A stretch of DNA of 64,000 bases from [Clostridium] aerotolerans DSM 5434 (GTDB lineage: Bacteria; Bacillota; Clostridia; Lachnospirales; Lachnospiraceae): contig NZ_JHWJ01000002.1 in the NCBI RefSeq assembly GCF_000687555.1, positions 248,001 through 312,000 on the forward strand. Direction: 5' to 3'. Positions 1 through 64,000 of the stretch are shown here, piece after piece. The first letter of the stretch is position 1, and each line of letters starts with the position of its first letter. The translations under genes were made by a program, and so were the position numbers. A model generated the notes under the pieces. That model ran no database searches, had not been told where the DNA came from, and saw only the letters and a program-made list of their open reading frames with translations.

Positions 1-42
1 TAATCCATATAGTTTCTTCCTTTCATACTGAATCGTTCTATC

Positions 43-1071
43 TTACTTATCTGCCACTGGCAGGAACCTCTTACAGGCAGCTACAAGCCTTTGTTCCTCT
101 CTCCGGCAGATATTCACTGCCTCCTGTGGAGTTACAAACTGAAATGTCACCCATTCTCCGGGACGTAACTGAGCCAGGGCTGGAATGTCCGTGGAAATTA
201 CTGTTGCTATCTTAGCATAGCCTCCTGTTGTCTGGTGGTCTGACATCATCACCATGGGAAGACCAGAGGCTGAAACCTGTACCGAGCCTTCTACGATTCC
301 GTCAGATATGATATCCGCTCCCTGTATCATATCAATTACAGGACCTTCCAGCCTGCAGGCCATGCGGTCACAGTCACTGGATAGCCGGTAAGGATTGCGA
401 AGAAAGGTCCTCACTCCCTCCTCTGTGAATGCCTGAATCTGCGGCCCTTCTACTGCCCGTAGAAGTACATATTCCTCTGTCCCATAATAGCGTTTGGGAG
501 TAGACGATCTTTGAAGCAATGGCTGTTCTGCGTTAGGCGCAGATCCCTTTCCATTTCCCTGGATGCTTTGCCAAAGGGCTCTTACCTCTTCTGCCGATTT
601 TCCGGTAGGGAGAATATCTCCCTGCTTTAATACTCTACCATGAAAGCCTCCAAGCCTGCATTTTAAATTGGTGGAACGGCTTCCCATAACGAGAGGAACA
701 TCAACACCTCCATACACAGCCAGGTAAGTCCTTAAGCCCTCTTTCGCAAGGGAAAGGGTGAGCACATCCCCTTCCTCCGCACAAACTGGTTCATACATAG
801 GAACCGGGGTTCCATTTAAGAAAGGCTCCATGTCTGCGCCGGCCAAAGAGAACACCTCAGGGGAGGTGAAACGAATTTCTCCCCCCCTTAACGTAAATTC
901 CACCACAGCGGCCCTACATTCTCCCTCTAAATTACCGGCCAGGAGATTGGAGAGTCTCATGGAATATTTATCACAGGCTCCGCTTTCCTGAAAGCCCTGG
1001 CTTTGATATCCTCTTCTTCCCAAATCCTGTACCGTTGACAATGCTCCCGGCTGTAAGATTTCTAATGCCAC
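43..1071 (-). CDS. pxpC: 5-oxoprolinase subunit C (KipA/PxpC family)
   Basis: Subunit C of the ATP-dependent cytosolic 5-oxoprolinase PxpABC, which opens pyroglutamate to glutamate. The length of 342 residues is normal for the family. Signatures visible are GALSTVQDLGRRGYQ near residue 9, SGACDKYSMRLSN near 30, SRSTNLKCRLGGFHGR in the middle, and MMSDHQTTGGYAKIATV near 275. Residues about 170-190 look like a low-conservation linker. The start is GTG, chosen because GAGGTGA lies 4 nt upstream and the gene then begins 4 nt after pxpB. Subunit A (LamB/YcsF family) is not in the window; it could lie beyond the low-coordinate end, where the operon continues. The family assignment is firm; activity without subunit A cannot be assumed. 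Confidence 0.9.
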   Translation of the reverse strand: MALEILQPGALSTVQDLGRRGYQSQGFQESGACDKYSMRLSNLLAGNLEGECRAAVVEFTLRGGEIRFTSPEVFSLAGADMEPFLNGTPVPMYEPVCAEEGDVLTLSLAKEGLRTYLAVYGGVDVPLVMGSRSTNLKCRLGGFHGRVLKQGDILPTGKSAEEVRALWQSIQGNGKGSAPNAEQPLLQRSSTPKRYYGTEEYVLLRAVEGPQIQAFTEEGVRTFLRNPYRLSSDCDRMACRLEGPVIDMIQGADIISDGIVEGSVQVSASGLPMVMMSDHQTTGGYAKIATVISTDIPALAQLRPGEWVTFQFVTPQEAVNICRREEQRLVAACKRFLPVADK

Positions 1072-1075
1072 TTAG

Positions 1076-1762
1076 TCACCTCATTTCCTGTGTCCGGCTG
1101 ATTTCATCAAATTCCTTTTGATCTATTGGAACAAACCGGATGGAGTCACCCGCCTTATAAAGCTTTTCTTCTCTCATCTGAAGCTCAAAAAGCCGAAGAG
1201 GAGTCCGCCCGATCAGCTGCCAGCCGCCGGGTGACTCCATGGGGTATATTCCAGTCTGCTCTCCTCCGATTCCCACTGACCCTGCCGGAATAACAGTTCT
1301 TGGCACGGAAAGCCTTGGAGCATTGATCCGGGGATCCATGCCTCCAAGATAGGGAAATCCTGGCAGAAAGCCAAGCATATAGATGCGGTAGTCCCTGCCG
1401 GAATGAATGTGAACTACCTCGTCTTCCCTTAAGCCGGTATGCTCTGATACAAAGGAAAGGTCTGGTCCGTATATTCCTCCGTAGCAGACTGGTATTTCGA
1501 TTAATTTCCCTGAATCCGTTTCTTCCTTCTCTTCCACTTCCTGTAAGGCTAAAAGGTATTTAGATACCTGTTCATAATCAGTAATCAGGGGATTGTAATA
1601 AACAAGAAGAGAAGAAAAGGCAGGGACTGTCTCTATGATTCCTTCCGTCTTGGAGGAAAGTACCTTCCGGTTCAGTTCCATAACCCTTCGGTTCGTTGCT
1701 TCATCAATGGAATTTCCCAGCTCCGCAAGTACCCCACGGTCTCCAACTGCCTTAAGTATCAT
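1076..1762 (-). CDS. pxpB: 5-oxoprolinase subunit B (KipI/PxpB family)
   Basis: Partner of PxpC in the 5-oxoprolinase complex; the same family includes the Bacillus kinase inhibitor KipI. The 228-residue protein has the N-terminal GDRGVLAELGNSIDE segment and the C-terminal cyclophilin-like part with GFLPGFPYLGGMDPRI, PAGSVGIGGEQTGIYP and ESPGGWQLIGRTPLRLF, all hallmark motifs. The ATG at 1762 follows AAGGAGAG by 7 nt. It is co-directional with and almost touches pxpC, and follows the D-glutamate-cyclase-like gene by about 80 nt, so a 5-oxoproline/glutamate role fits better than a sporulation-kinase role. That last point is inference. Confidence 0.9.
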   Translation of the reverse strand: MILKAVGDRGVLAELGNSIDEATNRRVMELNRKVLSSKTEGIIETVPAFSSLLVYYNPLITDYEQVSKYLLALQEVEEKEETDSGKLIEIPVCYGGIYGPDLSFVSEHTGLREDEVVHIHSGRDYRIYMLGFLPGFPYLGGMDPRINAPRLSVPRTVIPAGSVGIGGEQTGIYPMESPGGWQLIGRTPLRLFELQMREEKLYKAGDSIRFVPIDQKEFDEISRTQEMR

Positions 1763-1843
1763 AATGCCCCTCTCCTTTCTTTATAATAAATCGCTTACTT
1801 GCTCTGAACCTATCCCGCCTTCACGTTAGCGGTGATTTTCCTG

Positions 1844-2908
1844 CTACCGAAAGAATCCTTTGGCAATGACGGGAGCAAACCAGTGCTCTGAATTGCCGGA
1901 GTACCGAACGGCATAGGCTGTACACTGACGCATCAGACTAAGGATACCTGTATTCATTCGGGTATTAAAGCCATCAATTCCGGGTAAAAGAGAACCTGTC
2001 ATGTCCACCAGACCGCTCCTTGAAGCCACCCGCATCACCTCTGCCTCCATCTCTTCCCGGTGAAGAATCTCCATATCCCGCTTTAGATAGGCAATGGCAG
2101 CCATCATGGCGTAACAGCCCCAGTCCGAGCAGGTGGCTGTTATGATATGATCGGTGCTGCTGGCAGAAAGAATCCCTCCCTTGCAGCCACAGATGCATTC
2201 CTCCGGTCCGGTAAAGGGGACGTATTTGGTGATGTGGCTGGCAATGGCGCCCATGCCGATTTCATTTCCAAGATCACCGATTGCAATGTTTAAGACTCCG
2301 GCAGCCCGAAGCATCTCCCATAGGATATCGCTCTTGGCTTCCAGGGCTGTCACATCCCGTCCTGCTGCGTTATGGTAGACTCCCAGATGATTAGCTCCCG
2401 GTGCTTCCACGGAAATAACGGCTGTGGGCATGGCCTCTCTCATGAGCCACTCTCCGTCTATTTCTGCCCGCTTGGAATTTTTCGTAAAGGCAGCCACTCC
2501 CATGCTGTAGGGAAGGTCTCTTACTACCTTTAAATCTTCGTAGATATGAAGACCTACCACTCCGGCGCACTTTTTCACCGGTTCCACGCAATCCTCAGGG
2601 CAGAGGATGACAGGCTTTGCCCCAAATGCCAGAACCAGCGATCTTGCCAGAAGAATGGAGCTTACCATTCCATCCATTTCCGGCTGCTTATGGGGAAGGA
2701 GTACAAATCCTGTGAGAATATAGACAAAATCATCTTCCTTCACTGTGTTGCACAAGCTTTCCGCCGCACTCATGGCAAGAGGCTCTCCCATGTAAGCACG
2801 GCTTCCTGCATAGAGGATCCTGCATACCCCGTATCCCCTGGGGTCTAAGTTCATTAAAGAATCCAGGTTTTCTCCGACGTTTCTTTTTTCCAGCTCTGCT
2901 CGTTCCAT
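1844..2908 (-). CDS. D-glutamate cyclase-like protein (DUF4392)
   Basis: Belongs to the DUF4392 family, the domain that forms the C-terminal half of the vertebrate mitochondrial D-glutamate cyclase, which turns D-glutamate into 5-oxo-D-proline. Motifs seen: YILTGFVLLPHKQPEMDG near residue 63, VISVEAPGANHLGVYHN in the middle, IGDLGNEIGMGAI near 210, and a Cys-rich CICGCKGG segment. No DUF1445 domain is fused, unlike the animal protein. GGGAGGG lies so close to the first ATG (2911) that the second ATG at 2908 is the better start. It sits between D-amino-acid transaminase and 5-oxoprolinase genes on the same strand, which supports D-glutamate as substrate; bacterial stand-alone members are little characterised, so the reaction is inference. 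Confidence 0.75.
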   Translation of the reverse strand: MERAELEKRNVGENLDSLMNLDPRGYGVCRILYAGSRAYMGEPLAMSAAESLCNTVKEDDFVYILTGFVLLPHKQPEMDGMVSSILLARSLVLAFGAKPVILCPEDCVEPVKKCAGVVGLHIYEDLKVVRDLPYSMGVAAFTKNSKRAEIDGEWLMREAMPTAVISVEAPGANHLGVYHNAAGRDVTALEAKSDILWEMLRAAGVLNIAIGDLGNEIGMGAIASHITKYVPFTGPEECICGCKGGILSASSTDHIITATCSDWGCYAMMAAIAYLKRDMEILHREEMEAEVMRVASRSGLVDMTGSLLPGIDGFNTRMNTGILSLMRQCTAYAVRYSGNSEHWFAPVIAKGFFR

Positions 2909-2946
2909 CATACCCTCCCGAATGTCATACCAACGTGTGATAAGGA

Positions 2947-3804
2947 TCAGTCAAACAGGCTATTCTTTCCCGTATAGGAAAGATATTCGCTGATGACCTC
3001 ATTCTGTATCCGGGATAAGGAAACAGGGTCCTTTCCTCCTACCGGTTTGCCGTCGATTAGATTTGCATGGAGGCAGAAATTAGAGGAGGAGGTCACGATG
3101 ATCTCGTCTGCGTCCATAAGCTCTGATAAGGTAAAGGGGCGTTCGATTACCGCAATTCCCAGCCGATAGCAGGCAGATATCATATGGGTCTTAGAAATTC
3201 CGCGGAGAATCATGGTGTCATTGGGATGAGAGTAGAAAACTCCACCTTTTAAGATAGAAACATTGCTGTGAGCGCATTCCGTCACAATATCTCCCCGGTG
3301 GAAAATGGTCTCATCGGCTCCTGCTTCCTTTGCCTTCTGAGAGGCTATCACAGATGGAATGAGATTTAAGGTCTTGATGTTGCAGTGATAAAATCTGGTA
3401 TCCTCTCTGGTGATGAGTTTAATGGGGACATCAGGATCATTTAACTTATTGGGGCGGATCATGACCCACAGCTTACCGGTCATATCGTCTCCATAAGTAT
3501 GATTCCTGGCACCTGCTCCCCTGGTCACCTGCCAGTATACGAAATGAGTTTCTCCCTCCACCATGGAAAGCAGACTGGTCAAAAGCTCTCCGAATTCCTT
3601 TTTCTCCATGGGAATCTTAATATCCAGAGCCTTTGCACTGGAATAAAAACGGTCCAGATGATCCTCTAAGAGATAAACCTTGTGGTTGCCTCCCACGGAA
3701 GCATCATAGACTCCGTCTCCAAAGAAATGAACCCTGTCGTTAAATGGCACGGTAAGTTCCTCTGGCGTTCCGATTGTTCCATCATAGTAAGCAAGTTCTT
3801 TCAT
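2947..3804 (-). CDS. dat: D-amino-acid transaminase (class IV PLP)
   Basis: Cytosolic PLP enzyme interconverting D-alanine + 2-oxoglutarate and pyruvate + D-glutamate, with broad D-amino-acid range. The 285 residues match fold type IV D-amino-acid transaminase closely: PLP lysine K144 in NIKTLNLIPSV, Glu177 in GDIVTECAHSNVS, the carboxylate-trap segment QVTRGAGARNH (residues 92-102), and MILRGISKTHMI. These positions fit the Bacillus sp. YM-1 enzyme rather than branched-chain aminotransferases. The start overlaps the preceding cytidylate-kinase-like gene by 4 nt (ATGA), so they are translationally coupled. Together with the next gene it could make D-glutamate and cyclise it. Confidence 0.85.
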   Translation of the reverse strand: MKELAYYDGTIGTPEELTVPFNDRVHFFGDGVYDASVGGNHKVYLLEDHLDRFYSSAKALDIKIPMEKKEFGELLTSLLSMVEGETHFVYWQVTRGAGARNHTYGDDMTGKLWVMIRPNKLNDPDVPIKLITREDTRFYHCNIKTLNLIPSVIASQKAKEAGADETIFHRGDIVTECAHSNVSILKGGVFYSHPNDTMILRGISKTHMISACYRLGIAVIERPFTLSELMDADEIIVTSSSNFCLHANLIDGKPVGGKDPVSLSRIQNEVISEYLSYTGKNSLFD

Positions 3805-4460
3805 AGTTTCACCTTCTTTTCCGTAATGACACCAAATCTTAATCTTATGTATTCCTCAATTAACTCCACACATTGCTTTAGCCCCAGGCGCTCCGTATTG
3901 AGACACAGGTCATAATTTAGGGGATTTTTCCACTGCCTTCCGGTATGATACATATAGTAGGAGTTTCTGTATGTATCCAGCTGATCCACATATTTTTCTG
4001 CCTGCGGCTTTTTAATCCCCTGGCGCTCCATCTCTCGATTTATTCTGAATTCATAGGGAGCATCGAGAAAGACTGATACCACATTTGGTTCATCCTTTAA
4101 TATAAAGTCAGCAGCTCTGCCGATACACACATAGGATTCCTGTATGAGCAATTCCTTAAGTACCTTAGCCTGATAATTAAACAGATTCTGATCCGATAAG
4201 AAATTTCCGCTCTCCGGTGGTATGACCTCTCCATTATACACCCTTTTAGAAGCACGGTATAGAAATGTTTTCCTTGTATTTTCGTCTGCTTCTGCAAAAA
4301 TTCTCTCATTGATTCCGCTGTCCTCTGAGGCAAGGCGAAGAAGCTTCCGGTCATAAAGGTCAATGCCGTAATCCATAGCCAGCTCTTTACCGATCAAGCT
4401 TCCTCCGCTTCCACAGGTACGGGTTATGGCCACTGCAAAATAGTTGCTGTCATCCATCAT
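3801..4460 (-). CDS. cytidylate kinase-like family protein
   Basis: P-loop nucleotide-kinase-like protein of the cytidylate-kinase-like group (219 residues), not the housekeeping Cmk. The N-terminus reads ITRTCGSGGSLIGKELA near residue 12, a variant Walker A with GSGGS in place of the strict GxxGxGK(S/T). Downstream are a YDRKLL segment, CIGRAADFIL near 116 and a lid-like Arg-rich stretch RINREMERQGIKKPQ. AGGAGG lies 8 nt before the ATG. It is placed between livF (12 nt gap) and dat (4 nt overlap), hence co-translated with an amino-acid operon. Substrate unknown; members are often found singly near transporters, and I see nothing that decides its role here. Confidence 0.75.
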   Translation of the reverse strand: MMDDSNYFAVAITRTCGSGGSLIGKELAMDYGIDLYDRKLLRLASEDSGINERIFAEADENTRKTFLYRASKRVYNGEVIPPESGNFLSDQNLFNYQAKVLKELLIQESYVCIGRAADFILKDEPNVVSVFLDAPYEFRINREMERQGIKKPQAEKYVDQLDTYRNSYYMYHTGRQWKNPLNYDLCLNTERLGLKQCVELIEEYIRLRFGVITEKKVKL

Positions 4461-4472
4461 AACGCTTTCCTC

Positions 4473-5171
4473 CTATTGTCCCAGGTATGCTTTCTTCACC
4501 CGCACATCCCGTAATAGCTCTCCTGCATCTCCCTCCATGGAGATTTTTCCTGTTTCCATGACATAGGCACGGTTTGAAATGGACAATGCCATTCTGGCAT
4601 TCTGCTCCACCAGTAATATGGTGATCCCATTCTTATTTACTTCTTTTATAATGGAAAATATCTCCTTGACTAGAAGAGGGGATAACCCCATAGAAGGCTC
4701 ATCCATAAGGATCATCTTCGGCCTTGCCATTAAGGCACGGCCAACAGCCAGCATCTGCTGCTCCCCACCTGATAAGGTTCCTGCAAGCTGCCGTCTTCTT
4801 TCCTTTAGTCTGGAAAATCTGTCATAAACGTCTGTCATGGTGGCTTCCATATCCTTCTGATCTGCAAATGCTCCCATTTCCAGATTCTCTTCCACGGTCA
4901 TCTGTGGAAAGATATGTCTGCCCTCTGGCACATGAGCAAGCTTTAAGCGGATAATGCTGCTGGGCTCTGTTTTTCTTAAATCAGTCCCTTCAAATTGGAT
5001 TTCACCTTCATCCGCCTTTTTAAGACCGGATATGGTCCTTAATATGGTGGTTTTCCCGGCTCCGTTTGCACCGATTAAGGAAACGATCTCACCCTGGTTT
5101 ACGTGTAAAGATACGTTATGGATGGCTTTAATTGCTCCGTAGGATACGGATAAGCTGCGGATTTCAAGCAT
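4473..5171 (-). CDS. livF: Branched-chain-amino-acid-type ABC transporter ATPase LivF
   Basis: Second ATP-binding subunit of a LivFGHMJ-type importer (about 232 residues). Walker A is GANGAGKTT, the signature is LSGGEQQML and Walker B is PKMILMDEPSMGLSP, in the order and spacing typical of LivF. The annotated start is the internal ATG at 5171 (MLEIRSLSVSYG) because GGAGG lies about 9 nt upstream; this overlaps the end of livG by 8 nt, a normal coupling arrangement. The substrate class (branched-chain or other hydrophobic/D-amino acids, amides) is not shown by the ATPase. Downstream D-amino-acid and 5-oxoproline genes raise the possibility of a non-standard amino acid. Confidence 0.9.
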   Translation of the reverse strand: MLEIRSLSVSYGAIKAIHNVSLHVNQGEIVSLIGANGAGKTTILRTISGLKKADEGEIQFEGTDLRKTEPSSIIRLKLAHVPEGRHIFPQMTVEENLEMGAFADQKDMEATMTDVYDRFSRLKERRRQLAGTLSGGEQQMLAVGRALMARPKMILMDEPSMGLSPLLVKEIFSIIKEVNKNGITILLVEQNARMALSISNRAYVMETGKISMEGDAGELLRDVRVKKAYLGQ

Positions 5172-5970
5172 CTTCCCCCACCTCCTCTTCCTCTTTTCCC
5201 AGATACGCCTCAATGACTCTCTGGTTGTTTGCTATTTCCTTTGGAGTACCGGAGGCTATGGTGGTTCCAAAATCAAGCACCTTGATTCGTTCGCAGATCT
5301 TCATGACCAGGCTCATATCATGTTCGATGAGAAGAACCGAGATTTTAAATTCCTTTCGGATATAATTGATGATTTCAAGCAGCTCCTCTGTTTCCGTGGG
5401 ATTCATGCCAGCCGCTGGTTCATCTAACAAAAGAAGCTTCATATCCGTCGCAAGAGCCCTGGCAATTTCAAGCCTTCTCTGCTCCCCATATGGTAAGTTT
5501 CCGGCCTCCAGCTCCTCTCTGCCTTCTAAGTGAACCACCTTTAAAAGCTCCTTCGCACGGCTCATTAAGGCCGCCTCCTGCTTCCAATACCCGGGAGTGC
5601 GGAATATGGCATGAAACAGGCCATAAGAAAGCCTGGCGTTCATGGCAGCTTTTACGTTATCAATAACCGACATTTTCTTGAATAACCGGATATTTTGAAA
5701 TGTTCTTGCAATTCCCGCTTCTACGATCTGATAGGTGCTTTTTCCATTCATGCGCTGCCCATTTAAATAAAAGGAGCCTTCCGTTGGTTTATATACTCCG
5801 GTAATCAAGTTAAATACAGTGGTCTTTCCTGCTCCATTTGGCCCAATGAGTCCAATAAGCTCAGATTCTCCAATCTCTAAGTCAAAGCTGTCAACTGCCT
5901 TTAACCCGCCGAACTGGATTCCAAGGCTTTGAGCCTTTAACACTGGGGGCTTTTTTGCCGCTTCTGCCAT
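5164..5970 (-). CDS. livG: Branched-chain-amino-acid-type ABC transporter ATPase LivG
   Basis: First ATPase of the importer, about 268 residues. Walker A GPNGAGKTT, the family feature GIARTFQNIRLF just after it, signature LPYGEQRRLEIARAL and Walker B KLLLLDEPAAGMNP are all present, together with the LivG C-terminal VLDFGTTIASGTP. The ATG at 5970 is preferred over the GTG two codons upstream because GGAGG is spaced 9 nt from it and only 3 nt from the GTG. It follows livM by 2 nt and overlaps livF. Confidence 0.9.
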   Translation of the reverse strand: MAEAAKKPPVLKAQSLGIQFGGLKAVDSFDLEIGESELIGLIGPNGAGKTTVFNLITGVYKPTEGSFYLNGQRMNGKSTYQIVEAGIARTFQNIRLFKKMSVIDNVKAAMNARLSYGLFHAIFRTPGYWKQEAALMSRAKELLKVVHLEGREELEAGNLPYGEQRRLEIARALATDMKLLLLDEPAAGMNPTETEELLEIINYIRKEFKISVLLIEHDMSLVMKICERIKVLDFGTTIASGTPKEIANNQRVIEAYLGKEEEEVGEDA

Positions 5971-5972
5971 GG

Positions 5973-6962
5973 TCACACACCTCCATTCCCTTTTGTTCCG
6001 AAAAGCCGTTTGATGATGCGGGTCAAGGAAAATTCCCAGGTTCCGAATATTCCTCCTGGCTTAAAGATCATGACCAGTACAAGAATGATAGAATAAACCA
6101 GCATCCGGTATTGGGAGAACTGACGGGTCATCTCCGGCAGGGAGGAAAGGAAGGCCGCGCCTATAATGGAGCCGGTCAGAGAGCCGGTTCCGCCGATAAT
6201 GACTTCGGATAACAGTTCTGCAGAATACATGAAATTAAAATTGGTAGGAATCATGGCGGTCATATAATGAGCATAAATCCCGCCCCCCACACCGGCAAAA
6301 AAAGCTGCCACGGTAAAGGTCATTACCTTATAATAGGTCACATTGATTCCCGAAGCTGCCGCTGCGATATAGTCCTCCCGTATGGCTTTTACCGTTCTTC
6401 CAAACCGGCTCCTTACATACATATACATGATTGCAACACAGCCTGCCATAATCCAGTAGCACCAGTAAAAATCAGACAGCTTTAAAATCCCGCTCATGGT
6501 CTTTCCGCCTCCTGTAATGGCGAAGTTGCAAAAGCACACCCGGATGATTTCAGCAAATGCCACGGTCACAATGGCAAGGTAATCTCCCCTTAGGCGAAGG
6601 GCCGGTATGCCCACCAGAATTCCCGTAACTCCGGCGGCGGCCCCTCCTGCTAAAAGGGCAACGAGGAACAGAAAAAAATCCGGCAGACCTTTTCCGGCAA
6701 GAGCTGAGGATACAATGGCTGAAGTATAGGCCCCCACAGACACAAAACCTGCATGCCCCAGAGAGAATTCTCCCATAAACCCTACCACTAAATTTAAGGA
6801 AGCTACCATTATAATTGTATAACAAGCTGTCGTGCATATTCCCTTTATATACTGGGTGGAGGCACCAAATACTCTGTTTTCAAAGAGAAGGACAAATAAT
6901 AAAAAGACAAATAATACGCCTAAAACGTTTAATAAATAAGATCTCTTAATTTGTTTTTCCAT
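5973..6962 (-). CDS. livM: Branched-chain-amino-acid-type ABC transporter permease LivM
   Basis: Inner-membrane permease of about 329 residues with many hydrophobic helices; the N-terminal helix follows MEKQIKRSYLLNVLG. Family motifs include NLVVGFMGEFSLGHAGFVSVG near residue 60 and RGDYLAIVTVAFAEIIR in the middle, then AIREDYIAAAASGINVTYYK (the loop contacting the ATPases). The start at 6962 follows AAGGAGG by 5 nt; the longer reading frame upstream overlaps livH and lacks such a site. It forms a heterodimer with LivH. Confidence 0.9.
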   Translation of the reverse strand: MEKQIKRSYLLNVLGVLFVFLLFVLLFENRVFGASTQYIKGICTTACYTIIMVASLNLVVGFMGEFSLGHAGFVSVGAYTSAIVSSALAGKGLPDFFLFLVALLAGGAAAGVTGILVGIPALRLRGDYLAIVTVAFAEIIRVCFCNFAITGGGKTMSGILKLSDFYWCYWIMAGCVAIMYMYVRSRFGRTVKAIREDYIAAAASGINVTYYKVMTFTVAAFFAGVGGGIYAHYMTAMIPTNFNFMYSAELLSEVIIGGTGSLTGSIIGAAFLSSLPEMTRQFSQYRMLVYSIILVLVMIFKPGGIFGTWEFSLTRIIKRLFGTKGNGGV

Positions 6963-6972
6963 GTTCTCCTCC

Positions 6973-7863
6973 TTACACCTTCTCGCCCACATTCTTACCA
7001 AGAATGCCGGACGGTTTTACCAAAAGGATGACGATCAGTATGGCATAAGTAATGGCTTCATACCAGCCTGGAGCAAACAGCTTAACAAAAATCTCGATCA
7101 GACCTACTAAAATGCCTCCAAGCATGGCACCCGGTATAATTCCAATTCCCCCAAGGACCGCAGCGATAAAAGCCTTAAGCCCCATCATGGACCCCATATC
7201 ATTGGTCACTCTTGGATATTTGGTGCAGTACATTAAGGCTGCCACAGCCGCCAGGGCAGAGCCAATGGCAAAGGTAACGGTAATCACCTTATTTACATTG
7301 ATTCCCACCAGCACAGAGGCATCCCGGTCCTGTGGAACAGAGCGCATGGCCTTTCCCATTTTCGTCTTCTTGATAAAGAGCTGGAGTCCTGCCATCATTA
7401 TGACTCCTATGAAAATGGTGAGAACTACATTAAGAGGTAGGGCTGCCCCCAGTACGTTGATGGTCGGCAGATCAAAGATCTTCTGCACGTTCTGAGGCTT
7501 TGCGCCAAAGAGCACCATGGCCAGATTTTCAAGGAACAGACTCATGGCAAGTGCCGTAATAAGGGCTGACATGGAACCGGCCTGACGGACAGGCTTATAG
7601 GCCACTACCTCTACCACCACACCAACGAGAGCACAAACGATAATTGCGGCCAGAACCGAAAGCCAGGCAGGCATTCCGGCATTTACCATCAAAGGTATGG
7701 TATAAAATAAGGTGTATGCCCCAATCATGATAAAATCGCCGTGGGCAAAGTTTATCATTCGGATAATTCCATAGACCATGGTATAACCCAGAGCAATCAA
7801 AGCATAAATAGCTCCCTGATTCAGCCCGTTGATGACGCTTTGAAAGAATAATGAAAATGTCAT
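6973..7863 (-). CDS. livH: Branched-chain-amino-acid-type ABC transporter permease LivH
   Basis: Partner permease to LivM, 296 residues, with about eight hydrophobic segments. It carries GLNQGAIYALIALGYTMVYG at residues 12-31, then MINFAHGDFIMIGAY (conserved in all LivH proteins) and VPQDRDASVLVGINVNKV in the ATPase-contact loop, with KAFIAAVLGGIGIIPGAMLG near the C-terminus. AAGGAGAAAGGA precedes the ATG. It begins about 90 nt after livJ ends, with the same orientation, so the order livJ-H-M-G-F is complete. Confidence 0.92.
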   Translation of the reverse strand: MTFSLFFQSVINGLNQGAIYALIALGYTMVYGIIRMINFAHGDFIMIGAYTLFYTIPLMVNAGMPAWLSVLAAIIVCALVGVVVEVVAYKPVRQAGSMSALITALAMSLFLENLAMVLFGAKPQNVQKIFDLPTINVLGAALPLNVVLTIFIGVIMMAGLQLFIKKTKMGKAMRSVPQDRDASVLVGINVNKVITVTFAIGSALAAVAALMYCTKYPRVTNDMGSMMGLKAFIAAVLGGIGIIPGAMLGGILVGLIEIFVKLFAPGWYEAITYAILIVILLVKPSGILGKNVGEKV

Positions 7864-7952
7864 AGGCGGATTCCTTTCTCCTTGAAATGGAAAATGTGCA
7901 ATAGAGCCGATGTCCGGCCTTCATGCACATCTCCTGTTTATATCTATGCTTC

Positions 7953-9173
7953 CTATTTCTTTGTGCCTTCTGGTGACAGGGTCATGAGCCATTTTACCTT
8001 ACCGTTATCAAAGGTATTGATGGCAACGGATTTTTCCGGGTCTCCGTTTTTGTCAATCGTAAAGGTTCCGCCTACCCCGGTAAAGGTCATTCCGGTCATT
8101 CCTTTTACCAGAGATGAGGTATCAGAAGCACCACCATTTTTAGCTGCTTCGGCAAGCATATAGATGGCGTCATAGTAGAGAGCAGCACAGGCATTTAAGC
8201 TTTCCTTGCCGTATTTTTCTGTATATTTGTTTACAAAGTTAGAGACAGCAGGGGCTGTATCTTCTGAGGAGTAGTGGTTAGTAAAATAGCAGTTGTTGAA
8301 CTTATCTTCAAAGCCCTTGGTATCTGCTCCATCCCAACCGTCACCTCCCATAATGGCTCCGTCAAAGCCTGCATCCCTGGCTGCTCCTACCAAAAGAGGT
8401 ACGGTGTCTAAAAAGGCGGGATAAAACAGGAAGTCAGCTCCCTTTGCCACCACCTGAGAGGTCTGGGAGGAAAAGTCTGTATCCTTTGTGGTGCATTCCC
8501 CGGTATAGACCACCTCAATGCCCGCTTCTTTTGCATTTTCAATGAAGGCATCCTTTAAGCCGTTGGAGTAATCGTCATCCTTTGCATAGATAATTGCAGC
8601 CTTTTTCCAACCCTTTTCCTTGGCAAACTGTGCTGCCATCTTTCCCTGATATGGATCAATGAAGCAGTCTCTGAAAATAGTCGGGCCTTTTAAGGTCACA
8701 TCTTTATTCGTCGCCCCTGTTGCGAGCAGGAGCATATTGTCCTTGGTTGCCTGTTCTGCAATAGGAAGGGTGACGGAAGAAAAGAAGCTGCCTACAACGG
8801 CATCGGGACTTTCCTTCATCAGGCTGTTATAAGCGTTAATGGCCTGCTTGGCATCACTTGCATCATCTTCTGCTTTCCCGCCGTTTACGATTTCAATTTT
8901 GTATTCCGAATCGCTTTTGTTAATTTCTTCTGCCGCCATGGTAACGGCATTTTGGGCCCCCTCACCATAAATAGCAGAGCCTCCGGTCAAGGGAGCGATA
9001 ACACCTACCTTAATGGTCTTTCCCTCTTTTGCCGGCGCCCCACTGGCAGCGGCTTTTGTATCCCCCGAAGTGCTGCCCCCTGCAGCACCTTGCTGGGCAG
9101 ATGAACTGCAGCCTGCCAGGAGACTGGCAGACATGGCCGCCGCAAGGACGAGAGAAAATAATCTTTTTTTCAT
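7953..9173 (-). CDS. livJ: Amino-acid-binding lipoprotein LivJ-type
   Basis: Extracellular solute-binding lipoprotein of the Leu/Ile/Val-binding fold (406 residues). Signal peptide with lipobox LLAGCSSS (Cys about residue 22), then a Ser/Ala/Gly-rich tether to about residue 50 and the mature start TIKVGVIAPLTGGSAIYGEG. The middle carries FRDCFIDPYQGKMAAQF, typical of amino-acid-binding members. GAGGAGG sits 8 nt upstream of the ATG. It is the first gene of the operon and is preceded by a promoter and a structured leader ending in a terminator, so its expression is likely controlled by premature termination. The ligand cannot be read from sequence alone. Confidence 0.9.
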   Translation of the reverse strand: MKKRLFSLVLAAAMSASLLAGCSSSAQQGAAGGSTSGDTKAAASGAPAKEGKTIKVGVIAPLTGGSAIYGEGAQNAVTMAAEEINKSDSEYKIEIVNGGKAEDDASDAKQAINAYNSLMKESPDAVVGSFFSSVTLPIAEQATKDNMLLLATGATNKDVTLKGPTIFRDCFIDPYQGKMAAQFAKEKGWKKAAIIYAKDDDYSNGLKDAFIENAKEAGIEVVYTGECTTKDTDFSSQTSQVVAKGADFLFYPAFLDTVPLLVGAARDAGFDGAIMGGDGWDGADTKGFEDKFNNCYFTNHYSSEDTAPAVSNFVNKYTEKYGKESLNACAALYYDAIYMLAEAAKNGGASDTSSLVKGMTGMTFTGVGGTFTIDKNGDPEKSVAINTFDNGKVKWLMTLSPEGTKK

Positions 9174-9184
9174 ATTCGGTTCCT

Positions 9185-9370
9185 CCTCATGCTTTTTTAG
9201 TTATGCAAACATTACCAGAAACAAAAAAAGGAGCTTTTTCCCACGTTGATGCTGGGGAAAACCTCCTCGTTCTCCTTTTGAGTCCAATGTTAAAAGGACC
9301 CGAAAAAGCGAAAAGAGCCGCAACCGTAATGAAACGGTTGAGACTCCTTCGTTCTCTTGTTTGATATGTT
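9185..9370 (-). promoter_or_regulatory. Structured leader with two similar domains and terminator, upstream of livJ
   Basis: The transcript starting near 9370 begins directly with two stem-loop units that share the sequence GAGAACGA(A)GGAG, at 9344-9356 and 9263-9274 (minus strand). In each, this block is the 5' side of an outer stem enclosing a second hairpin. Unit one closes GGAGUC...GGCUCU around CAACCG/CGGUUG and is followed by a short U run. Unit two, 9223-9279, closes AAAAGGAG/CUCCUUUU and is followed by seven U, so it is an intrinsic terminator about 50 nt before livJ. A tandem arrangement feeding a terminator is what a riboswitch or antiterminator would look like, but I do not recognise the class. 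No T-box GGTGG element and no leader peptide with its own ribosome site were found. Confidence 0.55.
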
Positions 9371-9376
9371 GGGTGA

Positions 9377-9405
9377 ATTATAGCACTTGTTTTTCTAAAA
9401 TACAA
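9377..9405 (-). promoter_or_regulatory. Promoter of the liv operon
   Basis: Minus-strand sigma-A-type promoter with -35 TTGTAT (9400-9405), a 17-nt spacer and -10 TATAAT (9377-9382). Transcription would start near 9370, immediately in front of the first leader stem-loop. Confidence 0.7.
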
Positions 9406-9512
9406 TACATTTTTAAAAAATATTATTTTTTGTGAAATATATATATTTTTTTAAACTTTTTTACTTCATCTTCACAAAAACGGTTTCAATATCTGTCTAT
9501 GACAACTCCACC

Positions 9513-9541
9513 TTGAAATATAGTCTTAACCATGGTATAGT
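9513..9541 (+). promoter_or_regulatory. Promoter of the fluoride-responsive CLC gene
   Basis: Plus-strand sigma-A-type promoter with -35 TTGAAA (9513-9518), a 17-nt spacer and -10 TATAGT (9536-9541). The predicted start near 9548 coincides with the first base of the fluoride aptamer. Confidence 0.75.
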
Positions 9542-9546
9542 CTTTC

Positions 9547-9632
9547 ACAGGGAATGAAGTTCTCCCCTGGCTGCGGCCTAAATTGCTGTTTGGCTGATGA
9601 CTTCTGCTCGGTGCAGGAATTATCAGCTTTTT
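9547..9632 (+). promoter_or_regulatory. Fluoride (crcB) riboswitch with terminator platform
   Basis: The sequence GGGAATGAAGTTCTCCC begins the aptamer and GGCTGATGACTTCTGC ends it; these are the crcB-motif core, including the GAAGT/ACTTC long-range pairing and a GGCC/GGCT hairpin between them. The 3' core overlaps a terminator: GCTGAT (9593-9598) can pair with ATCAGC (9622-9627), with an inner TTCTGC/GCAGGA stem, followed by five T. Fluoride binding would sequester the 5' arm and allow read-through into the CLC gene that begins 15 nt later. Confidence 0.88.
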
Positions 9633-9646
9633 ATGTTGGAGGTATT

Positions 9647-10855
9647 ATGTTAAAGAAAGTATTTCTTTTATACCGTGACCCTATTTTACTCACCTTAATT
9701 GCTGTTCCTATTGGAATTTTAGCAGGCCTTGTTGACACCGTATTCGGACGTACCCTGCTTTGGCTTACGGAGATCCGGTCACACCATATTTTCTGGTTTC
9801 TCCCATTTCTTGGCGTGGCAGGCGTCTTAATCCTGTGGTCTTACAAGAAAGCTGGCGGGCGAAGCATAAAAGGTATGGCCCTGATCTTTGAGACCGGCCA
9901 CGGAATAAGTCCGGATATCCCTCTCCGGCTGATTCCCTTTTCCATCTTAAGCACATGGATTACACATCTGTTTGGAGGAAGTGCAGGAAGGGAAGGAGTT
10001 GCGGTACAGATTGGCGGCACCATTGCCCATTGGTTCGGCAGACGGCTTCCCATCAAGGATAGCGGTAAAATTCTTTTAATCGCTGGTATGGCGGCTGGCT
10101 TTGGCGGTTTGTTCCGCACTCCCATTGCTGCTGCATTTTTCGCCCTTGAGGTCCTTACTGTAGGAGTCCTGGAGGAAAAAGCAGTCCTGCCGGCACTTAT
10201 CGCTTCCTTTACAGCAAGCTATATTTCCGGCTTATTAGGCCTTGAAAAGTTCACCTTTCTTTTAAAGGATCAGATTCCTCTCTCCTGGGAGCTGGTTCCA
10301 AAGCTAATCATTGCAGGTGTTATATTTGGCCTTACAGGAAGCTTTTTTTCCTTCTGTCTTCATAAGACAAAGGAATCCCTTTTAAAATGGTTTAAAAAGC
10401 CTTACCTGCGGATTTTTATGATAGGTACAGCCATCAGCCTTCTCTCCCTTCTTTGCTGGGAAGGACGGTATTCCGGTCTTGGTACAAACTTAATCGCCAT
10501 GAGCTTTGACCATGGCATATACACCTGGGATTTTGCTTTTAAGCTTTTGTTTACCGTGCTCACACTAGCCGCAGGCTTTCAGGGCGGTGAGGTGACTCCC
10601 CTTTTTTCCATAGGAGCATCTCTTGGGGTTGTCCTCTCTTCTCTCCTCGGTCTTTCTCCTGTCTTTTGGGCAGCACTTGGCTACGCAGCAGTCTTTGGGA
10701 GCGCCACCAATACCCTTCTGGCCCCTATGATCATGGGAGCTGAGATTTTTGGTTGGGAATATTTCCCTTACTTTGCTATCGTTTGTGCACTGGCCTATAG
10801 CTGCAACTTTAATCTGTCCATCTATCCGTTGCAGAAAAAAAAAGATAGATATTAA
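9647..10855 (+). CDS. clcF: CLC-family fluoride/proton antiporter
   Basis: Membrane transporter of the CLC family, about 402 residues from the chosen start. Core motifs are GGSAGREGVAVQIGG near residue 105 and GGEVTPLFSIGASLG near 330, and the overall short length lacks the C-terminal CBS domains, as in bacterial CLC-F exporters. The upstream fluoride riboswitch makes fluoride export the natural function rather than chloride transport. The ATG at 9647 is chosen because GGAGG lies 4 nt before it; an in-frame ATG at 9554 falls inside the aptamer and has no ribosome site. Monocistronic, ending in a strong bidirectional terminator. Confidence 0.9.
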   Translation: MLKKVFLLYRDPILLTLIAVPIGILAGLVDTVFGRTLLWLTEIRSHHIFWFLPFLGVAGVLILWSYKKAGGRSIKGMALIFETGHGISPDIPLRLIPFSILSTWITHLFGGSAGREGVAVQIGGTIAHWFGRRLPIKDSGKILLIAGMAAGFGGLFRTPIAAAFFALEVLTVGVLEEKAVLPALIASFTASYISGLLGLEKFTFLLKDQIPLSWELVPKLIIAGVIFGLTGSFFSFCLHKTKESLLKWFKKPYLRIFMIGTAISLLSLLCWEGRYSGLGTNLIAMSFDHGIYTWDFAFKLLFTVLTLAAGFQGGEVTPLFSIGASLGVVLSSLLGLSPVFWAALGYAAVFGSATNTLLAPMIMGAEIFGWEYFPYFAIVCALAYSCNFNLSIYPLQKKKDRY

Positions 10856-10856
10856 A

Positions 10857-10902
10857 AGGGTGCTGCAAAATGAAAAACATGGATTTCATTTTGCAACACC
10901 CT
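10857..10902. repeat. Palindromic repeat, short form; bidirectional terminator
   Basis: A 19-bp arm AGGGTGCTGCAAAATGAAA pairs with its near-perfect complement (one mismatch) around an 8-nt loop. It lies between the convergent ends of the CLC gene and the ABC-F gene and would terminate both. Its left 23 nt recur with one mismatch at the left end of the 100-nt element at 43581-43680, so it belongs to a dispersed family. Confidence 0.75.
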
Positions 10903-10910
10903 ATATTTTA

Positions 10911-12650
10911 TTAAAGAAGCTTTATGACCTCTTCCAGTTCTTCCGATAACACCTTCGCCAGCTCAAAATCCTCATTTTTCAAAGCTGATTCTATTTTTGT
11001 CTCGATTGTCTTTTTCTTATCTTCTATCTCCAGATAATCCTTGCTGAAATGTTTGGCATAGATCATCTTACGGAATTTCCGGATGCTCATCTTCCGTATG
11101 GTCTTGTCTTCAATCATTAAAACATAATCCGCACAATTGGCTATGGTCTTAAAATCGTGAGATACCATCAGCACGGCACCCTTATATTCCTTTACTGCCT
11201 TTTCCAGGGCAATCTGAGAATACGTATCCAAATGGCTGGTAGGCTCATCAAGGAGGAGTAAATTGGCTTTTGTCACTGAAATTTTCGCCAGCTGGAGCAG
11301 GTTCTTTTCACCACCGGATAAATTGCTGATTTTTTGACTTAATACTTCATCATTAAAACCATAGTCCAGCAAATGCTCCCTGATTTCATCATAGGTTTTA
11401 AATCCTGCCTCAAAGAATTCATCCTGTACTGTATTATCTTCCTTCAGCATCTCTCCCTGAATCTGAGATAAAAATGCCAGAGTCACGTTTTCCCCTAACT
11501 CAATGGTATCCAGCTGATTCTTATAGATATCACGAAGAAGGGTTGTTTTTCCGGTGCCGTTAGGACCTATGAGTGCCACTTTATCCGATGACCCCATCTC
11601 AAAACTGGCATCTTCCAATAGGACCTCCTGAAAAGCCACATGGTAATGATCCACCTTTAATACCGTGGTATCAGTCACTTCACCTAATTCCGGTAATCGG
11701 ATTTCCGGCTGACGAATTTCCACAAAGGGGGCTTTAATTCTTCTGGCTTCCAGACGTTCCAGTATCTTTACTCTTGCGTGGAGCGATTTACCTCTGGCTG
11801 CTTCTGTATGATTGGAAGCTACATTTCTAAGTTTATTAACAATTCCCTTTACTCGTTCAATTTCTTCGGTATCAGCCGCAGCCAGCTCCTGCAGCTCAAT
11901 CTTTGTCTGAAGGAGGGAAAGCTTATAATCAATATACCTTCCATTAAACTCCTGAAGCTCTTTATTTTCCAGATGAATGATCTTATCAAAGCAATGATCC
12001 AGCAAATACCGGTTGTGGGTTATGATTAACATCATGCCTTTGTGGGCATTGATTAAGTCCTTAAGTGAATTTAAGTTTTCAAAATCTAAAAATGCATCCG
12101 GCTCGTCCATGATAATGAGATGAGGATTTGTAAGCATTTCCTTAATGACCTGAATAAGCTTATATTCACCACCGCTTAAGCTTGAAACCAGTGATGTTTC
12201 AAGTCTGCTTAAGTCAGCCAGATAAAGCTTCTTTCTGATGTTGTTTTCAAAATCATCACCGCCAATGGCTTCCAATGCATCAAGAGCCTCCTGATATTTT
12301 TCCAGTAATGGCTCAATGTCTTCTGAGGTTCCCATCTCCACGCAGATCGCGTCAATTTCACTCTGCAGGCGGATAAATTCTTCTCCGATGTAATCGAATA
12401 CCGTAATATCTCTTGTTTTATCAAGCTGTGAGAACTGGCTGACATAGCCAATTCTTAAACCGTTAGTAATCTCCAGCTTTCCCTCATACATAAACCGTTC
12501 CGGGTCCATGATGATGTCCGTCAAGGTACTTTTACCGCTTCCGCTGGTTCCTATGAAAGCACAATGCTGCCCTTCCTCCAAGGTAAATGAAATATCTTTA
12601 TAAAGCTCCTTTTCCGGAAAGGAAAAGGAGAAATTTTCTAACTTTATCAT
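10911..12650 (-). CDS. ABC-F family ATPase (ribosome-associated)
   Basis: Soluble twin-ATPase protein of the ABC-F class, 579 residues, with no membrane segments. First cassette: Walker A GTSGSGKST (residue about 34), signature LSGGEYKLIQ, Walker B PHLIIMDEPDAFLD. Then a charged helical linker (about 240-300), second Walker A GPNGTGKTT, signature LSGGEKNLLQ, Walker B NLLLLDEPTSHLD. A C-terminal helical extension ends in Glu/Lys-rich sequence. Members bind the ribosomal E site; some give resistance to macrolides, lincosamides or pleuromutilins, others are general translation factors. The short attenuator leader resembles those of inducible resistance genes, but the subtype cannot be settled here. 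The start at 12650 has AGGAG 5 nt upstream; an in-frame ATG at 12677 does not. Confidence 0.85.
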   Translation of the reverse strand: MIKLENFSFSFPEKELYKDISFTLEEGQHCAFIGTSGSGKSTLTDIIMDPERFMYEGKLEITNGLRIGYVSQFSQLDKTRDITVFDYIGEEFIRLQSEIDAICVEMGTSEDIEPLLEKYQEALDALEAIGGDDFENNIRKKLYLADLSRLETSLVSSLSGGEYKLIQVIKEMLTNPHLIIMDEPDAFLDFENLNSLKDLINAHKGMMLIITHNRYLLDHCFDKIIHLENKELQEFNGRYIDYKLSLLQTKIELQELAAADTEEIERVKGIVNKLRNVASNHTEAARGKSLHARVKILERLEARRIKAPFVEIRQPEIRLPELGEVTDTTVLKVDHYHVAFQEVLLEDASFEMGSSDKVALIGPNGTGKTTLLRDIYKNQLDTIELGENVTLAFLSQIQGEMLKEDNTVQDEFFEAGFKTYDEIREHLLDYGFNDEVLSQKISNLSGGEKNLLQLAKISVTKANLLLLDEPTSHLDTYSQIALEKAVKEYKGAVLMVSHDFKTIANCADYVLMIEDKTIRKMSIRKFRKMIYAKHFSKDYLEIEDKKKTIETKIESALKNEDFELAKVLSEELEEVIKLL

Positions 12651-12707
12651 CGTTACTCCTGTCCATGTGTCCTGCACACTTTGGTATTTGAGTGAGATAG
12701 AAAAGGA

Positions 12708-12812
12708 TTAAAAAGAGCTTACCTAAATAAGCTCTTCCTTCTACGATCCTATCATTTATAATTTTTATCAAGTTATGTCTGTTTTAGACGATTATTTCTC
12801 GTCAACCTTCGT
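12708..12812 (-). promoter_or_regulatory. Attenuator-type leader of the ABC-F gene
   Basis: Between the minus-strand promoter and the ABC-F start lies a terminator AAGAGCTTA/TAAGCTCTT (12713-12736) with a U run, about 60 nt before the start codon. Upstream in the same leader CTACGA, near the transcription start, can pair with TCGTAG just before the terminator, and GACGA/TCGTC forms a small hairpin between them. This arrangement suits drug-induced antitermination, as in known ABC-F resistance genes. No convincing leader peptide was found. Confidence 0.5.
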
Positions 12813-12841
12813 AGCATACCATTATTTGCAGTAGATTTCAA
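12813..12841 (-). promoter_or_regulatory. Promoter of the ABC-F gene
   Basis: Minus-strand -35 TTGAAA (12836-12841), 17-nt spacer, -10 TATGCT (12813-12818); start near 12806, giving a leader of about 155 nt. Confidence 0.6.
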
Positions 12842-12915
12842 CTATTTTGAAGCAATTGATCAAATATCAGCGTCTAATCTTATTTATAAGTTCTTATGAA
12901 TTACCATCCTCTATA

Positions 12916-12944
12916 TTGACAGTAAAAAAATACTGTGATAGCAT
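12916..12944 (+). promoter_or_regulatory. Promoter with inverted repeat, upstream of the siderophore-binding gene
   Basis: Plus-strand -35 TTGACA (12916-12921), 17-nt spacer, -10 TAGCAT (12939-12944). CAGTA and TACTG form an inverted repeat (12920-12935) overlapping the -35 and spacer, a likely repressor site. The leader to the gene is about 180 nt and includes a further inverted repeat, GTTAG...CTAAC. It does not look like a classical Fur box. Confidence 0.5.
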
Positions 12945-13131
12945 TATGAAGTTAGTTAGACAAAGCTAACCAGTCCATTCAAAATTAAATTTGGATATAA
13001 GAATAGGTTCCATTAAGATTACTCCTTTTGCAGCTATATGATTGCTTTATCTCTGTCTTATCTGTTGCAAACGGAATTCTTTCTTCATCCTAACTTGTAC
13101 ATAGAGATAAAATAAATAAGGAGACAGTACT

Positions 13132-14118
13132 ATGAAATTAATAACAAAAAGGAAGTTGATTCCCATCCTTTGTTTGTGTGTGACGGTTGCATTCACAGCC
13201 TGTCAAAAGACTGATAAGGAGAGCACTAAGCCCTCAGGGAATATCACAAAGACCAATGATTCAGCCAATGATCAGAATACAGCTTCTAACCCAAATAATA
13301 CAGCAGATGCCGGCACTCATACGGTAAGTACTATTATGGGTGATGTTGAAGTGCCCATAAATCCTGCCAGAATTGTAGCCCTTGGCAATCCCGGCGACTT
13401 AGTATCCATGGGAGTAAAACCAATTGCAGGTGATAATGAAGTGGATTTATTTGATGGTCTTTTAACAGCTGACACTTATACTAACATTACAAGCGAAGAT
13501 TATGAAGGCATTTTATCATTAGAGCCAGACCTTATCCTGATTGCCAATACGCCCCAAAAAGAGGAATATGAAAAGCTCTCCGCCATTGCTCCTACGGTAG
13601 CAACAGAAGCTGACACAAAAAGCTTATCCGAACGGATTCTTTTTACTGGTAAGGTGATTGGAAAAGAAGCTGAGGCGAAAAAGGCACTCTCCAAATTCGA
13701 GACTCAGGCAGAAGAATATAAAGCCCAGCTTAAACATGCCGGAATTGAAAATAAGACCATAACTGTTATGGAAGGAACTTATTTATTCGGTGACAAATAT
13801 GGAAGAGGTGCTGATATTGTCTATAATTATCTTGGCTTTAAAGCTCCCGATAAATTGCAGGAGGTATTTCAAAGAGGTGATCAGTATTTGGAGATATCAA
13901 TGGAAGTATTACCGGAATACTGCGGCGATTACATACTTAATTCCGTATGGGAAGGCTCCGAAGACTTGTCTCAGAATGCCGTGTGGAACAGCATCCCTGC
14001 AGTTAAGAACGGTCATGTTATAAATATAGATTTCTCCAATTATTTTTCAAGAGACTTATATACTTCCGGCAAGCAGATGAAGCTTCTCGTGGAAGCCTTG
14101 CTGGCCTTAGGTGAATAA
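13132..14118 (+). CDS. Iron-siderophore-type substrate-binding lipoprotein
   Basis: Surface lipoprotein of the FhuD/BtuF-like binding-protein class (328 residues). Signal peptide with lipobox VAFTACQK, a Ser/Asn/Thr-rich tether to about residue 60, then MGDVEVPINPARIVALGNPGD, the standard N-terminal entry to this fold. Further matches are LSLEPDLILIANTPQKEEYEKL and the C-terminal AVKNGHVINIDFSNYFSRD. AAGGAG lies 8 nt before the ATG. No permease or ATPase gene is adjacent, so it must borrow a transporter from elsewhere or act as a scavenger. A strong terminator closes it as a single-gene unit. Confidence 0.85.
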   Translation: MKLITKRKLIPILCLCVTVAFTACQKTDKESTKPSGNITKTNDSANDQNTASNPNNTADAGTHTVSTIMGDVEVPINPARIVALGNPGDLVSMGVKPIAGDNEVDLFDGLLTADTYTNITSEDYEGILSLEPDLILIANTPQKEEYEKLSAIAPTVATEADTKSLSERILFTGKVIGKEAEAKKALSKFETQAEEYKAQLKHAGIENKTITVMEGTYLFGDKYGRGADIVYNYLGFKAPDKLQEVFQRGDQYLEISMEVLPEYCGDYILNSVWEGSEDLSQNAVWNSIPAVKNGHVINIDFSNYFSRDLYTSGKQMKLLVEALLALGE

Positions 14119-14151
14119 ATCTATGGCCTGATCTATATTTTATCCATTAGA

Positions 14152-14180
14152 AAAGGAGCACAGCTTTACTGCGCTCCTTT
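14152..14180 (+). terminator. Terminator after the siderophore-binding gene
   Basis: AAAGGAGC pairs with GCTCCTTT, continuing through CAG/CTG with one mismatch, around a 5-nt loop. Confidence 0.75.
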
Positions 14181-14272
14181 CCTGTTATAATAAAAGCTTT
14201 TTTATACTCGCTGTCCCTACCAGCGTTTATTGCCCCCGTAAAACTTTAAAAACAAAATGAATATTTACTCAA

Positions 14273-15430
14273 TTATTTACCAAATACATCGGTAAAGGCA
14301 TCCAGTGTTCTGTAATAGGAAGCCTTAGGAGTATTTAAGTTAGAGTGGAGTAATGGATTCTTATCACGTCTCCAGGAAACGTCATCAGAAAGTCCCCACC
14401 AGGTAAAGCCTGTAATCTTACCGCCAGACTTTTTAATTTCGTTAACGGATTTCATTATATCGTATACATATGTAGCCTGCGCCTGCTCAGAACTTGCTCC
14501 GGCATCAAATTCAGTAATCTGAATTTCTAAGCCTGCATTTGCGAATTTCGTATATGCCTGCTTAAAGTAAGATGCACTTGGGAAAGAGGTTTCTAAGTGA
14601 GCCTGACCGCCAACACCATTACAGATTTTTCTATCTGAATTGATGAAATTGATCATTTTTACAATATTGTCGGCTTCCATATACTCATTATAATCATTAT
14701 AGAATAAGCTGACTTTATCGGTAAGTTTGAAATAGCTTAATGTTTCATAGGCATAACGGAATGCATCTTTTACAAACTGAGGATTGGTTGATACGTTGCC
14801 GTAAATGCTGACCCAACCAGTTCCTCCTGGGGAGTGAAGATACTCATTTACCACATCCCATGCGTAAACAACGCTGCCGTACTGGCTTGTGTAAACGTGA
14901 TTCATCACAGTCTTAATATAGAATTCCAAACGTGCATTCATTACAGACTGGCTTACGAAACCGGTTCCGCCGTTGTAATTGGTTCTAAAAAACCAGTTTG
15001 GTGTCTGGCCGTGCCATACAAGAGTATGACCACGCAGTCCTAAATTATTTTCATAACAAATCTTTAAAACCTTGTCCACTGTGCTGAAATTGATCTTCGG
15101 AACGGTAGACTCTGTATAATTACTAGGAATATAGTATCCCAGTGATTTGGCTTCTGCTACTGAAATCAGTGTCGGTGAACCACCAAGCATGGCGTCCGGC
15201 TTCATCTCATTCTCAAGGGTGACACTGTTGTACCTTTGTTTAATAACATTTAAGGTCTGTTGGTTCTGGAGCTGATATAAATTTACACAGGTACCTACCC
15301 GGTTGTATTTGGCTCCATACGTATTCAGCAGAGTCTGATCTGCCGTTGCTGCCTGAGTAACTCCTAATGACGATAAGGTAAGCGCCATTGCAGAAATCAC
15401 TGTCAAAATCTTTTTCACTGACTTTTTCAT
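14273..15430 (-). CDS. Secreted GH10 endo-beta-1,4-xylanase
   Basis: Extracellular xylanase of glycoside hydrolase family 10, 385 residues, catalytic domain only. The Sec signal peptide ends near VTQA-A (residue 27). Catalytic acid/base is E196 in WDVVNEYL and the nucleophile is E307 in QITEFDAG; substrate-subsite motifs ENEMKPDAM, RGHTLVWHGQTPNWF and FTWWGLSDD are intact. No carbohydrate-binding module or surface-layer domain follows, so the enzyme is probably released. AAGGGGGT precedes the ATG. It is monocistronic, with the next gene upstream over 450 nt away, and supports a plant-cell-wall-degrading lifestyle. Confidence 0.95.
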   Translation of the reverse strand: MKKSVKKILTVISAMALTLSSLGVTQAATADQTLLNTYGAKYNRVGTCVNLYQLQNQQTLNVIKQRYNSVTLENEMKPDAMLGGSPTLISVAEAKSLGYYIPSNYTESTVPKINFSTVDKVLKICYENNLGLRGHTLVWHGQTPNWFFRTNYNGGTGFVSQSVMNARLEFYIKTVMNHVYTSQYGSVVYAWDVVNEYLHSPGGTGWVSIYGNVSTNPQFVKDAFRYAYETLSYFKLTDKVSLFYNDYNEYMEADNIVKMINFINSDRKICNGVGGQAHLETSFPSASYFKQAYTKFANAGLEIQITEFDAGASSEQAQATYVYDIMKSVNEIKKSGGKITGFTWWGLSDDVSWRRDKNPLLHSNLNTPKASYYRTLDAFTDVFGK

Positions 15431-15837
15431 TGTATTACCCCCTTTTGTATAATTGGTTAACTAAAAGGATTCTTTGCCGGTCGTAAAAAACAGATATCGT
15501 GATACCAACATCGAACGAAGTCCCCCCTTTCCATTCTCCCTTTTACAATACCAGAACAAAAAAGCTCCTTTTCCTCGATTCATAGCTAAAAATAAAATCA
15601 TTTTTTATCTCCAGCTATGTGGTCATAAAGACAATACTAATGTAACACGTTATGCACTTTTCCCTGTAAAAATGTAAAAAATCCGATTCTGTTCGTCATA
15701 TTTTCTTATAAAACCGCAAATATTACATCTAAAATTCGATTTCTCTCTGTTTATCACATATAAAATGCATTCCTTAAAGACTCTGAAACAGTTGTACTGT
15801 CCTAAAAAAACTGCACGATTTGAGGAACCTTCTATTA
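15431..15837. other. Intergenic region without convincing gene
   Basis: About 400 nt of AT-rich sequence upstream of the xylanase. It should hold the xylanase promoter. An 83-codon open frame on the minus strand (15650-15901) overlaps the TetR terminator, has no ribosome site and an atypical composition; I do not call it a gene. Confidence 0.5.
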
Positions 15838-15841
15838 AGAA

Positions 15842-15878
15842 AAAAAGCAACCGGTGATACATTCTCCGATTGCTTTTT
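15842..15878 (-). terminator. Terminator of the reductase-TetR operon
   Basis: Minus strand: AAAAGCAATCGG pairs with CCGGTTGCTTTTT, followed by T-rich sequence, about 20 nt after the TetR stop codon. Confidence 0.75.
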
Positions 15879-15897
15879 GCCCTTACCCTTTCAATTG

Positions 15898-16488
15898 TCA
15901 TTTTAGATTGGCTCCGCCATGGGCTAAGCCTTTCATCGTAAACTCCATGAGGTAATCCAAAACCTGAGGAAAGTACTGAAGCCCAATTTCCTCTTTATGG
16001 GTCTCGACAGTAATAATTGCCGTAAACATGGCCACGATCATGCCGGTGTCAATATCGCTTCTCATCTTCCCGTCTGCCTGCCATTTTTTTATGATCTCCA
16101 AAAAATCATGATACATGAAATCGAGATGATCAAGCCCTTTCTCTTCACGGAATTTCTGCTCTATTTTGTCAAACACGTCCTTGTTATACCACTCTTTAAG
16201 AATTGGATTTGACTTCATGCCGTTTAAATTAAGTAACATCAGTTCTTTGACTAAACTTAAGGGATCCTGTTCCAGATCAATTGACTTCATTATCTTTTTC
16301 TTTAGCTTCTCATTTTCTTCCATGAATATGGCCATGAACAGTTCCTCTTTTGAGGAATAGTAATTATAAAACGTGCCTGTCCCGATTCCCACGGATTTTG
16401 TGATATCGGATACATTAGTATCCTTAAAGCCTTTCCGGACAAAAAGTTCTTTCCCGCAATGAAATAAATCTGTTTTCGTAGTTTTCAA
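15898..16488 (-). CDS. TetR/AcrR-family transcriptional regulator
   Basis: DNA-binding repressor of about 196 residues. The N-terminal helix-turn-helix reads FVRKGFKDTNVSDITKSVG followed by GTGTFYNYYSSKEELF, the canonical TetR signature. The C-terminal part is a helical ligand/dimer domain with no recognisable ligand class. The TTG at 16488 is preferred as start because GGGAGGGG lies just upstream; the frame also extends to a GTG at 16503. It follows the flavodoxin-like reductase gene by about 45 nt in the same direction, so both are probably one operon controlled through the 38-bp palindrome upstream. Confidence 0.85.
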   Translation of the reverse strand: MKTTKTDLFHCGKELFVRKGFKDTNVSDITKSVGIGTGTFYNYYSSKEELFMAIFMEENEKLKKKIMKSIDLEQDPLSLVKELMLLNLNGMKSNPILKEWYNKDVFDKIEQKFREEKGLDHLDFMYHDFLEIIKKWQADGKMRSDIDTGMIVAMFTAIITVETHKEEIGLQYFPQVLDYLMEFTMKGLAHGGANLK

Positions 16489-16533
16489 TCCTACCCCTCC
16501 CACATGTTCTGTATATCAGTCACAGCAAAATCC

Positions 16534-17304
16534 CTAACTCTGCCTCGACATCCGATGCCCTATAAAATCAAAAAACCAGCCCGCCAGCTTTTTGACAGGA
16601 TTCAAGGAGACATCGTAATAATAATCCGACTGGAACCAGCCCTCTTCTTTGTAATGCCGATAGTCACAATATTCATCGCTTAGCATTTCTTTCATGGTCG
16701 TCCGCGACATCCGGAACATCATCAGCCTGAAAAATGAAGGGTTTGGAGGAGACGGACGCATAAGCACCCGGTAAAACCTAGCCGCTGCTTTTTTGATTTT
16801 ACGGGAGTTTTTTTCTTCTGCGGCTTTTGTAATCGGCTCCAAAGTCGTCAATACACAGCCTTTTGAAACACTATATCCGGAATTTTCTCCCATACTGTCA
16901 AGGTATTTCACAATAGAGTTTCCTCCAAAAACCCCCTGAGTAACAATGGAGGTGAATGCCTTTCCAAAAAAACATGGCCGATGTAAAACAAAAGCCAGCC
17001 GATCCAGTAGATTCTTCATGGGCGCTGAAACTTGAAAGGAATAATTAGGGGTGGCAAATATAACACCGTCGGAATGGTTTATCTTATCAATCAGTAAATC
17101 CCGGTCGTCGTGAATGGGACAGAATTCTTCTCCCTTATCAAAACATAGCTTGCATCCCCTGCAAAACTCCAGCCGATAGTCCTTTAAGAAAACATACTCA
17201 AATTCCACTTCTGTGTACGAATTCAAATTTCTCTCAAATTCACGGACTGCTTCATAAGTTGCCTGCTTGCGGGCACTTCCTATAAACGCGGTAACCCTTT
17301 TCAT
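16534..17304 (-). CDS. Flavodoxin-fold NAD(P)H-dependent reductase
   Basis: Cytosolic FMN-binding flavodoxin-fold protein (256 residues). The start GSARKQATYEAV resembles the GSPR-type phosphate loop of FMN reductases, and CRGCKLCFDKGEEFCPIHDD near residue 49 is the Cys-containing insertion common in clostridial iron-sulfur flavoproteins and multimeric reductases. GVIFATPNYSFQVSAPMKN is the conserved flavin-edge motif. AGGAGG precedes the ATG. First gene of an operon with a TetR regulator, which suggests induction by a small toxic or redox-active compound (inference). Confidence 0.85.
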   Translation of the reverse strand: MKRVTAFIGSARKQATYEAVREFERNLNSYTEVEFEYVFLKDYRLEFCRGCKLCFDKGEEFCPIHDDRDLLIDKINHSDGVIFATPNYSFQVSAPMKNLLDRLAFVLHRPCFFGKAFTSIVTQGVFGGNSIVKYLDSMGENSGYSVSKGCVLTTLEPITKAAEEKNSRKIKKAAARFYRVLMRPSPPNPSFFRLMMFRMSRTTMKEMLSDEYCDYRHYKEEGWFQSDYYYDVSLNPVKKLAGWFFDFIGHRMSRQS

Positions 17305-17326
17305 TTAAGTCATCCTCCTGATTAGC

Positions 17327-17364
17327 AAAATATGAATGAATATTAATTTGTTCATTCATATTTT
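17327..17364. promoter_or_regulatory. Perfect 14-bp inverted-repeat operator
   Basis: AAAATATGAATGAA (17327-17340) and its exact reverse complement (17351-17364) flank 10 nt, just upstream of the flavodoxin-like gene. The size and symmetry suit a TetR-family dimer pair, and the TetR gene is second in the operon, so autoregulation is the simplest reading. Confidence 0.7.
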
Positions 17365-17439
17365 AACACCCCTTTGTTTACCCGTCAAGTTAATTTCTTC
17401 TTCCCTTATGATGGCAGATAGGATCTCTCCAATAGAGCA

Positions 17440-17470
17440 AAAAAAGGAACGCAGACAAGCTGCGTTCCTT
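17440..17470 (-). terminator. Terminator of the membrane pyrophosphatase gene
   Basis: AAGGAACGCAG pairs with CTGCGTTCCTT around 5 nt, followed on the minus strand by a run of T, about 25 nt past the stop. Confidence 0.85.
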
Positions 17471-17493
17471 CCTATAAACTGATTCATTTCATT

Positions 17494-19581
17494 TTAAAAC
17501 AATGAAAATGACAGGAACAGGGAAGCCATTAAGGAAGCTACCAGAGAAACCACGGTAATCTGTGTGTTAATGGATGGACCCGCGGTATCCTTAAAGGGAT
17601 CTCCTACGGTATCTCCAACGACTGCTGCTTTATGAGCATCGCTGCCCTTTCCGCCATTGCCGCCTGCTTCAATGTATTTCTTCGCATTATCCCAAAGTCC
17701 GCCAGAGTTGCTCATGAACAGGGCTAAGAGAAGGCCGCTGATAATATTACCGGTGAGATATCCGCCTGTTGCTTCCACGCCGCCGATAAATCCAACAACG
17801 ATCGTAACAATGATGCTGACAAATCCAGCCGGAATCAGCTCTTTTAACGCACCATGAGTCGCGATGTCGATACATTTATCGTATTCTGGCATGACTCCTG
17901 GTTTTCCTTCTTTTAAGCCTTTGATTTCTCTGAACTGGCGATGGATTTCAGAAACCATACGCTGTGCATTTCTGTCAACGCCAAGCATCAGCATGGCTGA
18001 GAAGATGGCTGGAATCGCTGCTCCCACTAACATTCCAAAGAATACGGACGGATTGATGATATCAAAGCCCTTTAAAACGACGGAGCCTGCTGCCTCATTG
18101 ACCTCGCTCATAAATGCACCAAGCAGAGATATAATCGTAAGACCTGCTGCTGCAATAGCAAAGCCCTTTGTAACTGCCTTTACTGTATTACCTGCGCTGT
18201 CGAGAGAGTCTGTGATTTCCAGAGCTTCCTCTCCTAAATCACCCATTTCCACAAGACCTCTGGCATTATCCGCGATCGGCCCGTAAGCATCATTGGATAT
18301 GATCATACCAACGATGGAAAGCATACCGACTGCTGCCATAGAAATACCAAACATTCCCGCAATGGGATCATCGGGTGAAATGGATGCACAAAGATGATAG
18401 GAAATCATTGCTGAAATTCCAATACCGACCATGGAAGGAAGTACACTTAAAAATCCATAGGATACACCGGACAAAATAGTAAATGCCGGGCCGGATTCTG
18501 ATGCCTTTGCCACATTTCGGACAGGTTTTTTGTCGTCATTGGTAAAGTAATCGCTTGTAATACCTATAACAACGCCCACAAGCAGACCAATTGCCGTTGC
18601 TCCCCAGATACGCCAGTCAAAGGAAAAGAAAGCGGTGGCGCCTGCGGTCAGAACTGCAAAGATGCCTGTAGTAAGATATGTACTCATATTGAGTGCCATG
18701 GTAGGATCGCCTTTTTTCCCCATACGTGCGGCCATAACTCCAAAGATTGAGGATAACAGTCCAAGGGCTGCATAGCAAAATACCATAGCTGCGTAATCGA
18801 CTCCCATCTTATTGCCAAGAGCGATTGCCATAACCAGAGCAGAAGCCATGGAAGCCACGTTAGAATCGAATAAATCCGCTCCCATTCCTGCCACATCACC
18901 TACATTATCACCGACATTGTCTGCAATAACTGCTGGATTTCTTGGGTCATCCTCTGGAATACCAAGTTCCACCTTACCGACAAGGTCAGCACTGATATCT
19001 GCTGTTTTCGTAAAAATTCCTCCGCCTGCTTTGGCAAAAAGAGCCAGGGAACTCGCCCCAAAGCTAAAGCCAAGAAGTGCGGTGGCATCGTGGGTAATCG
19101 CCATGACTAAGGCAACACCTAAAAGAGAGCTTCCTACAACCGCCATTCCCATAACGGCACCGCCGCGGAATGCGGATAAAAAGGAAGGTCTTAAGCCGCC
19201 ATTTCTGGCTGACTCCGCTGTCTTTATATTTGCCATGGTTGCCACTGTAATTCCGATTTTACCGGCAAACGCGGAAAAAACAGTACCGCATAAATAGGCG
19301 ATCACAATGATCAGATTCGGTAAGATTGATCCGCCTTTCCAGATAGGAGCCGGTAGGAATATAAAAATAGCAATCGCAGCTGCCCCACAGAATTTTGCCA
19401 AAACAAGATATTCTTTTCGAAGAAATGTATTTGCACCCTTCCTTATGTAGCTGCCGATCTCTTCCACTCTTTCATTGGAAGACGGCTGAGCCTTGACCCA
19501 TCGAAACAGCCAGGCCGCAAACCCAAAAGCAAGTGCAGATACCAAAATGGAAATAATTAAAAATAAGTCTAAATTACTCAT
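17494..19581 (-). CDS. hppA: Membrane-bound ion-translocating pyrophosphatase
   Basis: Integral membrane enzyme (695 residues, about 16 helices) that couples pyrophosphate hydrolysis to ion export. The catalytic loop contains KAGGGIFTKTADISADLVGK near residue 184 followed by DDPRNPAVIADNVGDNVGD. The potassium-dependence determinant reads GNTVKAVTKG: lysine at 468 and threonine at 471, the combination associated with K+-independent H+-pumping members, whereas K+-dependent Na+/H+ forms have Ala there. The C-terminal GDTVGDPFKDTAGPS is intact. The ribosome site is weak (TTGGGG). A promoter TTGGAA-N16-TATAGT lies 45-75 nt upstream. With PpdK, also in this window, it fits a pyrophosphate-economising energy metabolism. 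Confidence 0.93.
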   Translation of the reverse strand: MSNLDLFLIISILVSALAFGFAAWLFRWVKAQPSSNERVEEIGSYIRKGANTFLRKEYLVLAKFCGAAAIAIFIFLPAPIWKGGSILPNLIIVIAYLCGTVFSAFAGKIGITVATMANIKTAESARNGGLRPSFLSAFRGGAVMGMAVVGSSLLGVALVMAITHDATALLGFSFGASSLALFAKAGGGIFTKTADISADLVGKVELGIPEDDPRNPAVIADNVGDNVGDVAGMGADLFDSNVASMASALVMAIALGNKMGVDYAAMVFCYAALGLLSSIFGVMAARMGKKGDPTMALNMSTYLTTGIFAVLTAGATAFFSFDWRIWGATAIGLLVGVVIGITSDYFTNDDKKPVRNVAKASESGPAFTILSGVSYGFLSVLPSMVGIGISAMISYHLCASISPDDPIAGMFGISMAAVGMLSIVGMIISNDAYGPIADNARGLVEMGDLGEEALEITDSLDSAGNTVKAVTKGFAIAAAGLTIISLLGAFMSEVNEAAGSVVLKGFDIINPSVFFGMLVGAAIPAIFSAMLMLGVDRNAQRMVSEIHRQFREIKGLKEGKPGVMPEYDKCIDIATHGALKELIPAGFVSIIVTIVVGFIGGVEATGGYLTGNIISGLLLALFMSNSGGLWDNAKKYIEAGGNGGKGSDAHKAAVVGDTVGDPFKDTAGPSINTQITVVSLVASLMASLFLSFSLF

Positions 19582-19626
19582 ACACTATAAACCCCAACTT
19601 TCTTCTCTTATTATTTTTTATTGTGT

Positions 19627-19654
19627 ACTATATAACTATATACCTTTTTTCCAA
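19627..19654 (-). promoter_or_regulatory. Proximal promoter of hppA
   Basis: Minus-strand -35 TTGGAA (19649-19654), 16-nt spacer, -10 TATAGT (19627-19632), giving a leader of about 40 nt. Confidence 0.5.
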
Positions 19655-19689
19655 TTATTTTTTATTTTACCCATCACCTCCATTAAGTG

Positions 19690-19937
19690 AAAATGAACGG
19701 GCTACCAATATCTCTACATGAACAGGCCCTTTATTTGTGCGCAGGAAGCCCAGAATAAAAGAATGAGTTACCGCAGTATAAAAGCATGGGGGAACCCTTA
19801 GACTGCTTAAAACCTGGAAGCCATGTGGCTTCTAAGCGTTCTATTTTTCTGGTTATCACCTCCTAAGTATATTTCAAGCCATTAGGCATTGATTTTAATA
19901 AGCTTCCAAATAACAAGTGTCATTTTTTCAAAACATT
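19690..19937 (-). ncRNA. Candidate structured RNA upstream of hppA
   Basis: A separate minus-strand promoter, -35 TTGTTT (19967-19972), 17 nt, -10 TATAAT (19944-19949), would start a transcript near 19937. Downstream, AGGAGG...CTTCCT and CCAGAA...TTCTGG with AGAA/TTCT pair as one long rod that encloses two hairpins, GAAGCC/GGCTTC and GCAGT/ACTGC. A weaker GGGC/GCCC hairpin and T-rich sequence lie near 19700. The shape recalls 6S-like rods but no conserved 6S, SRP or RNase P sequence was recognised. It may be a free small RNA or an extended hppA leader. Confidence 0.35.
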
Positions 19938-20028
19938 ATATCTATTATACAACTTTTAAAATGACAAAACAATTAATTTCTTGAAATTATGTGTTTATTT
20001 ACTCATTTTTTATCAAATATAAATGCAG

Positions 20029-22059
20029 TTACTTATCTCTTTTTACCACAACGGTCTGATAACCGACGATTTCTCCATTTACAGATATTTCTCCATACAG
20101 GAACGTTCCAGACCCAATATCATCCATCAGTTCAGAAGAAAGCGTTACCGGTTCCCTGTTAAAATTTTGGATAAACAGATACTCAAACTCATCAGATTCT
20201 CTGGAGCACACTTCTACTCCCTCTGGAATCTCTCCTCTTACCAGGGGTTCTATCTTACTTTCCTTCAAGACCCTTCTAAAAAAGTCATCATAGAATTTGG
20301 CTTCCGCATCTGCGCATACATAATAAGCAAGGCCCTTTCCATACTGATTTCTGGTCAGTGCCGGATATCCCTGATAAAAATCATCTCCGTATACAAAAAG
20401 CGCTTCCGCTCCCTGGACTCTTATAAGATCGCAAAGGTTGCGGCACTCATACTCCTTCTCTTCCCATGATCCAGAAACAGGAACCAGGTGATTGACCTCT
20501 CCATCGTACAGTCCGTCAATCTCAGTACTCCGAAGTCCCAGGACATCCATAAGACCGTAAGGAACACCTCCCAGAAAACAATTATCCCACTCATCCACAA
20601 TGCCGGACCAATAGGTTACCATAAGTTTTCCGCCTTCCTCTACAAAGGTCCGGAGCTTTTCTTCCACCTGACTGCGGAACATATATAGCATAGGGGCAGC
20701 TATAAACTCATATCCTGAGAAGTCATCTTCCATGGATACGACATCTACATTAAAGCCCAGTTTCTTTATAGCACTATAGATCTTTACACAAGCCTCGTGA
20801 TGATAAAGACCGTTATTCCTGGGTCCCTGGGAATCTTCCATGGCCCAGCGGCTTTCCGTATCGTAAATCAATGCGACCTTAGACCGGACACTGGTTCCAG
20901 CCACTTCCTTTAAGGAATTAAGGGCTTCTCCAATCTCACATACTTCCTTAAATACCCGGGTATCCTCACCGCCATAGTGGTCGATGACTGCTCCATGAAA
21001 CTTTTCAGAGCTTCCATTACTCTGCCGCATTTGAAAATACAGCACGCTGTCAGAGCCGTGAGCCACCGCGTGAAGGGAATCCAGCTTTAGCATACCAGGC
21101 TTTTTCAGCTTGCTGACCCCCTGCCAGTTCGTGCTGCTCGGACTGGATTCCATTAAGAGGAACGGCTTCTTTTTTAAGCTTCTCATAAAATCATGCTGAA
21201 GGCCATTGTCTCTGGCGGTAAGAATCTCCTCCCTCTTATGCCAGAGAGGATAGGAATCCCAGGATACCACATCAATCTCCTTAGAGAAGCGTTTGTAATT
21301 CAGTCCCTTAAAATCATACATGAAGTTAGCTGTGACCGGCTGCATGACACCTGCCTCCCGAAGGGCTCTTATTTCACAGGCGGCAAAATCTGAAGTCTGC
21401 TCTGTCACAAACCGCTTCCATTCCAGGTTCAGACCATGAACCATATTCTCCCCAATGGTGGATGGACTTTCAATCTGTTCAAAGGAAAGATACTTATGGC
21501 TCCAGAATGCATTGCACCATTTCTGGTTCAGTTCCTCAATGGAATCGTATCGTTTTTTCAGCCATCTACGGAAGGCATCCTGACAAAGAGGACAATGACA
21601 TTCTCCCCCGTACTCATTGGAAATGTGCCACATAATGACTCCAGGATGGTCTTTCAATGTCTGAGCAAGCTTCTGGTTGATCCGTGCTACCTTTTCCCGG
21701 TATACCGAAGAGGTATAGCAATGATTATGCCTGCCTCCAAACAGCTGGCGCTGCCTTGTTTCATTCACTCTAAGCACGTTAGGATAACGGTCTGACAGCC
21801 ATTTGGGCCGGGCTCCGGAGGGAGTAGCCATGATGACAGAAATTCCATTTTCATAAAGCTGGTCCACCCGTTCCTTAAGCCAGGAAAAATCAAACTTCCC
21901 TTCCTCCGGCTCCAGAAATGACCAGGCAAATACACCAAGAGTAATCGTATTGATACCGGCCTGCAAAAACAGCTCTATATCCTTATTTAATATTTCAGGC
22001 TGGTCCAGCCATTGCTCCGGATAGTAATCTCCTCCATGCCATAATCCCAAGTTATTCAT
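20029..22059 (-). CDS. GH42 beta-galactosidase
   Basis: Cytosolic beta-galactosidase of family 42, 676 residues, no signal peptide. It opens with the family signature LWHGGDYYPEQW; the acid/base is E149 in HISNEYGG and the nucleophile E304 in LLMESSPSSTNW. Cysteines 114, 154, 156 and 159 form the zinc site of GH42. The C-terminal trimerisation and beta domains are present. The ATG at 22059 follows AAAGGA; an upstream in-frame extension has no ribosome site. As last gene of an operon with a sugar importer it would cleave imported beta-galactosides, for example arabinogalactan or galactan fragments (inference). Confidence 0.93.
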   Translation of the reverse strand: MNNLGLWHGGDYYPEQWLDQPEILNKDIELFLQAGINTITLGVFAWSFLEPEEGKFDFSWLKERVDQLYENGISVIMATPSGARPKWLSDRYPNVLRVNETRQRQLFGGRHNHCYTSSVYREKVARINQKLAQTLKDHPGVIMWHISNEYGGECHCPLCQDAFRRWLKKRYDSIEELNQKWCNAFWSHKYLSFEQIESPSTIGENMVHGLNLEWKRFVTEQTSDFAACEIRALREAGVMQPVTANFMYDFKGLNYKRFSKEIDVVSWDSYPLWHKREEILTARDNGLQHDFMRSLKKKPFLLMESSPSSTNWQGVSKLKKPGMLKLDSLHAVAHGSDSVLYFQMRQSNGSSEKFHGAVIDHYGGEDTRVFKEVCEIGEALNSLKEVAGTSVRSKVALIYDTESRWAMEDSQGPRNNGLYHHEACVKIYSAIKKLGFNVDVVSMEDDFSGYEFIAAPMLYMFRSQVEEKLRTFVEEGGKLMVTYWSGIVDEWDNCFLGGVPYGLMDVLGLRSTEIDGLYDGEVNHLVPVSGSWEEKEYECRNLCDLIRVQGAEALFVYGDDFYQGYPALTRNQYGKGLAYYVCADAEAKFYDDFFRRVLKESKIEPLVRGEIPEGVEVCSRESDEFEYLFIQNFNREPVTLSSELMDDIGSGTFLYGEISVNGEIVGYQTVVVKRDK

Positions 22060-22138
22060 AAGCAGAAGTTCCTTTCTAAAAAGCACCGCTACCATTTCCC
22101 CACAGGAAAAACCGGCCGCGGTGCCTGTAATCATATTT

Positions 22139-22954
22139 TTATTTTACTGCACCTGTAATTCCCTCTGCAAAGCTCTTCTGAAGAAGGAAGAAGATAATAA
22201 CCGTTGGAATAGTACAGATTAAGACCGCCAGCATAAGGGTTCCGTAATCCGTCACATATCCTTCTGTTAAGTTTGCCACCAGCATAGGCATGGTAATGCT
22301 TTTTGCATCTGACATAATTACCTTTGGCCAGAGATAGCTGTTCCAGGCGTTCATAAACGTAATGGTCATAGCCGCTGCGTAGGTCGACCGCATGGTAGGT
22401 AAGAACATACGGTAAAAGATCTGAAATTCCGACAATCCGTCTAAGCGGGCCGCCTCCATGATATCCGATGGAAAGGATCTGGCGCTCTGACGAAACAGCA
22501 TGATTAAAAATGGCGTGGATATGGTCGGCAGTATGAATCCCAGGGTACTGTTTAACAGCCTTGCCCTTGAAAACATCTGATAAAGAGGTATCATGGTGGC
22601 CGCAAAGGGAACCATCATAGCCAGTAAGATCACACTCATGACCCTGTCCTTTGCCTTATCATGAAACACCTCAAAGCCGTATCCTGCTATGGAGCAGATG
22701 AGCAGGGAGATGAGAGTCATGATAATGGAATATTTAAAGGAGTTAAAAAGTGCCGTGCCAACGTTCTGGGAGCCAAACAGCTTGATCCAGTTATCCATGA
22801 GAGCCGTGCCAAACATCAGCGTTCCTCTGGTAACATCCACGCTCCGGTTGGTGGCCGCGACCATCATCCAGTAAAGCGGAAATACAGAGATCAAAGAAAT
22901 AATGATTAAAAATGTATAAGCGAAGAGCTTTTTTCCCTTAGTCACGTTTATCAC
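22139..22954 (-). CDS. Carbohydrate ABC transporter permease (MalG type)
   Basis: Inner-membrane permease, 271 residues, six predicted helices. The EAA-loop consensus is EAARLDGLSEFQIFYRMFLP and the N-terminus has SLISVFPLYWMMVAATNRS, typical of MalG-like CUT1 permeases. Overlaps the other permease by 17 nt and is followed by GH42, so substrate and enzyme are linked. No ATPase gene is present here; such importers usually use a shared MsmK-type ATPase. Confidence 0.9.
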   Translation of the reverse strand: MINVTKGKKLFAYTFLIIISLISVFPLYWMMVAATNRSVDVTRGTLMFGTALMDNWIKLFGSQNVGTALFNSFKYSIIMTLISLLICSIAGYGFEVFHDKAKDRVMSVILLAMMVPFAATMIPLYQMFSRARLLNSTLGFILPTISTPFLIMLFRQSARSFPSDIMEAARLDGLSEFQIFYRMFLPTMRSTYAAAMTITFMNAWNSYLWPKVIMSDAKSITMPMLVANLTEGYVTDYGTLMLAVLICTIPTVIIFFLLQKSFAEGITGAVK

Positions 22955-23843
22955 CTACCTTTAACTGAACGAATGCAAGCACTGCCACCAAAAAGAGAAT
23001 CAGATAAGACATGGATGCCGCATAGCCGAAATTAGGTACATACTTAAATGAAACATTATAAATATAGTGTGACATGGTAATGGTAGCGTTTGCCGGTCCG
23101 CCATTGGTTAAGTTCACGGATTCATCAAACAGCTGCAGGGTTCCGTTGGTGGACATGATTGCAGTCAGAAGAATGGTTGGCCGCAAAAGAGGCACCGTAA
23201 TCCGAAAGAATGACTGAACGGGGGATGCTCCATCGATTTTAGCCGCCTCATAAACAGAATATTCAATGTTTTGAAGGCCGGATAAGTAAAATACCATGTT
23301 ATAGCCAGTCCATCTCCAGATCAGTGCCAGAATGATTACGACTCTGGCACTGTTTGGATGTCCTAAAAAGTTATAGCCTGTGGATAAGAATCCCAGTTTC
23401 ATTAGGATAATGTTCACCAGTCCGTCCACAGCGAATAAGGAGCGGAAGATTACAGCATAGGATACCAGTGAGGTGGCACATGGCAGAAATATGGCGGTAC
23501 GGAAAAGCCCTTTAAACCGAAGGTCCTTATGATTTAACAGGGAAGCCAGCACCAGGGCTAAAATCAACATAATAGGCACCTGAATGATCAGATAGATAAA
23601 ATTGTTTTTCAGCGCCTGTACAAAAACCGGATCCTTAAACATTCGGATGTAATTGGTCACACCCGTCCATTTCATCTTGTTGCCGATTCCTGTCTGGAAG
23701 GATAGGAAGAGGGCCTGAATCATGGGCAGAAAGCTCATGATTGCGATTAAAAGAACCGCAGGAGTTAAAAATGTCCAGCCTGCCCTGCTCTGTTTCTGAC
23801 CCAATGAAAGCTTATTCTTAGAATGAATCACTGGAAATGCCAC
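22938..23843 (-). CDS. Carbohydrate ABC transporter permease (MalF type)
   Basis: Permease partner, 301 residues, six predicted helices. N-terminal GWTFLTPAVLLIAIMSFLP and EAA-loop YEAAKIDGASPVQSFFRITVP are the CUT1 signatures. It lies 13 nt downstream of the binding-protein gene and overlaps the next permease. It forms the heterodimeric channel of the beta-galactoside importer. Confidence 0.9.
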   Translation of the reverse strand: MAFPVIHSKNKLSLGQKQSRAGWTFLTPAVLLIAIMSFLPMIQALFLSFQTGIGNKMKWTGVTNYIRMFKDPVFVQALKNNFIYLIIQVPIMLILALVLASLLNHKDLRFKGLFRTAIFLPCATSLVSYAVIFRSLFAVDGLVNIILMKLGFLSTGYNFLGHPNSARVVIILALIWRWTGYNMVFYLSGLQNIEYSVYEAAKIDGASPVQSFFRITVPLLRPTILLTAIMSTNGTLQLFDESVNLTNGGPANATITMSHYIYNVSFKYVPNFGYAASMSYLILFLVAVLAFVQLKVGDKRD

Positions 23844-23856
23844 CTCCTAGCGTCTC

Positions 23857-25179
23857 TTACTTGCCCATTGCAAAATTAACCGTATCCTCTGCATTCTTGA
23901 TCTCTGCATCGATGTCTCCGCCTGCTACTACCTTTGTAATGGCAGTTGCCACAGCATCACGTGCTTCGTAGTAGTAAACTCCCGTATTATTGGATGGCAC
24001 CTTGGAAGCAAAATCAGTAATCATAGAGTAGACCGGAGCATCTCCGAAGAATTTCTGAGGCTCACCATAAACTTTACTCTCAGCTGCCGGAAGGTAGGTT
24101 GCCATGGCTCCGGACTTTGGAAGAATGGTTTCATAAAGCTCTGTACTTCCTGCAAAGGTCTTGCTTAAGAAATCATAGGCGAGATCCGGATTCTTGCTTG
24201 CAGACGTTACTGCCCAGCTGGATCCTCCGTTATTAGAATAATTAGTAGCGCCTTCCACCCCTTCTAATTTAGGCATATTGGTGATTGCCCAATTGCCGGA
24301 CTGGTCTTCCGCGGTCTGAATGCTTGCCATGATCCAGCATCCGTTGATGGTTCCGCCTACCGTACTGTTTGTTAAGGTTCCTACATACTGATCCCAGTCA
24401 TTGACTTCTATAAGAACACCGCTCTTTACTAAAGAAGCATAGGTTTCCATTACTTTTTTCAGTTTGTCATTGCCGACCATGCTTGGTTTTCCGTCTTTAT
24501 CAAACAGACTTCCGCCAGCAGATTGAAGCATCATTACAATCAGGTCGGATTCTCCAGCCTGACAGGATAATAAAGGTTTGCCTGTCTTAGCAAGAATCTT
24601 TTCTCCCATTTCCTGATACTTGCTCCATGTGATATCTTTAAAATCATCTACCGTATATCCGGCTTCTTTTAAAACATCTGTCCGGTAGCAGGCAACAACA
24701 GCTCCATTGTCAAATGGGACACCGTAATTCTTTCCTTCTACCACCGAATAAGCCGTTTTTGCTTTTGGAAATTTGGAAAAGTCAATACCGCTGCTTGTCA
24801 AGTCTTTGAATGTATCCGGATAGCTGATTACATTTTTCTGGAAGGCATTATCCTGAAGAAGAATGATATCAGGAAGAGAATCCTCATTACCAGAGGTGGC
24901 GGCTGTGGTCAGCTTTGTCTGAACATCTGCCCATGGGGTTTCCACCACATTAAGCTTGAAATCCGGGTGATCCTTCTGGTAAACCTTGGCTGCCTCATTC
25001 ATGGCATAGATGTTAAAGGCTGGATCCCAGCACCATACCGTCAGTTCATTGGAAGCCTTGGCTCCCTCCCCCTTTGTATCCCCGGTGGTACCAGTACTGC
25101 CACCTGCTCCGGTGCCGCAGGCGGTCAGGGATGCTGCCATAGCCCCTGCCAATAATAGAGATGCGATTTTTTTCTTCAT
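23857..25179 (-). CDS. Sugar-binding lipoprotein of ABC transporter
   Basis: Extracellular solute-binding protein of the MalE-like family 1 type, 440 residues. The lipobox is SLTACGTG (Cys about 21), followed by a Gly/Thr-rich tether and the mature domain ELTVWCWDPAFNIYAMNEA. Later segments such as YGVPFDNGAVVACYRTDVLKE fit oligosaccharide binders. First gene of the transporter-GH42 operon; ligand likely a beta-galactoside but unproven. Confidence 0.9.
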   Translation of the reverse strand: MKKKIASLLLAGAMAASLTACGTGAGGSTGTTGDTKGEGAKASNELTVWCWDPAFNIYAMNEAAKVYQKDHPDFKLNVVETPWADVQTKLTTAATSGNEDSLPDIILLQDNAFQKNVISYPDTFKDLTSSGIDFSKFPKAKTAYSVVEGKNYGVPFDNGAVVACYRTDVLKEAGYTVDDFKDITWSKYQEMGEKILAKTGKPLLSCQAGESDLIVMMLQSAGGSLFDKDGKPSMVGNDKLKKVMETYASLVKSGVLIEVNDWDQYVGTLTNSTVGGTINGCWIMASIQTAEDQSGNWAITNMPKLEGVEGATNYSNNGGSSWAVTSASKNPDLAYDFLSKTFAGSTELYETILPKSGAMATYLPAAESKVYGEPQKFFGDAPVYSMITDFASKVPSNNTGVYYYEARDAVATAITKVVAGGDIDAEIKNAEDTVNFAMGK

Positions 25180-25267
25180 AGCGAAACTCCTCCTTTAAAT
25201 TAATATAATTTCAAAGATCGGATGAATCTCATCCAAGCATCTTTTTCAACCCACACCCTGAATACAT

Positions 25268-25666
25268 TCAGGGGAAAATCACTTTATCATGCTTGATCAC
25301 ATTACGTTTGTCCTTCCCATCCGGTACCATACGAAATACCAGAAAGGCAGCCTCCTCATTGGTTCGGTTCTCAATGGTATGAACGGAATTACCCACACGG
25401 ATGACCATCCCCTTAGATGCGGTCTCCCGGTAGATGCCTCCTTCATCCTTCCACCTGACGGTCAATTCTCCAGAGGTAACAACAAGTACCTCCTCGATTG
25501 CCCGATGCATATGCCATTCCTGTGCAGATTTCGGTGAAATCACATTCTCATGAATCTCAAATTCATCAAAGATAAAATAATTGACCCTTGTTCCATTTCC
25601 CTTTTCTACGTAAATGGAATCTTCCGGGCGGTATAGTTCTAGCTTGTCCAAATCATATTCCCCCAT
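25268..25666 (-). CDS. Small cupin-domain protein
   Basis: Single-domain cupin of 132 residues. The metal-binding motif 1 appears as EWHMHRAIEEVLVVTSGELTV (three ligands H..H....E spaced normally) and motif 2 includes GNSVHTIENRT. It could be a sugar isomerase-like or binding protein; nothing in the sequence decides. It lies between the AraC regulator and the binding-protein gene on the same strand, with 88 nt to the importer operon. The start has only a weak ribosome site (GGAAATGA). Confidence 0.75.
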   Translation of the reverse strand: MGEYDLDKLELYRPEDSIYVEKGNGTRVNYFIFDEFEIHENVISPKSAQEWHMHRAIEEVLVVTSGELTVRWKDEGGIYRETASKGMVIRVGNSVHTIENRTNEEAAFLVFRMVPDGKDKRNVIKHDKVIFP

Positions 25667-25765
25667 TCATTTCCAATCCAGTAAAAATAAGCTCATGTTG
25701 TCAACTTGTAAATATTAGCTATATTATACCAATATTTTCGCTTATAAAGCTTTTAGATTCAATTA

Positions 25766-25797
25766 AAAAAAGCGCAAATTCAATCATTTGCGCTTTT
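25766..25797 (-). terminator. Terminator at the end of the AraC regulator gene
   Basis: AAAAGCGCAAAT pairs with ATTTGCGCTTTT around 6-7 nt, with a T run on the minus strand. It touches the stop codon, so the regulator and the cupin are separate transcripts. Confidence 0.75.
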
Positions 25798-26725
25798 AAT
25801 CCCAGCCTTTTTGTTCACTGATCTTACAGTACAGCAATCTGCTCTCATAATTTTCTGAAGATTTCTTCCACTGATAAGGGGAAATATTCATGACTTTTCT
25901 AAAATTCCTGTTAAAGGCGGAAATAGAAGCAAATCCAGATAGAGCCGATATCACTTCCATATTTTTTTCCGTTCTTTTTAACAGCTCACAAGCATTCTGG
26001 ATACGGATTAAGTTGATATAATCCACTGGCTTCATATTCATTCCCTCCTCGAACACACGGCGGAAATGGCTTTCGCTGATGCTGCAGGCATCTGCCAGAT
26101 CGCTGATTCTGATTTCCTCCATGTAGTGGCTTGAGACAAATTCCAGAGCACCGGCAATGAGGGTGGTGTTGGACCTGGATCTCATGATCTTCTCCTCATC
26201 ATCGGAAAGCCTTAAAAATTCCACCACACAGGCACCAAGAAGTCCTCTTATGCTGTCCTTATAGTATGGCTTTTTACTTCGTGCCTCCTCCATGATTCCA
26301 AGTATCAGCTTCGCCAAAACCGGATTTTCCTTTTCGGTTAACAGATACCCGGTTTTCTTAATGCGCTTTAACATGGTTTTCTTCATCATAGAATCATATT
26401 GACTTAAGTCAGAGACCAACTTATCTAAGTCTACATACATCCATTCCCAAAATCCCTTTGTCCCATGATCGCTGTTCGTGGTATGGGGAAGCCGGGGAGG
26501 GACCACCATAAACGATCCCCCGGAAAATGGAATATGCTCCTGTCCCAGCACAACCTCCCCGCTTCCCCAGTGACAATATCCAATCTCTAATAAATTATGA
26601 AAATGGAGAAATTTAATCTGCTTTCCGTATTCTCTGATCCAATCCTCTCCCAAAAGAGCCAGTACGACTTCCCCCTCCGGAATTTCATAATACCGATACT
26701 CTACCTTCTCCCTTTGTTTTGCCAA
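25796..26725 (-). CDS. AraC-family transcriptional regulator
   Basis: 309-residue regulator with an N-terminal cupin sensor (about 20-130, including FHNLLEIGYCHWGSGEVVLG) and a C-terminal double helix-turn-helix (about 205-300). DNA-contact motifs are IRISDLADACSISESHFRRV and the second-HTH segment ISALSGFASISAFNRNFRKV followed by SPYQW. Start is TTG at 26725 with AAGGGGG 6 nt upstream. Its position upstream of the cupin and GH42 importer suggests it senses a galactoside and controls that operon. Confidence 0.9.
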   Translation of the reverse strand: MAKQREKVEYRYYEIPEGEVVLALLGEDWIREYGKQIKFLHFHNLLEIGYCHWGSGEVVLGQEHIPFSGGSFMVVPPRLPHTTNSDHGTKGFWEWMYVDLDKLVSDLSQYDSMMKKTMLKRIKKTGYLLTEKENPVLAKLILGIMEEARSKKPYYKDSIRGLLGACVVEFLRLSDDEEKIMRSRSNTTLIAGALEFVSSHYMEEIRISDLADACSISESHFRRVFEEGMNMKPVDYINLIRIQNACELLKRTEKNMEVISALSGFASISAFNRNFRKVMNISPYQWKKSSENYESRLLYCKISEQKGWD

Positions 26726-26750
26726 ATAGCTTCCCCCTTTTTACACTCAG

Positions 26751-27266
26751 CTAAACCTCTGCACCCCTGCTTTCCAAATAAGCTCTGCACCCCACGATGA
26801 CCTGATAAATTCCCCCAATGAACATACCCACGGAAACACCGCAAACCACCGAATAAATGATATTAAACATTAAGTCTCCGTAAAAATCCGGCTGAATTGC
26901 TAAAACAACATTAAGAATGTACTTCATAAAAAAATTAATCAATATGATTGCCAGTGGAAGGTAGGAGCCTGTGCGGTAAAACACTCCTTCCTTTTTATAT
27001 ACCCTTCGAAAACGGCTATACAGGACATACCCAAGCATGCTTCCAAGACCTGCTGCTATCACATAACAGACCAGGGCAATGGAAAGATAATGAAAACTTG
27101 TAAAAAGCTTTTCCAGGCCCCATATCATAAAAATCAGGGGTACGATTATCATCCTTCCAAAAGAGACTTCTCCATCCCTGGAAGAATTTATGCCCCTTAC
27201 AATGAGAAAAGCCAAAATAAACCATACCATAGCGGGAGTCCTTTTTATTACTTCAATCAAAAACAT
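26751..27266 (-). CDS. Small integral membrane protein, function unknown
   Basis: 171 residues with about five hydrophobic helices; N-terminal MFLIEVIKRTPAMVWFILAF and a charged middle loop RFRRVYKKEGVF. It resembles the unassigned DUF1453/DUF6622-like membrane families in size and layout, but I cannot identify catalytic residues. AAGAAGGA precedes the ATG and the gene lies 25 nt before the AraC regulator, so the two are probably co-transcribed. Confidence 0.7.
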   Translation of the reverse strand: MFLIEVIKRTPAMVWFILAFLIVRGINSSRDGEVSFGRMIIVPLIFMIWGLEKLFTSFHYLSIALVCYVIAAGLGSMLGYVLYSRFRRVYKKEGVFYRTGSYLPLAIILINFFMKYILNVVLAIQPDFYGDLMFNIIYSVVCGVSVGMFIGGIYQVIVGCRAYLESRGAEV

Positions 27267-27380
27267 ATCAATTCCTTCTTTCTTTTATTGGTACCCCTAC
27301 CATAGTATCAATCGAAGAATTAGGCAATATGCTTTGACGTAAGCGGTCAAAATCCCCTCCTAAGCGGTACTTATTTTACC

Positions 27381-27779
27381 TTATCTGCTGTCCCTCTTTT
27401 TTTTCAGCAGCTCATTCATCTTTTTTACTTCCATCTTTTCAAGCTGATAGTTGAACAGACGTAAGACAAGATAAATCATTATTACCATGACCGGACTTGC
27501 AAAAATAGAAGCCATTGACATGCCCCAGTGAAACAGAAAATTACCGGTTATGACAAACAGCCATACGATAAAGAGATATAAAAGCTGTCTCCATATGGAA
27601 AATTCGAAGATGATCCCTCTGAAAAATATATGCTTTAACATGGCAGCCAGGATAGAACAAGCCAGATATTCATAGAGAATGGTTCTGTTTAACTCGTTGC
27701 CAAGTAAAAGCTGCATCAGGACAATTACGGTAAATACCATAGAAGTAAGCTGAAATATCTTTTTGATTTTGCTCTGCAT
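27381..27779 (-). CDS. DUF3021 membrane protein
   Basis: 132-residue protein with four predicted membrane helices and a basic, Lys-rich C-terminal tail, matching DUF3021 proteins that are almost always encoded after a LytTR regulator. Start codon and regulator stop codon overlap by one base, so translation is coupled. Proteins of this pair often modulate the LytTR protein from the membrane; that is a family-level expectation. Confidence 0.8.
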   Translation of the reverse strand: MQSKIKKIFQLTSMVFTVIVLMQLLLGNELNRTILYEYLACSILAAMLKHIFFRGIIFEFSIWRQLLYLFIVWLFVITGNFLFHWGMSMASIFASPVMVIMIYLVLRLFNYQLEKMEVKKMNELLKKKRDSR

Positions 27780-28237
27780 TATTCTTTATCCCCCATTCCC
27801 AGTTTTCTTTTTAATCCAGGCACATACCGTCTTGATATGATCACCTTTTCCTGATTTACTAAAAGGGCCTCCAGGTTTCCACTTAATTTGGGATAAAAAG
27901 AATAGATCTTATCAAAATTCAGCAGCATGGACTTGCTGATACGGATAAAGGAGCACTCTGAAAGCTGTTCTTCCAAAACGTAGAGCTTTTCCGATATCTC
28001 CAAGGTCTCTTTTTCCGTGTATACAAAAACCTTTCGGTCAATGGACTCCAGGTAAAGGACATCACCTGCAAGAATCTTAAAGAATTTTTCCTCTTTTTTA
28101 CAAAGAAGATAGCCGGCTTCCTTTTCCCCTGGATTAAGAATATCAATGGCCTGGGTCACATGCTTTTTCATACCATGTATCCGGAAAACCACTTCCTCTT
28201 CTTCCTCCTGGGGTATGAGGTTAATGTGTATTTTCAT
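27779..28237 (-). CDS. LytTR-domain DNA-binding regulator
   Basis: 152 residues, no receiver domain; the C-terminal 95 are a LytTR DNA-binding domain (DVLYLESIDRKVFVYT, FIRISKSMLLNFDKIYSF). The ATG at 28237 is chosen because AGGAG lies 8 nt upstream; a longer in-frame start at 28303 has none. First gene of the pair with the DUF3021 protein. The pair typically controls its own operon or nearby transport genes; a target is not visible. Confidence 0.85.
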   Translation of the reverse strand: MKIHINLIPQEEEEEVVFRIHGMKKHVTQAIDILNPGEKEAGYLLCKKEEKFFKILAGDVLYLESIDRKVFVYTEKETLEISEKLYVLEEQLSECSFIRISKSMLLNFDKIYSFYPKLSGNLEALLVNQEKVIISRRYVPGLKRKLGMGDKE

Positions 28238-28346
28238 AAGAAATACTCCTGATTCAAATAAGAAAAAGCCATCCCTGCCATGAATGAAACTACCTGGCAT
28301 CATGACAGAGACCGCTTTTTATATAAGTACTATAATGTTAAGTTAT

Positions 28347-28859
28347 TTAAAGAACAAGTGACGGTGCTGTATAGACTCTTGTGGCCAGTTCAGAATCGAT
28401 TAAATAGAGTCCTTTGGCATCATTACCAAATAAATCGTATCTCTTTATAATCTCATCCGTGTTTTTCTCTTCCTCATTCTGCTCCTTTACGAACCAGTCA
28501 AGGAACTGCATGGTACGGAAGTCTTTCAGATCATAAGCTGCTGCATAAATATCATGAATGGCAGCCGTTACCTTTAATTCGTGTTCATAGGCATTCACGG
28601 TTGGCTGGCGGAAATCCTCATACGTATAATGAGGAGCCTTGATGTCATCCAGTACTACCTTTTCACCGTTGTTTAACAGATAATCCATAAAGAGTAACGC
28701 ATGATCCCGCTCCTCCTGGGTCTGAATCTTGAACCAGTTTGCAAATCCGTTTAAATTACTGTCTGCATAATAGTTTGAAATATCCAAATACAGATAAGCA
28801 GAATAAAATTCAAAATTAATCTGTTTATTGATTTTTTCTACGATAATTTTATCTAACAT
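28347..28859 (-). CDS. ftnA: Ferritin
   Basis: Iron-storage ferritin, 170 residues, four-helix bundle. Ferroxidase ligands are seen in NFEFYSAYLYLDIS, EERDHALLFMDYL and EEKNTDEIIKRYD. Lacks a haem-binding bacterioferritin Met. AAAGGAGG lies 7 nt before the ATG. Single gene, cytosolic 24-mer. Confidence 0.92.
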   Translation of the reverse strand: MLDKIIVEKINKQINFEFYSAYLYLDISNYYADSNLNGFANWFKIQTQEERDHALLFMDYLLNNGEKVVLDDIKAPHYTYEDFRQPTVNAYEHELKVTAAIHDIYAAAYDLKDFRTMQFLDWFVKEQNEEEKNTDEIIKRYDLFGNDAKGLYLIDSELATRVYTAPSLVL

Positions 28860-28981
28860 GATTTCATCCTCCTTTTAATAATTAGTTACGTGTGTTACTA
28901 TATTCTAACATTTTTGATAAAAATATTCAATCTGCCAATCATTAAATTTTTCAAAACAAATAAACGAGGAATAAAATAAAA

Positions 28982-29012
28982 CCGGAACACCATGTATATC
29001 ATGATATTCCGG
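28982..29012 (-). terminator. Terminator after secDF
   Basis: CCGGAA...TTCCGG with an AT-rich inner stem, followed on the minus strand by a T-rich tract. Confidence 0.65.
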
Positions 29013-29022
29013 CCTGATGATT

Positions 29023-31185
29023 TTATTTTTCTTTTTTCTTCTCCCACATTGCCCATAAGGTACCGGCAACACAGATAGAGGAATAGCATCCGGTGATAAC
29101 ACCAAATAACATTGGCAGAGAGAATTCAATGATGGACTCAATCTGGAAGTACATGGAAGCAACCATGATGACCACAACACAGATGGCGGTTGCCATGGAT
29201 GTATTAATGGATCTGCCAAGAGTCTGGCTTGTACTTATGTTAACAAGATCCACGACTGACATCTTGCTGTCATTCTTTTTGTTCTCACGGATTCTATCGT
29301 AAATAACAATGGTATCATTAATAGAATAGCCGATAATCGTCAGTACCACCGCCACAAAGGCATCGTTTAACGGTATTCCAAATAGTACAAAGGCAAAGAA
29401 CACGACCATCGTATCGTGGAACAGGGCGATCATAGCAGTGATTCCCGCGGGCAGACCTGAAATAGCAGAGAATCTGACCCATACATAAACGATAATGAAG
29501 AGAAGTGCAAGTCCAATGGCAAGTGCTGCATTCCTAAGTGCCTTGGCACCGATGTAAGGCTCAACCACGTAGGTCTCAGAAAGCTTTGCATCCACCTTAT
29601 CTGAAGTAGTGTTGATGGCTTCTGTAATGGCCTTCTGCTCATCCGGAGACATACCTGCATTTCCTGCAAAGGTAACAGAAAGTCTCTTAAGTCCGGTCAT
29701 GTTGTCCTCTTTAATCTGGACAGTTACCGGTCTGTTGGTCTCCTTCTCTACAGCAGCCTGAATCTTTTCTGTATCTGCTTCATTGGATACGGAGTAGCTT
29801 AAAACAGCACCTCCGGTAAACTGGGTATCAAGAGCAACCCCCTTTGTAAAGCAGCCTACAATACCTGCAATGGTAATAACGCCTGAAATAATGGCAAATA
29901 AATACTTCTTCTGGTAGAACGGTATGGTCTTAATATCCTTTCTCACACGGAAGTGTTTCATATCATTAAACTTCTTGTTCTCGATGAAGGATAATAAAAG
30001 ATGCTTGGAAACCCAGATACCTACAAAAAGGTTAACGATCATACCGATCATAAGGGTATAACCAAAGCTTAACATGGTACCTGAACCTAATGCCATAAGG
30101 ATGGCAGCAATAATAGCAGCTGTTACATTACCATCAAATACGGATGAGAATGCATTCTTATATCCATAAGTAACTGCACCTTTGATGGAGGCACCCTTTT
30201 TCAGCTCATCAGAGATACGCTCTGATGTAATAATATTGGTATCCACCGTCATACCAAGAGTCAGGATGATACCTGCAATACCTGGAAGGGTCAGTGTATA
30301 CTGAGGAATGGAGATTGCAAGCATCTGAATGATCATCTGCATGAATAAGGTAATGCAGGCGGTAATACCTGGAAGCTTGTAGAACCCGATCATAAATACA
30401 CAGATGATGAAGAATGCTGCAATTCCTGCATAGATCATAATATTTAAAGCATTGTTACCAAGAGCAGGGCTGATGGTAGAGAAATTAGAGGTTGCAAGGG
30501 AAAATGGAAGCGCACCTGCGTTGATCTTCTCAGCAAGGCTTTTTGCTTCGTTATAATCCTGCATACCTGTAATCACAGCCTGTCCGCCGGAAATCTTTGT
30601 CTGTACGGTCGGGCTTGAAATAAGGTCGTTATCCATATAAATGCTCATGCGTTTGCCAATTAAGTTACCAGTGGCATCTTCAAAGAGCTTTGCACCTTCC
30701 TGATCAAAGCTAAGTGCTACTTCATATGCCTTGATTCCGTTGTTGGTGGTGGTTTCTGGTGCTGCTGTTTTAACATTCTTACCCTGAATCAGAACTTTGC
30801 CGTCTGGATCCCGGAAGGTAAGCTCAGCCATCTCACCAAGCTCTGCAATGGCATCCTCTGGATTAAAGTTTGTCTCACCGGACTTCCAGGGGAACTGAAC
30901 GATGATATAACCGGCATTTTTATCGACCGTTACTTCACGGTCTGAAATATTCTGGTTATCCATACGGGTTTCAATAATCTCTCGCGCTGTCTGGAGCTCT
31001 GCTTCCGTTGGCTTTCTGTTTAAATCCTGAGGCTCAAAGATCGCCTCCACACCGCCTCGGATATCTATGCCGTAACGCATATCTAAGATACCCTTCACAT
31101 CGCTTCCAAGACCAAACACTGCGAGAGCGCAGAGGGCTGCCAAGGCAACCAAGATCCCAGTAAGCATTTTCTTTCCTGGTTTCAT
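29023..31185 (-). CDS. secDF: Fused protein translocase subunit SecDF
   Basis: 720-residue membrane protein fusing SecD (about 1-400) and SecF (about 430-720); twelve helices expected. It assists Sec export using the proton or sodium gradient. SecD part: DMRYGIDIRGGVEAIFEP and the TM4-like IILTLGMTVDTNIITSERI. SecF part: VVLTIIGYSINDTIVIYDRI, with the conserved Asp. AAAAGAGG precedes the ATG. The large first periplasmic domain is present but reduced, as in other clostridia. Confidence 0.95.
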   Translation of the reverse strand: MKPGKKMLTGILVALAALCALAVFGLGSDVKGILDMRYGIDIRGGVEAIFEPQDLNRKPTEAELQTAREIIETRMDNQNISDREVTVDKNAGYIIVQFPWKSGETNFNPEDAIAELGEMAELTFRDPDGKVLIQGKNVKTAAPETTTNNGIKAYEVALSFDQEGAKLFEDATGNLIGKRMSIYMDNDLISSPTVQTKISGGQAVITGMQDYNEAKSLAEKINAGALPFSLATSNFSTISPALGNNALNIMIYAGIAAFFIICVFMIGFYKLPGITACITLFMQMIIQMLAISIPQYTLTLPGIAGIILTLGMTVDTNIITSERISDELKKGASIKGAVTYGYKNAFSSVFDGNVTAAIIAAILMALGSGTMLSFGYTLMIGMIVNLFVGIWVSKHLLLSFIENKKFNDMKHFRVRKDIKTIPFYQKKYLFAIISGVITIAGIVGCFTKGVALDTQFTGGAVLSYSVSNEADTEKIQAAVEKETNRPVTVQIKEDNMTGLKRLSVTFAGNAGMSPDEQKAITEAINTTSDKVDAKLSETYVVEPYIGAKALRNAALAIGLALLFIIVYVWVRFSAISGLPAGITAMIALFHDTMVVFFAFVLFGIPLNDAFVAVVLTIIGYSINDTIVIYDRIRENKKNDSKMSVVDLVNISTSQTLGRSINTSMATAICVVVIMVASMYFQIESIIEFSLPMLFGVITGCYSSICVAGTLWAMWEKKKEK

Positions 31186-31206
31186 ATCGTATCCTCTTTT
31201 CTACTT

Positions 31207-31647
31207 TTAATTTTGACATAATGGATGAACGAACCATAAGCTTCCTTTTTCTCCATCTGAATCGTGGATAAACCGTATCAGAAACATTTTCCCTATATAG
31301 CCGTCCTGCAATAAAACCGTGATTACGGCCCACAGGATCAGAGGAATAAAAAGAAGTTCGGTTCGCAAGATTAAGTACTTCATTGGCATCACTCCAAAGG
31401 AAGCTCTGCCAATGGAGGAGTTCATCATCTCTCCACTTGCTTCTTCGTCAAAACCGATATACTCTATGATGCCCTTGACGCCCTTATGGCTGGCCCCCTT
31501 CTCAGACACCGTCTTTTTCACAGGATAGGGCAGCTTTCGGCCAATGTCGATATTAAAAATATTAAATTCAGACGACAGCAGCGCAAAACAGAATAAATAT
31601 GCCATGATTCTGCGGATAACACTGCTGCTTGCGGCCTGATTTCTCAT
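31207..31647 (-). CDS. Hypothetical membrane protein upstream of secDF
   Basis: 146 residues with two hydrophobic helices (about 10-30 and 90-110) around a polar loop. No family recognised. It is supported as a gene by GGAGGGGG 4 nt before the ATG and by lying 21 nt before secDF in the same direction, suggesting co-transcription. Confidence 0.6.
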   Translation of the reverse strand: MRNQAASSSVIRRIMAYLFCFALLSSEFNIFNIDIGRKLPYPVKKTVSEKGASHKGVKGIIEYIGFDEEASGEMMNSSIGRASFGVMPMKYLILRTELLFIPLILWAVITVLLQDGYIGKMFLIRFIHDSDGEKGSLWFVHPLCQN

Positions 31648-31746
31648 AGGTCCCCCTCCTGCAACATTTACACAAATTACTTACTTTTCAGAATATAAAC
31701 AACAAAAAGCATTGTACTACAAATAATCTGGAAACACAACCTTTGC

Positions 31747-32322
31747 TTATTCCATAGACCCCATTAACTTCCTAAGAATTTTTTCCAGATTTTCCTTTTC
31801 TTCTTCTCCTAAAACAGAAAACAGACCATCGCTTCCATTCTCCATTCCGGTCAGCTGTAAACTCGCTGCTTCCCTGCCTTTTTCCGTCAGAAAAATCTTT
31901 TTGCTCTTCTCATCAGAACCCTGAATGGATATTTCTTTTTTATTAGAAAGTTTTTCCAAGACCTTTTTTAATTCTTCCTTTAACAGACCTGAAGATTCCT
32001 TTAATTCCTTTGGAGAGATGCCGTTGTTTTCTGCCAGTATATTTAATATGTAGCCTTTTAACTTCTTTCCCTTATTCTTTCCATCTGCCTTTTTCATAAG
32101 ACATTCATTTGCTTTCTCATAAAGAACAAATAATTTAAGATCAGACTGAAGCTTCTTTAATTCTTCCTTATCAATATCTTTTACAGCATTCACTTTCATG
32201 CTGTCCTTTTTTCCTGTTATGGATTTTGCAAGAGATTTTCCTTTTCCGCAATGAGGGTCTTTTAACGAACAATGCCGTTTGCAATAAGGGCAGTGATCCT
32301 CTTCTGTCCATTCTTTTTTCAT
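31747..32322 (-). CDS. MarR-like winged-helix protein with Cys/His N-terminus
   Basis: 191 residues. Residues about 10-28 hold CPYCKRHCSLKDPHCGKG, four Cys and two His that could bind zinc or an iron-sulfur cluster. Residues about 70-190 are a MarR-type winged helix: NILAENNGISPKELKESSG and the wing KIFLTEKGREAASLQ. GGAGGTG precedes the ATG. It is divergent from the ECF S-component gene, whose promoter overlaps a perfect 10-bp inverted repeat, the likely operator. Confidence 0.75.
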   Translation of the reverse strand: MKKEWTEEDHCPYCKRHCSLKDPHCGKGKSLAKSITGKKDSMKVNAVKDIDKEELKKLQSDLKLFVLYEKANECLMKKADGKNKGKKLKGYILNILAENNGISPKELKESSGLLKEELKKVLEKLSNKKEISIQGSDEKSKKIFLTEKGREAASLQLTGMENGSDGLFSVLGEEEKENLEKILRKLMGSME

Positions 32323-32646
32323 GGGAACACCTCCGTATTTCTCTCGAAATATAAGTCTTTAGTAATGAATTCACTTAAATCTATAACTTTTTTTCAATAG
32401 ATACCATTCCACATAGCTTAAATTCTTAACCTTGAAAGGCTTTAAATGCCAATTCTGGTCTAATTTCTATTATATTTATATGGAGGAAGAATATCAAGCA
32501 AATATTCTCATTTACAATAAGAATAAATCCAATCCTTAAAAACTGGTATGTATGATTTTATTCAAATTGGCTATTTGAATAATACCAATGATTCATTATG
32601 ATAGACTTAAATTATTTCTAAGAGCACGACTAAAGGAGGGAACATC
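32323..32646. other. Divergent intergenic region, MarR-like/ECF
   Basis: 324 nt, AT-rich. It holds the operator-promoter of the ECF gene (32558-32602) and presumably the MarR-like promoter. No riboswitch core (thiamin, FMN, cobalamin, preQ1) was recognised, so the ECF substrate gets no help from its leader. Confidence 0.55.
32558..32602 (+). promoter_or_regulatory. Operator-promoter of the ECF S-component gene
   Basis: TTATTCAAAT and ATTTGAATAA (32558-32567, 32573-32582) form a perfect 10-bp inverted repeat around 5 nt. Its right arm contains the -35 TTGAAT (32575-32580); the -10 TATGAT is at 32597-32602 after 16 nt. Binding there would block the promoter. Confidence 0.65.
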
Positions 32647-33180
32647 ATGAAATCCATGGGAACTAAGAAAATCGTATACGGCGCCTTAATGGCTTCACTG
32701 ATTACCGTAGCAACTATGGTAATTCATATTCCATCGGCCTTTAACGGCTATATTCATCTGGGAGACGGCCTGGTTTTAATCAGCGGCATTCTGTTAGGAC
32801 CAATGACAGGAGGCATTTCTGCCGGAATTGGCTCCATGATGGCAGATCTTTTATCAGGCTATGCTTTCTACGCACCTGCCACCTTGATCATAAAGGCATT
32901 GGCTTCCTTTCTTTCCGGATATCTTTATCAGAAGCTTATGAAAAGAAGCGGCACCTTCACGTTCCGGCTCGTTCCCTTTTTAAGTTCCGGACTCATATGC
33001 AGCAGCATTGTCACGGGAGGTTACTTCTTATTTGAATGTGTGGTCTATGGCAAATCTGCTGCCCTATTAAATATTCCTCTTAACCTTGTCCAGAACAGTT
33101 TCAGCCTGATCATAGCCGGTACTCTGCTTCCATTTCTTCTTCGCAGAAATGAGTTAAGGAATGACCTGCAGTCCATATAA
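32647..33180 (+). CDS. ECF transporter S component
   Basis: Substrate-binding membrane subunit of an energy-coupling-factor importer, 177 residues with about five to six helices. It carries IPSAFNGYIHLGDGLVLISG and GPMTGGISAGIGSMMADLLSG, typical of the HMP/thiamin-precursor-like S components (DUF6580/ThiW-related shape). GGAGGG precedes the ATG. No EcfA/EcfT gene is adjacent, so it would use a shared module. The vitamin or metal substrate is not determined. Confidence 0.8.
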   Translation: MKSMGTKKIVYGALMASLITVATMVIHIPSAFNGYIHLGDGLVLISGILLGPMTGGISAGIGSMMADLLSGYAFYAPATLIIKALASFLSGYLYQKLMKRSGTFTFRLVPFLSSGLICSSIVTGGYFLFECVVYGKSAALLNIPLNLVQNSFSLIIAGTLLPFLLRRNELRNDLQSI

Positions 33181-33269
33181 ATAGCTTGACATGGACTATG
33201 AAAGTGCATATAATGCAAATGATTTCAAAAAGATCAGACTAAAATTATACTCATAAAGGACATTAATAT

Positions 33270-34424
33270 ATGATACAGCAAGAAATGCCCATGGATAAAC
33301 ATCCAGGGAATTATCTGGTACAGACCTGGATTAAGATAAAACAATATGTAACCAGTAACGTGATTTTCTCCGTTTCCCTCTTTGCAGCAATCATTTCTTC
33401 CTTTTTTCAATTACCAAGGTGGGAATATATTGATTTTAAAGTTATCATCTGCCTGTTTGAATTAATGATTGTGGTAGACGCATTCGATCAGTTTCATTTT
33501 CTACAGTATATCGCCACCAAGGTGTGTAAAAGCTGTAAAACAGAGCGCGCCCTTACCATGGCACTTTGTCTCACCTCTTTTCTCGTTTCCATGCTCTTGA
33601 CCAATGACGTTACCTTGCTTGCCATTGTACCGATTTTAATTATTATCTCTAAAAAAAGCAGTTATGACATTGTGATTCCCTGTGTGCTGGTTACCATAGC
33701 CGCCAATTTAGGAAGCAGCATGACCCCCTTTGGAAATCCACAGAATCTGTTTTTATTCTCCTTTTATAAGATGAGTACGGAAACGTTTCTTCGATTCTCT
33801 CTGCCACTTTGTCTTCTTAGCCTGGTGCTCCTTGTTTTACTCGGTTTTATTGTTAAGTCAAGGAAGATAGAGTTTGAAATGGAGGACGTACGGATTCGGG
33901 ATAAAAAAGGAATGGGGTTTTATACCCTTTTACTGATTCTTGTTATTTTAAGTGTGTTTAACTTGATTCCCTATCTGGCCGTTTTTCCCATTGTGATTTT
34001 ATCCACCTTAATCACAAACAAAAAGCTGTTAAAACAGGCTAATTATCAACTGATATTTACTTTTGTTTTTATTTTTGTAGCAGTTGGGAATGTATCACAT
34101 ATTCCACAATTAAATCAATATCTCTCCGACCTGGTTCATACGCCCAAAGCAACTTATATCTACTCTCTTTTGCTGAGCCAGATCATAAGCAATGTTCCGG
34201 CAACCATTGCAATTGCTCCCTTTAGCTCCCATGCCCAGGCTCTTTATTACGGAGTGAACATCGGAGGGCTTGGAACACCGGTGGCTTCCCTTGCCAGCAT
34301 TATCGCCTACTCTCTTTACAGCAGCCAGTACGGCGAGAACAAAGCAAAGTTTTTAATTCATTTCACGATTCTTAATTTCAGCTGCCTTGCGGTTCTTGGA
34401 ATCGTGGGCTTCCTGATGATATAA
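33270..34424 (+). CDS. ArsB/NhaD-superfamily anion permease
   Basis: 384-residue permease with about ten helices of the ion-transporter superfamily that includes ArsB, NhaD and SLC13. Motifs LLTNDVTLLAIVPILIIIS and ANLGSSMTPFGNPQNLFLF are its two hairpin signatures. C-terminal half has NVPATIAIAPFSSHAQ. Substrate unknown: arsenite, sodium or dicarboxylate are all possible and no ars gene is nearby. AAAGGA precedes the ATG. Terminator follows immediately. Confidence 0.8.
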   Translation: MIQQEMPMDKHPGNYLVQTWIKIKQYVTSNVIFSVSLFAAIISSFFQLPRWEYIDFKVIICLFELMIVVDAFDQFHFLQYIATKVCKSCKTERALTMALCLTSFLVSMLLTNDVTLLAIVPILIIISKKSSYDIVIPCVLVTIAANLGSSMTPFGNPQNLFLFSFYKMSTETFLRFSLPLCLLSLVLLVLLGFIVKSRKIEFEMEDVRIRDKKGMGFYTLLLILVILSVFNLIPYLAVFPIVILSTLITNKKLLKQANYQLIFTFVFIFVAVGNVSHIPQLNQYLSDLVHTPKATYIYSLLLSQIISNVPATIAIAPFSSHAQALYYGVNIGGLGTPVASLASIIAYSLYSSQYGENKAKFLIHFTILNFSCLAVLGIVGFLMI

Positions 34425-34426
34425 GT

Positions 34427-34467
34427 AAAAAAAGCAGCGGATTTAAGAATAAAACCGCTGCTTTTTT
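34427..34467. terminator. Bidirectional terminator
   Basis: AAAAAGCAGCGG pairs with CCGCTGCTTTTTT. It lies between the convergent permease and cis-prenyltransferase genes. Confidence 0.85.
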
Positions 34468-34486
34468 CTATGGAAACGAATACTCA

Positions 34487-35110
34487 TTACCCCCCTAGGG
34501 TCACATCCTGTCTGGAATACCATTCTATAGCATCATAAATATGCTGAGGTCTAAAATCAGGCCAGTAATCATCTACAATGTACATGTCTGAATAGACCGA
34601 TTGAACGGGTAAAAAACCAGACAACCTTCTCCGTCCGCCCCAACGGATCACCAAATCAATTCTTGAGACATCAGATGTCTTTAACTGAGGTCCTATGGCT
34701 CCGTCCTGAAGCCCTAAATCCCATTCCCAGCTATAGTTTATGAGAAAATTAATCTTCATGCCACCCCCGCCAAATCTGGATCTGGTGGTGTAGGGCTTTA
34801 ATCTCTCAGGAAACATGGCTGATGATGTTTTTCCCAGTACCAGAAGTTCTGCGTCTTCTTTTGATAATCTCTCTACCGCTTTGATACATGCCTCTGAGAA
34901 TGCCTCCCGCTGTGTGGTGGGACGCTTGGTGTTATCCGCAGTAAAGCCGTAAAAGGTCATTTCTTCAATTCCCATATCTTTACAGATATAATAAAGGTCC
35001 ATTCCCGGAGAAATTCCACTATCATATCCGTCTTCTTTTTTCATTCCCTGTTCCAGCGCCCAACGCCGGTTTCCATCAGGTATGATTCCAATGTGTTTTG
35101 GAATTCTCAT
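34487..35110 (-). CDS. Short cis-prenyltransferase (UppS-like)
   Basis: Z-type prenyl diphosphate synthase family, 207 residues, shorter than usual UppS (about 240). Motifs: HIGIIPDGNRRWALEQGM at the N-terminus (catalytic Asp and P-loop), FYGFTADNTKRP, and DLVIRWGGRRRLSGFLPVQS followed by SDMYIVDDYWPDF at the C-terminus. The third motif differs from the common RTSGEQRLSNF. Start at 35110 with AAAGGAGG 6 nt upstream. It lies 99 nt downstream of agrD on the same strand and may be co-transcribed. It could be a second UppS-like enzyme rather than the essential one, given shortening and divergent motifs; the chain length is unknown. Confidence 0.8.
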   Translation of the reverse strand: MRIPKHIGIIPDGNRRWALEQGMKKEDGYDSGISPGMDLYYICKDMGIEEMTFYGFTADNTKRPTTQREAFSEACIKAVERLSKEDAELLVLGKTSSAMFPERLKPYTTRSRFGGGGMKINFLINYSWEWDLGLQDGAIGPQLKTSDVSRIDLVIRWGGRRRLSGFLPVQSVYSDMYIVDDYWPDFRPQHIYDAIEWYSRQDVTLGG

Positions 35111-35209
35111 TTGCTTCCTCCTTTTTCCATTTGGAAATATACAAAGAGTATAGCCATTTTTTATCATTCCATAATGGCAGTGAGCAAATGAGTAAAAATT
35201 CTCAGCAGA

Positions 35210-35350
35210 CTATTTTTTAAACTGCTTTAGCTCTGCCGGCATCTTAGGCTGATGGTATATGTACATGCATCTGCTTTCTGCTGCCAGCTCTAAAGACTTT
35301 CTTGCCAGCTTCTCCATGAGTTTTGCTGTATTGTTTGTATTACTTTTCAT
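35210..35350 (-). CDS. agrD: AgrD-like autoinducer peptide precursor
   Basis: 46-residue cyclic-lactone peptide precursor. N-terminal amphipathic helix KLMEKLARKSLELAAESR, then the Cys at residue 28, and a C-terminal recognition tail HQPKMPAELKQF that matches the conserved PxxPxEL of AgrD. The ring, by analogy with staphylococcal AgrD, would be Cys-Met-Tyr-Ile-Tyr. Start chosen at 35350 because GGAGG sits 9 nt upstream; the longer open frame to 35515 overlaps the previous gene and lacks a ribosome site. It lies on the strand opposite to agrACB. Confidence 0.85.
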   Translation of the reverse strand: MKSNTNNTAKLMEKLARKSLELAAESRCMYIYHQPKMPAELKQFKK

Positions 35351-35477
35351 AGTAACTACCTCCATCATTTTTCTATAAGATGGGTCCATTATAGTATCCT
35401 TGCACAAAAAATATATCACATCGTAATAATAACGGTACTGCATGTAATTTTTTCCACCTATTACTTCAAAGGGAGAA

Positions 35478-35786
35478 TTAACCTCTTTTTTTGATTTCAT
35501 TCCGGTCTTTTGCAAAGATTATTAGCAGCAAAAGGGTCAGACAAAGCAATATATTGATTAGATTAAACAGGGAAATCAGATTTTCCAGCAGAAATTCATT
35601 ACTATATTGGAATCTAATTCCACTCCATTCTAAATAATTGGTAATAATGATCGTAATAACAAAATTTATATTGTAAATTTTTCTATCTGACTTTATTAAA
35701 AAATCTTTATCAAAGATGGTAAAGAACAAATACGTGATTAAAATAAGCATCCCCACCGCAAGTAATAAAAGCAAATATAAATTCAA
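35478..35786 (-). CDS. Small membrane protein upstream of agrD
   Basis: 102 residues with about three hydrophobic helices and a Lys/Asn-rich middle; no family recognised. TTG start at 35786 with GAGGTGA 6 nt upstream. It precedes agrD by about 130 nt on the same strand. It could be an immunity-, transport- or sensor-like accessory, or a reduced AgrB/AgrC remnant; I see no catalytic His/Cys pair. Confidence 0.55.
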   Translation of the reverse strand: MNLYLLLLLAVGMLILITYLFFTIFDKDFLIKSDRKIYNINFVITIIITNYLEWSGIRFQYSNEFLLENLISLFNLINILLCLTLLLLIIFAKDRNEIKKRG

Positions 35787-36123
35787 ATAGCATCACCTCG
35801 ATTCCGTCTGTAATAATATGTCAGATTGTGCTTCCGCTTTGCAGAGCAATACGAAAATATAACATTTCTCTTACAAAATACTTAACTTGTTGAAATTACG
35901 AGGTTATTTGTAATTTTTCCTTATTCCATTTCTCTCATTTTTTATTCATACTATAGCTAATACTTCTATACAAAATAAAACAATTATATAGTATAATATA
36001 TGTTGTTTGTTACCATATTTTTCGGGAAACACCCGGAAAAGCATGCCGATTACAAAGCACACCCCCTTGATGCTTGGCAAGTAATGGAAACTATTGTAAA
36101 AACTAAATTAAGGAAGTGAGAAT
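35787..36123. other. Divergent regulatory region between the agrD and agrACB units
   Basis: 337 nt, AT-rich. On the plus strand TATAAT near 35990 is a likely -10 for the agrA operon. Its leader contains CGGG/CCCG (about 36018-36032) and an AAGCA/TGCTT hairpin inside ATTAC/GTAAT (36040-36090). CTTAACTTGT near 35880 resembles the AgrA-family ACA(A)GTTAAG half-site on the minus strand; a second copy is not clear. Confidence 0.4.
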
Positions 36124-36861
36124 ATGTTACGAGTCGCAATTTGTGATGATGATTTTCTGTTCACAGGTATGTTAGAAAAAACATTAAGAGCTGAAGCTGA
36201 AGCTAATGGAATTGAAATAGAAATCGATGTATTTTTTGATGGTGTTATGCTTGAAAAATATATCCGCCAGGGAAACATATTTGACCTCATATATCTGGAT
36301 ATTGAAATGTCCCAGCAAAACGGTATTGAAGCTGCCCGCCATATCAGGGAGACCGATAAATCGGTATTATTAATTTATATCTCCGGGTATGAGCAGTACT
36401 TAAAAGAGTTATTTGAAGTAGAGCCCTTCCGTTTCCTGTCAAAGCCTTTGGATCATTCTAAATTCTCCCAGTATTTTCATGAAGCTTACCAGAGGATCAG
36501 CGAAAATAACGTTTATTATCAGTTTAACTTTAATAAAGAGATCAAAAAGGTTGCTCTAAAGGATGTCATTTATTTTGAAAGCCGGAACCGGATCATACAT
36601 ATTTATCTTAATAATGGGGAAGAGGAGTTTTTCTACGGTAAGTTAAATGACGTAGAAAAGGAACTAAAGGAAATCAACCAGCGCTACTTAAGAATCCATC
36701 AGTCTTATCTGGTAAATTATGATTACGTAAGAAAGATGAATTTCTCCAATCTGGTCATTGAAAATAACGGCGAGCAGATTACGCTTCAGATCAGCGAGGA
36801 CAGGCAGAAAAAGATAAGGATGCAGTTATGTGATCTGGCAAGCAGAAAGGCAGGTGTCTGA
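36124..36861 (+). CDS. agrA: AgrA-like LytTR response regulator
   Basis: 245 residues. Receiver domain with acidic CDDD at 7-10 and phosphoacceptor D59 in IYLDIEMS, and a C-terminal LytTR DNA-binding domain (LKDVIYFESRNRIIHIYL, YLRIHQSYLVNYDYV). AAGGA precedes the ATG. First gene of the plus-strand unit; probably phosphorylated by the AgrC-like kinase encoded next and bound to direct repeats upstream of the agr promoters. Confidence 0.88.
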   Translation: MLRVAICDDDFLFTGMLEKTLRAEAEANGIEIEIDVFFDGVMLEKYIRQGNIFDLIYLDIEMSQQNGIEAARHIRETDKSVLLIYISGYEQYLKELFEVEPFRFLSKPLDHSKFSQYFHEAYQRISENNVYYQFNFNKEIKKVALKDVIYFESRNRIIHIYLNNGEEEFFYGKLNDVEKELKEINQRYLRIHQSYLVNYDYVRKMNFSNLVIENNGEQITLQISEDRQKKIRMQLCDLASRKAGV

Positions 36862-36865
36862 TCCT

Positions 36866-38131
36866 GTGAATATGCTTTCTACTGCCATAGTCAGCCCGTT
36901 TCTTGCACTTTTTTATATCCTGGTCATAAGAAAATGTATCCATGCTTTTTTTCTTCCTACTCCCTTAAAACTGCCTAATTACCTGGTCTGGATCGCCTAT
37001 TTTCTTTTTCAGGTATACGTTGGCATGGGAGAACCGCTTTCACCGGTCATTACATTACTGTTAAACATGTTTTTTGTATTTTTAGTCACCAGCTGCGCTC
37101 ATTCGGAAAGCTTAAGAAAGTGTTCCATCTTTTCATTTCTCATCTGTGCGATCTGGATGCTGGTGGAGATCATTGTTCACATGATCTTATATATGCTGAA
37201 TTTTGATGATAACGCAGGACTTTCAGGAAACATTATTTCCAAGATATTAATGCTTGTTTTTGCAATCATCACAGGCAATTGCCTTCAGCAGAGAAGTATC
37301 ACCGATATCTCCTTTCGGTATATGGCCATCCTTTTTATTGTGCCGGCAGGAAGCATTTACATCATGCATAACATCTTTGTAATCAGCAATCAATCCAGTG
37401 ACGAATTGTTATTTTCTTTTATTTCAGGCATCTTACTTTTATTTATTAATTACGTGATCTTTGAAGTATTTGAGTCCCTGGCACAGAATACGGATTACCA
37501 GAAAAAGACCCTGCTTTATGAGCAGCAGTTGGACCTTTGCAATCAACAGGCAAAGGAAAGGGAAGTTCAGGATGCTGAGTTAAGAATGCTTCGTCACGAT
37601 ATCAAACAGCATCTCGTCTGCCTCTTAGGGATGGTAAATGCAAATAAAAACGAAGAAGCTGTCCATTACTTATCAGCCCTGCTGGAAAACGGAACCTCCA
37701 GGAAAATCAATGAAATCTCACGAAGCGGAAACATCGTGGTGGATTCTCTGGTGAATTATAAGTGCTCTGTGGCACAAAAGGAGCACATTGAATTTAACGC
37801 CAACATTTTTATACCTCCTGTTCTCCCATTCCAGAATGGAAACCTTACGATTATTCTTGGAAACCTTCTGGAAAATGCCCTGGACGCTTGCCGTCATATC
37901 CAAAACGGAAAACGAATGATTGGAATTCAAATGACTTATCAAAAGGAAATTCTCTCCATTGTGGTATGGAATGCCTTAGAAGATTCCTCAAAAGATACCC
38001 CATCAAAGCATGGTATGGGTATGCTTTCCATTGAACAGGCCGTTGCCACTTATAATGGAGAAGTGATAACAGAGACAGAAGGTAACATTTTTAAAGCCGC
38101 CGTCATCCTTTACGAGGGCGGTGGAGCATGA
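36866..38131 (+). CDS. agrC: AgrC-like GHKL sensor histidine kinase
   Basis: Membrane kinase of about 421 residues: six hydrophobic helices in the first 190, a coiled-coil segment, then a GHKL kinase. Phosphoacceptor motif MLRHDIKQHL, N-box GNLLENALDACRH and G-box KHGMGMLSI are intact; no classical HPK X-region beyond that. Start is GTG at 36866 with AGGTG upstream; the annotated frame runs longer but overlaps agrA. It senses the AgrD-derived peptide by analogy. Confidence 0.88.
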   Translation: MNMLSTAIVSPFLALFYILVIRKCIHAFFLPTPLKLPNYLVWIAYFLFQVYVGMGEPLSPVITLLLNMFFVFLVTSCAHSESLRKCSIFSFLICAIWMLVEIIVHMILYMLNFDDNAGLSGNIISKILMLVFAIITGNCLQQRSITDISFRYMAILFIVPAGSIYIMHNIFVISNQSSDELLFSFISGILLLFINYVIFEVFESLAQNTDYQKKTLLYEQQLDLCNQQAKEREVQDAELRMLRHDIKQHLVCLLGMVNANKNEEAVHYLSALLENGTSRKINEISRSGNIVVDSLVNYKCSVAQKEHIEFNANIFIPPVLPFQNGNLTIILGNLLENALDACRHIQNGKRMIGIQMTYQKEILSIVVWNALEDSSKDTPSKHGMGMLSIEQAVATYNGEVITETEGNIFKAAVILYEGGGA

Positions 38132-38181
38132 CAAAAGAGTTCAAATCTTTTTTCCTACAATTGAAGCAGGAGGTTGACTGA
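38128..38181 (+). CDS. Candidate 17-codon ORF bridging agrC and agrB
   Basis: An ATG at 38128 overlaps the agrC stop (ATGA) and the ORF ends with TGATG over the agrB start, so all three could be translationally coupled. The product is MTKEFKSFFLQLKQEVD, amphipathic. The agrB ribosome site AGGAGG lies inside it. It may simply be a coupling device; there is no Cys, so it is not a second AgrD. Confidence 0.3.
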   Translation: MTKEFKSFFLQLKQEVD

Positions 38182-38750
38182 TGGAACGGTTATCCGTTGT
38201 ATTTACAAATTACATTATGAAAAAAGGAGTCATTTCTAAGGAGAACTACGATATTTACCTTTACGGCTTTCAAAGCTTCTTAGAGCTGTTTCTCAATATT
38301 ATTTGCAGCGTTTTCATCGCAGTTGCTCTGCATATGGAAATTGAATGTCTCCTGTTTTTCTTATTTTTTATTCCTCTCCGCTCCTTTAACGGAGGACTTC
38401 ATCTGGAATCCTATTATTCCTGCCTGGTCTTCTCCTGCATGACCATGACGGCGATTTTATTCCTTGTAAAGTATATCCATTTAAGCGCACCTGTTTCTTT
38501 TATCCTATTTCTTGTTTTACTGACAGCTATTAAACTTACCGGGTCCTATAACCATCCAAACCGGCCGGTGGATGAGGAGGAGAATAAAGAATTTGAACGA
38601 AAAACAAATCTTACCTTCTTACTCAGTATCCTGGCAGCCTTGGGGTTTCTGGTGCTTCAATGGGATCGGTACCTTTTACTCCTGGCATTAACCTATCTTC
38701 TTGTCTTTATCACATTGGTGATTTCTAAATTCAACATGAAAACGAAATAA
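38181..38750 (+). CDS. agrB: AgrB-like peptide-processing membrane protease
   Basis: 189 residues with about five to six helices. Catalytic His74 and Cys81 occur in NGGLHLESYYSCLVF, the AgrB His/Cys protease signature, preceded by PLRSFNGG. It cleaves the C-terminal tail of AgrD and forms the thiolactone. CAGGAGG lies 6 nt before the ATG. It follows agrC; agrD, normally next door, is instead about 2.8 kb away on the other strand. Confidence 0.9.
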   Translation: MERLSVVFTNYIMKKGVISKENYDIYLYGFQSFLELFLNIICSVFIAVALHMEIECLLFFLFFIPLRSFNGGLHLESYYSCLVFSCMTMTAILFLVKYIHLSAPVSFILFLVLLTAIKLTGSYNHPNRPVDEEENKEFERKTNLTFLLSILAALGFLVLQWDRYLLLLALTYLLVFITLVISKFNMKTK

Positions 38751-38755
38751 TCAGG

Positions 38756-38809
38756 AAAAGGGAAGGGAATCCTTGTAACCGGAATGTTACAATTTCTTTC
38801 CCTTTTTTT
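38756..38809. terminator. Terminator between agrB and the holin gene
   Basis: AAAAGGGAA and TTCCCTTTT close an inner TTGTAAC/GTTACAA stem; T runs allow use from both sides. It overlaps the last codons of the holin gene. Confidence 0.75.
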
Positions 38810-39263
38810 CTATGGTGCCTTGCATTTCGGTTAATACCTTTTTTAAAAAGTCCGGAAGATTCGCCCCCATCCGCCCTGCATTTTCTAAAATAGAAATGAG
38901 TTCATTCATGATCAGCCAGATGGAAACCAGCAGGCCAAATATGGTTTTATGTTCAAATTTAATCCCTAATTCTGATGTAAATTTATAGATAATGTAATCG
39001 GTACAGATTGCCACAAATATGATGAATATGTAGCTTGCCTTTTTGTATATGCCTAACAGGCTTTTTTTACTGTTCCAACCATATTGCCTGTTATTGGGAT
39101 GATCAAGAGCCTCCTTTTTTGACGCCAGCATCCCGGAAAGATAATCAATGATCATCAACAAGGTTAATAAAAATACAGTTGGTATTAACAAATCAAATTG
39201 ATCCATGACCCACGCACCTATTGCCCCCATCGTGCCTTTTTCTACAAATATTTTTTTATCCAT
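38787..39263 (-). CDS. TcdE-like phage holin family protein
   Basis: 158 residues of the Phage_holin_4 class (TcdE/UtxA relatives). Three hydrophobic segments: LLIPTVFLLTLLMIIDYLSG, SYIFIIFVAICTDYII and TIFGLLVSIWLIMNELISIL, then a charged C-terminus. The ATG at 39263 is chosen for GGAAGGAG 7 nt upstream. Immediately downstream of the TcdR-like sigma gene (about 42 nt), the same partnership seen for TcdR/TcdE and UviA-type loci, where the holin exports toxin or bacteriocin. No adjacent lysin or toxin gene is present here. Confidence 0.8.
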   Translation of the reverse strand: MDKKIFVEKGTMGAIGAWVMDQFDLLIPTVFLLTLLMIIDYLSGMLASKKEALDHPNNRQYGWNSKKSLLGIYKKASYIFIIFVAICTDYIIYKFTSELGIKFEHKTIFGLLVSIWLIMNELISILENAGRMGANLPDFLKKVLTEMQGTIEKKGKKL

Positions 39264-39305
39264 GCTTAATCTCCTTCCCAATTGATTTGTTATGTAATAT
39301 GGTTC

Positions 39306-39845
39306 CTACTTAAAATATTTCTCTTTTAACAGGCTATAAAAATTTTTTCTGACCCGGTGAACGTATTGACGGGATACCAGATTCTTTTCTCCAATGACAG
39401 CATCGGACTCGTCCAAAAAAATTATGTCGCATAGAATATGGTACTGCTTCCCCTCCTGCTTTCCCATCAATCCTTTTAGGTCCTCCAGAAAGACACAATC
39501 TTCAAATTCTGATTGATCCATATCCATGTTTGTAAAGAAATCATCCTCCATTACCATCTCGCTGTCGAAATGCAGCTTACTCTTTTTGTACAATTCCAAA
39601 AATCTGTTCTTCAATGCTCTGCTTAGAAAGTAAATGCATTGCCCCTCTTCCTGATAATACCCCATGGAATTAACTGCCTCCAAAAGACAAAGTACGAATT
39701 CTGAATGCATGTCCTCTTTTTCGTCCTTATATAAAAGACGAACATATTTGCTTATAAGCGGTTCCATTTTATCTGCAATCAGTAAGAATTTCTCTTTGTT
39801 CCCATCTTTATATTCCTTTATTAGTTTTTGTACACTATCTCCCAT
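39306..39845 (-). CDS. TcdR/UviA-like alternative sigma factor
   Basis: 179 residues with a sigma-70 group 5-like layout: a helical region 2 (AYKYVRLLYKDEKEDMHSEF-like segment near residue 33-50) and a C-terminal HTH (LVSRQYVHRVRKNFYSLLKE) corresponding to the ISRQAVNKAKNRAF motif of TcdR. AGGAGG precedes the ATG. Upstream, TTTACA-N16-CTTTTT is the promoter type recognised by TcdR-family sigmas, suggesting autoactivation. It probably drives the holin and unseen targets. Confidence 0.7.
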   Translation of the reverse strand: MGDSVQKLIKEYKDGNKEKFLLIADKMEPLISKYVRLLYKDEKEDMHSEFVLCLLEAVNSMGYYQEEGQCIYFLSRALKNRFLELYKKSKLHFDSEMVMEDDFFTNMDMDQSEFEDCVFLEDLKGLMGKQEGKQYHILCDIIFLDESDAVIGEKNLVSRQYVHRVRKNFYSLLKEKYFK

Positions 39846-39865
39846 TTTCTTCCCTCCTAAAAGGT

Positions 39866-39893
39866 AAAAAGAAAAAAAGGGTAAAATTGTAAA
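39866..39893 (-). promoter_or_regulatory. TcdR-type promoter of the sigma gene
   Basis: Minus-strand -35 TTTACA (39888-39893), 16-nt spacer and -10 CTTTTT (39866-39871), about 20 nt before the sigma start. The TTTACA/C-T-rich pairing is the pattern described for TcdR, BotR and UviA and differs from sigma-A. The T-rich composition makes a chance match possible. Confidence 0.45.
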
Positions 39894-39977
39894 CTACATT
39901 TTTTACAGATAAAATATTTTTTTGTTCTTAATAATTGATTTTAGTTAAAAAACTATCACTTTTATAAAACACGTTAA

Positions 39978-40020
39978 AAACACTGAACAAGAGGAAGAAA
40001 AATCTTCTTATTCAGTGTTT
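39978..40020 (-). terminator. Terminator hairpin between lipoprotein and sigma genes
   Basis: AAACACTGAA and TTCAGTGTTT pair around an inner AAGA.GAAGA/TCTTC.TT stem; a T run follows on the minus strand. Confidence 0.65.
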
Positions 40021-40434
40021 CACAAGTTATTGACCGGTATTATACGTAAATCAGAATACAATAAATAAATTTTTAACAAAGTGTTCAAAATTCTATTATT
40101 ATCTAATAACAGTCTATATTTAACTGTTCATATATACAGCTATACCGTGTTGTAACCTGTAAACTTGCTTGTAAAATGGTGATATTAAGAGATTACAAGG
40201 GTATGGTACTAATAATTGGGAATGTATTTAGGAATGCAAAAGTAAGAAGTGAAAAAGAAAAAATGGACCGCCAAATGGCAGCCCATCACCTATAACATCA
40301 CTTATAAACAGACAGTTTTTAATAAGCCTTGTAATTGGCTGCTTGAACAGCAGCTGATAGAAAGACTCAGTTCTTACAGCAAAAACTGCGCTCATTATTT
40401 GTAATTATTTATATTTTTATGTCTAACTTTGATA
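40021..40434. other. AT-rich intergenic region without recognised gene
   Basis: About 410 nt. I found only frames below 12 codons and no structured RNA I recognise. A region around 40150-40330 is less AT-rich and may hold a small RNA, but there is no clear promoter-terminator pair. Confidence 0.4.
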
Positions 40435-41187
40435 TTATAATAACAATTTTGACAGATCAATTTTACTCAGCGGTATGTTTGGTTCCCCTTCCTTGATTCG
40501 TATCGTGATATCCTCATAATTCGAATCCAACATGACCAAGGGAACTTTTTCTTTTTCTGCCAGATCAGATATGTTAAAAATCTTTCCAAACTCTCTGTAC
40601 GTGGTATCCTCTTCATTGACGGCTGCTGTGGTAGGATTATAATCATCGTAGAAGCCTGTCACATATTTGCCGTCCTTATAGGTCAAGCATACATACCCGG
40701 ACCCACTGGTTCCATTGCTGACCAGAAAGAGGCTGTTTCTTCTATAATATATATTATTAATGGAGTACCAGCCTTCCGGCTCATATAAATCAATTACCTT
40801 TTCAGCCTTGTTATTTTGATACGTAAATATACTGATGGAGACGGAATCACCTAATATTAATTCCGGTATGCTGTCATTATTAAAATCGTGAAGGCTTACG
40901 TAGGCCCAACGGTCAGTACCATTTCCTTCCCTTAGACCGTATGGATCGACTAAATATTCTTTTGCATAAGTTATGATGTCTTTATACGATGTTTGCCAGC
41001 CATTATCAATGGAAGATTTCTCCGGTATTTTATCATCGGATGCCATTGTTTCTTCCTTTGCTTCTTTTTGCATATGACTTTGACTTTCAAGCTTCACATT
41101 ATTACTTTGAAGCTTGGTGGTCCGACAGCCTGTTATCCCCGATATTGTAAAAAATGATATTGCAAGTAACATGAATCTCCTTCTCAA
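40435..41187 (-). CDS. Secreted lipoprotein with VCBS-like repeat segment
   Basis: 250 residues. Signal peptide RRRFMLLAISFFTISGITGC with lipobox ITGC (Cys about 21), then a Ser/Lys/Glu-rich tether. The core DFNNDSIPELILGD resembles the Asp-rich FG-GAP/VCBS calcium-binding element. Function unknown. The start is TTG at 41187 so that the Arg-rich signal n-region is kept; an in-frame ATG five codons later has AAGGAG but loses those charges. Three 14-nt direct repeats lie upstream. Confidence 0.7.
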   Translation of the reverse strand: MRRRFMLLAISFFTISGITGCRTTKLQSNNVKLESQSHMQKEAKEETMASDDKIPEKSSIDNGWQTSYKDIITYAKEYLVDPYGLREGNGTDRWAYVSLHDFNNDSIPELILGDSVSISIFTYQNNKAEKVIDLYEPEGWYSINNIYYRRNSLFLVSNGTSGSGYVCLTYKDGKYVTGFYDDYNPTTAAVNEEDTTYREFGKIFNISDLAEKEKVPLVMLDSNYEDITIRIKEGEPNIPLSKIDLSKLLL

Positions 41188-41324
41188 TTCTCAGTCCCCC
41201 ATATCTATTATTGTTGCGTTCTAACCTTATAGAATCCGTTTTAAAATATTAAAGTACGAACTAACTTAATATTATAGCAAAAATCCTACCTGATATTTAT
41301 TTCGTGTAATTAAATCGTATTACA

Positions 41325-41366
41325 TTGTAATTATTTAGTTGTAATTATTTCATTGTATTTATTACA
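41325..41366. repeat. Three tandem 14-nt direct repeats
   Basis: TTGTAATTATTTAG, TTGTAATTATTTCA and TTGTATTTATTACA lie head to tail at 41325-41366. A 14-nt period is not a multiple of the 10.5-bp helix turn; they lie in the upstream region of the lipoprotein gene and after the GH31 terminator. Confidence 0.6.
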
Positions 41367-41424
41367 TTAAAGATCGGACTAAAACAGTACCTTGATCCAT
41401 GGGAATGCACTTTGGGTAATAGAG

Positions 41425-41456
41425 AAAAGAGGGGCTGCAAGTTACGCCCCTCTTTT
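41425..41456 (-). terminator. Terminator of the GH31 gene
   Basis: AAAAGAGGGGC pairs with GCCCCTCTTTT around a 10-nt loop, just past the stop. Confidence 0.85.
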
Positions 41457-41466
41457 CGCAAATATC

Positions 41467-43464
41467 TTAATTCATTTTTTGAAACACCGGAATTGCCTCC
41501 AGGGGAGCCTGACAGTTAATGGTCTGACCACCAGAGTATTCTAAATGATCAATTAGATTCTTCCAGGTTCCGGCTGGCAAATATACATTTCTCTCAAATT
41601 TACCTGGATATAAAATTGGGGCGACCAGATACTCCGCACCGAACATATACTGATCAGTTAATTCCCAACATTTTTCGTCCTCTGGAAATTCATAGAACAT
41701 GGTACGCATGAGAGGGGCACCCTTCTCACTCGCTTCCATCATAAGCTTTTCTATGTATGGCTTTAAGGACAGTCTTATGTCTAATTGCTTTTTCATAATG
41801 GTAAATGCCAACTCCCCATAGCTCCACAGTTCGTTTGGCTGGCCAGTAAACAGGCTTCCCCCACCGTATTCTTTAGGAGAAAGTGGCGGAATGTTATGAG
41901 GGCCACGGTCACCGTGCATCCTTAGAATCGGGCAATAGACTGCAAATTCAAACCAGCGCACTAGCAGTTCTTTAAAGGCCGGATCATCAACATCGTCTGT
42001 CATGAAACCACCGATATCCGTAGTCCACCAGGGAATGCCAGCCAGGCCGATATTTAAGCCGCCGTATAATTGGTCACGGAGTGACTCGAAGGTACTGGGT
42101 ACGTCGCCGGACCAAACCAGGGTGGAATATTTCTGACTTCCTGCCCAGGCGCTGCGTACCAGGTGAAGCATCTCCTTTTCCCGACCAAGCTTTGTTATTC
42201 CATCGCAAAATGCCTTCGCATACATCTGGGGGTAGATATTGTTCACTTCAAGGGCACACCCCAAAGCGTACCGGTAATTATCAAAATCATATACTGCATA
42301 ATCAGGTTCTGCATTGTCAAGCCAGAACATATCGATCCCATAGTCATAATAATTCTTTTGGCATTTCTCCCATATAAATTCTCTTGCTTCCGGGTTCGTA
42401 ACATCTATGGTCAGGCAGTCCCCCTGAAAATCATAGGTCTGAATACTGCCTCGCTCCGTACGGATAAGAAGTCCTCGTTCAAACATTTCAATGAAATTTT
42501 CACTTTTTCGATCCACAGTCGGCCATACGGATACTACTACTTTGACCCCCATAGAATGAAGCTCATCACACATTGCCTTAGGATCCGGCCAGTATTCCAC
42601 ATCAAATTTCCAGTCCCCCTGCCTGGTCCAATGGAAAAAGTCGATCACAATCACATCAAGGGGAATCCCAAGTTCTTGATACTTTCTCGCCACGGTCAAT
42701 ACTTCCTCTTGGGTGCGATATCGTAATTTGCACTGCCAAAGGCCTAACAGGCCCTGAGGTAAGGCTGGTGCATGGCCTGTCACAGCCGTGTAATGTTCTA
42801 CGATCTGAGCTGGAGTATCTCCCACCGTAATCCAATAGTCCATCTCTTTCGTAGCCTCTGCCCGCCATTCGGTATAATTCTTACCAAAGGAAACCTTACC
42901 AATAGCCGGATTATTCCAAAGAAATCCATATCCGAGGCTTGAGACTGCAAATGGGATTGATACCTGGGAATTTCTCTGTGCCAGTTCCAGGATACAGCCC
43001 TTTAAATCTAAATAGGCATGCTGATATTGCCCCATGCCAAAAAGCTTCTCCCCATCGTTGCTATCGAAACGGACGGTAAGTCCATAATCCCCTCCCATAA
43101 TTGGCTTATAATCTCTTCCCACAATCTTTAAGCAGCAGCTTTCCCCACATTCTGTCCCAAAATAATTCCGATAATATTCCCGAAGAATAAGCTTCCCATC
43201 CCGAAAAAATGAAAGTACTCCAGCAGCATTTACCTTTGCAAGAATCCTTCCATTTCGAATCGTTGCGGACTCATTGCCATCAATTGTAATTTCAGCAGAG
43301 CTCTCCTCTTCCGGTACATCTTCACTAAGAGCCCAATTGCGTCCGGTAAAGTTCACGTACTGGGTAGCCCTCACCCGAAGAGAATCCTGTCCCCAGGCCT
43401 CAATGCAGAGTTGTTCCGTTTGATGACGGATTACCAGAGTCTTGTTTCCATTGGAATAAATCAT
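41467..43464 (-). CDS. GH31 alpha-xylosidase-like glycoside hydrolase
   Basis: Cytosolic family 31 enzyme, 665 residues from the chosen start. Nucleophile D383 in DMFWLDNAEPD and acid/base D454 in LVWSGDVPSTF; the N-terminal beta-sandwich and PLDVIVIDFFHWTRQGDWKF barrel entrance are intact. The WLD-x-EP pattern and W-rich subsite fit alpha-xylosidases and related exo-alpha-glucosidases; specificity between xylose and glucose is not fixed by sequence. ATG at 43464 follows AAAGGAGG; a longer frame to 43575 has no ribosome site. It stands alone without a transporter. Confidence 0.88.
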   Translation of the reverse strand: MIYSNGNKTLVIRHQTEQLCIEAWGQDSLRVRATQYVNFTGRNWALSEDVPEEESSAEITIDGNESATIRNGRILAKVNAAGVLSFFRDGKLILREYYRNYFGTECGESCCLKIVGRDYKPIMGGDYGLTVRFDSNDGEKLFGMGQYQHAYLDLKGCILELAQRNSQVSIPFAVSSLGYGFLWNNPAIGKVSFGKNYTEWRAEATKEMDYWITVGDTPAQIVEHYTAVTGHAPALPQGLLGLWQCKLRYRTQEEVLTVARKYQELGIPLDVIVIDFFHWTRQGDWKFDVEYWPDPKAMCDELHSMGVKVVVSVWPTVDRKSENFIEMFERGLLIRTERGSIQTYDFQGDCLTIDVTNPEAREFIWEKCQKNYYDYGIDMFWLDNAEPDYAVYDFDNYRYALGCALEVNNIYPQMYAKAFCDGITKLGREKEMLHLVRSAWAGSQKYSTLVWSGDVPSTFESLRDQLYGGLNIGLAGIPWWTTDIGGFMTDDVDDPAFKELLVRWFEFAVYCPILRMHGDRGPHNIPPLSPKEYGGGSLFTGQPNELWSYGELAFTIMKKQLDIRLSLKPYIEKLMMEASEKGAPLMRTMFYEFPEDEKCWELTDQYMFGAEYLVAPILYPGKFERNVYLPAGTWKNLIDHLEYSGGQTINCQAPLEAIPVFQKMN

Positions 43465-43580
43465 AGTTCCTCCTTTTACATGGCTGTGTACACGTTTCAT
43501 TTGACTTCCACCAGGTTCCGCAAATGCAGGGTTTGAACATATTGGACCAGAAATGGAATGTTCATTGCAATACATAGAAA

Positions 43581-43680
43581 AGAGGGTGCTGCAAAATGAG
43601 AAACATCAACAAGATACCATAATTGGCTGCCTTATTATCAACCGTATCTTGTATGAAACTTTCATCTTACAACACCCTCT
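43581..43680. repeat. 100-nt palindromic element, long form
   Basis: Ends AGAGGGTGCTGCAAAATGA and its complement match at 16 of 19 positions; inside, ACAAGATAC/GTATCTTGT continue the stem around a 26-nt loop. Its left end matches the 46-nt palindrome at 10857-10902, and both sit past gene ends. It behaves as terminator for ppdK and has the look of a small non-autonomous mobile palindrome (MITE-like). No target duplication is obvious. Confidence 0.7.
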
Positions 43681-43709
43681 ACCATCGATAAACGATGTAA
43701 TTTTAACGA

Positions 43710-46337
43710 TTAATTATTATTCAATGCTGCCTGTGCTGCTGCCAGTCTGGCAATGGGCACACGGAATGGAGAACAGGAAACGTAGTCCAGACCAATCTTG
43801 TGGCAGAACTCCACAGAGGAAGGATCTCCGCCGTGCTCGCCGCAGATACCTACATGCATATCAGGGCGTACTGACTTACCAAGCTTTACAGCGGTCTCCA
43901 TCAGCTTACCTACACCAATTTGATCCAGTTTTGCAAATGGGTCATTCTCAAAAATCTTGGTGTTATAATAAGCATTTAAGAATTTGCCGGCATCATCTCT
44001 GGAGAAGCCATAGGTCATCTGAGTTAAATCGTTGGTTCCAAAGCAGAAGAACTGTGCGTCCTTTGCAATATCGTCTGCCATAAGAGCAGCTCTTGGAATC
44101 TCGATCATAGTACCTACTTCATATTTTAAGCTGCTTCCTGCTGCTGCAATCTCTGCATCAGCGGTTTCCACAACAATGTTCTTAACGAACTTAAGCTCTT
44201 TTTCGTCACAGATAAGAGGAATCATGATCTCAGGACAAACGTTCCAGTCTGCATGAGCCTTCTGAACATTGATGGCTGCACGGATAACTGCTTTTGTCTG
44301 CATTCTTGCAATTTCAGGATATGTAACGGTCAAACGACAGCCTCTGTGTCCCATCATTGGGTTGAACTCATGAAGGGAATTGATGATATTTTTAATCTGT
44401 GCCACGGTCTTACCCTGAGCATCGGCAAGCTTTTTAATATCATCCTCATCAGTAGGAACGAACTCATGAAGAGGTGGATCCAGGAAACGAATGGTAACAG
44501 GATTTCCTTCCAGAGCCTCATACAGTGCTTCAAAATCTCCCTGCTGAACCGGAAGGATCTTTTCAAGAGCTGCTTCTCTTTCCTCTACGGTATCAGAACA
44601 GATCATCTCACGGAATGCATCAATTCTGTCACCTTCAAAGAACATGTGCTCGGTTCTGCAAAGACCGATGCCCTCTGCTCCAAGCTCTCTTGCCTTTCTG
44701 GCATCAGATGGAGTATCTGCATTGGTTCTTACTTTCAGTCTTCTATATTTGTCGGCCCATGTCATGATTCTTCCGAACTCACCTACAATGGCTGCATCCA
44801 TGGTTGGAATGATTCCGTCATATATCTTACCGGTAGATCCGTCAATGGATAACCAGTCGCCTTCATGGAACTCTTTGCCAGCCAGTGTAAACTTCTTATT
44901 TTCTTCATCCATAGCGATTTCAGAACAGCCGGATACACAGCAGGTTCCCATTCCACGGGCAACAACCGCTGCATGGGAGGTCATACCGCCTCGTACCGTT
45001 AAGATACCCTGAGCTGCCTTCATGCCCTCGATATCTTCTGGTGATGTCTCAAGACGCACCAAAATAACCTTCTCACCTTTTTCTTTCCATTCCTTTGCAT
45101 CATCGGCAGTGAATACAATCTTACCGCAAGCGGCTCCGGGAGATGCTGCAAGAGCTTTCCCGATTGGCTCTGTACTCTTTAATGCCTCGCTGTCAAATTG
45201 TGGGTGGAGAAGGGTATCTAAGTTTCTTGGGTCAATCATCTTGACTGCCTTTTCCTCTGAAATCATTCCTTCATCAACCAGATCACAGGCAATGGTTAAA
45301 GCAGCCTTAGCGGTCCGCTTTCCGTTTCTGGTCTGAAGCATATATAATTTCTTATCTTCAATGGTGAATTCCATGTCCTGCATGTCGCGGTAATGGTCTT
45401 CCAGCGTGTTACAGATTTCTACGAATTTGTCGTAAGCTTCCGGCAATTCATCCTTTAGCTGATCGATCTTTCTTGGAGTACGGACACCTGCAACGACGTC
45501 CTCGCCCTGAGCATTCATTAAGAACTCACCCATAAGGTGCTTTTCTCCGGTTGCCGGGTTACGGGTAAATGCAACACCAGTTCCTGATGTCTCACCCATA
45601 TTTCCAAATACCATCATCTGAACATTGACTGCAGTTCCCCAGGAATATGGAATATCATTGTCGCGCCTGTAAATGTTGGCCCGCGGATTATCCCAGGAAC
45701 GGAATACTGCTTTTACTGCTTCCATAAGCTGAGTCTTTGGATCATCGGGGAAATCCTCACCGATTTTTGCTTTGTACTCATCACGGAAGAGATAAGCCAG
45801 TCTCTTTAAGTCCTCAGCCGTTAAATCAACGTCTTCTGTGACTCCTTTTTCCTTTTTCACCTTGTCGATTAATTCTTCAAAATATTTCTTTCCGACTTCC
45901 ATTACTACGTCAGAAAACATCTGGATAAATCTACGGTAGCAGTCCCAGGCCCACCTTGGATTTGATGATTTTGCGGCCAGAACTTCAACCACCTCTTCGT
46001 TTAAGCCTAGATTTAAGATGGTGTCCATCATTCCCGGCATGGACGCTCTTGCACCGGAACGGACAGAAACCAGGAGAGGATTTTCTTTGTCGCCAAATTT
46101 TTTTCCTGCAATCTCCTCCATCTTAACGATGTATTCCATGATTTGACCCATGATCTCATCATTGATTTTTTCGCCGTCTTCATAATACTGGGTACAGGCT
46201 TCTGTTGTAATGGTAAACCCCTGAGGTACTGGAAGACCCAGATTCGTCATCTCTGCCAGATTGGCCCCCTTGCCCCCTAAGAGATTCTTCATCTCAGCAT
46301 TGCCCTCGGTAAACAGATAAACCCATTTTTTTGCCAT
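43710..46337 (-). CDS. ppdK: Pyruvate, phosphate dikinase
   Basis: Cytosolic glycolytic/gluconeogenic enzyme interconverting pyruvate, ATP and phosphate with PEP, AMP and pyrophosphate; 875 residues, full length. N-terminal ATP-grasp region starts GKGANLAEMTNLGLPVPQGF; the phosphohistidine is in GGMTSHAAVVARGMG near 455; the PEP-binding C-terminus ends DYVSCSPFRVPIARLAAAQA. Monocistronic. It makes pyrophosphate, which HppA in this window can use for ion pumping. Confidence 0.97.
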   Translation of the reverse strand: MAKKWVYLFTEGNAEMKNLLGGKGANLAEMTNLGLPVPQGFTITTEACTQYYEDGEKINDEIMGQIMEYIVKMEEIAGKKFGDKENPLLVSVRSGARASMPGMMDTILNLGLNEEVVEVLAAKSSNPRWAWDCYRRFIQMFSDVVMEVGKKYFEELIDKVKKEKGVTEDVDLTAEDLKRLAYLFRDEYKAKIGEDFPDDPKTQLMEAVKAVFRSWDNPRANIYRRDNDIPYSWGTAVNVQMMVFGNMGETSGTGVAFTRNPATGEKHLMGEFLMNAQGEDVVAGVRTPRKIDQLKDELPEAYDKFVEICNTLEDHYRDMQDMEFTIEDKKLYMLQTRNGKRTAKAALTIACDLVDEGMISEEKAVKMIDPRNLDTLLHPQFDSEALKSTEPIGKALAASPGAACGKIVFTADDAKEWKEKGEKVILVRLETSPEDIEGMKAAQGILTVRGGMTSHAAVVARGMGTCCVSGCSEIAMDEENKKFTLAGKEFHEGDWLSIDGSTGKIYDGIIPTMDAAIVGEFGRIMTWADKYRRLKVRTNADTPSDARKARELGAEGIGLCRTEHMFFEGDRIDAFREMICSDTVEEREAALEKILPVQQGDFEALYEALEGNPVTIRFLDPPLHEFVPTDEDDIKKLADAQGKTVAQIKNIINSLHEFNPMMGHRGCRLTVTYPEIARMQTKAVIRAAINVQKAHADWNVCPEIMIPLICDEKELKFVKNIVVETADAEIAAAGSSLKYEVGTMIEIPRAALMADDIAKDAQFFCFGTNDLTQMTYGFSRDDAGKFLNAYYNTKIFENDPFAKLDQIGVGKLMETAVKLGKSVRPDMHVGICGEHGGDPSSVEFCHKIGLDYVSCSPFRVPIARLAAAQAALNNN

Positions 46338-46781
46338 AAGTAAAGTTCCTCCTCAAAAATGTGTTGGTTAGTTTACTCTTCCACTATATTCCAAATCGGA
46401 AAAGTCATGCAAATATTATAACATAAATAGACGCCTAGTAAATAGCTTTTCCCAGTTTTTTATATAAAATTTCGTCATTTTTCGATACAATTATACTTTT
46501 TTCGCGCTTATAGTCTGTCTTTTTCTTATATGCGATTATAGGTCGTATATACGAATTTATGGGACAAATATCATTTTTTTGCTCTTTATTTAGGAAGCTT
46601 CCAGTAATTGGAAGTGACAAATTTGGTAAAAACCGTATAATAAACTGGGAGATATAAAACCACGTTTATTTGCCATGGATTTTCGGTAAAATAACATCAA
46701 ATAAGATTGTCTAAGAAACAAAAATATGATACATTATTGTTATCTCTGAAAAACAATCAATAATAGGAGGAAAAAAGCATT
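46338..46781. other. Intergenic region with promoter of the BMP gene
   Basis: 444 nt between the divergent ppdK and BMP-family genes. Plus-strand -35 TTGTCT (46707-46712), 17 nt, -10 TACATT (46730-46735) would drive the BMP gene. No other gene is supported; a 61-codon frame on the minus strand has no ribosome site. Confidence 0.5.
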
Positions 46782-47945
46782 ATGAAAAAGAGAGCATTAG
46801 CATTGGCTATGGCAGTTTTAATGACTGCTTCCTTAAGCGCATGTGGTTCTTCCAAGCCTGGCACATCTACAACTGCTGCGCCTGCGGAAACAACGACTGC
46901 TGCTGCAGAATCCAAGGGGGATACTTCCAAAAAGTCTGACTCCTCCACCGGATACGAGATCGCGTTGGTTACAGACTTAGGAACCATCGACGACAAATCA
47001 TTTAACCAGGGTGCCTGGGAAGGAATGAAGAAATACGCTGAGGAAAAAGGAATCTCCTACAAGTACTATCAGCCACAGGAAGGAACCACTGATTCCTATC
47101 TTGAGACCATTGGTCTTGCAGTGGAAGGCGGAGCTAAGTTAGTTGTCTGTCCTGGTTTCTTATTCGAGGAGCCTGTTTTCATGGCTCAGGATCAGTACAA
47201 AGATGTTAGCTTTATCCTTCTCGACGGAGAGCCACACAATGCTGACTATTCCGAAAAAAGAATTGAGAAAAATGTAATGCCTATCCTTTTCCAGGAGGAC
47301 GAGCCTGGTTTCTTAGCCGGCTACGCTGCTGTTAAAGATGGCAATACAAAGCTTGGTTTCTTAGGCGGTATGGCTGTTCCTGCAGTTGTTCGTTTCGGAT
47401 ACGGTTTTGCAGAGGGTGCTGACTACGCTGCAAAAGAATTAGGCATTGATAACATTGAAATTATGTACAACTATACTGGTGCATTTGCTGCTACACCTGA
47501 AGCACAGTCTATGGCTGCTTCCTGGTTCCAGAACGGAACTCAAGTCATCTTCGGCTGCGGTGGTGCGGTTGGTAACTCCGTAATGGCTGCTGCTGAAGAA
47601 AAAGGCGGTAAGATGATCGGTGTTGACGTTGACCAGAGCTTTGAATCACCATCTGTTATTACCTCTGCTATGAAACAGCTCTCAGTTTCTGTATATGATG
47701 GCGTAAAGGCTTACTATGACAATCAGTTCCCAGGCGGCAAGACAAGCATCTTCACCGCAAAGAACGACGGTATCGGCCTTCCAATGGAAACTTCCAAGTT
47801 CACAAAGTTTACAAAAGAAGACTACGATAAGATTTACGGCGTGTTAAAAGAAGGTAAAGTAACACTCGTTCAGCCTTCTCAGGATAACAACAATCCTAAC
47901 GTTGACTTAAAGCTTGAAAAAACAAAAATCAATTTTGTAGAATAA
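46782..47945 (+). CDS. BMP-family nucleoside-binding lipoprotein
   Basis: Solute-binding lipoprotein of the basic membrane protein family (387 residues). Lipobox LSACGSS (Cys about 21), Thr/Ala-rich tether, then EIALVTDLGTIDDKSFNQGA, the start of the ligand domain. The segment GGAVGNSVMAAAEEKGGKMI matches purine-nucleoside binders such as PnrA. GGAGG precedes the ATG. It is separated from the permease-ATPase genes by two hairpins that should reduce read-through, so binding protein is made in excess. Confidence 0.9.
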   Translation: MKKRALALAMAVLMTASLSACGSSKPGTSTTAAPAETTTAAAESKGDTSKKSDSSTGYEIALVTDLGTIDDKSFNQGAWEGMKKYAEEKGISYKYYQPQEGTTDSYLETIGLAVEGGAKLVVCPGFLFEEPVFMAQDQYKDVSFILLDGEPHNADYSEKRIEKNVMPILFQEDEPGFLAGYAAVKDGNTKLGFLGGMAVPAVVRFGYGFAEGADYAAKELGIDNIEIMYNYTGAFAATPEAQSMAASWFQNGTQVIFGCGGAVGNSVMAAAEEKGGKMIGVDVDQSFESPSVITSAMKQLSVSVYDGVKAYYDNQFPGGKTSIFTAKNDGIGLPMETSKFTKFTKEDYDKIYGVLKEGKVTLVQPSQDNNNPNVDLKLEKTKINFVE

Positions 47946-47977
47946 TCTGCAAAAATAGCCCTGGGGGCATACCACGA

Positions 47978-48064
47978 TGCTCCTTATAGGAGCAGATAGG
48001 AGGAAAGGAGATGCCGTTTGTTCACCAGTCAATTAAGACATGGTTTCTTACGGCATCTCCTTTC
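47978..48064 (+). terminator. Two hairpins between BMP gene and its ATPase gene
   Basis: TGCTCCT/AGGAGCA (47978-47994) and a perfect 15-bp stem GAAAGGAGATGCCGT (48003-48017) with its complement (48050-48064). The second lacks a long T run, so partial attenuation or mRNA 3'-end protection is likely. Confidence 0.65.
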
Positions 48065-48150
48065 TCTATTTATAAGAAAAATAATCTAAGGCATATTTTG
48101 AAGAATTGGTACCGGGTCCCATAGTCAGGTACCGTAGTTAGGGGGATTTT

Positions 48151-49686
48151 ATGGACTATATTATTGAGATGCTGCACATCACAAAAGAATTTCCCGGTAT
48201 CATCGCCAACGATGACATTACACTGCAGTTAAAGAAAGGCGAGATACACGCCCTGCTTGGTGAAAACGGCGCAGGGAAATCCACTCTTATGAGTGTTTTA
48301 TTTGGTCTGTACCAGCCGGAAAAAGGTGTGATTAAGGTTCGCGGTAAGGAAGAAAAGATTACCGGACCACTGGATGCCAATACCTTAGGAATCGGCATGG
48401 TTCATCAGCATTTTAAGCTGGTTGAGAATTTTACCGTACTGCAGAACATTGTTCTTGGTATGGAAACAACGAAGCGGGGCTTCTTAAAGATGGACGACGC
48501 CCGCAAAAAAGTAATGGAATTAAGTGAAAAATATAAATTGTTCGTGAACCCGGATGCCCTCATATCGGATATTACGGTGGGCATGCAGCAAAGGGTCGAG
48601 ATTCTTAAAATGCTTTACCGTGATAACGAAATTATGATTTTTGACGAACCCACAGCGGTTTTGACCCCTCAGGAGATCGATGAACTGATGCAGATCATGA
48701 GAGACCTGGTAAAAGAAGGTAAATCCATACTGTTCATCACTCACAAGCTCAATGAAATCAAGGCGGTTGCAGACCGTTGCAGCGTACTGCGCCGCGGTAA
48801 ATATATTGGAACTGTAGACGTAGCAGGTACCACAGCAGAGGAAATGTCTGAGATGATGGTAGGCCGTAAGGTGAATCTGACGGTTGACAAAAAGCAGGCA
48901 GCTCCCGGTGAAGTGGTACTGGAAATCAAAAACCTTTCTGTAGAAGCCAAACGGGAAGGACAGAAAAAGAAGCTGGTTCATGATGTTAATTTCCAGGTAA
49001 AAAGAGGCGAAATCGTCTGCATCGCAGGAATCGACGGAAACGGCCAGACAGAGCTGATCCATGCGATCACCGGTATCTCTGATATGAGTTCCGGTACCGT
49101 TTCTATTAACGGGGAAGACATGACGAAAAAAAGCATCCGCTATAAAAATACCCATGGCTTGTCCCACATACCGGAAGACCGTCATAAACATGGCCTCGTT
49201 CTGGAATATAACCTGGCTTACAACATGATTTTACAGCAATATTTTGAATCCGGTTTCCAAAGCGGTACATTTTTAAAGAATGATAAGATTTATGAATATG
49301 CGGAAAAGCTAATTGGGGATTACGATATCAGAAGCAGCGAAGGCCCATTTACCATCTCCCGCAGCATGTCAGGCGGCAACCAGCAAAAAGCAATTGTTGC
49401 CAGAGAGATTTCCAAATCACCTGACATCCTTTTGGCAGTTCAGCCTACCAGAGGTCTTGATGTAGGTGCCATTGAGTACATCCACAATCAGCTGATCAAA
49501 CAGAGAGATGCTGGCGCGGCTATCCTTTTGGTTTCTCTGGAATTAGATGAAGTTATGAATTTAAGCGACCGTATTTTAGTCATGTTCGAAGGCGAGATTG
49601 TCGCTGACTTAGATCCTGAGAATGTTACGGTTCAGGAACTGGGTCTTTACATGGCAGGCGCAAAGAAAGAAGGTGAGCGGTCATGA
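48151..49686 (+). CDS. Nucleoside ABC transporter ATPase (twin cassette)
   Basis: 511-residue duplicated ATPase, as in the NupA/YufO-type nucleoside importers. First cassette: GENGAGKSTL and DEPTAVLTPQEIDELMQI; second: GIDGNGQTELIH with degenerate Walker A and SGGNQQKAIVAREIS. TTAGGGGG lies before the ATG. Overlaps the first permease by 4 nt. Confidence 0.92.
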   Translation: MDYIIEMLHITKEFPGIIANDDITLQLKKGEIHALLGENGAGKSTLMSVLFGLYQPEKGVIKVRGKEEKITGPLDANTLGIGMVHQHFKLVENFTVLQNIVLGMETTKRGFLKMDDARKKVMELSEKYKLFVNPDALISDITVGMQQRVEILKMLYRDNEIMIFDEPTAVLTPQEIDELMQIMRDLVKEGKSILFITHKLNEIKAVADRCSVLRRGKYIGTVDVAGTTAEEMSEMMVGRKVNLTVDKKQAAPGEVVLEIKNLSVEAKREGQKKKLVHDVNFQVKRGEIVCIAGIDGNGQTELIHAITGISDMSSGTVSINGEDMTKKSIRYKNTHGLSHIPEDRHKHGLVLEYNLAYNMILQQYFESGFQSGTFLKNDKIYEYAEKLIGDYDIRSSEGPFTISRSMSGGNQQKAIVAREISKSPDILLAVQPTRGLDVGAIEYIHNQLIKQRDAGAAILLVSLELDEVMNLSDRILVMFEGEIVADLDPENVTVQELGLYMAGAKKEGERS

Positions 49687-50792
49687 AACAGAAATCAACC
49701 AATAATTACACAGGCATACTCTCTTCCATTTTTGCCATTGTTTTAGGACTTATTGTAGGTCTTATTGTCCTGTTCTTCTGTAATTCCGAACAGGCACTTC
49801 CGGGCTTTGCCACCATTTTAACTGGTGCATTTACCCATGGTGCAAAAGGAGTTGGTCAGGTCTTTTACTATGCCACTCCCATTATCTTAACCGGTCTTTC
49901 CGTAGGGTTCGCCTTTAAAACAGGGCTCTTTAATATCGGAACTCCCGGACAGTTTATCATGGGCGCCTTTGGTGCGGTATACGTTGGAATCATGTTCACC
50001 TCATTAGGTCCGGTTCACTGGATCGCAGCTCTTCTTACCAGCGTTTTATTTGGAGCTTTATGGGGACTGGTGCCAGGACTTTTAAAAGCTTATTTTAACG
50101 TGAATGAAGTGATTGCTTCTATTATGATGAACTACACCGGAATGTATCTGGTAAACTGGATCGTAAAAAGCTATAAGCCGCTGTTTAACAATCTGCGGAA
50201 CGAATCCCGTAATGTAGCAGTCACAGCCAATATTCCTAAGATGGGCCTTGATAAGATCTTCCCAGGCTCCAGTGTAAACGGAGGCATTATCATTGCGATC
50301 TTAGTCGTTATTTTAATCTGGCTGATCTTAAATAAGACAACCTTTGGCTATGAGCTAAAGGCAGTAGGCTTTAACCGGGATGCCAGCAAATACGCGGGTA
50401 TCAACGAGAAAAAGAGCATTATCCTTTCCATGGTGATCGCAGGTGCCATTGCAGGACTGGCAGGCGGCTTATTATATCTGGCAGGAACCGGTAAGCATAT
50501 TGAGATTAAGGATGTATTGCCTTCTGAAGGCTTTACCGGAATCTCTGTTGCTCTTCTTGCTCTTAATAACCCCATCGGAATCCTTTTCTCCGGTATCTTT
50601 ATTGCTTACTTAACAGCCGGCGGATTTTATCTCCAGCTATTTGAATTTTCAACCGAAATTATTGATATCATCGTAGCCGTTATTATCTACTTCAGTGCCT
50701 TTGCCTTAATGGTCAAGCTGCTGATCAGCAAGCTCCACGGCAGAAAGTCGACCACTTCAGAACAGTCCAGGGAAGGAGGAAAGAAATCATGA
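49683..50792 (+). CDS. Nucleoside ABC transporter permease 1
   Basis: 369 residues, about ten helices, with GLFNIGTPGQFIMGAFGAV and the conserved VNEVIASIMMNYTGMYLVNW, of the YufP/NupB type. ATGA overlaps on both sides couple it to the ATPase and the second permease. A charged Ser/Lys-rich C-terminus. Confidence 0.9.
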   Translation: MKQKSTNNYTGILSSIFAIVLGLIVGLIVLFFCNSEQALPGFATILTGAFTHGAKGVGQVFYYATPIILTGLSVGFAFKTGLFNIGTPGQFIMGAFGAVYVGIMFTSLGPVHWIAALLTSVLFGALWGLVPGLLKAYFNVNEVIASIMMNYTGMYLVNWIVKSYKPLFNNLRNESRNVAVTANIPKMGLDKIFPGSSVNGGIIIAILVVILIWLILNKTTFGYELKAVGFNRDASKYAGINEKKSIILSMVIAGAIAGLAGGLLYLAGTGKHIEIKDVLPSEGFTGISVALLALNNPIGILFSGIFIAYLTAGGFYLQLFEFSTEIIDIIVAVIIYFSAFALMVKLLISKLHGRKSTTSEQSREGGKKS

Positions 50793-51742
50793 ATGTAGTT
50801 TACTTTATCTTTCAGCAGACCATGTATTTCATGATCCCTCTTATGATCGTTGCCTTAGGTGCCATGTTCTCTGAGCGAAGCGGTATCATTAACATCGCTT
50901 TGGAAGGAATTATGACCATGGGCGCATTTACAGGAGTTCTGTTTTTAAGCCTTACAGGGGCAAGCATGAGCGGTCAGAGCCAGCTTATCATCGCTGCAGT
51001 GATCTCCATGGCAACAGGAATGGTATTTTCTCTCTTCCATGCCTATGCTTCCATTAACATGAAATCCGATCAGGTTATAAGCGGTACTGCCCTTAATATG
51101 TTCGCTCCCGCATTCGCCATCTTCGTAGCACGTGTCATTCAGGGCGTTCAGCAGGTACCTTTTAGCAACACCTTCCGTATCGTCTCTGTTCCAGTGTTAG
51201 GTAAGATTCCATTTATCGGACCTCTCCTGTTCCAGAATGCATACATTACCACTTATATTGGAATCGCTATCTTTATTCTCTCTTATGTGGTGCTTTATAA
51301 GACAAGGTTTGGACTTCGCCTCCGTTCCTGCGGTGAGCACCCTCAGGCAGCTGATGCGGCAGGAATCAACGTATATCATATGCAGTATGCCGGAGTGCTC
51401 ATATCCGGCGCTCTGGGCGGACTTGGAGGACTTGTCTTTGTAGTTCCCACCTCCACCAACTTTAACGCCGATGTAGCCGGTTACGGCTTCCTGGCACTGG
51501 CTGTACTCATCTTCGGACAGTGGAAGCCGGTGAACATTATGTTTGCCTCCCTGTTCTTTGGACTCATGAAGGCTGTGGCATCTGCTTACTCCGGAATCCC
51601 ATTTTTACATTCCCTGGGCATTCCAAGCTACTTCTACAAGATGGTGCCATATATTATTACTCTGATTGTACTGATCTTTACCTCCAGAAACTCTCAGGCT
51701 CCTAAGGCAGAGGGTATTCCTTATGATAAAGGACAAAGATAG
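50789..51742 (+). CDS. Nucleoside ABC transporter permease 2
   Basis: 317 residues, about nine helices, YufQ/NupC-like. Motifs SERSGIINIALEGIMTMGAF and MKSDQVISGTALNMFAPAFA. It is the last gene of the operon; a T-rich terminator follows within 60 nt. Confidence 0.9.
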   Translation: MNVVYFIFQQTMYFMIPLMIVALGAMFSERSGIINIALEGIMTMGAFTGVLFLSLTGASMSGQSQLIIAAVISMATGMVFSLFHAYASINMKSDQVISGTALNMFAPAFAIFVARVIQGVQQVPFSNTFRIVSVPVLGKIPFIGPLLFQNAYITTYIGIAIFILSYVVLYKTRFGLRLRSCGEHPQAADAAGINVYHMQYAGVLISGALGGLGGLVFVVPTSTNFNADVAGYGFLALAVLIFGQWKPVNIMFASLFFGLMKAVASAYSGIPFLHSLGIPSYFYKMVPYIITLIVLIFTSRNSQAPKAEGIPYDKGQR

Positions 51743-51759
51743 TAAATGATAATAGGGAA

Positions 51760-51804
51760 AGGACCTTGGAAATGTCTTTTCAGACAGACCAAGGTTCTTT
51801 TTTT
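51760..51804 (+). terminator. Terminator of the nucleoside transporter operon
   Basis: GGACCTTGG pairs with CCAAGGTTC (one wobble) and is followed by a run of T. Confidence 0.8.
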
Positions 51805-51847
51805 GCACCAGTTTTATCAATATTATGTGAAGAGGCCTTGTGTCCAT

Positions 51848-52303
51848 TTAACGAACTGTAAACTTCTTACCTCGTCTGATAGAGCCGTCACTGTTCCATT
51901 CTGTGTAGACGTATGGACCACCGTCTGTGGTTCCATTTTCCGTAAAGTAATGGTTGGTACCATTGTAATCAATTGGGCCAGTCATCATTTTCAGGGTACT
52001 GGTATTAAAGTAATAGACATTGTCATTGATCTTCATTATTCCCCCCTGAAGCTCACCGGTATCAGACGCATAATACCAGGTATTATCTCTTTGAATCCAC
52101 CCGGTACGCATAAGCTGGTCATTGCCAAAGAAAAACCAATGGCTTTTATAATTGACCCAGTTATTGGTACAATAATCCCCTGATCCCCACTGGTACTTTA
52201 CTCCCTGTGGTGTGGTGACAAATCCGGCCGCAAATGAAGATATCGCGCTTCCTATCGATAAAGCCATAGATAGTGCTGTAACTACTAAATACTTTCTTTT
52301 CAT
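51848..52303 (-). CDS. Secreted cell-wall-binding-repeat protein
   Basis: 151 residues with a Sec signal peptide ending near SSFA-A (residue 25) and four to five aromatic, Gly-rich repeats such as MRTGWIQRDNTWYYASDTG, of the CW_binding_1/choline-binding type. No catalytic domain. AAGGAGG lies 8 nt before the ATG. Attaches to cell-wall polymer; role unknown. Confidence 0.8.
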   Translation of the reverse strand: MKRKYLVVTALSMALSIGSAISSFAAGFVTTPQGVKYQWGSGDYCTNNWVNYKSHWFFFGNDQLMRTGWIQRDNTWYYASDTGELQGGIMKINDNVYYFNTSTLKMMTGPIDYNGTNHYFTENGTTDGGPYVYTEWNSDGSIRRGKKFTVR

Positions 52304-52495
52304 AGGTTTGACCTCCTTATCAATGCATTAGCATTTGGATTTGCCTAGAGTATATAACTGGATCGGTTTCAAGTCAACAAAGTTCAGGTATCCGTAAAGA
52401 TATGTAAATGAAATGTAAATATTTGGTAATAATGCGTGAAACCTTAAGAAAACTGTAAATATTTTTCAATTTGAGAAATAAATTTCACAATTTTA

Positions 52496-53644
52496 CTACA
52501 TCAGGCAGTGTCTGTCCATGGGGGTATTTGACCCGATTTCCTTCCCGGACTGTATGAGGGATACCAGATAAAATGGGGTTTCCTCTTCCTCCACTCCTTT
52601 TAGAATCTCAATTTCAACCACATGCTTTCCCGGCGTTCCGTGATGAAGGAGATTGGTCAGCGCGAGACAGTCTCCCCACTCCTCATCGAAGTTTCCGTCC
52701 AGAATGACGCCATGATCCCTGTCTCCATCAAGATAGGCTGCTGCCACTGGCGCAGGTCTCTTTATGGTTCTTCGGTATTGTACCGAAAGGCTGCTGCCCT
52801 CCGTCTCAAAAACAATACGGTCCCCACTGCATCGGCTGATCCAGCCTCCTTTAAAGACATCTGTTACTCCGTTTTTTATAGAATCATCGCGTAGAAAGCC
52901 CCTGCACTGGAACGGAGTTATGTTATTTTGTATCCGACTGGCGTCCTGGTAGCTGCACGGAGTTAAAGGAACTGGCATATTGGGTTGACCTGTATCCTCT
53001 GACGGTACAGGATCCATTCCTTTTATTTCCTCCAAAGCTATGATGATTAAATCAGCAATCTTTTTATGTCCCTCGTCATTGGGATGAAGCCCATCGGGAG
53101 TTATGTCTTTTATGGCTGTCTTGCCGTCTAATATGTCCTGATAGAGAGTTTCCTTTATGGAAACATAAGGGATGGAATAATGGTCCAGGACTTTCTTATG
53201 ACGCTCCAATGCCGAGCTTCCATCTTCATAAAATGCATTGCACAAAGCCATGACTCCAGGTCTTTTAGAGTGGGATAAAATACGCACAATCAGGCTTTCA
53301 TATGTTTCCATGAAAAAATCCGTATTGTCATCATTGACCGAAAAATCAAGAATTATAAAATCCGGGTTACGGGAAAGAACATCTTCCTGAGCTCTGGCTG
53401 CACCGAATAAGGAATTGGTCCCCCCAATTCCGGCATTGATGTAGGTAAAGCTTGCATTAGGAAATGTTTTCTTCCACCACTCATATACAAGATAAGCATA
53501 ACAGGTTACTGGTTTTGTGGCTAAAGAGCCCTGAGTGATGGAACCGCCAAGAAACGCCAGCACCACATGCTTTCCCTCCTGAGCCTTTTTAACTGCCTGA
53601 ACGATATCTCTTGGATTCTCTAAGTGAATCCCACGTAATTTCAT
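52496..53644 (-). CDS. CE17-like SGNH acetyl esterase
   Basis: 382 residues, no signal peptide, so cytosolic. N-terminal SGNH hydrolase with nucleophile in VLAFLGGSITQG near 36, AGIGGTNS, FSVNDDN and a DGLHPND His/Asp near 193. A C-terminal beta-sandwich (about 215-370) gives the two-domain plan of the Roseburia CE17 mannan 2-O-acetyl esterase. AAAGGGGGAG precedes the ATG, and its start overlaps the phosphomutase gene by 56 nt. It would deacetylate imported manno-oligosaccharides. Family placement is by architecture and neighbourhood. Confidence 0.72.
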   Translation of the reverse strand: MKLRGIHLENPRDIVQAVKKAQEGKHVVLAFLGGSITQGSLATKPVTCYAYLVYEWWKKTFPNASFTYINAGIGGTNSLFGAARAQEDVLSRNPDFIILDFSVNDDNTDFFMETYESLIVRILSHSKRPGVMALCNAFYEDGSSALERHKKVLDHYSIPYVSIKETLYQDILDGKTAIKDITPDGLHPNDEGHKKIADLIIIALEEIKGMDPVPSEDTGQPNMPVPLTPCSYQDASRIQNNITPFQCRGFLRDDSIKNGVTDVFKGGWISRCSGDRIVFETEGSSLSVQYRRTIKRPAPVAAAYLDGDRDHGVILDGNFDEEWGDCLALTNLLHHGTPGKHVVEIEILKGVEEEETPFYLVSLIQSGKEIGSNTPMDRHCLM

Positions 53645-55355
53645 CCTTCTCCCCCTTTTCTATGCTGGTTAAAACATCTTTCTTCAACGCTTTTAGCTTT
53701 TCATCGGCATCATGAAATGATTTTCCTTTTACTCCAAAATAAAACTTGATTTTAGGCTCCGTTCCAGAAGGTCTTATGGCAAACCAGGCATCCTCCGATA
53801 AGAGGAAGCGAAGTACGTTTGATTTGGGAAACCTTCCAGATACCCCTTCTCCTGTTTCATAATCTTCCTTTTTTATTATCTTAAAGCCACCTGCCATTTC
53901 CGGTGAATGGGTTCGGAAGGTCTCCATAATTTTGTTCATTTGAGTCAGACCATCTTCTCCTTTTAAGGTTACAGATTCCAGACACTCCTGATAGTAGCCA
54001 AATTCTTTATATAGCTGATTTAATTCTTCCCAGACAGAGCTGTCCTTTGTCTTATAATAGGCCGCGGCCTCGCACAAGACCATGACCGCTGAAATGGCGT
54101 CCTTATCTCTGACACAGGTCTCCACCAGACAGCCGCAACTTTCCTCAAAACCAAACTGGTAGGTGAATTCCTCAGATTCTTCAAAGATTTTCATCTGCTC
54201 TCCTATGTACTTAAACCCGGTTAAGACCTCAATCAGCTTCATTTTATACTTCTCTGCCAGAGGTCTTGCCATTTGCGTGGTTACAATGGTTTTTACTACA
54301 GCTCCTTTCAAGGGGAGATTTCCTGTTTCCTTTCTCCTTAAGAGAAGATAATTGCATATTAATATTCCGGTCATATTCCCGGTCAAACGGCAGTATTTAC
54401 CGGTTTGGTCATCCCTTACATAAACACCCATACGGTCTCCATCAGGGTCCGTAGCCAGAACAAGATCAGCGACTGCCTTTTCGGCAAGCTTAAGAGCCAG
54501 CGCAAAGGCACTTTCTTCTTCCGGGTTTGGGGACTTTACTGTCTTAAAATCACCGTCTGGTTCCATCTGCTCCTCGACAGTAAACACATTGGTAAATCCC
54601 AGATGGGATAACAATCGCCGTACCGGCAGATTCCCGGTGCCATGAAGAGGCGTGTATACAATATTCACTCCCTTTGCGGCCTGTAATAGAGCCTTGGGAG
54701 ATGATACCCATTGTTCCATTTCCTTTATGTAAGCGTCCTCCAGCTCATCTCCGATCCAATGAAGCAGTCTCTTTTCTTCTGCCTCTTCCAACGGAAGTCT
54801 CTTGATGGAACCATAATCCTTTATTCCGGTGATACATCGTCCTATTTCCTTATCCTTTGGAGAAGTAATCTGTGCCCCATCATCCCAGTATACCTTATAT
54901 CCGTTGTATTCCGGTGGGTTATGGCTGGCTGTGATAACAATACCAGCAGCAAGAGAAAGGCTGCGAATGGCATATGAAAGTAAGGGGGTAGGTGTCAGTC
55001 TGGAAAACAAGTAGACCGGAATCTGGTTTCCGGCCAGACATCTGGCTGTCTCTTCAGCAAATTCCCTGGACATATGTCTGGAATCATAGGCGATACCAAC
55101 GCCCTTTTCCCATTTTCCACTCTCTTTAAGATAATTGGCTAGTCCCTGAGTCACCCTCGCCACCGTATACCGGTTCATCCGGTTGGTTCCGGCTCCCATA
55201 ACTCCTCTGATTCCTCCAGTGCCAAATTCCAGTTCCTTTGAAAAGCGATCCTTAATTTCTTCTTTCTGGTTCCTGATTGCTTCCAGCTCTTTTCCTGTTT
55301 CATGGGAAAACAAAGGACTGGTACACCAATATTCATACTGATCTATATATGTCAT
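53589..55355 (-). CDS. Phosphomannomutase/phosphoglucomutase
   Basis: 588 residues of the alpha-D-phosphohexomutase superfamily. Active-site Ser in TASHNPPEYNGYK, metal loop in DPDGDRMG, sugar-specificity GFEESCG and phosphate-binding RPSGTEPKIKFY. Its location between two esterases and the epimerase/GH130 genes points to conversion of mannose-1-phosphate to mannose-6-phosphate rather than general glucose metabolism. ATG follows GGAGAG and overlaps the CE2-like gene by 4 nt. Confidence 0.9.
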   Translation of the reverse strand: MTYIDQYEYWCTSPLFSHETGKELEAIRNQKEEIKDRFSKELEFGTGGIRGVMGAGTNRMNRYTVARVTQGLANYLKESGKWEKGVGIAYDSRHMSREFAEETARCLAGNQIPVYLFSRLTPTPLLSYAIRSLSLAAGIVITASHNPPEYNGYKVYWDDGAQITSPKDKEIGRCITGIKDYGSIKRLPLEEAEEKRLLHWIGDELEDAYIKEMEQWVSSPKALLQAAKGVNIVYTPLHGTGNLPVRRLLSHLGFTNVFTVEEQMEPDGDFKTVKSPNPEEESAFALALKLAEKAVADLVLATDPDGDRMGVYVRDDQTGKYCRLTGNMTGILICNYLLLRRKETGNLPLKGAVVKTIVTTQMARPLAEKYKMKLIEVLTGFKYIGEQMKIFEESEEFTYQFGFEESCGCLVETCVRDKDAISAVMVLCEAAAYYKTKDSSVWEELNQLYKEFGYYQECLESVTLKGEDGLTQMNKIMETFRTHSPEMAGGFKIIKKEDYETGEGVSGRFPKSNVLRFLLSEDAWFAIRPSGTEPKIKFYFGVKGKSFHDADEKLKALKKDVLTSIEKGEKDEITWDSLRESKRYRSGS

Positions 55356-56449
55356 AATCTGCTCTCCATCAAATGACCATCAAAACCGAATTCATCCCGC
55401 CAGATTTCTTCTCCTAAACCATTGATATACTCCGACAGCTCTCCGGCCATTTCCTCTGCTTCTGGAATCCTGATATGTCCCGGTGTTCCACAACCGTTTC
55501 TCTTATAAAGGAAATGAGATACACGGTCATCCTTAAGTGTACTCCACACTTCTTCGATTGTCCTGTCCCAGTTATGGTGATGGCACAGTATGGTTGTTGT
55601 CAGGATTAGAAATGCCTGTGGATAGAGTTCTCTTAACTTCTGTATAAAACAGGTGTAGTGGGCCCTCCATTCCATTGCTTTCTGACCATCATAATCTTCC
55701 TTCATGAAATCCTCTGGGTGGCTGTCATTTTGACCCAAAGCTATAATTACTACATGAGGACGATACTCCTTAAAGTCCCACAGACTGGTTCTTCCTATTG
55801 TGGGTTGGTACTGAACCTTATCATAGACCCACTCCATACCAATGGGCCTTGGAGATTCAAACCAGCCCGTTCCATTTCTAAGGGCAATTCCGCCCTGGGA
55901 GATATTGTGGATGGAGGCATGAAGCTTTCTTGCCGTCATCCAGGCATAAGAGTACCAGCTATTGGAGTACTCTCCCTGATGAACCGGGTCAACTTTTCCC
56001 ACATAATCAGTGGCTTCTGATACCTCTCCTGCACTGACAGAATCCCCGTAAACCTCGATTCTCCGTTTGGGCAAAGGCTCTGGTTCCATGAGGGAACCGC
56101 CCTTTGGCAGTAGAAAGCCCTCTAGGGAAATGGTATGGCAGGAATCCTGACGCTTGAACAGCAACAGGCTGTGCCTGCCCTCTCCCAGTTCCTTTCCCAG
56201 ACAAAGACTGGTTTTTCCTTCCCCGGGAAGTTTTGCTTTTCTCTGGCCTCCATCTAAAATCCAGCCAATGTAATTATCCCAGTATACGGAATGGTTCTCC
56301 AGTTCTACTTCAACAGAGTCTCCTATAAATTCCAGCCTTACAAAACTGCAGGGATAAATAAACTCCGGCCGCCCCTTGTCATCTCTTCCGATCCTGCCAC
56401 AGTACTGCAAAAAGGGGTGGTCTGCTTTTATAAACAGCTTCTCATTCAT
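55352..56449 (-). CDS. CE2-like acetyl esterase
   Basis: 365 residues without signal peptide. N-terminal jelly-roll (about 10-115, including [16 protein letters not shown]) then SGNH domain with [11 protein letters not shown] (Ser near 137), [18 protein letters not shown] and a final GHIRIP. This order is that of family CE2, whose Roseburia member removes 3-, 4- and 6-O-acetyl groups from mannan. The jelly-roll precedes the hydrolase, unlike the CE17-like gene. The stop of the upstream gene overlaps by 8 nt. Confidence 0.8.
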
Positions 56450-58787
56450 ACCTTATAAGCTCCTTATTCTTGTGAATCAGGGCAATTCTCTGCCTCACAC
56501 AATCAGCACTCCTTAAAGGGTCCTCAGGCGTAGAAAACACGTAATCCATCAGCTTCTCTACAGTGGTGACTGCCACATGGATTCTGGTATCTGAGGAAGC
56601 ATAATAAAGATATACCTCTCCATTTTCACGGGCAATTGCCCCATTGGTAAAGACCACATTGGAAACATCTCCTACCCGTTCCTCTCCTCTTGGTCCAAGA
56701 AGAAGGCCAGAAGGCTCTGCTATGACTTTAGATGGCTCTTTTAAATCTGTTGCAAAGGCATAGAGAACATATCTGAGTCCTGCTGCCGTATACCTGACTC
56801 CGTGAGCGATGTGGATCCAGCCAGCCGGTGTTTTAATGGGAACAGCCCCGGCTCCATTTTTCGCTTCTGTTATGGTATGATAACGGCGTTTGCTGGTGAT
56901 GATTTCTTCGTCTATGACTCCGTGGCGGATATCCTTGCAAAGGCCAAAGCCAATTCCACCGCCGCTTCCAGTCTCAATAAAGTCATCCATGGGTCTTGTA
57001 TAAAACCCGTAACAGCCATTTACAAATTCAGGGTGAAGCATGACATTGCGCTGCTGAGGGGAACGAAGTGTCTTAAGATTATCAAGACGCTCCCAGGTTT
57101 TTAAATCCTTTGTTCTGACAATACCTGCCTGGGCCACTGCTTTTGATAAATCAGAAGAAGTGGAGTCGTGGCTTTCTGAGCAGAATACCCCGTAAATCCA
57201 GCCGTCCTCATGCTTTGTCAGCCTCATATCATACACATTAGTTTCTTCCGGGCAGGTGTCAGGAAGAGTGACTGGTTCTTCTAAGAAGCGGAAACCATCG
57301 ATTCCATTCTTGCTTTCTGCTACCGCAAAAAATGATTTCCGGTCGTTTCCTTCCACCCTCGCAATGAGATAAAACTTTCCATTTAATTCAATGGCTCCGG
57401 CATTCATCACTGCATTGATACCAAGACGCTCCATAAAATAAGGATTGGTGTTCCAGTTAACATCATATCTCCAGGTAAGAGGCACATGGTCCCTGGTCAG
57501 GACCGGGTATTTATATCGGTCAAAGATGCCGTTATACCAATCTGTCTTTTCATTCCTCCTGCCAATTAACTGATCCTGCCTGTTCTTTTCCGCTTCATAC
57601 CGCGGGTGAAGAATGCCAAGTCTCTTTATGACTTCCATGCACATTCTTCCATTGTGATAAGGACATTTCCAAGGCTCCACCAGAGGATCGTCACCAGAAG
57701 GTGCTTCCCCTCCACAAATCCGGTAGAACCATTCTGACCCGGGTCTTTGGTCCACCACCCGTTTTTTTATGTAGCTCCAGATATCCTCTGCGGCTTTAAA
57801 GAACCTGGTATCCTCCGGCTGTTTCTCCCAGGCATTTAAAAATCCCACCACGCCCTCTGCCTGAACCCACCAGATCCGGTCTTCATCGGCTCTGCCATTT
57901 TCCCATTCATTTAAAAGGCTATGGTCTTTATAAGCCAGCTCATAGACCTGTTCAGCCAGCATTCTGGTCAATGGTTCCATTCTCTTTTGATATTCCGAAT
58001 CTCCTAACATTCCGGTACAACGGTCAATAAGCCAGGAAGCCTCTATGTCATGACCATAGGAATGAAGGTCTAAAAGGGATTTCCAGTCATTGTCGAAAAA
58101 TACCTCCAGCCGCCTTTTTTCAGTATTAAACACACGGCTTTCAAGTACATCTAAAAGATGCCTCAGGGTTTTAGCCACTCTGGGAGCATGGTCCACCCGG
58201 TAAAGCTCTGTATACGCCTCCAGCAGGTGAAGCAGCGTGTTCATGGTTCTTTCTGCCATGACTCCGTGCTCTGAAAGCTTATCATTTCTGATAGGGTGGA
58301 AGGAAGAATCATAAGCTTCTCCGTAACCATCCATAGACCGGAAGGAATGCTCAATCTGGTCAAAAAGATCATAAGCAAGACCCAACGCCTCTGGTTGCCG
58401 GGAGGCATCGTAATAGGCTGATAGGGCGTAGACGGCAAACGCCTGATTATAGGTGTGTTTTGTCCGGTCCACCGGCTTTCCATCGTAGGATACCGACCAG
58501 TACACCCCTCCTTCTGCCCGGTCCAGACAGAAGTTTTTTAGGAACCGAAAACTATGATCCGCGTAATCCAGAAGGTCCTTTCGCTTTAAAGTCAGAGAAG
58601 CATTGGAAAAGAACCATAATATCCTGCTGTTTAAGATAACTCCCTTATCTGCCTTTTCATCCACCTTAAGGTCATGGCCCACGTAGCCGTAATAGCCTCC
58701 GTACACCTCATCCTTTAATCCTTCCCAGAATGGGAGCAGCTTTGTCTCCAGATGCTCCCTCATTTCTTCTGCCATCGTTTCCTTCAT
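56442..58787 (-). CDS. Fused mannobiose 2-epimerase and GH130 phosphorylase
   Basis: A 781-residue fusion. Residues 1-395 are an AGE-family cellobiose/mannobiose 2-epimerase: catalytic His246 in [10 protein letters not shown] and His378 in CPYHNG, with 132-residue spacing as in Ruminococcus CE, and no catalytic changes. Residues about 415-781 are a GH130 phosphorylase with the acid D520 in [14 protein letters not shown] and [15 protein letters not shown] and [13 protein letters not shown] motifs of mannosylglucose phosphorylases. Epimerase would turn mannobiose to mannosylglucose and the second domain phosphorolyse it to Man-1-P and glucose. AAAGGGAG precedes the ATG; no stop or frameshift joins the parts. 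In known loci these are separate proteins. Confidence 0.9.
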
Positions 58788-58810
58788 GTATTACTCCCTT
58801 TCTGTCCCTG

Positions 58811-59824
58811 CTATCGTCTTCCTGGTTCCTGGTCCTCTTCCGTTAAAACACTATGTTCCTTTATGTAAGTGACTATTTCCTCTGCCCTTGTAAAGGCCAG
58901 GGCCACGTAGCTGTCTGCCGCGCCGTAATAGATGGCTATTCTTCCATCCTCCGGGTCACAGATCGTGGCGCAGGGGAAGCAGACATTGGGAACAAATCCC
59001 CGTTCCTCATACCAGGTTTCAGGGGTCAGAAGGAAATTTTCACACCGGTATTTGACCACGGAAGGATTGTCGATATCTAAAATAGCCCCCCCAATGCTGT
59101 ATACGAATCCATTGCAGGTGCCGGATACCCCATGGTAAAATAAGAGCCAGCCTTCATTGGTCTCAATAGGAGCTGCACCTCCCCCAATCTTTAAGGATTG
59201 CCACCATTCCTTGCCCTTTCCCATTACGTGGCGGTGTTTTCCCCAGTAAACAAGATCCGGGCTCTCGCTTAGAAAAATATCTCCAAAAGGGGTATGACCG
59301 CTGTCACTGGGACGAGAGAGCATCATAAAATTCCCATTTACCTTTCTGGGAAATAAGACGGCATTCCGGTTAAATGGAAGAAAGGGATTCTCGAGCCTGA
59401 CAAACGTCTTAAAATCCTGTGTTTTTGCCATACCAATGGAAGCTCCGTAAAAATCCTGACACCATATGATATAGTAGGTGTCCTCCACCTTTACCAGACG
59501 GGGATCATAGGCATATCTTGGCATGAACTCCTGACCTTCCTCGTCGACGAACGTAATCTTTTCTTCTTCAAACTCCCAATGAATTCCGTCTTTGCTTCTG
59601 CCAAGATAAATATAGGGAATTCCATTGTTCTGCTCTCCCCGGAACACGCCGATAAAGCTGTTCTCATAGGGAATCACGGCAGAATTAAATATCCTGGCCA
59701 CATGATCTATGGGATTTCTTCCGATAATAGGATTTTCTGTATAGCGCCAGATTGGGGATCCTGTACATGTTCCTGCTGGCTCCTGCCATGGCATTGCCTT
59801 TATTTTAGGTGTATATAATTTCAT
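58811..59824 (-). CDS. GH130 manno-oligosaccharide phosphorylase
   Basis: 337 residues, cytosolic, GH130 subfamily 2-like. Acid D107 in MPRYAYDPRLVKVED, phosphate-binding SRPSDSGHTPFGD and KIGGGAAPIETNEGW are intact; length fits single-domain manno-oligosaccharide phosphorylases, longer in substrate than MGP. It would remove terminal mannose as Man-1-P from chains before the fused enzyme acts on mannobiose. AGGAGG precedes the ATG. A mannosyl-N-acetylglucosamine phosphorylase role is an alternative, less likely beside two esterases. Confidence 0.88.
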   Translation of the reverse strand: MKLYTPKIKAMPWQEPAGTCTGSPIWRYTENPIIGRNPIDHVARIFNSAVIPYENSFIGVFRGEQNNGIPYIYLGRSKDGIHWEFEEEKITFVDEEGQEFMPRYAYDPRLVKVEDTYYIIWCQDFYGASIGMAKTQDFKTFVRLENPFLPFNRNAVLFPRKVNGNFMMLSRPSDSGHTPFGDIFLSESPDLVYWGKHRHVMGKGKEWWQSLKIGGGAAPIETNEGWLLFYHGVSGTCNGFVYSIGGAILDIDNPSVVKYRCENFLLTPETWYEERGFVPNVCFPCATICDPEDGRIAIYYGAADSYVALAFTRAEEIVTYIKEHSVLTEEDQEPGRR

Positions 59825-59834
59825 GGTTTTCCTC

Positions 59835-60680
59835 CTAACCTTTGACTGCTCCCTGAGTCAGTCCGCTGTATATTTGTTTCTGACAGAATATAAATACAAA
59901 AAGTGCTGGCAGCAAGGTAATGATTACACCTGCGCAGATATAGTTATACTGGCTGCCAAGTGGCCCTGTAAATTTATAGAGAGACGTAGCCACGGTTACC
60001 AGACGGTTCTTATCCTGGAGATATAAGTTTGCCATATAGTATTCGTTATAAGTCCCAACGCCTTTTAATATCATCACCGTTATGATGGCTGGTTTTAAAA
60101 GGGGCATTAATACCCGGAAAAATACACCGAAATACGTGCAGCCGTCCATAATGGCTGACTCATCTAAGGATATTGGTATGTTTTCAAAAAACTGAATGAA
60201 GATGTAAATGGAGATTACATCGGTTCCCATCATCAGAATAATGTATCCTGTAAGGGTATTGATTAAGTGAAATTCATACATCAGCTGATAGACCGATACC
60301 TGCATGGCGATTCCAGGCAGCATGGCTGCAAATAAAAAGAGATTCCTGATGAGCCCATTTCCAAGAAACTTAAAACGGTTCAATATGTAGGCAAGCATGG
60401 AACCTGTGAGCACGGAACCAAGGAGAACAAATACTAAAATTACAAGGGAATTGCGAAATGCAGTTGCCATATTCGCCTGATTCCATGCCTGAATAAAGTT
60501 TCCTCCATACAGCCAGTTTTGAGGTAAAGTCATGACATTGGTGGAAGCATATTCTTTTTCTGTTTTACATGCAGTTATGACGCATACCACCACAGGAGTC
60601 ACGGATACAAAAGCGCCCGCCATAAGAGTCAGATATTGAAAGAACTTCCATAATCGCTTTTTTACTTTATGACGATTCAC
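59835..60680 (-). CDS. Manno-oligosaccharide ABC permease (MalG type)
   Basis: 281 residues, six helices, EAA-like loop IMDGCTYFGVFFRVLMPLLK. GTG start at 60680 overlapping the previous stop (TAGTG), AAAGGAGG upstream. It works with the next permease gene and binding protein; the ATPase is not encoded here. Confidence 0.9.
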   Translation of the reverse strand: MNRHKVKKRLWKFFQYLTLMAGAFVSVTPVVVCVITACKTEKEYASTNVMTLPQNWLYGGNFIQAWNQANMATAFRNSLVILVFVLLGSVLTGSMLAYILNRFKFLGNGLIRNLFLFAAMLPGIAMQVSVYQLMYEFHLINTLTGYIILMMGTDVISIYIFIQFFENIPISLDESAIMDGCTYFGVFFRVLMPLLKPAIITVMILKGVGTYNEYYMANLYLQDKNRLVTVATSLYKFTGPLGSQYNYICAGVIITLLPALFVFIFCQKQIYSGLTQGAVKG

Positions 60681-61666
60681 TAAGCCCCCTCCTTTCGGGA
60701 GATCATTTCTCTTTTTCTCCTCAGCCTCTTTTCCCGCCAGGAATCCTCTTCCCCTTCTCCGAAGAAATATCTAAAAATAAGTTTCTGGAACAGAGTGGCT
60801 GCCAGAATGATCACAAGCAGAATCACAGCCATTGCAGAAGCGAGGCCTACCTTTTGATTTTCATGAGCCAGTTTATTCATGACCACAAAATAAGTTGCGG
60901 TCCCAAAGCTTCCGTTGGTAATGACATAGGGTGGTTCAAATGCGCTTAGGGAACCAGTGATGGACAAAATCAGATTGAGGACAATAACAGTCTTAATGCT
61001 TGGAAATACGATATACCGGAATTTTTTCCATTCATCTGCCCCATCTATAGCAGCCGCCTCATACATGGTGGAATCCACGGACATAATGGCACCGATAAAT
61101 AAAACCATGTTCTGTCCCATGTACCTCCATATCGAGGTAGCCGCTATGGAAATATTATTGATCCGTGTATCTTTCAGCCAGTAAGGCAACTGATCCTGTG
61201 TAAAGCCGAACCAGGAAAGGACAGTATCGAAAACAAACCCTCTGGTATAGAAAAACTTGAAAATAAAGCCTACTGCGATTCCACAGATGAGATATGGAAA
61301 AAACATAAACCCCTTAAACAAATTACCACACCGGATATTGGTACTGAGTACGGAAGCAAAGTAAAGAGCCAGGGACATCTGAACAAAGCATGCCCCTATG
61401 TAGTAAAGACTCAGTCTCAATGCTTTAAAGCAATCATCTCTTTGAAACACATCCAGATAATTTTGTATTCCTACATATTCCCTTTTTCCAATGTACTTCA
61501 TATCGAAAAAGCTAAAGCCCATCATTTTCACAAAAGGAATATAGGTAAATACCAAAAGCAGGAATACGGGTATAAACATAAATGTCAGGATGACAAGCCA
61601 CCGGTTCACTTTCCCCTTTTGGAGCCATTTCACCACATGGGCCGCCATGTTCGATCTTTTACTCAA
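60680..61666 (-). CDS. Manno-oligosaccharide ABC permease (MalF type)
   Basis: 328 residues, six helices, EAA loop YEAAAIDGADEWKKFRYIVFP. TTG start at 61666 with AGGAGG 8 nt upstream; an ATG six codons later is the alternative. It has a long basic C-terminal tail. Permease partner in the mannan importer. Confidence 0.9.
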   Translation of the reverse strand: MSKRSNMAAHVVKWLQKGKVNRWLVILTFMFIPVFLLLVFTYIPFVKMMGFSFFDMKYIGKREYVGIQNYLDVFQRDDCFKALRLSLYYIGACFVQMSLALYFASVLSTNIRCGNLFKGFMFFPYLICGIAVGFIFKFFYTRGFVFDTVLSWFGFTQDQLPYWLKDTRINNISIAATSIWRYMGQNMVLFIGAIMSVDSTMYEAAAIDGADEWKKFRYIVFPSIKTVIVLNLILSITGSLSAFEPPYVITNGSFGTATYFVVMNKLAHENQKVGLASAMAVILLVIILAATLFQKLIFRYFFGEGEEDSWREKRLRRKREMISRKEGA

Positions 61667-61678
61667 AGCTGTCTCCTC

Positions 61679-63061
61679 CTACTTTATCGCTCCGAACTTT
61701 TTCTGAGAAGCAGTCCATCTGGCATTCCAGTCAGCCATGATCTCATCAAGAGTCGGAGAACCGGTTGTGGCTGCTTCCAGGATTTTAGAGACTCCGTCGG
61801 GGGATACGTTAAGGCCTACCTCAGAATCATTGTTGATATCATTGTAAAGCGTCTCCTCTCCCTCTGGAGCCGGGTTATCGATGACTAATTCAATTCCATC
61901 AAACATCTTATAGACGTCCGGATACTTTTCCCCTACGCAGATGGGAATCCCGCCCTGGTCATAGGCAAAATTAGACTTTTCCGTAAGCCATTTGATGTAA
62001 AGCATGGAAGCGATCTGATTATCCTGGCTGCTGTTCAAATTAATGCCATAATTATAATCGGGAGCTGCGGAGACATATTGTTTTCCATTTACAGTAATAG
62101 GAAATGGCATATATCCGATGTCATCCCCATGATCTCCTGCCCCCTGCATCTGAACTACAGACCAGGAGCCCAGTGCCATGGTCGCAATCTTACCGCTGTT
62201 CATCATGCCCTTGCTTCCCTCCCAGTCCGTTGTGGTTGGATCTTCTTCCGTCAGTCCTCGTTTCACAGCCTCATATAAAACGTAATAAACCGCATAAGGT
62301 CCTGTCATATCTGCCCGCTTTTCAAATGGATTTTTGCTGTGGAGCAGCTCATTGTTGGCAAAGTCCGGATCTCCTGTGGCAGATCCTGTAATATAGGCAT
62401 CCCAGGCCGTCATCGTCCAGTTTGCCGCGAAATTGGTATACATGGGAATCGCGTCTGTATTATCCTTGATTTTCTGTAAGGCTGCCAGAAAATCGTCGGG
62501 CGTTTTGGGAAGCTCCGTAATCCCTGCATCTGCAAAAACCTTTTTGTTATATACAATTCCCTGTACATTTCCCATAGACGGGATTCCATAGACCACATTT
62601 TTATAGGAATAGTTATTCAGCATGACGTACTTCTTTTCCAGCTCTGTGATATCTCCAAAAGGAAGGAAATAATTTTTCAGTTCATTCTTATCGATCTGAG
62701 TAGGAACCATGCAGATATCGCCCCAATCTCCTGTGGTGAGTCTGGTAATAATATCATCCGCATAACTGGTGATTCCTTCGTATGTAATTGTTACGCCCGG
62801 ATACATCTTCTGGAATTCTTTTATGTAATCCTGAAAGACCGTATCAATGATATCTGTCTTGTGTGTGATAAATCTTAAATCTGCTTTGATATCCTTATAA
62901 TCTTCTCCCACCTTCAAATCTGTAAATTTAGGCAGCTCAGCTGCCTTCTCTTCTTTGGCTGCCTGGGTTGCTGTGGCTTTTGCGCCGCCGCAGCCTGCCA
63001 GGGAAGCAGCCATCACTGCCGCCAGTCCTGCCGCCCCAATTCGTTTCCAAACCTTCATCAT
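61679..63061 (-). CDS. Manno-oligosaccharide-binding lipoprotein
   Basis: 460 residues. Lipobox SLAGCGGA (Cys about 24), Ala/Lys-rich tether, then a family 1 solute-binding domain with KTDIIDTVFQDYIKEFQKMY and YGIPSMGNVQGIVYNKKVF. Large size fits oligosaccharide binding. GGAGG precedes ATGATG. First gene of the mannan operon, so made in excess. Ligand is inferred from the downstream enzymes. Confidence 0.88.
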   Translation of the reverse strand: MMKVWKRIGAAGLAAVMAASLAGCGGAKATATQAAKEEKAAELPKFTDLKVGEDYKDIKADLRFITHKTDIIDTVFQDYIKEFQKMYPGVTITYEGITSYADDIITRLTTGDWGDICMVPTQIDKNELKNYFLPFGDITELEKKYVMLNNYSYKNVVYGIPSMGNVQGIVYNKKVFADAGITELPKTPDDFLAALQKIKDNTDAIPMYTNFAANWTMTAWDAYITGSATGDPDFANNELLHSKNPFEKRADMTGPYAVYYVLYEAVKRGLTEEDPTTTDWEGSKGMMNSGKIATMALGSWSVVQMQGAGDHGDDIGYMPFPITVNGKQYVSAAPDYNYGINLNSSQDNQIASMLYIKWLTEKSNFAYDQGGIPICVGEKYPDVYKMFDGIELVIDNPAPEGEETLYNDINNDSEVGLNVSPDGVSKILEAATTGSPTLDEIMADWNARWTASQKKFGAIK

Positions 63062-63372
63062 GCTTCCTCCTTCATTATTTAATCCTGTTAATTTCAGGAT
63101 TTTATTAATTTATTTTAAGTTAATTTAAGTATATTTTAAAGTTAATCCATATTCATCGACCATTCTTGCGACTTATCATGAATCCTTGTTTATTTTTATG
63201 CACTACCTCTGTTTTATATCATTTATTTCATTTTTTTTGTTTATATTGTTATATTTATCCTGGATTTTAGTAAGACACTTTCGTTATAAATGATTTTTTT
63301 ATTCTGTTTTTAACTTTAATTTTATGGTTTATTATGCTAGACTATAAAAAAACAGATGAAAAGAGGTGCGTT
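63062..63372. other. Divergent promoter region of the mannan operon and AraC gene
   Basis: About 310 nt of very AT-rich sequence. TTAAGTTAATTTAAG near 63115 and TTTTAAAGTTAA near 63135 form imperfect repeats that might bind the AraC protein or a catabolite regulator. No RNA structure recognised and no gene supported. Confidence 0.45.
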
Positions 63373-64000
63373 TTGGAATTCAACAAACTTTTTTTAGCTC
63401 ATTTATTAAGTAATAACAAGCTAACTTCTGCTTTCAGTGCCAGCCAGTGTCTGCCCCCTGAATATCCCCTTAAACCAGAAGATGGTGATTCCTTACTTTC
63501 CCTGATGGCAGCCGGATATATGAATACCTGTTACCCTTACCGTTACGAAATTACAGATCTTCCCTGCTTTTGTATTCTGTATACTGTATCAGGAAGCGGT
63601 GTGTACGAAACTGGTGATAAGAGGCTTTCCCTTTCACCCGAAACCTTTCTTTTTATCGATGGTTCTATCCGCCATAAAATTTACACAGAAAAAAACAGCT
63701 GGAATTATTACCAGCTGTTTATAGAAAAAACAAAATGCTTATTCTTTTTTAGAGAGTTTATAAAAACGTGGGGCAGTCTTACCGTCATTCCAGCCACCCC
63801 ATATATCCTGTCTCTTTTTTCCCGCCTCACTGAGATTCCTGAATTCTTAAGCAGGGACAACTTAATCATCAATCACCGGCTTCTTACAGACCTGCTTACG
63901 GCTGCTGTCCTGCCTCCTTTTGCCTCCCAGTCTGATGTGGCCCCTCCTTATTTAAGGGAAATGAAAAAAATAATGGACACCCGGTACGCCTCTTCCCACA
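63373..64000 (+). CDS. AraC-family regulator, N-terminal part (cut by window end)
   Basis: Open reading frame of at least 209 codons running off the window, with a sensor-type N-terminal domain (LYTVSGSGVYETG, SLSPETFLFIDGSIRHKIYT, beta-barrel-like) and what looks like the start of a helix-turn-helix near the end (MKKIMDTRYASS). TTG start at 63373 with AGAGGTG 4 nt upstream; an ATG at 63334 is in frame but lacks a ribosome site. Being divergent from the mannan operon, it is its probable activator. Confidence 0.75.
   Translation, partial: MEFNKLFLAHLLSNNKLTSAFSASQCLPPEYPLKPEDGDSLLSLMAAGYMNTCYPYRYEITDLPCFCILYTVSGSGVYETGDKRLSLSPETFLFIDGSIRHKIYTEKNSWNYYQLFIEKTKCLFFFREFIKTWGSLTVIPATPYILSLFSRLTEIPEFLSRDNLIINHRLLTDLLTAAVLPPFASQSDVAPPYLREMKKIMDTRYASSH

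Follow-up and report, generated by a model that had tools for sequence, protein, structure and literature searches.

[Clostridium] aerotolerans DSM 5434, a relative of Lacrimispora, carries a gene in which a mannobiose 2-epimerase domain and a GH130_1 phosphorylase domain are joined in one reading frame. Judged by its sequence, this gene very probably makes a single bifunctional enzyme, derived from two joined neighbour genes, that works in a manno-oligosaccharide pathway. The gene lies in the window, by which we mean the whole 64,000-nucleotide stretch analysed, and occupies positions 56442-58787 of the minus strand as one open frame of 781 codons that runs from ATG to stop with no internal stops; the plus strand of the same interval contains many stops. 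The first-pass annotation had reported a continuous 781-residue epimerase-phosphorylase frame here, and that observation is confirmed as real, with exact coordinates and on the minus strand.

The fused gene and its two domains

Domain searches bore out the proposed identities of mannobiose 2-epimerase and GH130 enzyme. Pfam places GlcNAc_2-epim at residues 31-357 (E 2.7e-33) and Glyco_hydro_130 at residues 462-750 (E 7e-23), and sequence matches to PDB entries are far stronger for both halves: cellobiose 2-epimerase 3vw5 over residues 5-389 (E 1.5e-122) and mannosylglucose phosphorylase 5ay9 over residues 393-778 (E 7.3e-183). We take both structures to come from Ruminococcus albus. GH130_1 is the closest group for the phosphorylase half, with 5ay9 at E 7e-183 and 3was at E 2e-151 versus 1vkd at E 8e-30 and 7fip at E 9e-16. 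Phosphorylases are thus the best matches by a wide margin, which speaks against the possibility, raised at the first pass, that the C-terminal half is an unrelated, non-phosphorolytic mannosidase. A protein search of the bacterium's own genome with the fusion protein returned only the fusion itself and the GH130_2 protein listed in Table 1, and found no second copy of either half.

Table 1. Positions in the window of the fused gene's parts and of the surrounding genes
Feature	Position	Strand	Remarks
Divergent AraC-family regulator	63334..64000	+	Runs beyond window edge; complete in L113, 309 aa
Solute-binding protein	61679..63061	-	Best PDB match BlMnBP1, E 3.3e-130
Putative ABC sugar permease 1	60680..61666	-	Named from sequence and place; conserved neighbour
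Putative ABC sugar permease 2	59835..60680	-	Named from sequence and place; conserved neighbour
GH130_2-type beta-1,4-manno-oligosaccharide phosphorylase	58811..59824	-	Separate gene upstream of fusion; Pfam, PDB matches
Epimerase domain, N-terminal, residues ~5-390	57618..58775	-	AGE-family cellobiose/mannobiose 2-epimerase; His187, His246, His378
Junction, residues 389-404	57576..57623	-	Epimerase end joined directly to phosphorylase N-terminal segment, almost without linker
Phosphorylase domain, C-terminal, residues ~393-778	56454..57611	-	GH130_1; Asn462, Arg483, Asp520, Asp733
CE2-type acetyl esterase	55352..56449	-	ATG overlaps fusion-gene TGA (ATGA)
Phosphoglucomutase/phosphomannomutase family protein	53589..55355	-	Sequence match
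SGNH esterase	52496..53644	-	Best PDB match 6hfz, E 9e-115

In relatives the two genes are often parted by a single in-frame stop, so an artefact of assembly or sequencing, with the real genes divided by a stop, has to be weighed. The fusion recurs, in the same frame, in four other genomes of the genus, at 79-95% identity and with no stops, so it is not an assembly error. The five genomes that share the open frame include the one-contig G024, and G017, and the junction differs from those of split relatives by more than the stop codon. Assembly error was rejected on the strength of these five genomes, and we give an artefact of either kind next to no credence.

Active-site residues and selection

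The residues named at the first pass, His246, His378, and Asp520, are found at the positions given there. His187 is the third histidine of the epimerase half, the positions of the three active-site histidines in the R. albus epimerase being those we assume. Three histidines per active centre are described for AGE-type epimerases in the available text of PMC12006067.

Aligned over 372 residues with the Bacteroides fragilis enzyme (3was), the phosphorylase half has 225 identities. The B. fragilis residues Asn73, Arg94, Asp131, and Asp344 align with Asn462, Arg483, Asp520, and Asp733 of the fusion, and we take Asp131 to be the acid. Mannose is recognised in B. fragilis by Asn73, Asp131, and Asp344, according to the excerpt of PMC4264767. 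In GH130 hydrolases, acids replace the three phosphate-binding basic residues (PMC4599007, in the portion available). The B. fragilis phosphorylase has 38 basic residues between positions 73 and 350, and the fusion is identical at 29 of them; this measures overall conservation rather than that of the phosphate-binding three as such, and so does the invariance of five basic positions in all 10 fused rows. All 9 complete fused sequences retain the 12 positions checked, and the contig-edge row has 11 of them, its sequence being without the twelfth.

Both halves look constrained: among the compared fused genes, dN/dS lies at 0.11-0.13 in the epimerase half and at 0.04-0.07 in the phosphorylase half, with dS near saturation (1.4-1.9) when the window is set against L006 and L007. 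These ratios are consistent with purifying selection on each half.

A manno-oligosaccharide operon

The operon runs in the order solute-binding protein, two permeases, GH130_2, fusion, CE2 esterase, phosphomutase, and SGNH esterase, and the same order is found in G024 (L136), G007 (L137), and G011 (L035). Structures of BlMnBP1, the best PDB match of the solute-binding protein, also exist with mannotriose and mannopentaose. The best match of the SGNH esterase, 6hfz, is RiCE17 according to the available text of PMC9487903.

The partners match manno-oligosaccharide proteins, so the context proposed at the first pass holds, but its description as a complete mannan operon does not. Zero Pfam matches to GH26 were obtained in the bacterium's own genome (99.97% complete) at E 0.001, and zero to GH113 at the same threshold, the latter with a weak probe whose control matched 1 of 14 genomes, below cut-off; the absence of GH113 is less firm because of this control. 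Seven GH5 matches were obtained, of which one is strong and resembles endoglucanases. The Pfam search for mannanases covered GH26, GH113, and GH5. Since GH26 and GH113 are unmatched and the strong GH5 is endoglucanase-like, the operon looks like one for manno-oligosaccharide uptake, and its owner seems to scavenge acetylated manno-oligosaccharides rather than to carry out the whole of mannan degradation.

Directly downstream of the operon, 51848-52303 of the minus strand of the window encodes a small protein that carries choline-binding-type repeats. To the operon's right, at a distance of about 10 kb, a GH1 gene stands beside one for a PTS EIIC-EIIA protein (L113:10783-13985, minus strand).

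Proposed pathway

We infer the enzyme activities and the order of steps as follows. Manno-oligosaccharides would enter through the operon's ABC importer, lose their acetyl groups to the CE2 and CE17-type esterases, and be shortened to mannobiose by the GH130_2 phosphorylase. The epimerase half would convert the reducing-end mannose of beta-1,4-mannobiose to glucose, giving mannosylglucose, which the phosphorylase half would split with phosphate into mannose 1-phosphate and glucose. The operon's mutase would move mannose 1-phosphate on toward glycolysis.

GH130_1 of Roseburia intestinalis was active on mannosylglucose only and inactive on G1M1 and the other oligosaccharides tested (PMC6385246, as far as its available text goes), and PMC9784577 reports that GH130_2 and GH113 of Roseburia hominis did not convert mannobiose. 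Because GH130_1 takes only mannosylglucose and the R. hominis GH130_2 and GH113 leave mannobiose, the epimerase-GH130_1 pair would be expected to fill the mannobiose step. The epimerase would open this mannobiose dead end, and the complete fusion would therefore be expected to work as a mannobiose phosphorylase, with a net reaction of mannobiose and phosphate to mannose 1-phosphate and glucose.

The B. fragilis phosphorylase is a hexamer formed through N- and C-terminal helices, according to the accessible portion of PMC4599007. Since the epimerase is attached at the N-terminal segment of a phosphorylase of this hexamer-forming type, it is a reasonable guess that the fused chain may, by homology, assemble into a hexamer with an epimerase domain on each of its six subunits.

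Distribution among relatives

Of 25 genomes in the genus, 5 have the fusion, 3 a split pair, 1 a split pair with a broken frame (G023), and 1 a fused remnant (G013); 15 are without a close copy of either half. The G013 remnant (L121) is a frame of 448 aa made of the epimerase and the last ~41 phosphorylase residues, and reads as an in-frame loss of most of the phosphorylase from a fused gene. As G013 lost nearly all of that half, phosphorylase activity can apparently be given up. The G023 locus (L123, G023:C1:3937387-3940669) is a split pair with several frame changes, which may reflect decay or sequencing error.

In wider samples, complete fusions are found in at least 2 of 397 genomes of the family sample (plus a contig-edge case, G314), in at least 6 of 392 of the order sample, and in 1 of 398 of the phylum sample among the matches listed, that one being the window's own; the samples overlap, and fusions distant from the query may lie outside the matches listed. 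The order sample includes two fusions from outside the genus, in G691 (L037) and in G465, which belongs to another family, where at least 1 of 8 genomes is fused. In Paenibacillaceae, the family of G756, at least 2 of 245 genomes are fused (G1253 and G1202), and the nearest named rows to these fusions are Paenibacillus. A pattern scan added one more fusion, L058. Ten further candidates were not counted: direct frame scans showed separate frames in G135, G235, G380, G312, and G645, where the listed open-frame lengths had pointed to fusions, and G1263, G1340, G1145, G1348, and G1151 were likewise split.

Among 89 non-redundant pairs, 7 are fused and 82 are two genes. In 27 of the 82 split pairs, the epimerase stop is followed at once by the phosphorylase frame, with no shift between them; one third would be expected in frame by chance, and the pairs come from ranked or shortened lists. 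Two adjacent genes are the common arrangement among the relatives examined, and the fusion is the minority form. In many Paenibacillaceae, among them L155 (G1221), the pair shares a frame that a single stop codon interrupts within the match, and these are natural counterparts to the fusion. The phylum sample also returned many GH130 matches in frames of ~1170-1260 codons, of which we looked at L157 and at L158 (1021 residues). The L157 protein (L157:2771-6331, minus strand; 1186 residues) has a C-terminal GH130 domain like that of beta-1,2-mannobiose phosphorylase, and its residues 1-870 gave no Pfam, NCBIfam, or PDB sequence match.

The junction and the old start of the phosphorylase

At the junction, 5ay9 reads IHEKYTEMRNEQ from its residue 2 in the alignment to the window. 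The position of the old phosphorylase start is ATG (MIH) in split relatives versus ATT (ILH) in the window, and the bases just before it are AGGAGG in several split relatives versus AAAGAGA in the window. In the split relatives L008, L010, L011, L085, and L091, the last epimerase codons are ATAAGGAGG or ATTAGGAGG, followed by ATG, and these codons can also provide the phosphorylase gene with a ribosome-binding site. The window reads ATAAAGAGA at the old start, and the ATG there is also gone in the fused genus relatives L004, L006, and L007. In the window clade, the phosphorylase start at its old position is lost, and therefore both activities are probably made one to one, in one chain.

The protein might nevertheless be split during or after translation, through an internal start or cleavage, to give two ordinary enzymes. 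A scan for ribosome-site matches, run without a chance control, picked up a start codon preceded by 4 or more matching bases in 80 of 82 split pairs and none in the scanned stretch of the window; the missing match and the missing start codon at the old position both argue against a split product there. Elsewhere, the linkers of L037, L058, and L133 keep an ATG near the old start with a match of 4-6 bases, which would suit separate translation. In three of the four distinct fused genus rows, a 5-base match, AAGGA, stands away from the old start and before other possible ones (the Met384 codon in L004, an upstream GTG in L006 and L007). Because of these matches, internal initiation from weak starts may still be possible in the window clade. 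The argument that the lost ribosome site proves an exclusively fused phosphorylase is weakened by the same three rows, and by the scan's want of a chance control. A split product is nonetheless, in our judgement, very unlikely, and we keep to one joined chain.

Probable repeated origin by gene joining

The phosphorylase tree puts the 7 fused rows, out of 89, at four separate points, of which the starred branches force three; the epimerase tree likewise has four, and there the starred branches force all of them. On the epimerase tree, a single fused clade is rejected with p-AU 1e-51, a value from a quick tree in which the group was named with the trait in view and L058 sits on a long branch. 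A joined tree, which adds the two Paenibacillaceae fusions and the contig-edge G314, has 10 fused of 98 rows and needs six changes, or five without the contig-edge row, under a plain LG model with a quick search and with counts that are blind to gain versus loss. Linkers of the fusions vary in length and sequence, and this variation favours separate gains. With four places on the single-domain trees and six changes on the joined tree, the fusion probably arose repeatedly in different bacteria.

The fusion gene would have formed by the joining of two tightly spaced neighbour genes, and such joining may be functionally neutral: operon neighbours become joined by stop loss or a small indel, and the product works no better than the separate enzymes. 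We lean slightly toward this reading. It agrees with the predominance of two-gene pairs, with the share of split pairs parted by a single stop in the same frame, and with the rarity of fused genomes in the family, order, phylum (among the matches listed), and Paenibacillaceae samples. Other neighbours in such operons also fuse, as seen in GH130_1-CE2 (L118, 744 aa), GH130_1-phosphomutase (L128, 951 aa), epimerase-GH26 (L129, 710 aa, and L130, 733 aa), and, by BLAST only, CE2-CE17 (L077, 947 aa), and for this reason gene joining explains the origin of the fusion without channelling. Against neutrality stands the persistence of the fusion across ~20% protein divergence in the genus. The fusion counts in 80 loci point the same way, though weakly, since the loci were ranked by similarity to the fused query and no statistical test was applied: epimerase-GH130_1 is fused in 5 of 73 cases, in three lineages, versus 0-1 for other neighbours (GH130_1-GH130_2 0/24, GH130_2-epimerase 0/19, binding protein-permease 0/35, permease-permease 0/35, permease-epimerase 0/18, GH130_1-CE2 0/15, CE2-CE17 1/17). 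A higher fusion rate for this pair is not pressed, as the loci came from a fused query.

The epimerase step is reversible. Joining might therefore bring a gain through channelling or proximity, by which mannosylglucose would reach the phosphorylase before back-epimerisation or dilution. The two steps are consecutive, and this pair is fused at five or six tree positions. In the window clade no ATG remains at the old start, and none lies between the domains there, in the Paenibacillaceae pair (which has GTG), or in G314, which counts in favour of a gain; three other fusions, however, keep an ATG with a ribosome-site-like match. Small sugars also move quickly by diffusion, and by far most of the relatives examined manage with separate enzymes, so we hold such a gain to be rather unlikely. 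We are just as doubtful of the wider proposal that selection favours the fusion, with at least five lineages having independently built a mannobiose phosphorylase, hexameric, that would keep the reversible intermediate local, in some of them with no separate phosphorylase. Neutral joining of neighbours remains the reading we prefer.

Relation to known systems

We take the R. albus set to consist of the epimerase 3vw5, RaMP1 (5ay9, GH130_1), and RaMP2 (5ayd, GH130_2). The R. albus mannan pathway shares with the window the two domain families, as best PDB matches, and the neighbouring GH130_2, and its logic is the same as that of the fusion in the available text of PMC8262883 and PMC4264767; its epimerase and GH130_1 are separate proteins, whereas in the fusion they form one polypeptide. 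The loci of R. intestinalis and Faecalibacterium prausnitzii are also alike in holding an epimerase, GH130_1, GH130_2, CE2, CE17, a phosphomutase, and an ABC importer. As far as the published excerpts go, they differ in that epimerase and GH130_1 are separate and in that they hold GH113 and other glycosidases (in Roseburia also GH26) that are unmatched in the window genome. A fused pair in a manno-oligosaccharide locus has a precedent in RhGH1-M6P of R. hominis, described in the accessible part of PMC9784577, but its domains are different, GH1 and mannose 6-phosphate isomerase.

The first-pass annotation had set the fusion against separate described enzymes. The described loci do have separate enzymes, in what is available of PMC6385246, PMC8262883, and PMC9784577, but the fusion is not unique, since it recurs in our survey. 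A search of the open-access literature found no description of a fused or bifunctional epimerase-GH130 protein, and none is reported in the available text of PMC8262883, PMC7478625, PMC8950772, PMC6643232, PMC4264767, PMC6385246, PMC13281645, or PMC9784577. Both enzymes in the fusion are well known, and they stand in the order that is usual for them.

What these bacteria offer is a natural fusion of two enzymes that act consecutively, alongside relatives in which a single stop codon, without any change of frame, parts the two. Recurrence of the fusion together with these single-stop split relatives makes a good natural test system, in which the fusions can serve to ask whether enzymes of a pathway work differently once joined.
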